A stretch of 44,400 nt of DNA from contig JAIPFP010000022.1 in NCBI GenBank assembly GCA_021736575.1, positions 1 through 44,400 on the forward strand. The letters run 5' to 3'. The stretch is from Pirellula sp. (GTDB lineage Bacteria; Planctomycetota; Planctomycetia; Pirellulales; Pirellulaceae). The notes under the pieces were generated by a model that did no database searches, was not told the DNA's origin, and saw only the letters and a list, made by a program, of their open reading frames with translations. Shown here piece by piece: positions 1-44,400 of this stretch (position 1 is its first letter; each line of letters begins with the position of its first letter). A program made the position numbers and the translations under genes.

Positions 1-475
1 GTTCGCTTGCCCGGATTTCGCGGATACGTTCGAGAAGTTCGTCGAAGTAGTCTTTTCCGAAACGCGTGTTCAGTTTGAGTCGCTCATCATCAAGGACAAA
101 GCCTTTGACGATAAACTCGTTGAGAGTCTGGGTGGCCCAGATACGAAAAGCAGTCGCTTGAACGCTATTAACGCGATAGCCGACCGAAATAATGGCGTCC
201 AGGTTGTAAAACTCGATTTCCCGCGTAACCTCCCGATTTCCTTCGGTTTGAACTCTCCTAATTTTTTGGAGAGTTGCCTCAGGTTTCAACTCGCCAGAGG
301 CGTAAATCTCGCCGAGGTGGTAGCTTATGGTTCGTAAGTCGACGCCGAACAACTCAGCGATTTTCTTCTGATTCAGCCAAAATGTCTCTCCTTGATAGAG
401 GACGGAGATTTTCGAAGTCCCTTTTGGGGTTCGATAGAGGATCAAATCCCCTTCTTCAAAGTCTGCCTCACTCAT
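1..475 (-). CDS. RhuM-family (virulence RhuM / Fic-associated) protein, 3' end outside window
   Basis: Manual minus-strand translation from ATG at 475: MSEADFEEGDLILYRTPKGTSKISVLYQGETFWLNQKKIAELFGVDLRTISYHLGEIYASGELKPEATLQKIRRVQTEGNREVTREIEFYNLDAIISVGYRVNSVQATAFRIWATQTLNEFIVKGFVLDDERLK. This is characteristic of RhuM. The ORF is open to the window edge. Confidence 0.9.
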   Translation of the reverse strand, partial: MSEADFEEGDLILYRTPKGTSKISVLYQGETFWLNQKKIAELFGVDLRTISYHLGEIYASGELKPEATLQKIRRVQTEGNREVTREIEFYNLDAIISVGYRVNSVQATAFRIWATQTLNEFIVKGFVLDDERLKLNTRFGKDYFDELLERIREIRASE

Positions 476-509
476 AGCTCAACTCCTTTCCTGAACACTG
501 AAAACTCAC

Positions 510-1712
510 CTACACCGTCCTAAAGCTTGCAACGCCTTTGGTCTTGAACGTCTGAACGGCGTTTGCCTTGAGTTGGTCGTTCCCTGCAAAGCCTTCGTCG
601 AGGAACACAACTCTCTCAGGCTTGAGTTCGGCGATCGAACGAATCAGCCCCAGCGTCAGGTTGCCATCCAAGCAGATCATCAATGCGCCGCCTGCGATGC
701 TGTAGACGGTTTTGCCTTCGATGGTCTGTTGCTCAACGGGTGTCGTCAGAGGGAAGCCGCTTTTGAGAAGCAGTTCGTAGAGAATGTCTTCGGGCGTTCG
801 GTTATCGCGAATGTGGTCAATGTGCAAATCGAGCTGTCGCTCGACCTTTGCTGAGTCATGTTCAACTGAAGAATTCCAAGCATTGAAATTGGATTGGTCC
901 AGCTTGAAAACTCGGAAGCCGTTATCCTCGCTCTTTCTATCCAAGGCGAGCTTACCTTCCGCATCATCGGCAAATGACTGAATCACATTTCGAAGTCTCT
1001 GCTTCCCGATATCTGTCAGAAACTTTAGCTTTGGCTCGGGCTTTGGAAGTGGCTCGGGAAGTTGAACACAGATAAATTTACGATTGCCACCATCTTCTCT
1101 GTTTTGAGACATCACTGCGTGACCAGTAGTACACGATCCACCGAAGAAATCTAAGACAATGTCGTTTGATTCTGGTGAAGTTGCAAGCTGTAGAATTCGC
1201 CTGATTAAGCGAGTTGGTTTGACGGTATCTAGGACGTTCTCGGTGTTTTCGTATTTGACAAACTCGAGTAGTTCTTTTTTTGCTTCCTGTGTGTGACCTA
1301 CGTCAGAATAGAACCATAACGTCTGAGGGACCATTCCTTGCTTAACTTCCGTAAGGAAGCGTTTTAGCGAAGGCATGTTTGTTCCATTTTCACCCCACCA
1401 AATTCGATTGTCAGCATTCAGCTCATCAAAACGCGATTTATTCACAACCCAATATCGTCCCCTTGGTGGAGTGAATGAGTTTCCGCTTGGGCTAACCACT
1501 TCATATTGGCCATCTGCATAAGAATTTCTCGCTGTCATATCACCGGCTTTCCATTCGCCTCTGTGGTCACTGTCTGAGTTGCCGTATCTTGCATTTGCCT
1601 CTTCACTCCGAGGTAGAAGCGTTGGACGCCACGTTTCAGCGTTAAGAGCATAAACAACTACATAGTCGTGGTCCTCTGAAAAATGGCGAGCCGGTGCTTT
1701 CTCTCGGCCCAC
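510..1712 (-). pseudogene. Site-specific DNA methyltransferase (type III Mod-like, N4/N6 class) C-terminal part; the N-terminal DPPY-containing part is missing
   Basis: Contains ...SNDIVLDFFGGSCTTGHAVMSQNREDGGNRKFICVQLPEP (AdoMet motif I region of beta-class MTases) and HFSEDHDYVVVYALNAETW. No DPPY motif is present upstream. The ORF start overlaps a helicase fragment. Confidence 0.8.
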
Positions 1713-2479
1713 AGTTGAGCAAGTAGCAGTCCAGCTTCGATCGTCTTTCCGAGCCCCACTTCGTCGGCAAGTATTGCTCCCTTGGACAGTGGATTTCGAA
1801 ACGCAAAAAGTGCAGCCTCAATTTGATGTGGATTCAAATCCACTTGTGCATCGGACAAGACAGCGGTCAACTTCCCAAGGTCGTTTGATGCGAATCGTCG
1901 CGTTAGCTCGTATGCCAAGTATTTTGCGTGATACGGTGTGGTAGGAATTTCAGCGGCAGGAAGCATGGAACGGTTCAAGCGCATTTCCAATGATTTGGAA
2001 ACGGGGGTGGAACTTGCAGAAGATTTCGCACTGTTATTCTGCTGATTTTGGGACTTGTCGGGTGATGGCGTCGGGTGTCCAAAGGGATAGAACCAAACCT
2101 GCCCGGGTTGCTGTTCTGGATTCGGAGGAACCGGTGAGTCGAAACGAATCGGGTCGGCGAGATGCCATTCGAATTCCCCGTCCTCCCCCGTGCAGTCGAC
2201 GATTTCAACACTACCGACAACAACGCCCTTGGGTACATCTTTCCAAGTGAAGCCGATTTCGGATTCAAGTTGTTGATCCGTTAGTCCGCTTTTGGTTGCA
2301 CTCGCATAGATGTACACTCGCCCACGAAAACGGCAGGGAATCGAACGATATTCAATCGTTTTTTCGCCTGTCATGATTTGTTCAGCCCACGGCTGCCGAA
2401 CGCTGATTGCTTTCCATTTCTCTAGATCGTGGGCCATCTGAACCAAAAATCCGAATCGTGCGGGAAATCTACCGTGCAT
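1658..2479 (-). pseudogene. ASCH domain fused to the N-terminus of an SNF2/DEAD-like helicase, truncated after Walker A
   Basis: MAHDLEKWKAISVRQPWAEQIMTGEKTIEYRSIPCRFRGRVYIYAS (ASCH), then NPHQIEAALFAFRNPLSKGAILADEVGLGKTIEAGLLLAQLWAERK (helicase motif I). The reading frame stops 16 codons later. Confidence 0.8.
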
Positions 2480-2653
2480 CCAAGCATGGGCAAAACGGAG
2501 CTAAGCAACGTTTGCTTACCTATCCAACGTTTTGAAAGTACGGGAGGGCGTGACACCTTTGGTCACAGGTTCGAAATTCTAGCAGATTATTCGATTGAAA
2601 TGGTTCTTTGCCCCAAGTCGCGCCTTGGGTCGAACCGATCTTTTGGCCCCGTA

Positions 2654-2757
2654 CATTGACACACGGCATTGACACGCGGCATTGACACACGGCATTGACA
2701 CACGGCCTTGACACACGGCCTTGACACACGGCCTTGACACACGGCCTTGACACACGG
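2654..2757. repeat. Tandem array: 8 units of 13 bp, (cattgacacacgg)4 (ccttgacacacgg)4
   Basis: Direct reading. Units 1-4 begin 'catt' (unit 2 carries cacGcgg) and units 5-8 begin 'cctt'. Confidence 0.97.
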
Positions 2758-2859
2758 CACCAAGTTCTGCGGTCGCCCGAATGAATCGGGGCTTGTCTCT
2801 CACCCGAACCCGCGAATACATTTTTTATTGATGAACACCCTTTGCGAGCGGGGACCGGT

Positions 2860-3117
2860 TTACACGCCGCGTCGCATTGGTGTATCGCTAAGAACACAAA
2901 TAACAGTATCGATATCGACTGATATTCCCTCACTTACCAGTATTTCAACAAGATACCCCTGCTCCGGGATTTCGAAGTCCATACTAAACTCGTCGGTTTC
3001 TAATTCCAGTAATATATCACCAGCGCGAACCTTATCTCCAATTGTTTTGTGCCATCTGACGATGGTGCCTGAGGTCATAGTAGGACTTACTTGAGGCATT
3101 TTGATTAACGTTTCCAT
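2860..3117 (-). CDS. Stand-alone biotinyl/lipoyl-domain protein (fragment resembling the N-terminus of an E2 acyltransferase)
   Basis: METLIKMPQVSPTMTSGTIVRWHKTIGDKVRAGDILLELETDEFSMDFEIPEQGYLVEILVSEGISVDIDTVICVLSDTPMRRGV. Lipoyl fold signature, but the lipoyl Lys of the ETDKA motif reads Glu. Confidence 0.7.
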   Translation of the reverse strand: METLIKMPQVSPTMTSGTIVRWHKTIGDKVRAGDILLELETDEFSMDFEIPEQGYLVEILVSEGISVDIDTVICVLSDTPMRRGV

Positions 3118-3143
3118 AATATACATACCCATACATTTCGCTT

Positions 3144-3300
3144 CGCAGTGCTGCGCCCTACTCGTTTCCCAAAGCGGAGGGGTGTTCGGGTGATGCCCCT
3201 TTTTGTTTTTGCTTGTGCCCAACGGTTGCATGGATGCTGCCCTGCCTTGGCTTTGAGCACCGGGCATGGGCCGTGTAATCGAGCATGCAAACCGTTGGGC
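3144..3300. repeat. Dispersed repeat copy 1: conserved leader plus attC-like palindrome (3217-3300)
   Basis: GCCCAACGGTTGCATG...CATGCAAACCGTTGGGC (84 bp, RYYYAAC/GTTRRRY ends, one unpaired base). Leader ttcgcttcgcagtgctgcgccctactcgtttcccaaagcggaggggtgttcgggtgatgcccctttttgtttttg is shared with 3991-4069. Confidence 0.85.
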
Positions 3301-3343
3301 GGGTTTAATGGCTGTTCAAATACACCCATAGACGGGGGGTAGG

Positions 3344-3967
3344 CTACCTTATGACTCCTTCAAGGTTGGCTCCGCTAAGCTTGGCTCCGCTAAGGTTGGC
3401 TTCGCTAAGGACGGCTCCGCTAAGGTTGGCTCCGCTAAGGACGGCTCCGCTAAGGTCGGCTCCGCTAAGGTCGGCTCCGCTAAGGTCGGCTCCGCTAAGG
3501 TTGGCTCCGCTAAGGTCGGCTCCGCTAAGGTTGGCTCCGCTAAGGTCGGCTCCGCTAAGGTTGGCATTCATAAGGCCGGCGTCGCTAAGGGCCGCTCCGT
3601 TAAGGTTGACTCCGCCAAGGTGGACTCCGTCAAGGTTGGCTTCGCGAAGGTCGGCTCCTTCAAGGTGGGCTCCGCAAAGGTCGGCTTCTCTAAGGTCGGC
3701 TCGGCTAAGGTTGGCTAGGCTAAGGTTGGCTCCGCTAAGGTTGGCTGCGCTAAGGTTGGCTGCGCTAAGGTCGGCTTCGCGAAGGTCGGCTCCGCCAAAC
3801 TTGGCTTCACTAAGCTTCGTTCTGCTAAGCTTCGCTCTGCGAAGGTCGGCTCCGCTAAGGTCGACTCCGATAAGGTGGGCTGCGCTAAGGTGAACTCCGA
3901 TAAGGTCGGCTCCGCTAAAGTCTCTTTCACCTTTGGCGTATGCAGCCAATAATTCTTGTGCTGTCAT
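3344..3967 (-). CDS. Pentapeptide repeat protein
   Basis: MTAQELLAAYAKGERDFSGADLIGVHLSAAHLIGVDLSGADLRRAKL... about 35 A(D/N)LSG pentapeptides. The DNA is a 15-bp periodic array (ggctccgctaaggtc). Confidence 0.85.
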   Translation of the reverse strand: MTAQELLAAYAKGERDFSGADLIGVHLSAAHLIGVDLSGADLRRAKLSRTKLSEAKFGGADLREADLSAANLSAANLSGANLSLANLSRADLREADLCGAHLEGADLREANLDGVHLGGVNLNGAALSDAGLMNANLSGADLSGANLSGADLSGANLSGADLSGADLSGADLSGAVLSGANLSGAVLSEANLSGAKLSGANLEGVIR

Positions 3968-3990
3968 GTTGCTTCCATTGCCCACAAATA

Positions 3991-4115
3991 ACGCTTCGCT
4001 TGGCAGTGCTGCGCCCTACTAGTTTCCCAAAGCGGAGGGGTGTTCGGGTGATGCCCCTTTTTGTTTTTGATTGTGCCAAACGGTTGCATGGATGCTGCCC
4101 CGCCTTGGCTTTCCT
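3991..4115. repeat. Dispersed repeat copy 2: conserved leader plus half of the attC-like palindrome
   Basis: Near identical to 3144-3255, but the right arm (catgcaaaccgttgggc) is absent and the left box reads gccAaac. Confidence 0.85.
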
Positions 4116-4174
4116 GCCTGCCTGTCTGAAAGGAATTTGCTTTTGGCCGGTGGCGTCATTGGCAGCGAAATGGC

Positions 4175-5323
4175 TTAATCTTCCACAATTTCATATGAAT
4201 TACGGGTGATTGTCCCCATTTTCGACTTCCTTTGTGTCGCATCTAAGACAATCTTCCGCATACGCAAACTCACAGGTGTAACTTCAATACACTCATCAGA
4301 ATTAATATAAGCCAACATCTCTGGTAGGAGCATGATTTTAGGTGGCGTTAAGTTGTAGGCTTCCTCAGAACCCGAAGCACGCATGTTTGATAAGGCTTTG
4401 CCCTTATTTACATTTATTTCCATGTCCTCGTTTCGGGTGTTTTCGCCAACAATCATTCCGCTATACACTTTTTGTTTTGGCTGTATATACATAATGCCTC
4501 TGTCTTGTAGTTTTGCCAAGGCGTAGCCTACGGCCTCTCCCGTTTCACTTGATACCAAAGCACCTTTTCTGTTTTTTTCTAAATCACTGTTGATTACTTC
4601 GTCATACTTTAAAAACTCCTGATTCAACACGCCAAATCCTCTTGTCGTTTGAGTCAATTCCTGGCTAAAACCAGTTAAGAATCGCAAGGCTACATGATAA
4701 ACTATTCTTGTGGTATCCGCCTCAGATTCAGACATCTCAATCATCACTCCTTTTCTCCGATTCAAGGCTTCAATTATTTCCCCACTGAAATCCGTTGGCG
4801 CATCAACAACAACCTCATAATAAGGTTCAAGCAATCTCTCGGGATTGTCTTTACTGCGTCTAAAAAGAATTTGTACCTTTGAAACGGTCAGTTCAAAACC
4901 TTCACGTCTCATGTTTTCAACCAAAACACCTAAATGCAATTCAGAATAGCCATATACTTCAAAAGTTTCGGAACTGTCTGTATCCTTGACCTTAATGGCG
5001 GTATTTGCATTAGCCTCGTCGTTAAGCCGCTCTCTTATCATTCGGCTGGTCAGTTTTGTTCCTTCTGTGCCTGCAAAGGCGGAAGTGTTTACTCCTACAT
5101 GGATGGATATCGTATAAGGATTCAAGGGTTTGGTAGGTATCACAGTTTTCTCACTTATCACATAGTTGATGGATTGTTTAATCTGAAACGAATTTGCTTT
5201 TCGCGGGTGGTGCCATTGACGGGACGGGGAACGGGGAGAGGAGGGGGCTGTTTCATGCCCAACGGTTGCATGCATGTTGCCCTGCCTTGGTTTTGAGTGC
5301 CGGGCATGGGGCGCATCGAGCAT
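4175..5323 (-). CDS. TypA/BipA C-terminal fragment (no GTPase domain)
   Basis: LNPYTISIHVGVNTSAFAGTEGTKLTSRMIRERLNDEANANTAIKV...YGYSELHLGVLVENMRREGFELTVSKVQ...NMRASGSEEAYNLTPPKIMLLPEMLAYINSDECIEVTPVSLRMRK matches TypA domains III-V. The true start is uncertain and homology begins near 5140; the region above that is repeat DNA. Confidence 0.85.
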   Translation of the reverse strand: MLDAPHARHSKPRQGNMHATVGHETAPSSPRSPSRQWHHPRKANSFQIKQSINYVISEKTVIPTKPLNPYTISIHVGVNTSAFAGTEGTKLTSRMIRERLNDEANANTAIKVKDTDSSETFEVYGYSELHLGVLVENMRREGFELTVSKVQILFRRSKDNPERLLEPYYEVVVDAPTDFSGEIIEALNRRKGVMIEMSESEADTTRIVYHVALRFLTGFSQELTQTTRGFGVLNQEFLKYDEVINSDLEKNRKGALVSSETGEAVGYALAKLQDRGIMYIQPKQKVYSGMIVGENTRNEDMEINVNKGKALSNMRASGSEEAYNLTPPKIMLLPEMLAYINSDECIEVTPVSLRMRKIVLDATQRKSKMGTITRNSYEIVED

Positions 5324-5420
5324 GCAAACCGTTGGGCGGGTTTAATGGCTGTTAAAATTCAACCACAGTCAGGGGTAGGCTACTTTATGGCTCCGATAAG
5401 GTTGGCTCCATCAAGGCCTC
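5257..5420. repeat. Dispersed repeat copy 3: attC-like palindrome (5257-5337) plus the 3' tail of a second pentapeptide-repeat gene
   Basis: GCCCAACGGTTGCATG...CATGCAAACCGTTGGGC followed by gggtttaatggctgtt..gtaggctac.ttatg; the minus strand reads ..GLDGANLIGAI then stop. Parallels 3217-3380. Confidence 0.85.
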
Positions 5421-5464
5421 GGCAGCATCGACTGTGATTTCGCTGATCGAACCTATTGGATGGA

Positions 5465-6355
5465 TCATTCCGTCTTTCGTTTGGATTGGATCAGCATGCG
5501 AATCGGCCAAATTAATACATACAAGAGCGAATTGATGGTTCTTGCAAACAACGCGAACATGTACCGAAAGAACATGGCGATTGGGCGAAAAACCGTTTGG
5601 ACGACAGGGAATTTTTCGTATGCCAAATGACCCAATAGGATCAGGAAAATCCCCCCAAATTTGAGCGGCTTTTGTATATGGAATGAATGGCTGTCTTCAT
5701 GAATGATCTTGTAATTGAAAACGGAGAGCTCCTGTTGTACGACCAAGTCCCAGTAGAGTTCCACGCAGAGTAGAGTCCCAACAAAGCCCACCAGCAAAAA
5801 AGCCGTATGCTCAAGCCAAGGATGCTTTGCAAGCAACTTGATGCAATAACCTGCAACCAATCGCAGCGTGATAATACCGATCGTAACTCCCAGGTACACG
5901 AGATAAATATTGGTCCTCGCAAACGCGACTGCCGCGACAACATTGTCAAAGCTCAAGCTCAAGTCAAGGAGCGCGATCATGGCGATCGTTTTTGCAAAAC
6001 TCTGCGGTGCTCTCGGTTCGGTACCCTCATACGCCTCATCCTCTAAGTTCTCCGAAAAGTGATTGCACATCAACCAAATAAGATACCCAGCTCCAAACGC
6101 CATGAGCCAATGGTTGTGGATGATATACGAGGCAAGCAGCAGCGCAAGGATTCGAAAGCCGTAGGCACCCGCGTAACCGATGGTGACGGCAAGCTTGCGA
6201 TTTTTCTCATCCAGTTGCGATGCCAAGGCAGCGATGGCCAACGCATTATCGACCGACAAGAGTCCCTCGATTACCACTAAGGCCGCGACCACATACAGGG
6301 CTTCCCGAGTGAAGATCGATGAAAAATCTGCCTGGGCTAGCATGTCAAATAGCAT
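5465..6355 (-). CDS. TerC family integral membrane protein
   Basis: VVAALVVIEGLLSVDNALAIAALASQL...LDLSLSFDNVVAAVAFA: paired TerC acidic membrane motifs. Confidence 0.92.
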   Translation of the reverse strand: MLFDMLAQADFSSIFTREALYVVAALVVIEGLLSVDNALAIAALASQLDEKNRKLAVTIGYAGAYGFRILALLLASYIIHNHWLMAFGAGYLIWLMCNHFSENLEDEAYEGTEPRAPQSFAKTIAMIALLDLSLSFDNVVAAVAFARTNIYLVYLGVTIGIITLRLVAGYCIKLLAKHPWLEHTAFLLVGFVGTLLCVELYWDLVVQQELSVFNYKIIHEDSHSFHIQKPLKFGGIFLILLGHLAYEKFPVVQTVFRPIAMFFRYMFALFARTINSLLYVLIWPIRMLIQSKRKTE

Positions 6356-7377
6356 TAAATGCAGCTTCCTGTAATTTCGAAACCCATATCGTTAATCATT
6401 TCGTAGTCCTCTTGGGGCGGTTGCCCCTCGGTCGTCAAGTAATCCCCAACAAAAATACTATTCGCAATGTATAAACCCAGCGGTTGCATCGAGCGCAGAT
6501 GCCGTTCGCGTCCGCCTGCGATTCGCAATTCGCTTTTGGGATTTACAAACCGAAACATGCACAACGCTCGCAGGCAGTCGCGAGGGTTCAAATACTCTTT
6601 GCGTTCCAACGGGGTACCGTCGATCGAATGCAAAAAGTTGAGCGGTATGGATTCGACTGCCAGATCACTGAGTTCGAACGCCATGGCCACGATGTCTTCG
6701 TGTTTTTCACCCATCCCGATGATACCACCGCTACAAAGTTCCATACCAGCTTTGCGAACATTCTTGAGCGTTTCGACACGATCGTCGAAGGTATGCGTCG
6801 TGCAAATCTGAGAATAATACTCGCGGCTCGTGTTCAGATTATGGTTCACCTTGTCCACGCCAGCGGCCTTAAGTCTTTTGGCTTGGTCCTCGTTGAGCAG
6901 TCCAAGACAAGCGCAGATGTTGAGACCATACTGTTCCTTGATTTGCGGAACAATGGTCTCGACCGCTTTCATTTCTCGCTCGTTGGGTGCACGACCGCTG
7001 ATCACGATGCAATAGGTCTTGCTTTGTCGCTCTGCTGCGAGTCTGGCACCGTCTAATAATTTGTCGCGACTCAGAATGTTGTACTTTGGAATCGGTGCAT
7101 CCGAGATTTTGGATTGACTGCAGTAGTTGCAATCTTCAGGACACAAGCCGCTCTTGGCATTCATCAAAAAATAGAGCTGTACCGTTTTGCCAAAGTATTT
7201 GTGACGAATCCGGTATGCGCTCGAGACCAAATCCAGCAGTTGGTCGTCCGTCGACCGAAGTAACGCAATCGCTTGTTCATGCGTGATGGGTTGCCCTCCT
7301 AGGACACGGTTGGCCAAATTTTGCCAATCCGAGCCGGAGCACAAATCAGGGTTAAGTTCGATTGCCGGTGAGATCAT
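6355..7377 (-). CDS. bioB: Biotin synthase
   Basis: Radical SAM CPEDCNYCSQS, YLFLMNAKSGLCPEDC-type motif, GGIIGMGE, AGGRE. The stop overlaps the terC start by 1 bp. Confidence 0.95.
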   Translation of the reverse strand: MISPAIELNPDLCSGSDWQNLANRVLGGQPITHEQAIALLRSTDDQLLDLVSSAYRIRHKYFGKTVQLYFLMNAKSGLCPEDCNYCSQSKISDAPIPKYNILSRDKLLDGARLAAERQSKTYCIVISGRAPNEREMKAVETIVPQIKEQYGLNICACLGLLNEDQAKRLKAAGVDKVNHNLNTSREYYSQICTTHTFDDRVETLKNVRKAGMELCSGGIIGMGEKHEDIVAMAFELSDLAVESIPLNFLHSIDGTPLERKEYLNPRDCLRALCMFRFVNPKSELRIAGGRERHLRSMQPLGLYIANSIFVGDYLTTEGQPPQEDYEMINDMGFEITGSCI

Positions 7378-7728
7378 ATGGAATTATTGGGTGGAATGAA
7401 GTTGTGATTGATTCGATTCTAACGGATTTTGCTCGGCAGAATCTTGGCCTACCTGCAGAATATTGCCCTTCCTAACTAAGCCCACAGTTCGTTTGACGGA
7501 TAACTGCAATCCTTTTGCTCCAACGAATCGATGCGTGCGGATTGTACGCCGAAAAGCTATTCTGCTAAAGGGTTTGCAGCTAACGGAATAACCGCTACGC
7601 GCTGCATCTGGACGATTTTCTTTGATTTGCATGCTTTTCTCCGACGATAGCAAAAGGACTCGTGATCTTTTCGGCGGATGCCTGGTTGCAGTCGTCAACA
7701 ACAACTCCCCTCGTTGCAAAGAGACTTC

Positions 7729-8652
7729 ATGGCTCATTCAAGCCCATACTTAGACGATGTGGAACATCCACAAGACGAAGATCTCAAGCTGATCTCGCGT
7801 CGCAAAAGTCCCAAGGATGGAGCTCAGCCCCAATCTCCGCTGGAAACATACCTGCGAGAGATCAACGAAACTAAACTGCTGACTGCCGAGGACGAGCAAA
7901 TGCTCGCTCGACAGATTGCTCTCGGTGACGCTCAAGCTCGCGACCGAATGGTTCGGGCGAACCTGCGCCTCGTGGTGAACATCGCCCGAAGTTACGTCAG
8001 CAAAGGGCTTGCGCTCCAAGATCTGATCGAGGAAGGGAACCTTGGACTGCTTCGGGCCGTTGAAGGATTCGACCCCGATATGGGAACGCGGTTCAGCACC
8101 TACGCAAGCTATTGGATCAAGCAGTCGATCAAACGCGCACTAATCAATTCGTCGAAGACGATTCGCATTCCGGCATACATGGTTGAATTGCTCAGCAAGT
8201 GGAGACGCGCCACAGCCCGGCTGAGCGACGAGTTGGGTCGGACGCCAACGCAAGAGGAGATCGCAAGGATTCTAGGATTGCCCAAGAAAAAATTGCCGAT
8301 CATCAAAAAAGCAATTCAGGTCTACAACGCAACTCCGCAAAGTGATCAATCGGACTCAGGCTGGTCATTGGGCGAAATGGTTATGGACGAGCGACTCAAA
8401 AGCCCTGATGAAGTCATGGTGGATCACGATGTCCTGAAAACGGCCATCGAGCTTCTGAGTACGCTGGATGTTCGCGAAGCGACGGTTTTGAAAATGAGGT
8501 TCGGGCTTTCCGATACTCAGCCCCACACGCTCAAAGAGATCGGTGTCGCCCTCGGGCTAACACGCGAACGCGTTCGCCAAATCGAAACGGAAGCTCTCGC
8601 TCGACTTCAGCACGCTCTCAAGGACCCTAAAGAACGAATGGGCTTGGCCTAG
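7729..8652 (+). CDS. RNA polymerase sigma-70 family factor (RpoD/RpoS group)
   Basis: NLRLVVNIARSYVSKGLALQDLIEEGNLGLLRAVEGFDPDMGTRFSTYASYWIKQSIKRALI; region 4 ...GLTRERVRQIETEALARLQ. ATG at 7729 chosen over 7678 by homology. Confidence 0.93.
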   Translation: MAHSSPYLDDVEHPQDEDLKLISRRKSPKDGAQPQSPLETYLREINETKLLTAEDEQMLARQIALGDAQARDRMVRANLRLVVNIARSYVSKGLALQDLIEEGNLGLLRAVEGFDPDMGTRFSTYASYWIKQSIKRALINSSKTIRIPAYMVELLSKWRRATARLSDELGRTPTQEEIARILGLPKKKLPIIKKAIQVYNATPQSDQSDSGWSLGEMVMDERLKSPDEVMVDHDVLKTAIELLSTLDVREATVLKMRFGLSDTQPHTLKEIGVALGLTRERVRQIETEALARLQHALKDPKERMGLA

Positions 8653-8914
8653 AGCACCACTAGGATAAACCGCATCCACCACAAGATGTGGCTAAGCGCA
8701 ACTTCATCGGACGCGAACACTTCGACACGAGCAAACTCGGCGCCAAGCGTAAACAACGAATCGACATTCCTAGCCGCTTGGACAGTGTAAAACGATTGTC
8801 CTCAATCGTTTCGGTACTGCCAAACCACCATCGAACAACTCACCATCGAAACTCATTTCAAACCAAAACGCGGTTCAAAGCCGCTTGGCGAAAATGAGCC
8901 TAAAGTGCCCGCCA

Positions 8915-8946
8915 AGCGATTGAGACAATCGCTTTACTTTTTTGGG
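8915..8946 (+). terminator. Hairpin plus T-rich tract
   Basis: agcgattgagacaatcgct followed by ttacttttttggg. It lies about 260 bp downstream of the sigma gene, so its link to that gene is uncertain. Confidence 0.5.
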
Positions 8947-9068
8947 ATCGGCTACACTCATGGGCGAGTCTCTCTGAGACTCGAAGTCCCCAACTCGCAG
9001 TCCCCAGCCACACTCGCCTCAAAAGCCTATCGGAGAGACGCGTTTATCGATCATTTGCGAAACAAATT

Positions 9069-10043
9069 TCATTCAATCTGTATCGCAACTTCACCGCCAG
9101 CTCGGCTACCTAAACCTCGCCACACCTCAAGCACAACGGAATCGGACACTGTGCGTGCAGAGCCGTCCATCAAGAGTACGTTGACTCCACCAGTGTGATA
9201 ACTGCGACTGGTAACAACAGCATAGGTCGGCAACGTTGCCGACCGACCTTCTCGCATCGAATTGAAATCAATGTCGTACAATTTTCCACCATCGACGTGA
9301 GGAACTTTGGTATTCGGCGTGAAGGTGGTCGTAAATCCAGTTTGGTGCGTTCTAGCATCCACCCACTCGGTGTGCCCTGATTCAAGTTTAAATTCACCGC
9401 CAAAAGCGGATACATCTGAGGGGGCCGATGGGACCGGAGCCACGCCGCTCGGATTTCCACCGTCTCGCAAGTAAGGTGTAAACGCTTTTACTTCCGCCAT
9501 GCCCAAAGTGTTGCTCAATCCATCGGTTATCTCAGCGATTTTTGTACTTCGATTGAAAAGAAAGACTCCACTACCGCGATCGCTCGGTGGTTGTGCAATT
9601 TGCCACAGGCCCGCATTCGCTCCATAGTTGAGTGGATAGTGTGTAAACGTAGGAGAGTCCGGTCGTTCTCGATCGTTCAACTCACTCGGGCAAAGTAAAT
9701 GCGGCATTCGAATCCGAGCCACTGCAGGCTGGAGGCTAATCGGTTTTGTAAAGTCGACGGAACTATGCAAATTGCTTTGCTCCAAGTAGGGCAAGAGACG
9801 CACTTGTACACTCCAGTAAACGGAACTTCCTGCGGATCGGTAGTCGCCCAGGGGTGGAACGCATTTGAGAGCACTTTCATGATTGTGGAGAGCCAAGCCT
9901 ATCTGTTTCAAGTTGTTTTGACACTGCATACGCCGTGCGGCCCCACGAGCTGATTGAACTGCAGGTAACAACAGACCCACGAGAATTCCTATGATCGAAA
10001 TTACCACCAAAAGTTCAACCAAAGTGAACCCGCGCGTTTTCAT
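9069..10043 (-). CDS. DUF1559 domain protein with prepilin-type N-terminal cleavage/methylation signal
   Basis: MKTRGFTLVELLVVISIIGILVGLLLPAVQSARGAARRMQCQNNLKQIGLALHNHESAL is the typical planctomycete DUF1559 start; the C-terminus has ..NVLLMDGSARTVSDSV. Confidence 0.95.
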   Translation of the reverse strand: MKTRGFTLVELLVVISIIGILVGLLLPAVQSARGAARRMQCQNNLKQIGLALHNHESALKCVPPLGDYRSAGSSVYWSVQVRLLPYLEQSNLHSSVDFTKPISLQPAVARIRMPHLLCPSELNDRERPDSPTFTHYPLNYGANAGLWQIAQPPSDRGSGVFLFNRSTKIAEITDGLSNTLGMAEVKAFTPYLRDGGNPSGVAPVPSAPSDVSAFGGEFKLESGHTEWVDARTHQTGFTTTFTPNTKVPHVDGGKLYDIDFNSMREGRSATLPTYAVVTSRSYHTGGVNVLLMDGSARTVSDSVVLEVWRGLGSRAGGEVAIQIE

Positions 10044-10293
10044 TTCGAGTCTTCCTGTTAAATAGTGCAAGGGACACAGTCATCCCGTGATGCAAAACCG
10101 AAGAGTCTAAGCCAATCCTCTCGGGACTGTGTGTGAAAAGCGTTAATTCCGAGTTAAACTACACACGACGCAGGCTTCTTTGGCTTGTTGCACCAGGTAG
10201 GCCTGCGTTCCCATGGCTGATTTTGGCGAGGTTGCATTGCCCAATGGAACCTTGCGGTGCGAACCGTCAGCCTGCCTATCCCATGCTTGTCGG

Positions 10294-10360
10294 CATCCTG
10301 CAAGGGATACTTGCAGGATGAAAGTAAATGGGGACACAGGGAAAGTAAATGGGGACACAG
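10294..10360. repeat. Perfect 11-bp-arm hairpin followed by a 2x20-bp direct repeat
   Basis: catcctgcaag-ggata-cttgcaggatg, then gaaagtaaatggggacacag twice (separated by g). Confidence 0.9.
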
Positions 10361-10517
10361 CACTTTTGATTTGAACAAGTCAGTGCGGCAGAGAAACAAG
10401 TCCAGGGAATCACGCAAAACAAAATCTGCTTCAAAGAGCTGAGTCCCCGAGCATCGTAACCGAACTTTCAGACAACCAGCAACGCGGTGATTATCTGGAA
10501 CTCGTTCGTCAGATGAA

Positions 10518-12830
10518 CTACTTTTTGTCTTCCGACTGTTCCAGCAAAGAAACGATTGCTTGTTCCAAGCCGAGGGGATGAACCAATGCGACTCTCAAGA
10601 TTCCTGCGCGGTCGACAATATACAATGACGGGTAATGTGGGACTTGAAATACTTTCCCAATTTCGTCGTCTGAGTCCACGATGTTCAGCCATGGTACGCT
10701 TCTCTTTTTGACGAACTCTTCTAATTCCTTAGCGCCACTCTCAGTATGGACTCCTATGATCTCAAGTCCTTGCTCATGGTACTTGGTATGAAGCTGCTTC
10801 AGTTCACCAATTTGCATTCGGCATGGTCCACACCATGTCCCCCAAAAATCAAGAATGACAACCTTACCACGTAGCCTCGTAAGCTGGTTCGCAAAGTCCG
10901 TGTTTTCAAGTAACGGATCAAGCGTTGCAGCAAATTTGCCTTCAAGCTGGTCCATGCGATTACGCAAAGTGCTTTCGTCAGACTTTAGTCGCTGCAGCCC
11001 ATCTTTCCCTTTGACAGATAGTCTCTCGCCCGGCTCTTCCTTGCGAACGCGCCCATCAGCACCAATGACCACGCTTCCGTCAAAAGGACTGAAAAAGATA
11101 CTTGGGACGTTCGAGAGTTGTCGCAACTCTTTCTCATATTCCTGCGAAAGTTTGGAGCTAGAAATAACAATGCTCCTCAAAGATGGCATTCGAACAAGTG
11201 CAGCAGCACTATCATAATTAATAAATCCACCTACCCAAATACGCTGAAGTTTTCCATGACTCGACAACGCTACTGCGCCTTTATCGGTAACAATGCAGTT
11301 GTCTTCGAGCGACAGTCGCTGGAGATTGGGTAACTCAGCAATCAAGTCTGCTGTCGAATCATCTGCAAAGCCACCACCCCAAAGCCGTAAGTCGGTAAGC
11401 GAATGGCAGTCTCTCAAAGGCTCTAGGTCCTTTGGCCGGAAATGACTTCCGCCGATGTGAACACTTTTCAGCGCTGTCATCAGTTTCAGGGCGGACAATT
11501 CCGGCCGAATCCACGCATCATCACCGGCACCAAACCAGACGTGCACTTCACTAAGTGCCGGTAGCTTAAGTCCAGTGAAGCCACGCCCCGTGACACTTGT
11601 ATGCCACAGCTTTAGGCTCTCAAGCTGCGTCAGCTCTGCTAGGCTACACAGCCATTCGTCCCCGACGGGAATGCCCTGCAAATCCAAACGCTTGAGAGAT
11701 CGCATTTTACCTAATCGCTTCAAGTGTTCAGGTGTAACGTCGTTTGCGACATTTTGGATTGTCAGACTTTCGATATGTTTCGAGGAGGTAATTCGCTCCA
11801 AAGTTTCTGCATTCACTTTTTCCAATTTAGGCCAATGGCTAAGGTGCGGCATTCGCAGCAAGTGATTCGCGAGCCCCTTCAATTTTGATTCGTCGGACAA
11901 ATGTAGTGTGAGTTCCTTTAGTCGCGTTAAAGACTCGAGCGCAGGTCCAAATCCTTTGCCAGGTTCGATTTGGAATAGCGTTAGTTGTTCAAGTCGATCG
12001 TTTTTGGCAATATGCTTTAAGACCTCTCCATCGACGCGACCATTGAACCAACGCAGACTCCTTAGCTGACTTAGATTAGCAATCTCTTTCAGCGCATCTT
12101 GATCTACGTCGTCATTGATTCGAAAGGAAAGATGTTGCAGCTGTGGCAGTTTGGCTAAACACTCAAAAACTTCTTTCGCATCGCTGCCAAGACTAACGAA
12201 GATAAACCTCAACGTCTTTTGTTCGGAAACGATTCGCAAATCAGCCAAACTAAAACTTGGGGTGGCATACGCATAACGCAATTTCGGATGACTCAGGATC
12301 CAGCCTGAGACCGCGAGTCCCTGCTCAACTAGGTTGGCCCGCTGCGAGATTTCTAAATGCAATAACTCGGGCATGGCTCCAATTCCGTCGAACGCATCTG
12401 GGGCAAACTCGCAATCCTTCAATTCGAGTTTAATGAGCGACTTCAATCGGACGATTTGCTGCAATTGGATCTTGCCGAGACGCGCTGACGTTATCTTGAG
12501 CGCTCCGAGAATATTGATTGGTAACTCATCCAGAAACGACAAATCGGATGACGCTTTGGTAGCGACTTCTAAACCGATCAAACCCTCATCGGTAAAAGTG
12601 ACATTACCTTGAGCTTGTCGCACTTCAATGCAGTTCTCGTCGAAACGCAGATCTGGTCCATTCTCACGTGGCATGTTGCTCAACGTTACAACGCCAACGC
12701 TTTCCATTGGCAATGTGAGAACACGTTCCTCAGCAAAAGAGTTCCCCACATTTAGAGCAGGGATTAAAAGGACTAGACCGAATCGAGCCAACAAGAAGCT
12801 GAGTGTGTTCATAACTGGACTTCGACTCAT
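10518..12830 (-). CDS. Exported leucine-rich-repeat protein with a C-terminal TlpA/ResA-like thioredoxin domain
   Basis: Signal-like N-terminus (MNTLSFLLARFGLVLLIPALNVGNSFAEE), many LRR units (L..L..L.L..), then RGKVVILDFWGTWCGPCRMQIGELKQLHTKYHEQGLEIIGVHTES (WCGPC). Confidence 0.88.
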   Translation of the reverse strand: MSRSPVMNTLSFLLARFGLVLLIPALNVGNSFAEERVLTLPMESVGVVTLSNMPRENGPDLRFDENCIEVRQAQGNVTFTDEGLIGLEVATKASSDLSFLDELPINILGALKITSARLGKIQLQQIVRLKSLIKLELKDCEFAPDAFDGIGAMPELLHLEISQRANLVEQGLAVSGWILSHPKLRYAYATPSFSLADLRIVSEQKTLRFIFVSLGSDAKEVFECLAKLPQLQHLSFRINDDVDQDALKEIANLSQLRSLRWFNGRVDGEVLKHIAKNDRLEQLTLFQIEPGKGFGPALESLTRLKELTLHLSDESKLKGLANHLLRMPHLSHWPKLEKVNAETLERITSSKHIESLTIQNVANDVTPEHLKRLGKMRSLKRLDLQGIPVGDEWLCSLAELTQLESLKLWHTSVTGRGFTGLKLPALSEVHVWFGAGDDAWIRPELSALKLMTALKSVHIGGSHFRPKDLEPLRDCHSLTDLRLWGGGFADDSTADLIAELPNLQRLSLEDNCIVTDKGAVALSSHGKLQRIWVGGFINYDSAAALVRMPSLRSIVISSSKLSQEYEKELRQLSNVPSIFFSPFDGSVVIGADGRVRKEEPGERLSVKGKDGLQRLKSDESTLRNRMDQLEGKFAATLDPLLENTDFANQLTRLRGKVVILDFWGTWCGPCRMQIGELKQLHTKYHEQGLEIIGVHTESGAKELEEFVKKRSVPWLNIVDSDDEIGKVFQVPHYPSLYIVDRAGILRVALVHPLGLEQAIVSLLEQSEDKK

Positions 12831-13055
12831 AATTTCGATACTTTCCTTGCGAAAACTCTTTGGAAAGCAGCATACCAATTCACCATGGGAAATTCACCCT
12901 GGAAAATGTGCCGAATTCTTTAAAATGTGCCCCAATAGAAATTACAAATCAGCAGTTCCGCTTAATGAGTCGATCGAAGGAAGGCAAACAATTGTGGACG
13001 CGCGGCTTCGTCGGGAAGCATCGAAGTCTAGCGGTCTACATCAGCAATGCAGGAC

Positions 13056-13496
13056 TTACGGATGTTCAGGCCGGTCTTGCCTGAGCTCGCTGATCCTTTG
13101 GAACACGACGTAGAAAACGGGCGTGAAAAAGACCGCTAGAACAGTCGACGTGAGCATGCCACCACAAACTGCCGTACCCAGCGAGCGACGACTGGCAGCA
13201 GCGGCTCCCGTTGCGAAGACCAAAGGCAATACGCCAAGGATGAACGCAAACGAAGTCATCAAGATCGGTCGAAATCGCATCTTCGCCGCAGCAATCGCAG
13301 CCCCGTGGATCGACTGGCCCTGCGTCCGCAAATCACGAGCGAACTCGTTGATCAAAATGGCATTCTTACTTGCCAAAGCAATGATCAACACCACACCAAT
13401 CAACGCCTCACCGGAACTGACGCCAGGAGCAGCCTGCGACTTCCGTCGGCGGAGGAGGCTGCAAGGTCGACGAACGCCCCTTTGACTTGCAGCCAA
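13056..13496 (-). pseudogene. RND efflux permease (AcrB/HAE1-like), only the last transmembrane region
   Basis: GEALIGVVLIIALASKNAILINEFARDLRTQGQSIHGAAIAAAKMRFRPILMTSFAFILGVLPLVFATGAAAASRRSLGTAVCGGMLTSTVLAVFFTPVFYVVFQRI is the RND C-terminal signature; N-terminal about 850 residues absent. Confidence 0.9.
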
Positions 13497-13536
13497 CCAA
13501 CAAAACGACTATCAGCAGCTTAGTGCAACTTTTCAT
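13408..13536 (-). pseudogene. N-terminal lipoprotein signal of an RND membrane-fusion protein, fused out of frame to the permease remnant
   Basis: Minus-strand translation from ATG 13536: MKSCTKLLIVVLLVGCKSKGRSSTLQPPPPTEVAGCSWRQFR*, a lipobox (LLVGC) and PPPPTEV typical of RND adaptor N-termini. Confidence 0.6.
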
Positions 13537-13572
13537 TTGTCATTTACTAGAGCTAAGTGGACAGAGCCGATA

Positions 13573-13677
13573 AAAGTCAAAGTAGTAGGCACATTCCATG
13601 TGCCGTCCACCTGGAGTCCTAGCAACAGCTTGATTGTTGACGGCACGGCTGAGCGTGCCTGCACCTTTTGTCGGCTG
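13573..13677. repeat. About 105-bp dispersed double-hairpin repeat, copy A (inverted relative to copy B)
   Basis: aaagtcaaagtagtaggcacattccatgtgccgtccacctggagtcc...ggcacggctgagcgtgcctgcaccttttgtcggctg. Confidence 0.88.
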
Positions 13678-13680
13678 TGT

Positions 13681-13854
13681 CTAAATGCCGTTTCGGCCAC
13701 GCATTGCGTTGCCTACAAGACTGACGATAAACAGCACTAGGAACAGAAAGAATAGTATTTTGGCGATCGAGGCTGCACCGGCAGCGATTCCGCCAAATCC
13801 AAACATCGCCGCGATGAGAGCTAAAACAAGAAAGGTAAGTGCCCAGCTAAGCAT
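13681..13854 (-). CDS. DUF1328 small membrane protein (YtjA-like)
   Basis: [57 protein letters not shown]. Confidence 0.92.
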
Positions 13855-14070
13855 AATTGACTCCAACATTCGATGACTCGGTTCTCGTTCCTGAAAGCCA
13901 GGACGATCAGATGACTAAAGAAGGTTGCGAAGCAAATGGCGTGCCCTTCTTTGTGAATCGCGACGAAGCCGATCCGTGAATAGCGGTTGGGGTCCGAAGC
14001 TGAGCGATTATCAAGCAGCATGGTCTATTTTGGTACTTACGAGCAACTTAGAATTGCTCAATGAGCCGGC

Positions 14071-14131
14071 GGGCGATAGCCCCGGTTTCCGCCAACGCTT
14101 CGCGTTTTACTAACAACCGGGGCTATCGCCC
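14071..14131. repeat. REP-like palindrome with 17-bp perfect arms
   Basis: GGGCGATAGCCCCGGTT (14071-14087) / AACCGGGGCTATCGCCC (14115-14131). Confidence 0.93.
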
Positions 14132-14376
14132 AATGGCTTAATGTTTTGGAGAACGCATGACAGAAATGCGAAATTCAAGTAATGGTGTGTCATTCAGCCT
14201 TAGCTAGCGTTGCCGCTTGTCCGCAAATTCGGAGAAGCCTGCACATTCGACTCTATTTTCTGCCGCCGCATTCCGATCTTTCTAGCATGGTGTTCAACGA
14301 GTTTGCTACGACATGGCGTTCACCATGTGGACTTTCTTTGGTAGGTTCCTAACGCTTCCAAGATTTCAGTAGGAAA

Positions 14377-15471
14377 ATGCTCCAACGGATCAGCAAAAAT
14401 TCAAAGCGAATCGCTGCGATCCTTTCACAGTATCGCACACCTACTCAAATCGCATCCGGCGTGGCAATGGGCGTCGTTCTTGGAATAATCCCCAAGGATA
14501 ACATCGTATTTCTATCGCTCGTTGTGTTGATCACCTCGCTGCGAGTCAACCAACTCATAGGCTGGTTCGTAGCCTGTTCACTATGGTTTTTTAGTGGATG
14601 GTTCGAACCAATTTCCCATGTTTTGGGTTCGATGTTGCTCAGGCAATCAATCGTTGCAGCCACGGTTCAGCGGTTGTATGAATACCCTTTCCTCCCTTGG
14701 ACCTGCATTGACAACACGCTCGTTTGCGGCGGACTTGCGCTCGGGATAGCAAGCTTCCTGCCAACGTATTTGGCTTGTTGGTGGTCGCACATCCAAGCCA
14801 AGCATCAACTTGAGAGCCACGATTTGATTCAGATTGCAAACGATGCGAACCACTACAGAAAATCAATCCTAGACCAGTCTACTCTAAGGCGAGAAAGACC
14901 CACGCAAGCACTCAGGCTGGTTTTGAACGAAGATTTGGTTCACGCAGAGTCACAAGAGCCATCGGGGAGGCCTGTCGCTAAAGCCACATTGGCAACCGAT
15001 TTTAAACCCGTTGGTTCCGTCGTTCCTATTCAAGCAGATGCTTGTGTGTCCAACGACTCGACTTCGAAATTCAAGGTACAACCAAAGCAGAATGACGAAA
15101 TCGCCAAGTTGCATGGTAGCGACACGATCATGCGTGAAACCGTGATCGAAGTTGTGCGTTACCGACGTCCCGTTTCGGTCAACCGAGGCGAGAAACAAAG
15201 GACGAAAAGTCCAGATCCAAGTATTATTTCCCTAAACACAGGAACCACTATGGCTGTTGCAAACATGCCGCCAACACAATCCATCGACGGAAAAAATGGC
15301 AAAAGCGACCCATCGCCGAAACCGGTGAAGGGCCATATGGCCACTATAACTATTGACTCGGGACATTCGCACTTTTACCCAACCAACCGCGAAGAATCGC
15401 TCAAGTACCTCCTTTCTCACATCAATCATGCACGAGAATCGAACCGAAAACCTTCTGGGAAGTCGGCATGA
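14377..15471 (+). CDS. DUF2062-type / TIGR03546-like membrane protein
   Basis: TPTQIASGVAMGVVLGIIPKDNIVFLSLVVLITSLRVNQLIGWFVACSLWFFSGWFEPISHVLGSMLL; coupled (ATGA) to the next gene as in the TIGR03546/TIGR03545 pair. Confidence 0.75.
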   Translation: MLQRISKNSKRIAAILSQYRTPTQIASGVAMGVVLGIIPKDNIVFLSLVVLITSLRVNQLIGWFVACSLWFFSGWFEPISHVLGSMLLRQSIVAATVQRLYEYPFLPWTCIDNTLVCGGLALGIASFLPTYLACWWSHIQAKHQLESHDLIQIANDANHYRKSILDQSTLRRERPTQALRLVLNEDLVHAESQEPSGRPVAKATLATDFKPVGSVVPIQADACVSNDSTSKFKVQPKQNDEIAKLHGSDTIMRETVIEVVRYRRPVSVNRGEKQRTKSPDPSIISLNTGTTMAVANMPPTQSIDGKNGKSDPSPKPVKGHMATITIDSGHSHFYPTNREESLKYLLSHINHARESNRKPSGKSA

Positions 15472-17246
15472 AATTTCGGCGACAAGTTCTAGTTGCGACA
15501 ATCGTGTTGGGCTGCGGCTTTTGGTCGTTTCAGCTAATCGTGCGCAGGTGCATCGAAGCTCGGTTGTCCTCGCTATTTAACGCAACGGTCCATGTTGGCT
15601 CGTTCGAGATTTCGTTGTTAGACGGAGTGATCGCGTTTAACAACATCGAAGTCCATCCGAAGTTGACAATGCTTGATAGGGACGGCGTTTCGGCGAGTCA
15701 GCCAACCCTGATTCCCAAATCCGCCTTGAAGTTTGATTGGAATAGTGCGGCTTATCGCAACATAAAAATCGACAAACTTGTTGCTTCTGGGATGAAATGG
15801 CAAGTCAATGCGGCAACCGTGGATGACGTTCCATACGCCGAAAACTCAAACAACCAATCCAATTGGAAGCGTGATAGTAGCTCCGTCGTCAATACTAAGC
15901 TTGATACAGATTGCATCCATTCCATTGTCATGCCGATACATAGACGCATCGCGGAGGAAGCGGCCAATCAGAATCGGTTGCACGCTGACATTGCATCGCG
16001 GTTGACGTCCATCCGAGAGCGACTTGATGAAACGGTGCAGAACGAGAGCACACTTAATGTTCTTAGGCACAAGTCTGTCATTGACGATGTCAAGAAGGGG
16101 CTTTCCGCCGTTCGTCAATCCATTGCGGAGAATAGAATCAGTCGAAAAGAATCGGACAAACAGATTACCTTAATAAAGCAGTCTGCAACTCAGAGGCTTG
16201 CAGAGAAAATCGATAGCGTTATACAGCCAAACTCGATCGACGGCCGGCAAACGGCACGTCAAATTGCCGAATCGGTGGTTGCGATCGATTGGAACCGCAA
16301 CCGCACAATCGTTCACACCTTATTGAATGCAATCAACGTACTCCAATCGAACGAGTGTGATGAACCAAGTTCGGAACAAGCGAGCAATCGGGATTTAGAT
16401 TTCCATCCCCTCAGCAATGTTCCCATTCGTTTTACCCGTGTTGTATCGGCAAGGATTCGAGGCCAATCGCAATTCAGAATCGATGGTAGCGACGCTATGG
16501 TGTCCATCAACGACGCAGATTCGCCTGCGAGCTTCGAGTTGAATCTTCACAATTTGTCGAGCGAATCGACCACGCAAAACCCCAAACCGCACGTTAGTCT
16601 GACTTTGGAAGAATCTTCGACGATTGGTAAATCTCACAAAGTGGTTTGCGTTGCGGAGAGAATTGCTTTAGCTCAATCCGCTTCGAGCCAAGTTCAGATT
16701 TTACTTGAGCGATCGATTGGGGATTCACCAGCCAGCACAACCAAAATACAGCATGCAGAATTGGGGTGGTCAGCCACGGTCGCATTGCCTCTGATCGCTT
16801 GCCTGAATTCGAGTTACCTGGAGCCTGCAGAGTTGGCAAAGGCTCAGTTAAATTTGGGGGCCAATCAAGTCTTGAAGGCCAAGCTCATAGGAACAACACC
16901 AACGCCGAAGATGCAACGCCAAAACCTGTTGATCGAAATCGAACCCGAATGCCTTGCTCCACTTGAGTCAGTGCTAACTGCGATTGTGCAGACGCAATCG
17001 ACTAAGCTCCATTCCGAATTAAAAATCCTTGGAACGGAGCTAGTCAGCAATGAGTTGATTACGATTGGACAGCGATGGGACCAATTGGGAGACGAACACT
17101 CAAGAGCGCATACGGGTTGGGAAACGGACATGGCGGAGATGAACGAACGAGTTCAGCGGTTCGAATTGTTGAATAGACGTATTGCCCGTGATGTTGTCCT
17201 CCCGCCCGACGGGTCGAGCGTTAGCAACGGGGCGATGGCACGCTAG
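15468..17246 (+). CDS. TIGR03545-like / AsmA-like envelope protein
   Basis: One N-terminal TM segment, then RRCIEARLSSLFNATVHVGSFEISLLDGVIAFNNIEV (AsmA/TIGR03545-like start). Overlaps the upstream gene by 4 bp. Confidence 0.65.
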   Translation: MKFRRQVLVATIVLGCGFWSFQLIVRRCIEARLSSLFNATVHVGSFEISLLDGVIAFNNIEVHPKLTMLDRDGVSASQPTLIPKSALKFDWNSAAYRNIKIDKLVASGMKWQVNAATVDDVPYAENSNNQSNWKRDSSSVVNTKLDTDCIHSIVMPIHRRIAEEAANQNRLHADIASRLTSIRERLDETVQNESTLNVLRHKSVIDDVKKGLSAVRQSIAENRISRKESDKQITLIKQSATQRLAEKIDSVIQPNSIDGRQTARQIAESVVAIDWNRNRTIVHTLLNAINVLQSNECDEPSSEQASNRDLDFHPLSNVPIRFTRVVSARIRGQSQFRIDGSDAMVSINDADSPASFELNLHNLSSESTTQNPKPHVSLTLEESSTIGKSHKVVCVAERIALAQSASSQVQILLERSIGDSPASTTKIQHAELGWSATVALPLIACLNSSYLEPAELAKAQLNLGANQVLKAKLIGTTPTPKMQRQNLLIEIEPECLAPLESVLTAIVQTQSTKLHSELKILGTELVSNELITIGQRWDQLGDEHSRAHTGWETDMAEMNERVQRFELLNRRIARDVVLPPDGSSVSNGAMAR

Positions 17247-17267
17247 ATTGAACGTCTTGGGTCCACG

Positions 17268-18203
17268 CTATAGGAACAGCAGCGAATCCAAGATTCCATC
17301 CAAGCAATACGGCTTGCCTATCAAAAAATCCGCACCCGATTCGTGCAGTCGTTCCCATGTTTGCCAGCGAGGAAATGGGTCCGCAACAACCTGGCAAGCG
17401 TTCGGGAATTGACGATTCAGTTGGTCGAGAGTTGACTCAAGCGCTGTGTCGAATTTATCGCTGACGCCGTTTCGAGCTGCCATCTTCATCGGCGGCCTGT
17501 CAAGGTCGACGATGATGATGTCAGGCTGCACCCAGATATCAAGTTGCGTTGGAACAGTGCATACGCAGTGGATATTTCGTCGGGATAGTCCATCCGTCCA
17601 AACCGCCCTGGTATCTGCGTTCTCGGCCAAAATCAAAGCCAAACGGATCGATGGCGGTAGCGAGTTTGATTCGCTACTGGAACGATCGGCAACCGTCCGG
17701 CGGTTCTTCATCGCAAGTGCCGAATCGATCCAACGCTGTACTCGTGGACTGACTTTGCGATTGCCCGACAGAGCTGCTGCAGCGGGAGGCTTTGAGCCGG
17801 AGTCTGAGTTGGCAATATCTGCTAACCATGGGAAGAGTCGATCGACCAGCTCATACCAATAAAACGTATGCCATGTTTCTGGTAACGGCTGAGTTCGGCG
17901 ATGACCGGACCAATCCGTGCCAAGCAACAGGCACCACGGAACGAATCCCATCGGGCTGGACTCTGGTGCACCACATTGTTCGATGCGTCGAACAAGCTCT
18001 ACGATTCGATCCGTACGAAAGTCGCTTGCGAGCATGAGCGCACAACGTTTGTTCATTTCGCCGAGACTGTCGACTCGCCGTTGGGATAGCCAGGACTCAA
18101 TATCTTGCTCTCGAAGGATCGTCAGGTCTTCGAAATGTTTAAGAATCCATTCCCACGCTTCTTCTTTGGGACCAAACCAGCCTATCGAAATAGGAGTCGT
18201 CAT
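17268..18203 (-). CDS. Hypothetical protein with a degenerate receiver-like C-terminal half
   Basis: RLALILAENADTRAVWTDGLSRRNIHCVC...PDIIIVDLDRP...ACQVVADPF..LHESGADFLIGKPYCLDGIL: beta/alpha pattern and Lys-Pro of REC domains, lacking the usual acidic pair. Confidence 0.6.
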   Translation of the reverse strand: MTTPISIGWFGPKEEAWEWILKHFEDLTILREQDIESWLSQRRVDSLGEMNKRCALMLASDFRTDRIVELVRRIEQCGAPESSPMGFVPWCLLLGTDWSGHRRTQPLPETWHTFYWYELVDRLFPWLADIANSDSGSKPPAAAALSGNRKVSPRVQRWIDSALAMKNRRTVADRSSSESNSLPPSIRLALILAENADTRAVWTDGLSRRNIHCVCTVPTQLDIWVQPDIIIVDLDRPPMKMAARNGVSDKFDTALESTLDQLNRQFPNACQVVADPFPRWQTWERLHESGADFLIGKPYCLDGILDSLLFL

Positions 18204-18928
18204 TCACCTACCGTTGATTGAATAAGTTCCAATTCGGCAGTTCGGATGATGTCCGTGGCTTCATTCGGTGTGACCGCAGATCGAAGCATGGTGAGAAAAA
18301 CATCGTCGGTTACCAACCGGGCCAGCCTCGCTAAGATCCTCAAATGGACTCGGTCGTCCGTTGAGCAAATGAGAAAGAAGACATCGGTCAGATGGCCTGA
18401 GACATTTCCGAACGGAATAGGTTGGGTCGATATTCCCAACGCAACCAACGGTTCGGAAAGTATCGAGGATTGAGGTCGGCGAGGGTGCAGCAATGCCACT
18501 CCGTTTTCAAGCGCAGTTGGATGCAACGCTTCGCGAGCCGCGACGGCTTCGGTCATAGCGGCAGAATCCCACAGCAATCCAGTCGAAGCGGCGAGTTGGC
18601 ACATCTCTCGAATGACAGACCCACGTGTTCTTGCGGGCAGTGGGATTTGGATGGCGAGAGGTGACAGGAAATCGGACAGCATTGCTCGATCATCGGAGCC
18701 CACGTCGATATTTTTCTCAAGAACCTTTTCCATTCGCTCAAGCTCTTGTGCATCGCCGACCCCAATTTGGTCTTCGAGCCAATGATGAATTTCCGATTCG
18801 GAGAATCTCCACTCCCCATTGACTCTTCGTCCAGGAATCTTCCCACGAACCGCCATTTTGTTGACTTGTGTCGGCGTCAAATGCAGATAGAGTGCGAGTT
18901 GATCAATATCGAGGTCTTTGCTAGCCAT
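18200..18928 (-). CDS. Helix-turn-helix (excisionase-like) plus PTS EIIA domain protein
   Basis: DIDQLALYLHLTPTQVNKMAVRGKIPGRRVNGEWRFSESEIHHWLEDQI (HTH) and VIREMCQLAASTGLLWDSAAMTEAVAAREALHPTALENGVALLHPRR (EIIA-fru, conserved His). ATGA overlap with the next gene. Confidence 0.85.
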   Translation of the reverse strand: MASKDLDIDQLALYLHLTPTQVNKMAVRGKIPGRRVNGEWRFSESEIHHWLEDQIGVGDAQELERMEKVLEKNIDVGSDDRAMLSDFLSPLAIQIPLPARTRGSVIREMCQLAASTGLLWDSAAMTEAVAAREALHPTALENGVALLHPRRPQSSILSEPLVALGISTQPIPFGNVSGHLTDVFFLICSTDDRVHLRILARLARLVTDDVFLTMLRSAVTPNEATDIIRTAELELIQSTVGE

Positions 18929-19190
18929 TCGTTCAAAATCGAAGTACAAGCTCCGCCATTTTGGGGGCGCTTTAGGGAAACGGAACACATCAAGCTGTCT
19001 TTCGCAGTCGATTCGCAATCTTATGACCAGACACTTTAATAATTCTGAGCCATATGCGGAACCCGAAAAGGATGGTTTAACGAACAAATCACAATGGATA
19101 ACCGTAGCGAGGGATCGCCAAAGTTTCAAAAAGACCAGCCTAAATTCCGAACGACGCCCTGTTTTGTCCATTTCCCTGCTTGCACGGACC

Positions 19191-19294
19191 CAGCCGACAA
19201 AAGGTGCAGGCACGCTCCGCCGTGCCGTTCGCAGGCAAGTTTTTGCCAGGATTCCAGGTGGACGGCACATGGAATGTGCCTACTACTTTGACTT
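19191..19294. repeat. About 104-bp dispersed double-hairpin repeat, copy B
   Basis: Reverse-complement counterpart of 13573-13677: cagccgacaaaaggtgcaggcacgctccgccgtgcc...ccaggtggacggcacatggaatgtgcctactactttgact. Confidence 0.88.
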
Positions 19295-19399
19295 TGTCGA
19301 CTGTGTCACAACGGTGTTGTCTCGCTGGCCACTGCTATGCTACTCTAGGCAACTCAGGACGAGGTTTGCCGATGAGTTTGCCTCGAGATCGAAACTCGA

Positions 19400-20578
19400 A
19401 TGCTAGGATGGCAGCCAGGGGCGGCTATGAATATGCGACTCCCATCGCGTCGAAACGGCGCAAGCGCCACCTCAAAGCGAAAGCGGCTTTCGCGAGGTGT
19501 CGAAATACTCCAACAGTCGGCCCAATCGATCCAAACGCTCGCCGAATCCATCGATGAAGATTTTGTTGTGGCGGTGGATAAGATCCTCAGTATGCGAGGC
19601 AGCCTAATCGTTTGCGGCATTGGCAAAGCCGGTCTCATTGGGAAAAAAATTGCTGCTACGTTTGCGTCCACGGGAACGCGAGCCCATTTTCTTCATCCAT
19701 CCGAGGCCGTTCACGGAGATCTGGGCAGAGTGGGCCCAACGGATGTGGTGCTGATTCTGTCGAACAGTGGGGCCACCGAAGAGATCGTGCGCATCCTGCC
19801 CTTTGTGTCGCGAAAGGCCGCAGGTTTGATCGCCATCACGAGCGGTGCCAACAGCCCGTTGGCTCGCGCCTCGGATATCGTTCTCGTAATGCCGCCATGC
19901 CGCGAAGCCTGCCAACACAATCTTGCTCCTAGCACTAGCACGACCGCAATGCTGGCAATCGGCGATGCTCTCGCTTTGGTCGCAAGCGAATCGCGAGGAT
20001 TTAGCATTCAGGATTTTGCCGAACTTCATCCAGGCGGATCTTTGGGACGCAAACTGGCCATCGTGGATGAAGTGATGCGTCCAAAGTGCGATTGTCGCAT
20101 TGCGTTTAACCAAATGACCATTCGAACGATGTTGGTAGAAGTTTCGAAGCCAGGCCGAAGATCGGGGGCGACGATGCTGGTCGATGAATCCGATCGTCTT
20201 GTCGGGATCTTTACCGACAGTGATTTAGCCCGATTGTTGGAACAACGCCGCGATGAAGATTTGGATCGATTGGTGTCGGGATTAATGACTCGAACGTTTT
20301 CAGCGATTCAGTCCGGGGCAAAACTGACCGATGCGATCGATGTGATGGTGCGAAGAAAAATCAGCGAGTTACCCGTGGTAGACGATGAGGATCGCCCAAT
20401 TGGGCTGATCGATATCACCGACGTTCTTGGCCTGGAACACGCTGCGGCCAATAACGCAAGTGACCATCGAATGAAACCCGATTTGGAGTTCGCTGACGAC
20501 GCTGAAAACATCGATTGGAACGACGAACCAACAACGCTTCGGCTTTTTGGTCCAGATAACTACCGGGAGAATTCGTAG
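19400..20578 (+). CDS. kdsD: KpsF/GutQ-type arabinose-5-phosphate isomerase (SIS + 2 CBS)
   Basis: RGSLIVCGIGKAGLIGKKIAATFASTGTRAHFLHPSEAVHGDLGRV...LSNSGATEEIVR...ELHPGGSLGRKL; CBS pair; followed by kdsC. Confidence 0.93.
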   Translation: MLGWQPGAAMNMRLPSRRNGASATSKRKRLSRGVEILQQSAQSIQTLAESIDEDFVVAVDKILSMRGSLIVCGIGKAGLIGKKIAATFASTGTRAHFLHPSEAVHGDLGRVGPTDVVLILSNSGATEEIVRILPFVSRKAAGLIAITSGANSPLARASDIVLVMPPCREACQHNLAPSTSTTAMLAIGDALALVASESRGFSIQDFAELHPGGSLGRKLAIVDEVMRPKCDCRIAFNQMTIRTMLVEVSKPGRRSGATMLVDESDRLVGIFTDSDLARLLEQRRDEDLDRLVSGLMTRTFSAIQSGAKLTDAIDVMVRRKISELPVVDDEDRPIGLIDITDVLGLEHAAANNASDHRMKPDLEFADDAENIDWNDEPTTLRLFGPDNYRENS

Positions 20579-21105
20579 TGGCCCCTCGCGACACCGAAAT
20601 TGCCAAACCCATTCGACTCATTCTTTCCGATGTCGATGGTGTATTGACGGACGGGCAAATAACCATAGACAACGCCGGCGTCGAAAGCAAATCCTTCTAT
20701 GTGCGAGATGGACATGCGATCAAAATTTGGTGCAAAGCTGGTTTCCAATTTGGGCTATTGACCGCACGCAACTCACAAATCGTCAAACTGCGGGCTGCCG
20801 AACTTGGCATCACCATGGTTCGACAAGGTTTTGCAGAAAAGCTTCCTGCCGCTCGCGAAATGATTCAGCAAGCTGGCTTTGAAATGAACGAGGTGTGTTA
20901 CATTGGCGACGATTTGCCCGATCTCGCAGTGATGTACGAAGTTGGCTTAAGCGCGACCGTTGCGGACGGTGCAACCGAAGTCAAGCAAGCCGCTCGATGG
21001 ACCATGAACGCCCCAGGTGGGCGCGGAGCGGTCCGAGAGCTTATCGAACGGCTTCTCAAAGCAAAGGGTCGCTGGGAGGATTTCGTACCCAATCGAATGA
21101 CATAA
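20578..21105 (+). CDS. kdsC: 3-deoxy-D-manno-octulosonate 8-phosphate phosphatase (HAD IIIA)
   Basis: GTG start; IRLILSDVDGVLTDGQITIDNAGVESKSFYVRDGHAIKIWCKAGFQFGLLTARNSQIVKLRAAELGI...CYIGDDLPDLAVM. Confidence 0.93.
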   Translation: MAPRDTEIAKPIRLILSDVDGVLTDGQITIDNAGVESKSFYVRDGHAIKIWCKAGFQFGLLTARNSQIVKLRAAELGITMVRQGFAEKLPAAREMIQQAGFEMNEVCYIGDDLPDLAVMYEVGLSATVADGATEVKQAARWTMNAPGGRGAVRELIERLLKAKGRWEDFVPNRMT

Positions 21106-24100
21106 TGTTTCTACGTGACTATCTTAGAGCCTTATTGCCACTTGTGTTCGCCTTCACGGCATATCAAGTTCTTGCGGTTCCTTTCTTGGAACCGGCCAAG
21201 GTGACAAAGACGGTTCGGCACTGGAAGTCGCCAGCCATTCCGACCCGTGTGGATTGGTGGGAGGCGTTCTTTCTACCAGGCGATTGGCAGCGCAATACGC
21301 CGAAAATTGTAACCACGGACGATGCAATATTGCTTTTCCAGACGCGAACGCAAATATCCAAAACGCGTTGGCAATTCAAACCGTTGACAATTTTGATCCC
21401 GCAGCGCGAGGGAGCGAGTAAAAAGGCAATCTTAATCAACAATCCTAGCGGAGCTGAAATTGAATTCAAAACCGAAGTTGAATGGAGCAAGGAACTGCCT
21501 CCCGTAGAAAGCGGCCAGTTGCTCGGCGAGATCAGTATTTATTCGCCACCCGACGAAGTCTCCAAAAGAGACGGAATGCTCATTGAAACACGCGATGTTC
21601 GTATCAACAAGCGCCGCATCTGGACCGACCAATCGATCACGATGCAGCTTGGCAACTCGCGTATCGATGGCCAAAACCTCAACATTTATCTCGACAAAGA
21701 TCTGCTGTCTTCCGATCAACCCAATGCCAACAAAGAATCCCCTTTCAATGGCCTTAATTATCTCGAACTTTTTTATGTCGACCGCGTTCATATCGGGCTG
21801 AATCCTGGTGGGCTTTGGCCGAGCAAGGATATTCCAGACTCTCTATTGCGTCCCGCATATGCCACTTTGAAATGCAAAGGTACGTTTGAGTTTCAATTCC
21901 ATCAATCCGAGGCTATTTTGCGCAGAGATGTCCATATGGAACACCTCGTCCAAGGTCTCCCCATCGATACGTTTGATTGCGACGAATTGCGGCTACAAAT
22001 TGGTTGGGATCCAAAGCGAAATACTGCACCACCGACCGCCACTCCCCCGTCGAGCAAGTCGATTAGTTCATCGAACTGGAAAGTAGAACGAATCGTGGCT
22101 TTCGGCGCATCAGGACGAGATCTAAACGACCACTCGCGCTGGCTGAAATTGCTCGCGCCGGGAATGAAAGCCGAAGCTCAAGGGCAACACTTGGTCATCG
22201 ATATACTCAATGGATCGATTACACTCAACAACAAATTGCCCGGCACTGCTACCAGAGATTCGTCCAGAGTTTACTTGAAATACGATTCGATCCAAGTCTC
22301 GTGCCCAGAAGTTCAATACATTAACGCGGAAGCAATTGCTAATACGAACGAGGGGGCTGCCGCTCTCGGTGCCTCTTCGAAAAGCAATCGACTCGGCGTG
22401 GTGATTGCCTCCGGTGCCGGTTGGGGACAAATGGATAGTAAAGGTGAATCATGGAAGCTATCCTGGGGCAAAAGTCTTTACATTCGCCCCCAGGGTGACA
22501 AAGACCAAATGATCATCGAGGGTAGCGCCAATGTCAGCAACCCCTCGCAAGGTCGATTCACGGCCGAGCAGTTGCATCTATGGCTAACGCCAATGAATAA
22601 GGAACTGGCCTCGCAATTGGTTGCTCAATACCCCGACGGCAAAGTACCCCAGGCCTTGCCGGACCGAATGGAAGCCAAAGGAGACGTGGTTGTTGACTCA
22701 CCTCAATTGCGTGCTCGCGTCGAGAGTATGCAGGTTTGGTTTGCATATCCAACCACCGCCAAGCGACCAGATTCCAAAGTCAACTCTGCCCACGCAACCG
22801 GCTCACTTCCTCAAAACAATGCAAAAAACGCTTCAGTGAACAACTTGGCAACGGCAGCCCCATTCAATTTAGCTCCGTCCAAGGGATTACCACCGAGCCC
22901 ACTTCTACAACCTATTTATGCCGATTCCAGCATCGCACCCAAAAATCGATTGCCTGCGGTTCCCGCTTCACCTTTGAATGTCACCGCAAAAACCATGCGA
23001 GCAAGAGTTGTAAACTCAGGTGATCGAACTTTCGTCGACGATCTCAACCTCGAAGGAAATTTTATCCTGACAAAGGACCAGGTCTCCGATAGTTCTCCGT
23101 GGCCGTTTACTGCCACAGGGGATCGGCTGCTATTGAGCCAGAAGACGGAGAACGCGACCGACATCCACATTACTGGAGTGGCGGATCACGATGCCGAAAT
23201 CAAAATCGGCAGTGGACGCGTCGTTGCTCAAGAGTTACGACTGATGCAAAGCGAGAATCAGTTTTGGATCGATCATCCGGGTGAATTGGTGATTCCGGTC
23301 GAAGCGTTGCGAAATACGAGTCTGCAATCCCCCTCGTCGCTCGTTAGTTTGCCAAATGCCAGAGGGAGCGTTAACCCCACGCGGTCGATTGCGAAAAGCA
23401 CGGGTAATGATATTCGTTGGCGGGAGCCCCCTCGCTTGAGATGGGGAAAACGAATGACATTCGATGGCAAGTCCGCGAGGTTCGGCGGTGGAGTCACCAT
23501 TGACTGCAAAATTGAATCCGATGAAGCAACACTTTGGCACATTTCGGCCACTGCAGACCAAATGGTGGTTGATATGGACCAACCCGTTTCGCTGCTTGGT
23601 ACCGCTGCCCCTACGCCATCCGCTCAGGCTCAAGTCTCCGTGATTCGGCTCGATGGAAACGTCGATATCCGTGCCGTTCAGACCGACTATCAGCTGCGCC
23701 GTCGTTCCTTGGAACACATGAAACTGCCTCAGCTAGACTTTGACGTCCCCTCTCAGACATGGGTTGGCCACGGTCCCGGAGAGTTGTGGAGTAGACGCTT
23801 GGGCAACTCCAACCCGCTTTCAGGAACATTTCCAACCGCTCCAGCTCAAAACCGTTTTCCATCGAGTGCCATCGATAGTGATTTGCAGTGCATTCACTTA
23901 AGTTTCATCGGACGCATGCAGGGAGCTCTCGCGCAGCGAAACGCATCTTTCTTTGATCGCATCGAGGCATTGATTGGTCCGATTGTGGACTGGGACGACG
24001 AAGTTAACGTTCACAAACTCGATCGACTTGGCAAAAACCAAAGCCATCTCATTTCCGATCAATTGAATATCTTTGATGCATCCGGTTTGAGTTGGAACCA

Positions 24101-24533
24101 AAACCAGAACGCAAGTCGGGTTAAGCCACCAACCTCGTCATGGGAGATCGAAGCGCAAAGCAGGGTTGTCATGTCCTCCAATACCGACAACGGACAGATA
24201 ACCATCGAAGCCGATCGGCTAAGGTATTCTGCAGCAAACAACATGGTCGGTGTCGAACGCTCCCCGCGTCAATCCGCTGTGATTAGTCGAGTTCAAGCCA
24301 ATGGTGCAACGCCAGAGAAATTGGCGGTTAGCCACGCCGCCATGAACTTGAAGACGGGCGAGTTCGACATGACCATCAGTAAATTCGAGGGAAACCTACC
24401 CTTTAATATGCAACCCCCAGGGCAAGCGATGCCACAACGTCCAACAGTCGCCGCTCCTCCGCAACAACCCAGCAGCAACAGCAACTTGCTGCGGTCACCA
24501 CGCGACAACCCCCTGCAGCCCAGACGCCCGTAG
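21105..24533 (+). CDS. Very large (about 1140 aa) membrane-anchored protein, candidate LptC/LptA (OstA)-like
   Basis: TAATG coupling to kdsC; MFLRDYLRALLPLVFAFTAYQVLAVPFL anchor; repeated beta-strand-like units (DRMEAKGDVVVDSPQLRARVESMQVWF; GQITIEADRLRYSAANNMV; KIGSGRVVAQELRLMQSENQFWIDHPGELVIP). Family assignment is from synteny plus pattern. Confidence 0.6.
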   Translation: MFLRDYLRALLPLVFAFTAYQVLAVPFLEPAKVTKTVRHWKSPAIPTRVDWWEAFFLPGDWQRNTPKIVTTDDAILLFQTRTQISKTRWQFKPLTILIPQREGASKKAILINNPSGAEIEFKTEVEWSKELPPVESGQLLGEISIYSPPDEVSKRDGMLIETRDVRINKRRIWTDQSITMQLGNSRIDGQNLNIYLDKDLLSSDQPNANKESPFNGLNYLELFYVDRVHIGLNPGGLWPSKDIPDSLLRPAYATLKCKGTFEFQFHQSEAILRRDVHMEHLVQGLPIDTFDCDELRLQIGWDPKRNTAPPTATPPSSKSISSSNWKVERIVAFGASGRDLNDHSRWLKLLAPGMKAEAQGQHLVIDILNGSITLNNKLPGTATRDSSRVYLKYDSIQVSCPEVQYINAEAIANTNEGAAALGASSKSNRLGVVIASGAGWGQMDSKGESWKLSWGKSLYIRPQGDKDQMIIEGSANVSNPSQGRFTAEQLHLWLTPMNKELASQLVAQYPDGKVPQALPDRMEAKGDVVVDSPQLRARVESMQVWFAYPTTAKRPDSKVNSAHATGSLPQNNAKNASVNNLATAAPFNLAPSKGLPPSPLLQPIYADSSIAPKNRLPAVPASPLNVTAKTMRARVVNSGDRTFVDDLNLEGNFILTKDQVSDSSPWPFTATGDRLLLSQKTENATDIHITGVADHDAEIKIGSGRVVAQELRLMQSENQFWIDHPGELVIPVEALRNTSLQSPSSLVSLPNARGSVNPTRSIAKSTGNDIRWREPPRLRWGKRMTFDGKSARFGGGVTIDCKIESDEATLWHISATADQMVVDMDQPVSLLGTAAPTPSAQAQVSVIRLDGNVDIRAVQTDYQLRRRSLEHMKLPQLDFDVPSQTWVGHGPGELWSRRLGNSNPLSGTFPTAPAQNRFPSSAIDSDLQCIHLSFIGRMQGALAQRNASFFDRIEALIGPIVDWDDEVNVHKLDRLGKNQSHLISDQLNIFDASGLSWNQNQNASRVKPPTSSWEIEAQSRVVMSSNTDNGQITIEADRLRYSAANNMVGVERSPRQSAVISRVQANGATPEKLAVSHAAMNLKTGEFDMTISKFEGNLPFNMQPPGQAMPQRPTVAAPPQQPSSNSNLLRSPRDNPLQPRRP

Positions 24534-24582
24534 GCCCAGACGCCCGTAGGCCCAGACAACCGTAGGCCCAGACGACCGTAGG
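24519..24582. repeat. 4 x 16-bp tandem repeat (cccagacgcccgtagg) containing the upstream gene's stop codon
   Basis: cccagacgcccgtagg x2, cccagacaaccgtagg, cccagacgaccgtagg. Confidence 0.95.
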
Positions 24583-24596
24583 TAAGGCAGCCTTCC

Positions 24597-25529
24597 TTAA
24601 TTATTCTCGGCAAGTCCTGAGGGGTGACCGACATTGCGAACGGAGGCAAAAATCGCTTGAACATCATTGAGTAATTGCGTGTCCATGGGGCTTGCAAGCC
24701 ACTCAGACCACTTTCGAACATTTGCTGGGTTTGCACTTCCAGCCACGGTCGTAGCTAGATCTGGATGCGAGCAAGAGAACTGCAGTGCAAGCTGAGCGAT
24801 ATCGACCCCCTGTTTGGAGCAAAACTCAGCCGCCTTGCGTGCAGCGACTTGAACGTCTTGTGGCTCTCTCGTCCAAATCGGGAGGGGAGCGTTGGTGAGC
24901 AAGCGAGCAGAAAACGGCCCCGCGTTCATGGTTCCTACCCCTTTTGCCTTGAGTGCCGGAACACACTCGTCCACATAGCGTGTGTTCTGAAGGGTGTATT
25001 GATTGTAGGACATCACACAATCGAGTTCGGCTTGATTGCTGATCACATCAAATATCTTAAGCGGATAACCGCTAATTCCAATGAATCGAACCTTCCCCGA
25101 ATTCTGAATCTTGCGCAATGCAGGAATCGTTTCATCGACGATCTGTTGCAGTGGAACAAACTCGATGTCATGGCACAAGACGATATCCAAATAGTCTGTT
25201 CGCATACGTTGAAGACTGACATCTACGCTTTCAACAACACGCTTTGCTGAAAAATCGAAATGGACAGGATCGTAACGTCCGAGCTTGGTACAGAGAGTGT
25301 ACGAATCTCGAGGCACGTTCTCCAAGGCAATACCTAACAAAATTTCGGACATCCCTCTTCCATAGAACGGAGACGTGTCAATGAAATTTAGACCGCATTC
25401 AAGCGCTACCCGCACACTCTCAAACGCTTCGTCAAGCTGAATGCTTCGGAACTCGGCACCCAATGAAGATGCGCCGAAACTGAGTATTGGCAACTCCAGT
25501 CCCGTTTTCCCAAGGCTTCTTTTTTTCAT
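24597..25529 (-). CDS. Aldo/keto reductase
   Basis: MKKRSLGKTGLELPILSFGASSLG...GLNFIDTSPFYGRGMSEILLGIAL...VGISGYPL-type motifs. Confidence 0.93.
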   Translation of the reverse strand: MKKRSLGKTGLELPILSFGASSLGAEFRSIQLDEAFESVRVALECGLNFIDTSPFYGRGMSEILLGIALENVPRDSYTLCTKLGRYDPVHFDFSAKRVVESVDVSLQRMRTDYLDIVLCHDIEFVPLQQIVDETIPALRKIQNSGKVRFIGISGYPLKIFDVISNQAELDCVMSYNQYTLQNTRYVDECVPALKAKGVGTMNAGPFSARLLTNAPLPIWTREPQDVQVAARKAAEFCSKQGVDIAQLALQFSCSHPDLATTVAGSANPANVRKWSEWLASPMDTQLLNDVQAIFASVRNVGHPSGLAENN

Positions 25530-25561
25530 TTTGGATTCTGCTTCTTCTTAGTTGAGCTCGC

Positions 25562-26809
25562 CTATACGAACAACGGTTTAAGATGGCGGTCGTAGAGATT
25601 CTCGGTCACTTGCTTTGCAACGATAGCCTCATTCGCCTTGAGCAATTCGGTGTAGCGGCTGCCACTCTTGGCTGCAACTTTGAATGACACATGCAACAAT
25701 TGCCGAACGTGCGGATTGAACTGCGGTTCGGCCGGAATGTGCCGTATGGATTTTGCAAACTCAGGACCGGTCCAAGAATTGACCACAGCGGCCGATGGCA
25801 ACTTCGTATGATCGATATCAATCACACTTGCATACGGAGCGCATAACTCGTCCACATGTTGCAACGCGTAGGCATAAATCTCTTTCGCAAGAGCCAAGCC
25901 ATCACCACCCGCTTCCGCGAGCCCAATCATTTCTTCTAGCCACGTAGTACCCGCCGTTTTGATATGGACACCTGCTCCAGTACTGCGAACGGCATCTCGG
26001 ATGATAGGATACAGACTGAACTTGTCGCTGCCACTATGGACGCTCAACTTAAGATTCGCTGGGAGCTTATATCGATCAATGGCATAGGCAATAACGGCCA
26101 AGTCATCTTGAAACTCCTGCTTGAATTGGGCTAAATCGCCCACGTAGTCAACGCCTTTGTTAAACCGGCCGGTGAACTTGGGAGCAATCGTTTGCAATGG
26201 CAATTGTTCATCAGCGCACGCGGCCAATATGATCAAGAGGTCGGGCGGTGTCTGCGGCGAATCGGTTTCATCCATCGATACTTCCGGAACAAACGTTTCA
26301 CTCCCCTTGTGCTTGACAATGTAACGATAAGTACTGCCTGCTTCTTGAACGGCAAGCAAGTACTTGCTTGCGACGCGGAAAACATCGTCACGGGATACAG
26401 CGACTGGTTTATCGATGCCTGGAATCAAGATAGATCCGATAAGTTCTGGATGCCGCTTAATAAAAACGTCGATGTCTGCTTGGGATGGCGACTTGCCGAT
26501 GGAGTTGGCGACATCGATCGTAAAGAAATTGGAGCATGCAAGAAAAGGCTCGACTGTTGCCGTTTGGATATGATCGGCATCGACATACCAAGCTTGCGTC
26601 CATCCAAGTTCCTCCACAGCGATTTTGGCGGCGTCGTAGACGCTTTGTGGTTTGGAACCGATAAAGGTGTGTTCGCGGTTTGATTTATTCCAAACGGGAA
26701 CGACCGAAACACCTTCGAGCGCCAACTGCTGGAAAGCACGGAGCTGCGCTTTGGCCTGATGCCCAAAACGATCTCCGATGCCGAACGAGTATTTCTCAAG
26801 CACTAACAT
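25562..26809 (-). CDS. Tagaturonate epimerase (UxaE)-like protein
   Basis: MLVLEKYSFGIGDRFGHQAKAQLRAFQQL...VDADHI...KFTGRFNKGVDYVGDLAQFKQEF...LSVHSGSDKFSLYPIIRDAVRSTGAGVHIKTAGTTWLEE. Confidence 0.85.
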   Translation of the reverse strand: MLVLEKYSFGIGDRFGHQAKAQLRAFQQLALEGVSVVPVWNKSNREHTFIGSKPQSVYDAAKIAVEELGWTQAWYVDADHIQTATVEPFLACSNFFTIDVANSIGKSPSQADIDVFIKRHPELIGSILIPGIDKPVAVSRDDVFRVASKYLLAVQEAGSTYRYIVKHKGSETFVPEVSMDETDSPQTPPDLLIILAACADEQLPLQTIAPKFTGRFNKGVDYVGDLAQFKQEFQDDLAVIAYAIDRYKLPANLKLSVHSGSDKFSLYPIIRDAVRSTGAGVHIKTAGTTWLEEMIGLAEAGGDGLALAKEIYAYALQHVDELCAPYASVIDIDHTKLPSAAVVNSWTGPEFAKSIRHIPAEPQFNPHVRQLLHVSFKVAAKSGSRYTELLKANEAIVAKQVTENLYDRHLKPLFV

Positions 26810-26845
26810 CAAAAATATCCCTAGGAAGTCGACCAACAACGGTCC

Positions 26846-27694
26846 TCAGAGTTTGCCGCAAAAGTCGATGGCCGCTGCAATTTCCGTCTTGAGCCTCCAT
26901 CGATCAATGATTCGATCGATGTAGCCGTGCTCAAGCAAAAACTCGCTGGTTTGAAAGCCTTCAGGCAGTTCGATCTTCAGCGTTGCCTTGATCGTCCTAG
27001 GGCCTGCGAATCCGATAAGTGCTTTCGGCTCTGCGAACACCAAATCGCCCAAGCTTGCAAAACTGGCGGCTACCCCGCCCATCGTTGGGTTGGTGAGCAC
27101 GCTGATAAAAAGTCCGCTATTCGCATGATATCTTGCGAGTGCCGCCGAGACCTTGGCCATTTGCATGAGGGACAAAATGCCTTCGTGCATTCGAGCACCC
27201 CCACCAGAACCGCTCACAATGATCAAAGGCAACGAGTGCTCGGTTGCTCTTTCGATTAAGCGAGTCAAACGTTCACCGACAACTGAGCCCATACTGCCCA
27301 TGATGAACGCAGAGTCGGTTACTGCAATTGCGACTCGCCGCGCGCGAATCATACCTGTTCCGCACAAAGCCGCGTCCGTCAAACCGGTTCTGGCCTGTTC
27401 TGCCACCAATCGCTCTGAGTACTTTTTCTTGTCCGAGAACGAAAGTGGATCGGTAGGCATTACATGCTCATCGCAAACGTCAAAGGTCCCTTCATCCAGT
27501 AACTGGACGATGCGGTCTCGGGCGGAGACATACATGTGATGCTGACATTTCGGACAGACATTGAGATTACGCTCAATCTCTTTGCGATAAATGGAATCGC
27601 CACAGCCTGGGCATTTGATCCATAGACCTTCGGGTACACCCCGTTTTGAGTTGGTCGAAACTGGTTCGAAAGGTGATTCCGCTATGGACATCAA
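26846..27694 (-). CDS. accD: Acetyl-CoA carboxylase carboxyltransferase subunit beta
   Basis: [81 protein letters not shown]. Confidence 0.95.
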
Positions 27695-27709
27695 TGCTCG
27701 ATTCTTGTT

Positions 27710-28405
27710 TTAGAGGCGACGTGAGATGGATGGAGCTTGCGATGAGCTGAGTTCAAGTGAACTTGCCACATCAACCCGGTCAAGGCCCGAACTCGCGGAG
27801 ACCGTTGCATTGGAAGTGCGCAATCCCACCGAAAGAATGCTGTCATGGGAGTCCGAATCAATCATTTCCCAAGAACCATTGTCTTGTTCTGTCTTCCAAA
27901 CATCTTGCAGGTCAGTGGCTTTCAGCTTGTGTGCCACGAGACTTGCTAACGGCTCAGGTATAACAACGGCGATGGTCTCGTTCGCATGCTTTTTGCAGAG
28001 TTTGTTGATCATCTTTTCAACTCTGGCTTCGGCTTCACCGACGGTTTCTCCGCCCGGTGGGCAAAATGCTCTTGGATTTTCTTGGAGCTGCTTAAACAAA
28101 CGAGGCTGCTGACGCTTTAATTCGTCGATCAACTTGCCTTGCCAAAGACCATGATCGAGATTGCGAAAGCACTCGCAGACCTTCCATTTCGCCTTGGTTT
28201 GTTCGGCGATCTCGCGAGCCGTGCATTGAGCGGACTCACATGGCCCACTGTAGACCACGGAAATGGGAAGGTTTGCCATTTCGCTGGCGATTCGGCAAAC
28301 CTGTTCCAAGCCAGCGGCAGACAGAGGCATATCCAAGCAACCTTTGATTCGCTCTTGCTCATCGAAGGCAGTGGAACCGGGTCGCACGACAACAACATTA
28401 CACAT
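27710..28405 (-). CDS. Histidine phosphatase superfamily-like protein lacking both catalytic His residues
   Basis: MCNVVVVRPGSTAFDEQERIKGCLDMPLSAAGLEQVCRIA...VVYSGPCESAQCTAREIAEQ...FRNLDHGLWQGK...PPGGETVGEAEARVE...AVVIPEPLASLVAHKL. Confidence 0.85.
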   Translation of the reverse strand: MCNVVVVRPGSTAFDEQERIKGCLDMPLSAAGLEQVCRIASEMANLPISVVYSGPCESAQCTAREIAEQTKAKWKVCECFRNLDHGLWQGKLIDELKRQQPRLFKQLQENPRAFCPPGGETVGEAEARVEKMINKLCKKHANETIAVVIPEPLASLVAHKLKATDLQDVWKTEQDNGSWEMIDSDSHDSILSVGLRTSNATVSASSGLDRVDVASSLELSSSQAPSISRRL

Positions 28406-28453
28406 ACACAAAAATTCCGGAGAGTAACTCAGCGATTGACTTCGCGCGGCACC

Positions 28454-29173
28454 TTATGTTTGCATTACGCGACGCAATCGAGTCATCGCCTGGCAGTAGT
28501 CTGCTTGGCGAAAGAGAGCAGAACCAACAACGAGTAGGTCCGCTCCGTTGGCCGTACATTGGCCAACTGTTTTTTCATTCACTCCGCCGTCGACTTCGAG
28601 GAGAAGTCCAGGACCGAAGGAACGACGTAGTTCGGATAAACGCTCAAGTGCGATAGGATTAAACGCCTGCCCCCCAAAACCGGCTTCGACGCTCATCACC
28701 AACACCAAGTCGCAATCGGGCACAAATGGGAGCAACAGATTGAAATCGCTGGAGGGATTGATGGCAAGACCCGCCGCAACTCCTCGCGACTTTAGCTTTT
28801 CGAGCAAAGGTTTTGGTGCATTGAGGGCCTCGATGTGAAACGTGATACTGTTGGCTCCAGCATCAACGAATTGCTCTGCATACTTGGTTGGATCACTGAT
28901 CATCAAATGAACATCCAACGGCAGTTGCGTAACTTTTCGCAACGCATCGACGATCGGCATGCCATACGTCAAATTGGGAACGAAATGCCCATCCATCACG
29001 TCGAGATGCAGACAATCAACGCCCGCTTCCTCCAGCAATCGAACTTCGCGTTCCAAGTTGGCGAAGTCGCACAAAAGCAGGGAAGGAAGGATTGTTGGAC
29101 GAGCACCCCTAAGGGTTTCGATTGTCTGGGCACGAGAACGAGGCTCGGACATATACGTTGTATTAATGGGCAT
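28454..29173 (-). CDS. rpe: Ribulose-phosphate 3-epimerase
   Basis: ILPSLLLCDFANLEREVRLLEEAGVDCLHLDVMDGHFVPNLTYGMPIVDALRK...PLDVHLMI...LVLVMSVEAGFGGQAF...LLEVDGGVN. Confidence 0.96.
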   Translation of the reverse strand: MPINTTYMSEPRSRAQTIETLRGARPTILPSLLLCDFANLEREVRLLEEAGVDCLHLDVMDGHFVPNLTYGMPIVDALRKVTQLPLDVHLMISDPTKYAEQFVDAGANSITFHIEALNAPKPLLEKLKSRGVAAGLAINPSSDFNLLLPFVPDCDLVLVMSVEAGFGGQAFNPIALERLSELRRSFGPGLLLEVDGGVNEKTVGQCTANGADLLVVGSALFRQADYCQAMTRLRRVMQT

Positions 29174-29413
29174 GGAACGACTTGCTGCTTCAAAACGACA
29201 GCAAACCACTTAGAAGTGGATACTAGAATAGATAATGGTCGGTGGTTTCGACAAGGGGCAATCTGCGTCTTCGTTCAAGGATGCACCTAACAACGCGCGC
29301 AAATTATCGTCCGCAAAGTCTTTACGGCTTTCAAAATGAATCAAGCGATGGTGCGAAATGCTTGGATATTCTGTGCGAAGCACATCGGTATGAGTCTTCG
29401 AGTGAAACAAACT

Positions 29414-29467
29414 GATAGCCCCGGTTCTCGACGAATGTCGAGCCATTGGAAAACCGGGGCTAGCGCC
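29414..29467. repeat. REP-like palindrome, second copy of the 14071-14131 family
   Basis: GATAGCCCCGGTT (29414-29426) / AACCGGGGCTAGCGCCC (29452-29467), then caatggct as at 14131. Confidence 0.88.
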
Positions 29468-29620
29468 CAATGGCTAATTGGGTTGAAAAACAGTTGCGGA
29501 TGTGCTTATTTCAGTAAACGCCACCGCCGCTGCAACTTGCGCCCCGCCCGTCCGCGTGAAGCGACAAATGAGTTCCTGTCGCTTCAGAATGTGCCGATTA
29601 AGCAATTTAAACCCTAGATG

Positions 29621-29760
29621 CGGCCGTCGCTCAACGGCAAGGCTTGGTAAAGCCGATCAAGAGAAAAGAACGGATTGGTAAGTCGGATCAATCGAAAGAT
29701 TGATCGTCCGACAACAAGGGTCATGGTGTGACGATGGAGCGGTACACCATGGCCTTTTTT
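29621..29760 (+). ncRNA. Candidate structured ncRNA ending in an intrinsic terminator
   Basis: Serial hairpins: GCCGT-CGCTCA-ACGGC; GGCTT-GGTA-AAGCC; GTCGGATCAATC-GAAA-GATTGATCGTCCGAC (GNRA loop); terminator GGTCATGGTGT...ACACCATGGCC-TTTTTT. No plus-strand ORF upstream. Confidence 0.5.
29719..29760 (+). terminator. Strong rho-independent terminator
   Basis: 11-bp stem (one G-T) GGTCATGGTGT / ACACCATGGCC followed by T6. Confidence 0.85.
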
Positions 29761-29826
29761 GATTGTTACTCCAAATTCCCGTTTCGGTCCGCGAACGGTG
29801 GCTAAGCCAGAACGACTGAGTCTGCG

Positions 29827-31017
29827 CTACATTCGAACGTCCATGATCGAAAAGTCGTCGTCCAGCCCATTATTGCCCTTCAGCATTCTAACGTGTTGTA
29901 TCAGTCGATCCATCTTGTTTTGATCCTCGTTGTCTGGCTGCGACATGAACTGGATGAACTCTCGAAACGTCCAAGTCTCTCCGTCCTGTTTGTGAACTTC
30001 GAATGCCCCGTCACTATAGACGAAAATCCGAGAATTCTCAGGAACGATGATCTCCTTCTGCTCAAATGAGTCCCACTCAAACATGCCAACTCCAGGATTG
30101 AGTGACTCCAGCTCGGTCGGGGCTATCTGCCCTGGTCTAAATAGCAATGCAGAGGGGTGGCCGCCCGCACACCAGACCAGTCGACGTGTCTTCATCTCGT
30201 AAACGCCGTACCACATGGTGAACGTTCTACCATCTTGTTCATCCATCTTGAAGGTATTGTTCAACGAAGTTAGCACTTGACTTGGAACGGCAAAATCGGT
30301 GTTGGGCAACGCTCGGGCTCGCAGTACATTCGATACGGCGACCCCAAGTAACGCCGACGCAAGCCCGTGCCCAGTCACATCCAACAGGAAGATCGCAAAG
30401 CGATCCTCCTCTAGCGGAAAGTACCCTAGAGAGTCACCACCCAACTCAGCGCTGGGAACAAACCGCCAATCGATCGTGATCGGCTCCGTGATCGGCGCAG
30501 GGATAAGAGACGCAACGTACTTCGCGCCCGTCTCCATTTCATTGGCCATGCGTTGCTCGCTTGCGACCAGTTTTTCAAACATTTCGTTGCGTTCAAGCAA
30601 GTTGATATAAGCGCGCGAATGGTAGCGGATCCGAGCGATCAATTCCAAACGGTCCGGCAATTTAACGAGATAATCGTTTGCCCCAAGCCCAAAGGCCTCC
30701 GACTTGGTTTTGGCATCTTCGGTCGACGAGAGAACGACAATGGGAGTGTCTTTGGTGGCAGAATGTGCCCTGAAGAATTTGACGAGCGTCAATCCATCCA
30801 CTTCAGGCATTACAAGATCTTGCAATATTACGGTCGGCCTCAACACTGCGGCCATTTCGATCGATTCAAATGGATTTCGGCAGTAGTGCAGATCGATGTC
30901 TGTTTGATCGGCCAACATTCGCTTAATCGCTTCGCCAACAATGGCTTGATCGTCAACCAATAAAACGACGATTCCCAATGGCCTTGTTTCAGGTTGCGAA
31001 TTTGCCAAACCGCCCAT
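29827..31017 (-). CDS. Response regulator with REC and SpoIIE/RsbU-type PP2C phosphatase domain
   Basis: VVLLVDDQAIVGEAIKRML...VILQDLVMPEVDGL...PIVVLSSTED...LVKLPDR; then PAELGGDSLGYF..FLLDVTGHGLASALLGVAV...VWCAGGHPSALL...IFVYSDGAFE. Confidence 0.93.
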   Translation of the reverse strand: MGGLANSQPETRPLGIVVLLVDDQAIVGEAIKRMLADQTDIDLHYCRNPFESIEMAAVLRPTVILQDLVMPEVDGLTLVKFFRAHSATKDTPIVVLSSTEDAKTKSEAFGLGANDYLVKLPDRLELIARIRYHSRAYINLLERNEMFEKLVASEQRMANEMETGAKYVASLIPAPITEPITIDWRFVPSAELGGDSLGYFPLEEDRFAIFLLDVTGHGLASALLGVAVSNVLRARALPNTDFAVPSQVLTSLNNTFKMDEQDGRTFTMWYGVYEMKTRRLVWCAGGHPSALLFRPGQIAPTELESLNPGVGMFEWDSFEQKEIIVPENSRIFVYSDGAFEVHKQDGETWTFREFIQFMSQPDNEDQNKMDRLIQHVRMLKGNNGLDDDFSIMDVRM

Positions 31018-31210
31018 CCTTTGATTCCTCGATGCTTGCCTGGGATATCACCCTTGATCGCTTTAATCGATTCAATACGCCTCCCGTTCGTGCCATTTGC
31101 TCTAGAACGTCGGTTCGTTTGCTGCATTTGCTCGCTTGCATGTTGAATCGCGAGGAGTCCAGTCTAGACTAAGATGCTTGGTTTTCCATTCGAAAATAGA
31201 GGATTCGTGA

Positions 31211-32071
31211 ATGAGTTACGACCCAAACGAAATGATGCTCGACTTATTCCGCGCCGAGGTCGAATCGCATTCGGATTCACTCACGGACTCGCTCCTCAAA
31301 CTTGAACAAGATCCGACGGCAACGAGTTTGTTGGAAGGGTTGATGCGCGCGGCTCATTCGATCAAAGGTGCGGCTCGAATCGTTCGGGTCGATCCTGCCG
31401 CAGAGGTCGCACACGTGATGGAAGACTGCTTCGTCGCCGCCCAACGAGGCGAATTGGTGCTCGAACCCGCAGGGATTGATGTCCTCCTGCGTTCCGTAGA
31501 TCTACTCTCTCAGGTTTCCGAAGCTTCTAAAAATCCCAACGTCGATTGGGCTGACTTTATCCCTGTCGTCCATGCCACCGTCGGCCAACTTCGAAGCGTA
31601 CTCAACCGACAACCTCTCCCTGTCGAAGCGTTAGACGCGTCGAGTTCGACTACCGTCGAGCCGCGTACTTTGGAGCCGAAAGCAATCGAACCGCAAGCAA
31701 TCGAACCGCAAGCAATCGAGCCGAAAGCTGCCGAGCCGAAAACCGTAGCTGTTCGCGAGGAAGAATTCTTCCAGGCAACGGCACTTGCGACTGGTCAAAC
31801 GAATCGCATTTCCATACCGACGTTCTTAAACGTTCACAACGCGGACTCGATTCGACTCGAAATACTCGCGAAATTGCAATACAAACCGCAGCACGTCGAG
31901 GTGATTCTCGATTTGTCGCAAACCCAAGATCTCGATGCGGTTGGTCTTGCGCTCTTACATTCTGCAATCCAATTCGCGAAAAATACAAACCGTACCATCG
32001 CGTTTGAAAATGTTTCGTCCGACTTACGACCCGCACTCCATGCAATCGGCGTCACGAGCAAGGACGCTTAG
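31211..32071 (+). CDS. Hpt-linker-STAS protein
   Basis: LMRAAHSIKGAARIVRVDPAAEVAHVMED (Hpt) - EPKAIEPQAIEPQAIEPKAAEPK linker - ISIPTFLNVHNADSIRLEILAKLQYKPQHVEVILDLSQTQDLDAVGLALLHSAIQFAKNTNRTIAFENVSSDLRPALHAIGV (STAS-like). Confidence 0.82.
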   Translation: MSYDPNEMMLDLFRAEVESHSDSLTDSLLKLEQDPTATSLLEGLMRAAHSIKGAARIVRVDPAAEVAHVMEDCFVAAQRGELVLEPAGIDVLLRSVDLLSQVSEASKNPNVDWADFIPVVHATVGQLRSVLNRQPLPVEALDASSSTTVEPRTLEPKAIEPQAIEPQAIEPKAAEPKTVAVREEEFFQATALATGQTNRISIPTFLNVHNADSIRLEILAKLQYKPQHVEVILDLSQTQDLDAVGLALLHSAIQFAKNTNRTIAFENVSSDLRPALHAIGVTSKDA

Positions 32072-32072
32072 T

Positions 32073-35000
32073 ATGGTAAATACTCCCCATGCAGACTTTG
32101 TGCTGGAATCCCGCGAACATCTTCAACTATTGGAACGCTCGATGCTTGCGCTTGAAAAAGCGACAAGCCCTGAGGCGAGAAACGCTTGCATTGACTCAAG
32201 TCTACGCGCCGTTCATTCGCTGAAAGGGAACGCCGGGTTTCTCGGTTTCCAATCGGTCCAACGGCTCGCGCATGCAACGGAGAGCGTTCTCGAAAACTTT
32301 CGCAATCACGTCCATTCCCCGCCCATCGCGGTTGTCGAGGCCATATTGTTGGCCAGCGATCGGCTCTCCTCCATGATTGAGGACCTTGGATTTAGCGAGT
32401 CGCACGATATCTCGGAACTGATAAAGACATTGCACGCGTTGGCCGTGGATACGAGCGATCCCGTTCAGAATGCACCGAAGAACGTGATTCCAATCAACCT
32501 GCGCATGCCCTCACCGCCGGCATCTGTAGTACCACTTCTGGATTCCATTCGAACGCTTGGTTCTCTTCGTGAATCGCAATTAACCCAAGTTGATCTTCAA
32601 ACACCCACTGCAAACTGGTCCGTTGCGGAACTGCGTCTTCAAGGGCGATTGCATACCGACCGATCGGTTATTGAAGTGCAACGGCATTTATCGCAAACTG
32701 GGGCCGCGGTTCCGTGGCGTGACCTAGGAGCCAATGAGATAAGCGGGCTCAATGCCCAGCAACTCCTACAGCATTTAGCCGCTGTCCAAGGTGAACTGGT
32801 ATATGAACCGACACGCTTGGATCTTGGTTTGCCAGTTCAGCCCATCGTTTGGAACCAAGCGGTAAGCGATTTGCCAATCCAGCCAATCGTCAAAGTAACG
32901 CCAATCGTCCATGTAACGCCAATCGTCCATGTAACAGGGTCGCCTACAAACCACCCCGAAAACATTCAGCCCAAACCCATTCAACAAGTCGACGAAACCG
33001 TCGCCACCACACCACCAGTAAAAACGTCATCGAATGAACTCGTGATCCATCAAGAGCCAATCGCCTCTGAGGATCGAAAGGAAATTGTGAGCAAGCCAAC
33101 AGGCGATGCTGCTACAAATTCCTCACCGACCGAAAAAACGACAAGTCTGCGCATTCCAGTGGATCTGCTTGATCGTTTGATGAACCTCGTTGGCGAGTTA
33201 ACGCTTATTCGGAATCAATCTCTGCTAGCCTTCGAGGAAATCGAGGGTACGTCCCGAGCCGTTATCCAGCGTCTCAACTCCGTCACGACCGAACTGCAAG
33301 ATGCCGTTCTAAAAACGCGCATGCAACCCGTCGGACATCTGTTTGGTCGATTTCCTCGGATGGTACGTGACTTGGCGAGGCAACTTGGCAAACAAGTCGA
33401 ACTCGTCATGGTTGGTCAAGAAGTCGAGTTGGACAAGACGGTGCTAGAGCAACTCTCGGACCCCCTGATCCATTTGATTCGAAATAGCATCGACCATGGT
33501 CTGGAAACTCCTGAGGTGCGAATCCGGTCTGATAAACCGAGTGTTGGCCGCGTAACCCTGTCTGCTACGGCAGCCGATGGCCAAGTCATTATCGAAATCC
33601 GCGACGACGGTCGCGGCATTGACCCAAACGCAGTTCGCGCTAAGGTATTGGCTCTCGGCCTGAAGACGGAGGCCGAGCTTCAAAAAATATCGAGCAAGGA
33701 GCTCTACTCTTATATCCTTCTTCCAGGCTTCTCGACGGCAAGGCAAGTCAGTGATGTTTCAGGCAGAGGCGTCGGCATGGATGTCGTGAAGACCAACGTC
33801 GAACGATTGGAAGGCTCCTTGACGATCGACTCAGCGCCCGGAATGGGGACGTCGATGATTTTAAGGGTTCCCCTCACATTGGCAATCATACCCTGTTTGA
33901 TTGTAACGGTCGGGAAAGAACGTTTCGCGGTTCCACAGCGTGGTCTTGAAGAGATCGTGTGCCTGCATCCAGGCGGTGAAAGTTTTATCGAACACTCGTA
34001 CGATTCTGAATTGCTTCGGTTGCGCGATGTGCTCTTGCCGGTCGTCCGATTCAGCGAAGCTCTCCGGTGCAAGTCGACGTTTTGTGCGGAGACCAAGTTG
34101 GCGATCCTCGCCGCAAACTCTCCTGCCGATCGAGATCCTCAGCGTATCGAGTATATTTTGGTCCTGCGAACCAAGGGGCGCAAATTCGGATTGCTGGTGG
34201 ACGATGTTCGAGGCACCGAAGAGGTCGTTGTGAAACCGATGCACCCATCGCTCAGAAAAATTGGTATCTTTGCGGGCGCTACCTTGATGGGGGATGGTCG
34301 TGTTGCGTTGATTGCAAATATCGATGGAATTGCCGAACATGCGGATTGTTATGGCGTAGAGCCTCCACAAAGTTCCGGAATATTGAATCGAGACCCCGCT
34401 GAAGTGCATCGCGTTTTGCTCTTTGAGTTTGGTCCGAAAGAACTGTTCGCTTTGCCATTGGTACAGGTGCGACGCATTGAATCGATCGCCATGAATCAAG
34501 TTGAGTACATTGGCGATCAGGCCTTCATCACGATCGATGGAGTGTCAACTCGCATCATTCGACTAGACAAGTTTCTCAATGTTTCGACGTGCGAGCAATC
34601 TCCGATGATGCATTTGCTATTGCCAAAGTTCGTGAAGGAACCGGTGGGGATTCTTGTTTCCCGAATCGTAGATACAGAATCACTATCCATTCAAATGCAG
34701 GAAGCTTCCATCGAAGATCCAGGTATCCTTGGTACAGCTATCGTTCGAGAGCGGTTGACGTTGTTCTTGGACATTCAGTACTTGCGAGAAGGAATCTTCG
34801 GGCGGGCGAGAGCATTGAGCACTTCCCAGTCTCGAGAAGTGGGCCTGGTGAGCTCGCCGCAGGTGAAAGCAACGCTCGATGTTGTTCCGCACATACTACT
34901 TGTCGACGACACACCCTTCTTTCGAGAAGTGGTTCGACGGTATTTCGAACGAGACGGATTCGTCGTAACAACCGCGATCGACGGCAACGATGGAATGCGA

Positions 35001-35267
35001 AAACTAGCAGAAGGTGACTTTGATTTAGTGGTTTCCGATATTGAAATGCCCAACTTAGATGGCTGGGGATTCTGCCAGGCTGCTCGCAAGGCCGGATACA
35101 AAACACCGTTTATGGCCCTCACATCGCTGTCCAAAACCGAGAACTCCGCCAGAGCAATCGAATGTGGTTTTGACGGTTTCGAGGAGAAGCTCGACCACGA
35201 TCGACTCATCCATTCGGTCCGCAAGATGTTGGGATTGATCGCCGAGGAGCAGCAAGATGGAAACTGA
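32073..35267 (+). CDS. cheA: Hybrid chemotaxis histidine kinase CheA (Hpt, dimerisation/HATPase, two CheW-like domains, REC)
   Basis: LRAVHSLKGNAGFLGFQSV; LMNLVGELTLIRNQ; LIHLIRNSIDHGLETPE; DDGRGID; GRGVGMDVVKTNVERLEGSL; two CheW-like segments; VPHILLVDDTPFFREVVRRYFERDGF...VVSDIEMPNLDGW. Confidence 0.95.
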   Translation: MVNTPHADFVLESREHLQLLERSMLALEKATSPEARNACIDSSLRAVHSLKGNAGFLGFQSVQRLAHATESVLENFRNHVHSPPIAVVEAILLASDRLSSMIEDLGFSESHDISELIKTLHALAVDTSDPVQNAPKNVIPINLRMPSPPASVVPLLDSIRTLGSLRESQLTQVDLQTPTANWSVAELRLQGRLHTDRSVIEVQRHLSQTGAAVPWRDLGANEISGLNAQQLLQHLAAVQGELVYEPTRLDLGLPVQPIVWNQAVSDLPIQPIVKVTPIVHVTPIVHVTGSPTNHPENIQPKPIQQVDETVATTPPVKTSSNELVIHQEPIASEDRKEIVSKPTGDAATNSSPTEKTTSLRIPVDLLDRLMNLVGELTLIRNQSLLAFEEIEGTSRAVIQRLNSVTTELQDAVLKTRMQPVGHLFGRFPRMVRDLARQLGKQVELVMVGQEVELDKTVLEQLSDPLIHLIRNSIDHGLETPEVRIRSDKPSVGRVTLSATAADGQVIIEIRDDGRGIDPNAVRAKVLALGLKTEAELQKISSKELYSYILLPGFSTARQVSDVSGRGVGMDVVKTNVERLEGSLTIDSAPGMGTSMILRVPLTLAIIPCLIVTVGKERFAVPQRGLEEIVCLHPGGESFIEHSYDSELLRLRDVLLPVVRFSEALRCKSTFCAETKLAILAANSPADRDPQRIEYILVLRTKGRKFGLLVDDVRGTEEVVVKPMHPSLRKIGIFAGATLMGDGRVALIANIDGIAEHADCYGVEPPQSSGILNRDPAEVHRVLLFEFGPKELFALPLVQVRRIESIAMNQVEYIGDQAFITIDGVSTRIIRLDKFLNVSTCEQSPMMHLLLPKFVKEPVGILVSRIVDTESLSIQMQEASIEDPGILGTAIVRERLTLFLDIQYLREGIFGRARALSTSQSREVGLVSSPQVKATLDVVPHILLVDDTPFFREVVRRYFERDGFVVTTAIDGNDGMRKLAEGDFDLVVSDIEMPNLDGWGFCQAARKAGYKTPFMALTSLSKTENSARAIECGFDGFEEKLDHDRLIHSVRKMLGLIAEEQQDGN

Positions 35268-35727
35268 ATCCGTAAAGTATTGCACATTCGAAGCGGCAGG
35301 GCGATTATTCGGTGTTCCCTTGATCGACATTAAGGAAATCACGGCTGAGACGAACTACACTTGCATACCACACGCCCCCGAGTGCGTAAGCGGATATGTC
35401 AACATCCGAGGCAACATCATCCTAGGACTGGACCTAAAACAAATTCTCGCCTTGCCGGCCAAAGAAGAAGACGTGTCGAAGCGGATGGTGATCTTCAAGT
35501 CCACCGTTGGCCCTGCCTTTGGGTTACTGGTCGACGAAATAGGCGAAATCGTATCGGTTTCAAGCCAGGATATCACTTCAGACTCGACGAGCATTGGCTC
35601 GGAACTGCAAGGCCTGAGCGGACTAGTTCAAAATATCTGTCGACTTCCAAATCAATTGTTAGTTGTACTCAATCCGCGAAAATTTCTACCCATCATTGAA
35701 AAAGAACTTTACCAACCCAGTCGGTAG
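35257..35727 (+). CDS. cheW: Chemotaxis adaptor CheW
   Basis: VKYCTFEAAGRLFGVPLIDIKEITAETNYTCIPHAPECVSGYVNIRGNIILGLDLKQIL; overlaps cheA by 11 bp. Confidence 0.95.
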   Translation: METESVKYCTFEAAGRLFGVPLIDIKEITAETNYTCIPHAPECVSGYVNIRGNIILGLDLKQILALPAKEEDVSKRMVIFKSTVGPAFGLLVDEIGEIVSVSSQDITSDSTSIGSELQGLSGLVQNICRLPNQLLVVLNPRKFLPIIEKELYQPSR

Positions 35728-35733
35728 TCCATC

Positions 35734-37953
35734 ATGAAAAATTTAAAACTCAGTATCAAGCTCATTCTCCTTTCGCTTGTTCTGTCGAGCTTTTTGCTTG
35801 TAACGGGTTGGGTTGGTTGGTCACGGCTATCGCTTCTTGATAGCAACACGGACAAGCTTGCGAAGAAAGTATTTTCACAAGTGATTGCGGCGGCAGATAT
35901 CCGATCGCAATTATACGCGATGATTCGCCATCAGAAAAATGCGGTCCTCACGAACGATGATGACAAGTCCAAGGAATTCGCATTGAAGAGCGAATTAGCC
36001 TCAGTCGAGCTTATCGACCTAGTCCAGCGATTTGAAGGACAGGTCGAAGCGAGCAATCTGACGTTGAAGGCAAAAACGCTCAAGGACACTGTCGAGAAGT
36101 TGAACAAGCTAAACTCAGAATGCCTCAGCTTCGCCAAAATGAATAGCACGGTGAAAGCGAACACGATCCTGACAAAAAAGATCGGCCCCTCTTTGGAGAA
36201 GATTGGCCAGATTGCGATTCAGTCCACATCGGCAACTCCGTTGCCATTAGAAGGGAGCGTGAATACTTCATTACGCCCAGACGAGCTACTAAGAAGTGCT
36301 CAACTCGCGTTCAACGCTTTGGTCCTGCATGTTTCGACACCATCATTGGATCCTGCTTTTGCCGCGATTGACCGATCGACTCGTGTCAAGGTCGATGGCT
36401 TTTTTGAACTCCTCAATGCATATAAAGATCCAACAAAAACCGTTGAAGTGGAAATGAAGAACATCTCTATGGGTCTGCGTACCGATATCGATGAATTCCT
36501 AACTTTTTCCGCAGTGGACTCCAACGGCAAGTCGACGAAACTGTCGCTCGAGGACTCAAAGGAAGCGATCGATAACACACTCAAGATTCTCGATGAAATA
36601 ACCACACTTGCTCGAGGCGAAGCGGATGCCGCGGTCAAGGCCAGCGCGGCGATCTATGCGGACAGTTCTCGCGTTCTTTTGGGAACGTCTCTTATTGGAC
36701 TGGTACTCGGGTGCCTTGCGTCCTTTTTTGTATCGCGTTCAATAACAGCCCCAGTCTCACTTGTCCGAAATCTTGCCCAAGATATGGCGAAAGGCAATTT
36801 GATGTCTCGCATCAATCTCAAGCAGAGCGATGAGGTTGGCGAATTGGCAACGGCGACCGATTCCTTAGCGGACTCGTTGTCGGAAATCGTTGGACGTATT
36901 CAGAACGCATCCACGGATCTGAGCGGTTCATCGATTGGACTCGAAGGAATTGCAACGTCTCTAGTCAAACAAAGTGAGCAAACTTCGGCCCGTGCAGATA
37001 GCGTTTCGGCTGCTTCGGAGCAGTTGTCGGCGAACATACACACGATGAGTTCTGCCGCTGAGGAAATGAGCATGAATTTTGCCTCGATTTCTTCGGCCAC
37101 GGAAGAAATGAGTGTTTCGGTTGGTTCGATTTCGTCCGCAGCGGAACAAACATCGAACAACGTCGGTGCTGTCACCACCGCTATTCACGATATCTCGATC
37201 TCGTTTGAACAAGTGCTCAGCAACGTTCGGGATGGATCTCGCGTGGCGAACAATGCCAGTCAAATGGCTAACTCGGCAACGTCAACCATGAAGCACCTCG
37301 ACCAATCGAGCACGGAGATCAGCAAAGTCACCGAGACGATCAAGATGATCGCGTTGCAAACCAATCTGCTAGCGCTCAATGCAACGATCGAAGCGACTTC
37401 GGCAGGCGAGGCCGGTAAAGGGTTTGCTGTGGTCGCTCATGAGATCAAGCAATTGGCGAACCAGAGCGCCAAGGCAGCCGAGGACATCGCCACCAAGATC
37501 GAGGGCGTTCAGACAGGAACTCGGCAGGCCGTCGGAGTCATTCAAGAAATCGCGGCTGTCATTAAAGAGATTAACGCCTCCGCAGATCGTATCTCGAATT
37601 CGGTCGAGGAGCAAAACCGAGCAGCCCAAACGATTTCGCAGAACATTGCTCAAGCCAACAGCGGCGTAGGGCAAATTGCTCGCTCGATTTCGGAGGTAGC
37701 AGCGACGGCCAACGACATGGCGAGAAACATTGCAGAAGCAACCCGCGGTGCAACGGATGTTTCACGAAATGTCGGCGAAGCGGCCAAGGCAGCCAGCGAT
37801 ATTTCGGATAGCATAGGCCAAGTGAGCAAAGCAGCCCTAGAAACGAATCGTTCGTCCGAGAACGTTACAGTTGCATCGGAAACATTGGCTCAATTGTCCC
37901 ACGATTTGCAAAAACTTGCTTCACGATTCAAAATACCCACCAATGACGCATGA
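35734..37953 (+). CDS. Methyl-accepting chemotaxis protein (TM, helical sensor, HAMP, signalling domain)
   Basis: N-terminal TM, second [75 protein letters not shown] hairpin tip. Confidence 0.97.
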
Positions 37954-39031
37954 GCCGATACGGATATTAATCGTCGATGATTCCAGGATCTTTCGCGGAA
38001 TTTTGGAGTCCGCGTTTGCGGAAATCCCAAATGTCGTGATCGCTGGATCGGTCTTTAGCGGCGAGAAAGCCATCGAGTTTCTAAAGCAGACGCCAGTCGA
38101 TTTGGCGACTCTCGATATCGAAATGCCTGGCATCGACGGTCTTGAGACACTAAAAGCCATCCGCGATTTGAATCGGTCTCGACCGAACGCACTTCAAACC
38201 GAGTCGGTCTTAATCAGCTCGCTGACAAAGCAAGGGGCGCGATGCACAGTGGAGTGCCTGCAATTAGGTGCCATCGATTTTATTCTCAAGCCGAGCGGTG
38301 GTACTGAGTCCGCAAACAAATCGCAGCTTGTCAGAGCGCTCATTGAAAAGCTTGCCATTTATCGACAAAAACGATTCAGCAAAAACGAGCCACCGCCAAC
38401 CTTTCCATCCGTTCCCGCCAGACCATGTCATTCCAATCGAGCCGAAAATTATCAGGCGATTGCGATTGGTATCTCCACGGGCGGACCGGAGACCCTTGCA
38501 AAGTTGCTACCGGAACTGGCAGGCCGAACCCTCGCACCTATCTTTATCGTGCAGCACAACTTAAACGGTTTGAGCCGATATATGGCGGAAAGCCTTGGTC
38601 GCCGGATCGGTTATCAAGTTGCGGAGGCACAAGAAGGAATGCCCGTGTTGCCGGGCGGAATTTATCTCGCTCAAAGTGGCAGTCACATGATCCTGCGAAG
38701 GGCAGGAAGTCAAATAACGATCGGATTGAGCGATGCACCACCCGAGAATCATTCTCGTCCGGCAGTTGATGTATTCCTGCGGTCAGCCGTTTCGATTTAC
38801 GGGTCGTCGCTAATTACAGCCATCATGACGGGCATGCTCAACGATGGTGCGAATGGAGTTCGCGCTGTCAAGAGGGCTGGTGGTTTCGTGATTGCCCAGG
38901 ACCAAGCCACGAGTGTCGTCTGGGGAATGCCGCGAGCCGCGATTGAAACTGGGGCTGTCGATTTGGTGCTGCCGCTCGATAAGATTGCGCCAACGTTTCT
39001 TTCCCTCGTGGAAGGAACATTCGGCAAATGA
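37943..39031 (+). CDS. cheB: Chemotaxis response regulator protein-glutamate methylesterase
   Basis: [20 protein letters not shown]...[74 protein letters not shown]-type motif. Confidence 0.95.
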
Positions 39032-39918
39032 ATATCAGCGAACCGGAGTTTAACAACATCCGCCACTTGGTGAAACGTCTCTGTGGGATATGGCTTACCG
39101 ACGACAAAAAGTACCTCGTTGTATCGAGACTTGCCTCGGTGTTGAAAAGAAACCAGATTGAATCCTATTCAGCACTCGTCCAACGAGCATCGTCGGCAAA
39201 CAACATCCGATTGCATGAAGAGATCATCGAAGCAATTACGACGCATGAAACGTCGTTCAACCGAGATGGTCATCCATTCGAAGAGTTTCGTCGAACCATC
39301 CTGCCGAATTTGATTGCCACTCGAGCGGAGTGTCAACGTGTCGCAGGCCTACCGTTTGGAAAAATACGAATCTGGTCCGCTGCGGTTTCCACCGGTCAAG
39401 AAGCATACAGTTTGGCAATGGGTATTTTGGAACACATTCAGACGCAGCCCCGCAATTCCGCCAACGGATTTGTGGTGACTCCCGAGAATTTTTCCATTTT
39501 GGGAACCGACATTTGTGCGTCGTCTCTCAGTACTGCCAAGGAAGGTTGCTATTACGAACGAGACTTAGAGCGTGGACTCGGAAATGATTTACGGAAAAAG
39601 TACTTTGTAGAACGGGAGCGTAAGTTTTGGATCCATCAAGCCGCCAAGAACTTGATTGATTTTAGAAGATTGAATTTGATTCAACCCTTCGGTGATTTGG
39701 TCGGTATGGACTTGGTGCTTTGCCGAAACGTGCTCATCTATTTTGACGATGCGACAAGACGAGCGGTCACGGAACAGCTCACCATGTGTTTAGCCCCAGG
39801 CGGAATGTTGATGTTGGGGGCTGCAGAAAGCATCCCTGTTTTGCCGCCGGGAATCGTGCAAGAACAGTTTGGGCGAACGGTCGTTTTCCGAAAGTCGGCC
39901 GCCAAGCAGGTGGGGTAA
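39028..39918 (+). CDS. cheR: Chemotaxis protein methyltransferase
   Basis: EIIEAITTHETSFNRDGHPFEEFRRTILPNL; IRIWSAAVSTGQEAYSLAMGI; LVLCRNVLIYFDDATRRAV; ATGA overlap with cheB. Confidence 0.95.
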   Translation: MNISEPEFNNIRHLVKRLCGIWLTDDKKYLVVSRLASVLKRNQIESYSALVQRASSANNIRLHEEIIEAITTHETSFNRDGHPFEEFRRTILPNLIATRAECQRVAGLPFGKIRIWSAAVSTGQEAYSLAMGILEHIQTQPRNSANGFVVTPENFSILGTDICASSLSTAKEGCYYERDLERGLGNDLRKKYFVERERKFWIHQAAKNLIDFRRLNLIQPFGDLVGMDLVLCRNVLIYFDDATRRAVTEQLTMCLAPGGMLMLGAAESIPVLPPGIVQEQFGRTVVFRKSAAKQVG

Positions 39919-40085
39919 GCCTCCAGCTTTCCGTCAGTGATTCATCGCAAGCTGGAAGCATGCGCCACTTTCCACCGGAAACTTCGGGTGCATGACATGG
40001 TTTCTGTCTTCGAACACCAATAGCAGACGACCAAATTGATTTAGCGTGCCAGCTTTTCCGCGACGATAAAGCTGTGTGTAAGTTA

Positions 40086-40204
40086 CGTCAGCGATCCGGT
40101 CAGCCACGTAGTCGACCCTATGGTAGAACGATTGTCCCAATCGTTTATCTGAAATGAAGTTTGTACTTGCTTCAGAAACAGTTGAGGACAACTGTTCTAC
40201 ACTG
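40086..40204. repeat. About 119-bp dispersed direct repeat, copy 1 (two internal palindromes)
   Basis: cgtcagcgatccggtcagccacgtagtcgac..gaacgattgtcccaatcgtttatctgaaatgaagtttgtacttgcttcagaaacagttgaggacaactgttctacactg. Confidence 0.9.
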
Positions 40205-40319
40205 GGGGTGCATGATGTGGACACGACATTTTGGGGTGGGTTGAAAACCACCCCCCAAAAATAAGTGTTGTCCCCAAAGGTCCCCCACAGCGATCCAACC
40301 AAGCTTATTTATCAGTCGG

Positions 40320-40721
40320 CTACGGTGGAAAGAGCCCAAATAGTTGCTCCGCCTGGCGAATCTTAATGCGACGCTCTTGATTGAGATCAAGAGCCTGGAT
40401 CGTTACTCTGCCAACTTCCGTTTTGCCGATAAGAGTATAGTCATCCCACTCAAAGTGCTCTGCCCAAACATCGGACCGCGGATTGAAGAACACAACTGCG
40501 ACTGTGCTTGCATTTGTCTGGGACGAAACGCGATCAGCCTTGTGTAAATTGCAACTCGGACAAGCAAGGGCGAGATTGCTTGAGTCACTCACCCCGCCTC
40601 GCACACGCGGGATCACGTGCTCAATGTGAAAGGTCGCACCTTGCAGCGACTGATGCATTTGGCAATATTCGCAACACCCACCAGCACGAGCCGTAATGAA
40701 CTCACGAGTCTCATTTACCAC
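40320..40721 (-). CDS. HNH endonuclease
   Basis: CCEYCQMHQSLQGATFHIEHVIPRVRGGVSDSSNLALACPSCNLHKADR. Confidence 0.93.
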   Translation of the reverse strand: MVNETREFITARAGGCCEYCQMHQSLQGATFHIEHVIPRVRGGVSDSSNLALACPSCNLHKADRVSSQTNASTVAVVFFNPRSDVWAEHFEWDDYTLIGKTEVGRVTIQALDLNQERRIKIRQAEQLFGLFPP

Positions 40722-40733
40722 TAGCGATCCACT

Positions 40734-40955
40734 CTACGGTTTGCGGCCAAGTAGATGCAGAGCCTCAGCACGCACCAGCGAAAGACGCTCGCTCAGTTCA
40801 GCCAACGCCGCTAATTCCGTTCGCTCTAGGTCGGTGAGTAATCCATCGTTATTCCGATCCATCAATTGCCGCAGATGCCGATCGGCCTGTTCCGGCAGTC
40901 GGAGTGTGGCAACGTTTTCGACCCATTGCAGGGGTGCATCGATTGTTGTGACCAT
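40734..40955 (-). CDS. Small hypothetical protein paired with HNH endonuclease; EF-hand-like segment
   Basis: MVTTIDAPLQWVENVATLRLPEQADRHLRQLMDRNNDGLLTDLERTELAALAELSERLSLVRAEALHLLGRKP, 13 bp upstream of the HNH gene on the same strand. Confidence 0.75.
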   Translation of the reverse strand: MVTTIDAPLQWVENVATLRLPEQADRHLRQLMDRNNDGLLTDLERTELAALAELSERLSLVRAEALHLLGRKP

Positions 40956-41294
40956 CAGCGTCCTCGATTCTTAAGGTCGTAATCCAAGATGCTCAAGTTT
41001 ACTTGGAAAACCACTTCTCGGGTAGTTCAATTGGCCCCGACTTATTCGAGTTGGACCTGCATTCCTGCGGAGTAAAACGATTGTCCTCAATCGTTTGGTA
41101 CTGCGAGTCCGCCTAACGTATTCAGCGTCCGAACGATCTGGGGCGATTCTACCAATCAATGCCAGGCCGAAGCGATTGAGGAGGGTGGGTGGCAGGTGGG
41201 TGGCACCTACCGAAGAGGGCCGGCACCTACCGAAGAGGGCCGCATAGTAGGAATGTGCGGGGGCGTCTGATATCATTGTTGGAAACTAGACTCT

Positions 41295-41576
41295 GTGTCT
41301 GGCGGCAACTGTTCTCAGGAAATGGACCATACGGATGGAGAGCTTGGGATGAAACCCACGGACCGCGAACAGAAATCCACCCTCCTGAGCTGGTCCACCG
41401 CCGTGCTGACCTGCCTCTTGGGCGGCTTTGTCGGCTTCTATCTAGTGTTTTTTACAGTGATGTTTTTTGGGGTCGGCCTCTTCTTCTGCATGATCGGTGC
41501 GCTACTGGGGATCGTGTGCGGCGTTGCCGTCGGACTCCGGATCGTTCGGATTTTTCGAGGGCCAAACAGGCACTGA
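41295..41576 (+). CDS. Small two-TM hypothetical membrane protein
   Basis: LLSWSTAVLTCLLGGFVGFYLVFFTVMFFGVGLFFCMIGALLGIVCGVAVGLRIVRIF. Confidence 0.5.
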   Translation: MSGGNCSQEMDHTDGELGMKPTDREQKSTLLSWSTAVLTCLLGGFVGFYLVFFTVMFFGVGLFFCMIGALLGIVCGVAVGLRIVRIFRGPNRH

Positions 41577-41785
41577 TGGTCGCACTGCAAAACCCACTGC
41601 ATTCGGAAGCAATCCGCATTGCTTGCCTGAAAGCCTTGTTGACGCCACCGAATATGGGTACGGATCGTAAAGAATGCTGGCAGGCGCTCGCTCGACTGGG
41701 CCCGGAAGCCGCGTTCCTGATGCCATCGTTGGCAGAGTTGCTGTGAAGAGAGTCGAAAGGGCGTGTATGGCACGAATCTCCGACT

Positions 41786-41903
41786 CGTCAGCGATCCGGT
41801 CAGCCACGCAGTCGCCCTATTGTAAAACGATTGTCCCAATCGTTTATCTGAAATGAAGTTTGTACCTGCTGCAGAAACAGTTGAGGCCAACTGTTCTACA
41901 CTG
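41786..41903. repeat. About 119-bp dispersed direct repeat, copy 2
   Basis: cgtcagcgatccggtcagccacgcagtcgcc..aaacgattgtcccaatcgtttatctgaaatgaagtttgtacctgctgcagaaacagttgaggccaactgttctacactg. Confidence 0.9.
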
Positions 41904-42069
41904 AACACATCGTGTCGCAATTACTGTCATCAGCGTACAACTTGGGGGCCAAAGTGATTGGCTCAATCTTCTTTGGTGGACTCTTTCATTCCCAACTCCA
42001 ATCCGGTTTATCCCGGCGCTTTCCTGCGTCCCCATATGTCTCGATATGTCTCTGCTCGAACAACGCTCG

Positions 42070-43089
42070 CTATTGGCTTTGAGTTACAAATCGATCCAGT
42101 TCAGGCCAATTCAAGCGAGATCGCTTCATTAGCATCTGGCACAGAATGACATGCGGAGTAGACCAGTATCGACCGACCGAAAGCAAGCATCCGCCGATTG
42201 CCAACTTGAAGCGATCCATCAACTTGGGGCGTACTTTCGAATCGTTTTTGACCAACGCGATCGGGTCCCAAAAAAGTGCACCGTCGATCGCCCGTAAGCC
42301 ATTGGGCTTGTAAATGCGTGTGATGTTGCCACTGAATCGCCGATTGGAAGCTAGGTGAGTCGCCACGCTTGGCGCCAAGTACCAAAAGGGGGCGTGGATC
42401 AGCAAATATCCATCGTTGCCGATCGATTTCGCCAAAGACCCAACCATCTCTACGGGGTTAGGCACATGCTCCAAAACGTCTAAGCATACCACGGCGTCAT
42501 AGAGTTCTTCATGGAGCAAATCTTCATGCGTTAGCATCCGAACACTGCAACCCAGTTGGGCAAATAACTGTTTCGCAAATTGGATGGCCTTTTGCGAAAC
42601 TTCAAAGTAAGTCACGTCGTGTCCGGCCAAGGCAAGAGCAGCACTATCGAAGCCGAGCCCATCACCGTAAACCAAAACACGGCAAGGCCGTCCAAATCGC
42701 GTCCGCAAGTGCTGAACAATCCGATCTTGCATTTGCTGTTTGAGCTCACATCTGTTCCACACCAGTGTTTCAAACACAAAAGCCGTAGTACCTTGATAGA
42801 ACCCGATCAAATCCTCGGACCATTGGTACGGTCGAATGTTGCGTGCTTTCAGCTCCTTCCAAACCGTGCTTCCCAAACTTGCGTTTTCGCTAGCCAATGC
42901 TCGAGCCGTTTCGGCGGTAGTCTCACCCGTGACGGAAGAAACCATGGAGATAAGTGTATCCACATCTTGAAACAAGTCTGCGGTTGTTCGGATCTTCATA
43001 ACCATTCCCCGTATTGGTGGTGTTTCCATTGCGTTGTTCAAGGCCGCGATTGCCTTACTGGAGTTTTCTACAGGGAATGCTTTCGGCAC
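42070..43089 (-). CDS. Class I SAM-dependent methyltransferase
   Basis: RVLVYGDGLGFDSAALALAGHDVTYFEVSQKAIQFAKQLF...YDAVVCLDVLEHVPNPVEMVGSLAKSIGNDGYLLIHAPFWY. Confidence 0.9.
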   Translation of the reverse strand: MPKAFPVENSSKAIAALNNAMETPPIRGMVMKIRTTADLFQDVDTLISMVSSVTGETTAETARALASENASLGSTVWKELKARNIRPYQWSEDLIGFYQGTTAFVFETLVWNRCELKQQMQDRIVQHLRTRFGRPCRVLVYGDGLGFDSAALALAGHDVTYFEVSQKAIQFAKQLFAQLGCSVRMLTHEDLLHEELYDAVVCLDVLEHVPNPVEMVGSLAKSIGNDGYLLIHAPFWYLAPSVATHLASNRRFSGNITRIYKPNGLRAIDGALFWDPIALVKNDSKVRPKLMDRFKLAIGGCLLSVGRYWSTPHVILCQMLMKRSRLNWPELDRFVTQSQ

Positions 43090-44357
43090 CCACTACCATG
43101 CACATCACTTCGAAACGGATGGTAGCCCTGCATTCGGATGTCAAAGGGACCGGTTATGTCGTATTCGATCCCTCGCCACTCGACTCGTGTCATTCGCAAG
43201 CATCTTACTAACGCAGCAGTGTAGATGCACTGTGTTGTCCAGACGTACCAACCGAGTTGCCACCATCGAAGGTTTCGGTGCCAATCGGCTGGTTCACCTC
43301 TTCCATTAACAATCGCACGCACCGAAGAATCCATCCACGGCAACATCAAACTCAAGAACGTTTGGAACGCAAGCATAGCCATTAAGCTAGCGAGCGCGGA
43401 GCCCCAGTAACCCATCAGCGCATAGACGACGCAAGTCGTCCAGCCCCACACCAAAAGAAGCGCTGAAGAAACTCCATGTCCAACAACTGCAAACCAAAGC
43501 GGATGGTAGAGCCGAGCTGTCAAAAGCTGCCGCTGAACCCACTTGAAAAAAGATGCTAGGTCGCAATCCTCCCGATTGACCATCATGAGACCTGGCACAA
43601 AGGCAACTTTTTGCCTGACGCTTTTTAACTGTCTGCTAAGCATCGTATCCTCGCAAAGAGCGTTTCGCCAACGATCGAGAAGATGCGCTCGCCGAATCGA
43701 ATCAAACTTGATGGCCAGAGTGCCACCCCATGCGATTCCATACCAATACATTTGGACGACGGCCGCACCGTTCCAAACATAGCGAGTCATGTTTCCGAGA
43801 CTGATGGTTTCTGGCATGTACCAGCGATTGCCTGTAGCCGCACCTACTTCCGGATCCTGAAGCGCGCTGGCTAACTCGCTCAGCCAAGTTCGATGCGGAA
43901 TGGTATCCGCGTCCAATTGGGCTACAAAACCCTGCGAATCGACTCTTGGGCCAATCGCTTGAATGAGACTCGAACACTTGAGACTACATGTCGTAAGCGG
44001 ATCAGAAAGTATTTGAATTTCAAAGCGTTTGAAATCCGGGTACTTAGTTAGCTCATTCTGAAGAACGGAGATTGCCGGGTCTTGAGCGGAGTCTACTACG
44101 AAACAGATTTCGAATTCAGGGTAGTCTTGCGACACCAAACCCTGAATGCACTGGCCCAAGAATGGGTCTCCTCCACGCAAGCAAAGGACGACCAACGCTG
44201 GCAGCGCAGTTGCTTCGTCCGACTTCACTATATATTTTCTAGCCTGCTTTTTGGAAGTGCATCCGCGCAATCGGGCAACAAAGCCAGCCACCAAAACAAG
44301 TTGGATCGAGGCCGATACCACAAGAGCGATCAGCAAAGGGATTAGCGAATCGCTCAA
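43068..44357 (-). CDS. Glycosyltransferase family 2, membrane-associated
   Basis: LPALVVLCLRGGDPFLGQCIQGLVSQDYPEFEICFVVDSAQDPA...GFVAQLDADTIPHRTWLSEL...GAATGNRWY; C-terminal TM segments. Confidence 0.9.
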   Translation of the reverse strand: MSDSLIPLLIALVVSASIQLVLVAGFVARLRGCTSKKQARKYIVKSDEATALPALVVLCLRGGDPFLGQCIQGLVSQDYPEFEICFVVDSAQDPAISVLQNELTKYPDFKRFEIQILSDPLTTCSLKCSSLIQAIGPRVDSQGFVAQLDADTIPHRTWLSELASALQDPEVGAATGNRWYMPETISLGNMTRYVWNGAAVVQMYWYGIAWGGTLAIKFDSIRRAHLLDRWRNALCEDTMLSRQLKSVRQKVAFVPGLMMVNREDCDLASFFKWVQRQLLTARLYHPLWFAVVGHGVSSALLLVWGWTTCVVYALMGYWGSALASLMAMLAFQTFLSLMLPWMDSSVRAIVNGRGEPADWHRNLRWWQLGWYVWTTQCIYTAALVRCLRMTRVEWRGIEYDITGPFDIRMQGYHPFRSDVHGSGCRKHSL

Positions 44358-44400
44358 GATACGTTGGATTCCTCGGCATAGCCTTTCAAATGATTTACGG

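Follow-up and report, generated by a model that had tools for sequence, protein, structure and literature searches.

The Wsp system, the textbook surface-sensing array with c-di-GMP output, belongs to the ACF class of chemosensory systems and consists of WspA through WspF together with the response regulator WspR, in which a receiver (REC) domain is fused to a GGDEF diguanylate cyclase. The genes occur in the order MCP-CheW-CheR-CheW-CheA-CheB-output. In partner-switching systems of the RsbU/RsbV/RsbW type, a SpoIIE-family PP2C phosphatase with intact metal-site residues is paired with a STAS protein that carries an acceptor serine and with an RsbW-type kinase, and a sigma factor or another client is released. 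In Bacillus cereus, a methylation-tuned kinase (RsbK, with RsbM) phosphorylates RsbY, a REC-PP2C protein that in turn removes phosphate from RsbV and so releases sigma-B (PMC4574943). The HptB-HsbR-HsbA pathway of Pseudomonas aeruginosa follows the same logic, from an Hpt protein through a REC-PP2C protein to a STAS protein (PMC5085249). REC-phosphatase outputs are already known for chemosensory clusters as well, since a survey tabulates 'Ser/Thr phosphatase family 2C' among the REC-fused domains of CheR-TPR/ACF clusters (PMC3447774), although the category stands in a figure and a table and the accessible portions of that survey make no mention of a WspR-receiver origin, RsbW/STAS neighbours or Hpt-STAS proteins. 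The Stage-1 F7 che clusters of gamma-proteobacteria encode a serine phosphatase alongside anti-sigma factor antagonists, but have a different gene set that includes CheY and CheD, and the accessible part of their description reports no WspR-type receiver on the phosphatase (PMC7184735).

The window analysed here, a stretch of 44,400 nt from Pirellula sp. that makes up the entire contig C268, encodes a chemosensory array next to a divergently transcribed gene for a REC-PP2C protein. Its features are as follows.

29827-31017, minus strand: REC-PP2C, 396 aa, with a WspR-type receiver at residues 16-150 and a SpoIIE-family PP2C phosphatase at residues 204-395 (Pfam Response_reg 4e-19, SpoIIE 4e-38)
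31018-31210, no strand: intergenic region of 193 bp that separates the che array from the divergent REC-PP2C gene (read from the sequence)
31211-32071, plus strand: Hpt-STAS, 286 aa (Pfam Hpt 5e-14, STAS 3e-8)
32073-35267, plus strand: CheA, 1064 aa, ATG start at 32073, with Hpt, dimerisation, HATPase, CheW, CheW and REC domains (Pfam)
35257-35727, plus strand: CheW (Pfam CheW 1e-22)
35734-37953, plus strand: membrane chemoreceptor, 4HB_MCP-HAMP-MCPsignal (Pfam)
37943-39031, plus strand: CheB, REC-methylesterase (Pfam), with the ATG start at 37943 picked from the ORF translation
39028-39918, plus strand: CheR (Pfam CheR 4e-43, CheR_N 6e-12)

Pfam confirmed all seven genes and their domain orders where the original prediction had placed them, and the 193 bp divergent gap was likewise borne out by reading the sequence. 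The array is as tightly packed as described but does not overlap throughout: cheA/cheW and MCP/cheB overlap by 11 bp each and cheB/cheR by 4 bp, while Hpt-STAS/cheA and cheW/MCP are separated by 1 bp and 6 bp. A promoter scan yielded no more sites than were found in shuffled sequences. The window indeed holds neither a stand-alone CheY nor a flagellar gene, as had been noted, but this does not extend to the genome, where FlhA (contig C310, E 2e-239) and CheY are encoded on other contigs. CheY belongs to a second che operon, a CheD/CheX/CheY operon on contig C195, the last gene of which likewise encodes a REC-PP2C protein.

By sequence comparison, the receiver of REC-PP2C is of the WspR kind, joined to a SpoIIE/PP2C domain where WspR has GGDEF. 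Its best matches in the PDB are WspR structures (3i5a, 2.5e-50, 173 bits; 3bre, 1e-49, 171 bits), and the next best is PleD (6.5e-14, 55 bits). It is 55-62% identical to the receivers of REC-GGDEF WspR proteins encoded on plasmids of Cupriavidus, Burkholderia, Azoarcus and Novosphingobium, a likeness that stops after residue 157. Receiver residues D22, D23, D67 and K119 are invariant among 10 aligned orthologs. HsbR is a response regulator with kinase as well as PP2C domains, whereas Pfam finds only REC and SpoIIE domains within the 396 aa of the window protein and no kinase domain.

Linkage of REC-PP2C to chemosensory genes is conserved. Full-length orthologs at 51-55% identity are present in nine relatives; in eight of them the ortholog's contig also encodes a CheA, and in the ninth (G042) it encodes CheB. 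CheA proteins at least 60% identical to that of the window occur in 4 of the 119 family genomes, its own included, and a divergent REC-PP2C gene accompanies all four. Two further loci (L064 and L091) bring the count of window-type clusters with a divergent REC-PP2C to 6/6. The window-type CheAs form a clade of six rows (SH-aLRT 95), whereas 58 CheAs from Wsp loci, including three WspE proteins of REC-GGDEF operons, group apart (SH-aLRT 100). A single origin for the REC-PP2C proteins of the window-type clusters was rejected (AU p 0.0017) although their CheAs form one clade. The proposal that CheA signals to REC-PP2C as its output is supported by this linkage, by the WspR-type receiver and by RsbW/STAS neighbours in other phyla (see below), which together point to a partner-switching target with CheA as the putative phosphodonor.

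In many phyla, MCP-W-R-W-A-B operons carry the same REC-PP2C gene where wspR would stand, after CheB, and the Wsp gene order is seen in type B relatives (L046, L051, L052) and in many of L064-L143. The window shares the WspR receiver with these operons but has the order A-W-MCP-B-R with a divergent output, a PP2C output rather than a GGDEF one, one stand-alone CheW and a CheR in which Pfam finds no TPR. The cluster was rejected as a bona fide Wsp system because its gene order differs and its CheA falls outside the WspE-type clade. Receiver-only queries in two phyla found WspR-type receivers fused to a phosphatase in 32 of 44 cases; the REC-PP2C form is widespread, and it is commoner than the GGDEF form in the two phyla sampled. 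No account of PP2C joined to a WspR receiver turned up in the open-licence literature. GGDEF rows nest inside PP2C rows in a tree with very long outgroups, a PP2C-rich sample and few columns, and a single GGDEF clade was not rejected with 12 GGDEF rows (p 0.89). We offer only tentatively the idea that the WspR receiver works as an interchangeable output module, with a PP2C phosphatase that drives partner switching as its main and perhaps original effector. The c-di-GMP-making WspR would be one derived clade, and planctomycetes would in addition couple two unrelated arrays, that of the window and that of the CheD/CheX/CheY operon, to such phosphatases.

The likely nature of the phosphatase target is indicated by loci in other lineages. 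An RsbW-type kinase is encoded within 1.5 kb of REC-PP2C in 7 of 76 loci, from five phylum-level groups, where about 0.07 would be expected at an RsbW rate counted as roughly 0.34/Mb. Three of the seven also hold a STAS gene. Complete sets of kinase and canonical STAS are found in L068, L076, L136 and the planctomycete locus L187. The remaining 69 loci lack RsbW within 1.5 kb, and PP2C phosphatases in general have other known targets, so that the phosphatase might instead act on Ser/Thr-phosphorylated proteins that belong to no STAS switch, such as Hanks-type kinase substrates or the array's own receptors. We regard this as unlikely, given that RsbW/STAS adjacency recurs in unrelated lineages far above expectation and that the REC-PP2C, STAS and RsbW genes stand in one row in a planctomycete.

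In the genome studied here, the 44,400-nt window encodes neither RsbW nor a canonical STAS protein. Elsewhere, contig C167 encodes a canonical STAS protein, with the serine present, beside an RsbW-type (HATPase_c_2) protein, and by sequence this pair is a likelier target of REC-PP2C than the Hpt-STAS protein of the cluster. The pair has no positional link to the cluster, no sigma factor or other client is encoded beside it, and its co-occurrence with the cluster is uninformative because RsbW has a match in 116 of the 119 family genomes. Other SpoIIE-type phosphatases in the genome, for example an FHA-GAF-PP2C protein encoded on C102, could serve the pair instead.

The original prediction had REC-PP2C act on the neighbouring Hpt-STAS protein, whose STAS domain would then partner with a regulator of a sigma factor. 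The two genes do adjoin, the pairing is kept in L064 and L091, and Pfam recognises the STAS domain. HsbA has its acceptor at Ser56, whereas the STAS domain of Hpt-STAS lacks a phospho-acceptor serine (LDAVGL); the column of SpoIIAA Ser58 holds alanine in each of the three Hpt-STAS proteins identified and serine in 8/8 partner-type STAS proteins compared. The sister clusters L044, L045 and L047 retain REC-PP2C without any STAS and have both Hpt domains inside CheA, the first of which is matched by the Hpt domain of Hpt-STAS (His motif AHSIKGAA). PDB matches to the cluster's STAS are weak, MlaB among them. The domain was rejected as the substrate because its acceptor position is alanine and sister clusters lack STAS altogether, which makes the circuit first proposed improbable; the STAS domain is probably a docking or constitutive binding domain. 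Still less credible is a catalytically inert PP2C domain that serves as an adaptor, in the manner of E. coli RssB with its pseudophosphatase domain, for although RssB proteins are among the PDB matches of the full-length profile, the acidic residues that we take from family knowledge to be metal ligands (D195 of GGD, D213, D336 of SDG, and D387/D388) are unchanged across all ten aligned orthologs, leaving the site intact as in RsbU.

The reading that we favour, and consider reasonably probable as a whole, is that a non-Wsp array acts through a WspR-type REC-PP2C protein on a canonical STAS/RsbW partner switch. The array would consist of the MCP, CheW and the CheA-W-W-REC protein, with adaptation through CheB and CheR, and its activation would lead CheA to autophosphorylate. 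The phosphate would pass to Asp67 of the receiver, either from CheA directly or through the detached Hpt domain of Hpt-STAS, the STAS domain of which cannot be phosphorylated at the usual serine and probably serves in docking or constitutive binding. Phosphorylation would alter how the receiver assembles, as it does in WspR, but the domain turned on would be the phosphatase in place of a diguanylate cyclase. The activated PP2C domain would remove phosphate from a canonical STAS protein of the anti-anti-sigma type, which would then capture the RsbW-type kinase and free its client; the orphan C167 pair is the candidate in this genome. Upstream, this circuit differs from RsbK-RsbM-RsbY, where a hybrid histidine kinase and a dedicated methyltransferase take the place of an MCP/CheA array.

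In Desulfoferrobacter suflitae, a named strain, REC-PP2C, RsbW and STAS are encoded side by side, which makes the REC-PP2C output directly testable. Because WspR-type receivers in the two phyla sampled are joined to a serine phosphatase more often than not (32/44), 'WspR' labels in planctomycete and similar gene catalogues may misstate the output. In these bacteria, the sensing of surfaces or chemicals may be linked not to c-di-GMP but to transcription or to some other target under partner switching.

The source genome comprises 6.2 Mb in 353 contigs and is approximately 95% complete, and the window spans all of contig C268. The seven genes named in the original prediction were borne out by Pfam:
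29827-31017, minus strand, REC-PP2C
31211-39918, plus strand, Hpt-STAS, cheA, cheW, MCP, cheB and cheR
The sequence also confirms the divergent gap of 193 bp between the REC-PP2C gene and the che array. The array is tightly packed, with overlaps of 11, 11 and 4 bp, but it does not overlap throughout as had been thought, as gaps of 1 and 6 bp are also present. Two window ORFs, 20895-24533 (1212 aa) and 15468-17246 (592 aa), have no match in Pfam.

Judged from its sequence, the REC-PP2C is a WspR receiver carrying another output. The best PDB matches of the receiver are two structures of WspR, the REC-GGDEF output of the Wsp system (2.5e-50 and 1e-49), followed by PleD (6.5e-14). Receiver identity to plasmid-borne WspR proteins that possess GGDEF is 55-62%, and the similarity ends past residue 157. 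The C-terminal half is a SpoIIE-type phosphatase according to Pfam. An alignment of ten orthologs shows that the acidic metal-site residues of the PP2C domain, which we take to be metal ligands as in the family generally, are invariant, as are the Asp pair, Asp67 and Lys119 of the receiver.

Within a family sample of 119 genomes, close full-length orthologs of the REC-PP2C occur in nine other genomes; eight of these share a contig with cheA, and the ninth sits at a contig end on a contig with cheB. The CheA core of the window is 61-62% identical to that of three other genomes, all with a divergent REC-PP2C, and the remaining family CheAs drop in a clear step to 55% or less. Given this contig linkage and the outcome of the CheA-core search, the REC-PP2C does adjoin related cheA clusters elsewhere, a synteny on which the original prediction leaned. 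L064 is a locus of a planctomycete MAG that carries the label Pirellula staleyi, and its REC-PP2C is 98% identical to that of the window. The orthologous loci split into two groups. Type A (the window, L044, L045, L047, and L064 and L091 from named genomes) has the layout cheA-cheW-MCP with a divergent REC-PP2C, and longer loci add cheB and cheR afterwards. Type B (L046, L048-L053) has the layout MCP-cheW-cheR-cheW-cheA-cheB, an operon order shared with Wsp, with the REC-PP2C 3' of cheB or divergent from the MCP gene. The window cluster is a genuine and conserved chemosensory system whose probable output is a phosphatase with a WspR receiver. That it is itself a Wsp system is ruled out by its gene order and by the placement of its CheA, as the CheAs of the six type A clusters group together (SH-aLRT 95), apart from the Wsp CheAs. 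A single clade was rejected for the REC-PP2Cs of the type A clusters (AU p 0.0017), and because their CheAs do form one, the WspR-type REC-PP2C was joined to, or exchanged in, this non-Wsp array more than once. In quick trees, GGDEF-bearing WspR and its WspE nest within the PP2C-bearing diversity, with rooting and sampling that allow no claim of direction.

When the ten-ortholog alignment was used to scan named genomes, 557 relatives turned up, from which 80 loci were kept. Wsp-type genes flank the REC-PP2C in most of these, in Planctomycetota, Thermodesulfobacteriota, Verrucomicrobiota, Lentisphaerota, Acidobacteriota, Elusimicrobiota, Pseudomonadota, Chlamydiota, Chloroflexota and Cyanobacteriota; the other kept loci are at contig ends or have no che gene nearby. 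Two receiver-only searches were run against the bias of a query containing PP2C. Among 392 planctomycete genomes, 20 encode 23 WspR-type receivers, fused to PP2C (19), GAF-HD (three) or a hybrid histidine kinase (one), and none of the 23 is fused to GGDEF. The phylum to which Desulfoferrobacter belongs was sampled in 297 genomes; with the Pseudomonas aeruginosa WspR receiver as query, these yielded 21 receivers in 19 genomes, 13 with PP2C, 6 with GGDEF and 2 with other outputs, including one nucleotide cyclase. Nearly all receiver genes from these searches lie directly 3' of cheB. From the varied fusions, the WspR-type receiver is a plug with several outputs, of which PP2C is the commonest in both samples. 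Individual loci illustrate the hybrid histidine kinase (L175), a GAF-HD/HD-GYP-like output (L184-L186), and an adenylate/guanylate cyclase output in tandem with a REC-PP2C (L198).

A system of this kind is already known in outline. In a 2012 survey of CheR-TPR clusters, the outputs fused to REC include Ser/Thr phosphatase 2C (PMC3447774), and early-stage F7 clusters encode a serine phosphatase as well as anti-sigma antagonists (PMC7184735). The tested circuits RsbK-RsbM-RsbY (PMC4574943) and HptB-HsbR-HsbA (PMC5085249) follow the same logic as that proposed for the window. In two publications, wspR is named as a gene of planctomycete genomes (PMC6461901, PMC9119077). As the 392 planctomycete genomes yielded no GGDEF fusion of a WspR-type receiver, such annotations may derive solely from the receiver. 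No description of the WspR-receiver/PP2C variant or its breadth was found in the searchable, open-licence literature.

The original prediction placed the partner switch in the cluster's own Hpt-STAS, which is contradicted by two observations. The column of the SpoIIAA acceptor, Ser58, is Ala in the Hpt-STAS of all three clusters that have one (the window, L064 and L091), and no STAS was found in the sister clusters L044, L045 and L047. The same column is Ser in eight partner-type STAS proteins, including that encoded on contig C167 of this genome; one SpoIIAA PDB entry has Ala at that position. The CheAs of the three sister clusters have two Hpt domains, the first of which matches the Hpt of Hpt-STAS. 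Given this match and the Ala, Hpt-STAS looks like the first Hpt of CheA, now detached and with a STAS domain, either acquired or retained, that cannot be phosphorylated at the usual Ser and might serve in docking.

This genome has one clear RsbW-type kinase gene, which adjoins a canonical STAS gene on C167 (L008:4623-5449); no phosphatase or sigma gene adjoins the pair. The pair is a candidate target of the REC-PP2C, and as the RsbW is matched in 116 of the 119 family genomes its mere presence is no evidence for this role. Further SpoIIE phosphatases are encoded in the genome. A second che operon, on C195 (L006:5925-15224; cheW-MCP-cheR-cheA-cheX-like-cheD-cheY-cheB), also ends in a REC-PP2C, one with an ordinary rather than a WspR receiver. 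This arrangement is conserved in L188, L189, L190 and L192 (five of five looked at), and the gene in the cheX/cheC-like position has no Pfam match.

Neighbors of the REC-PP2C in other lineages were searched with an RsbW-type kinase profile seeded from the RsbW of this genome and six neighbors already noticed in the loci. Such a kinase lies within 1.5 kb of the REC-PP2C in 7 of 76 loci (L068, L076, L092, L102, L112, L119, L136), several at spacings of 26 bp or less, versus about 0.07 expected from a background of some 60 small-frame kinases in 174 Mb (~0.34/Mb). Since L092/L102 and L112/L119 are related pairs, these represent at least five independent cases. In L121 and L133 the kinase gene is directly upstream of the MCP gene. 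A STAS gene lies 13 bp downstream of the REC-PP2C in L072, and STAS proteins with the acceptor Ser are also encoded beside it in L068, L076 and L136. Three further loci, L054, L055 and L056 (G043, G114 and G090), encode a PP2C 50-51% identical to that of the window without the WspR receiver, near a weak STAS-like ORF (303 aa) and, in L054 and L056, a weak RsbW-like ORF (133 aa). In the planctomycete locus L187 (7500-9427), REC-PP2C, STAS and RsbW genes are consecutive on a single strand, with no wsp genes across 19 kb; phosphatase and switch seem here to move independently of the array. The adjacency of RsbW and STAS genes to the REC-PP2C, including that in L187, is evidence that WspR-type REC-PP2C response regulators act through partner switching.
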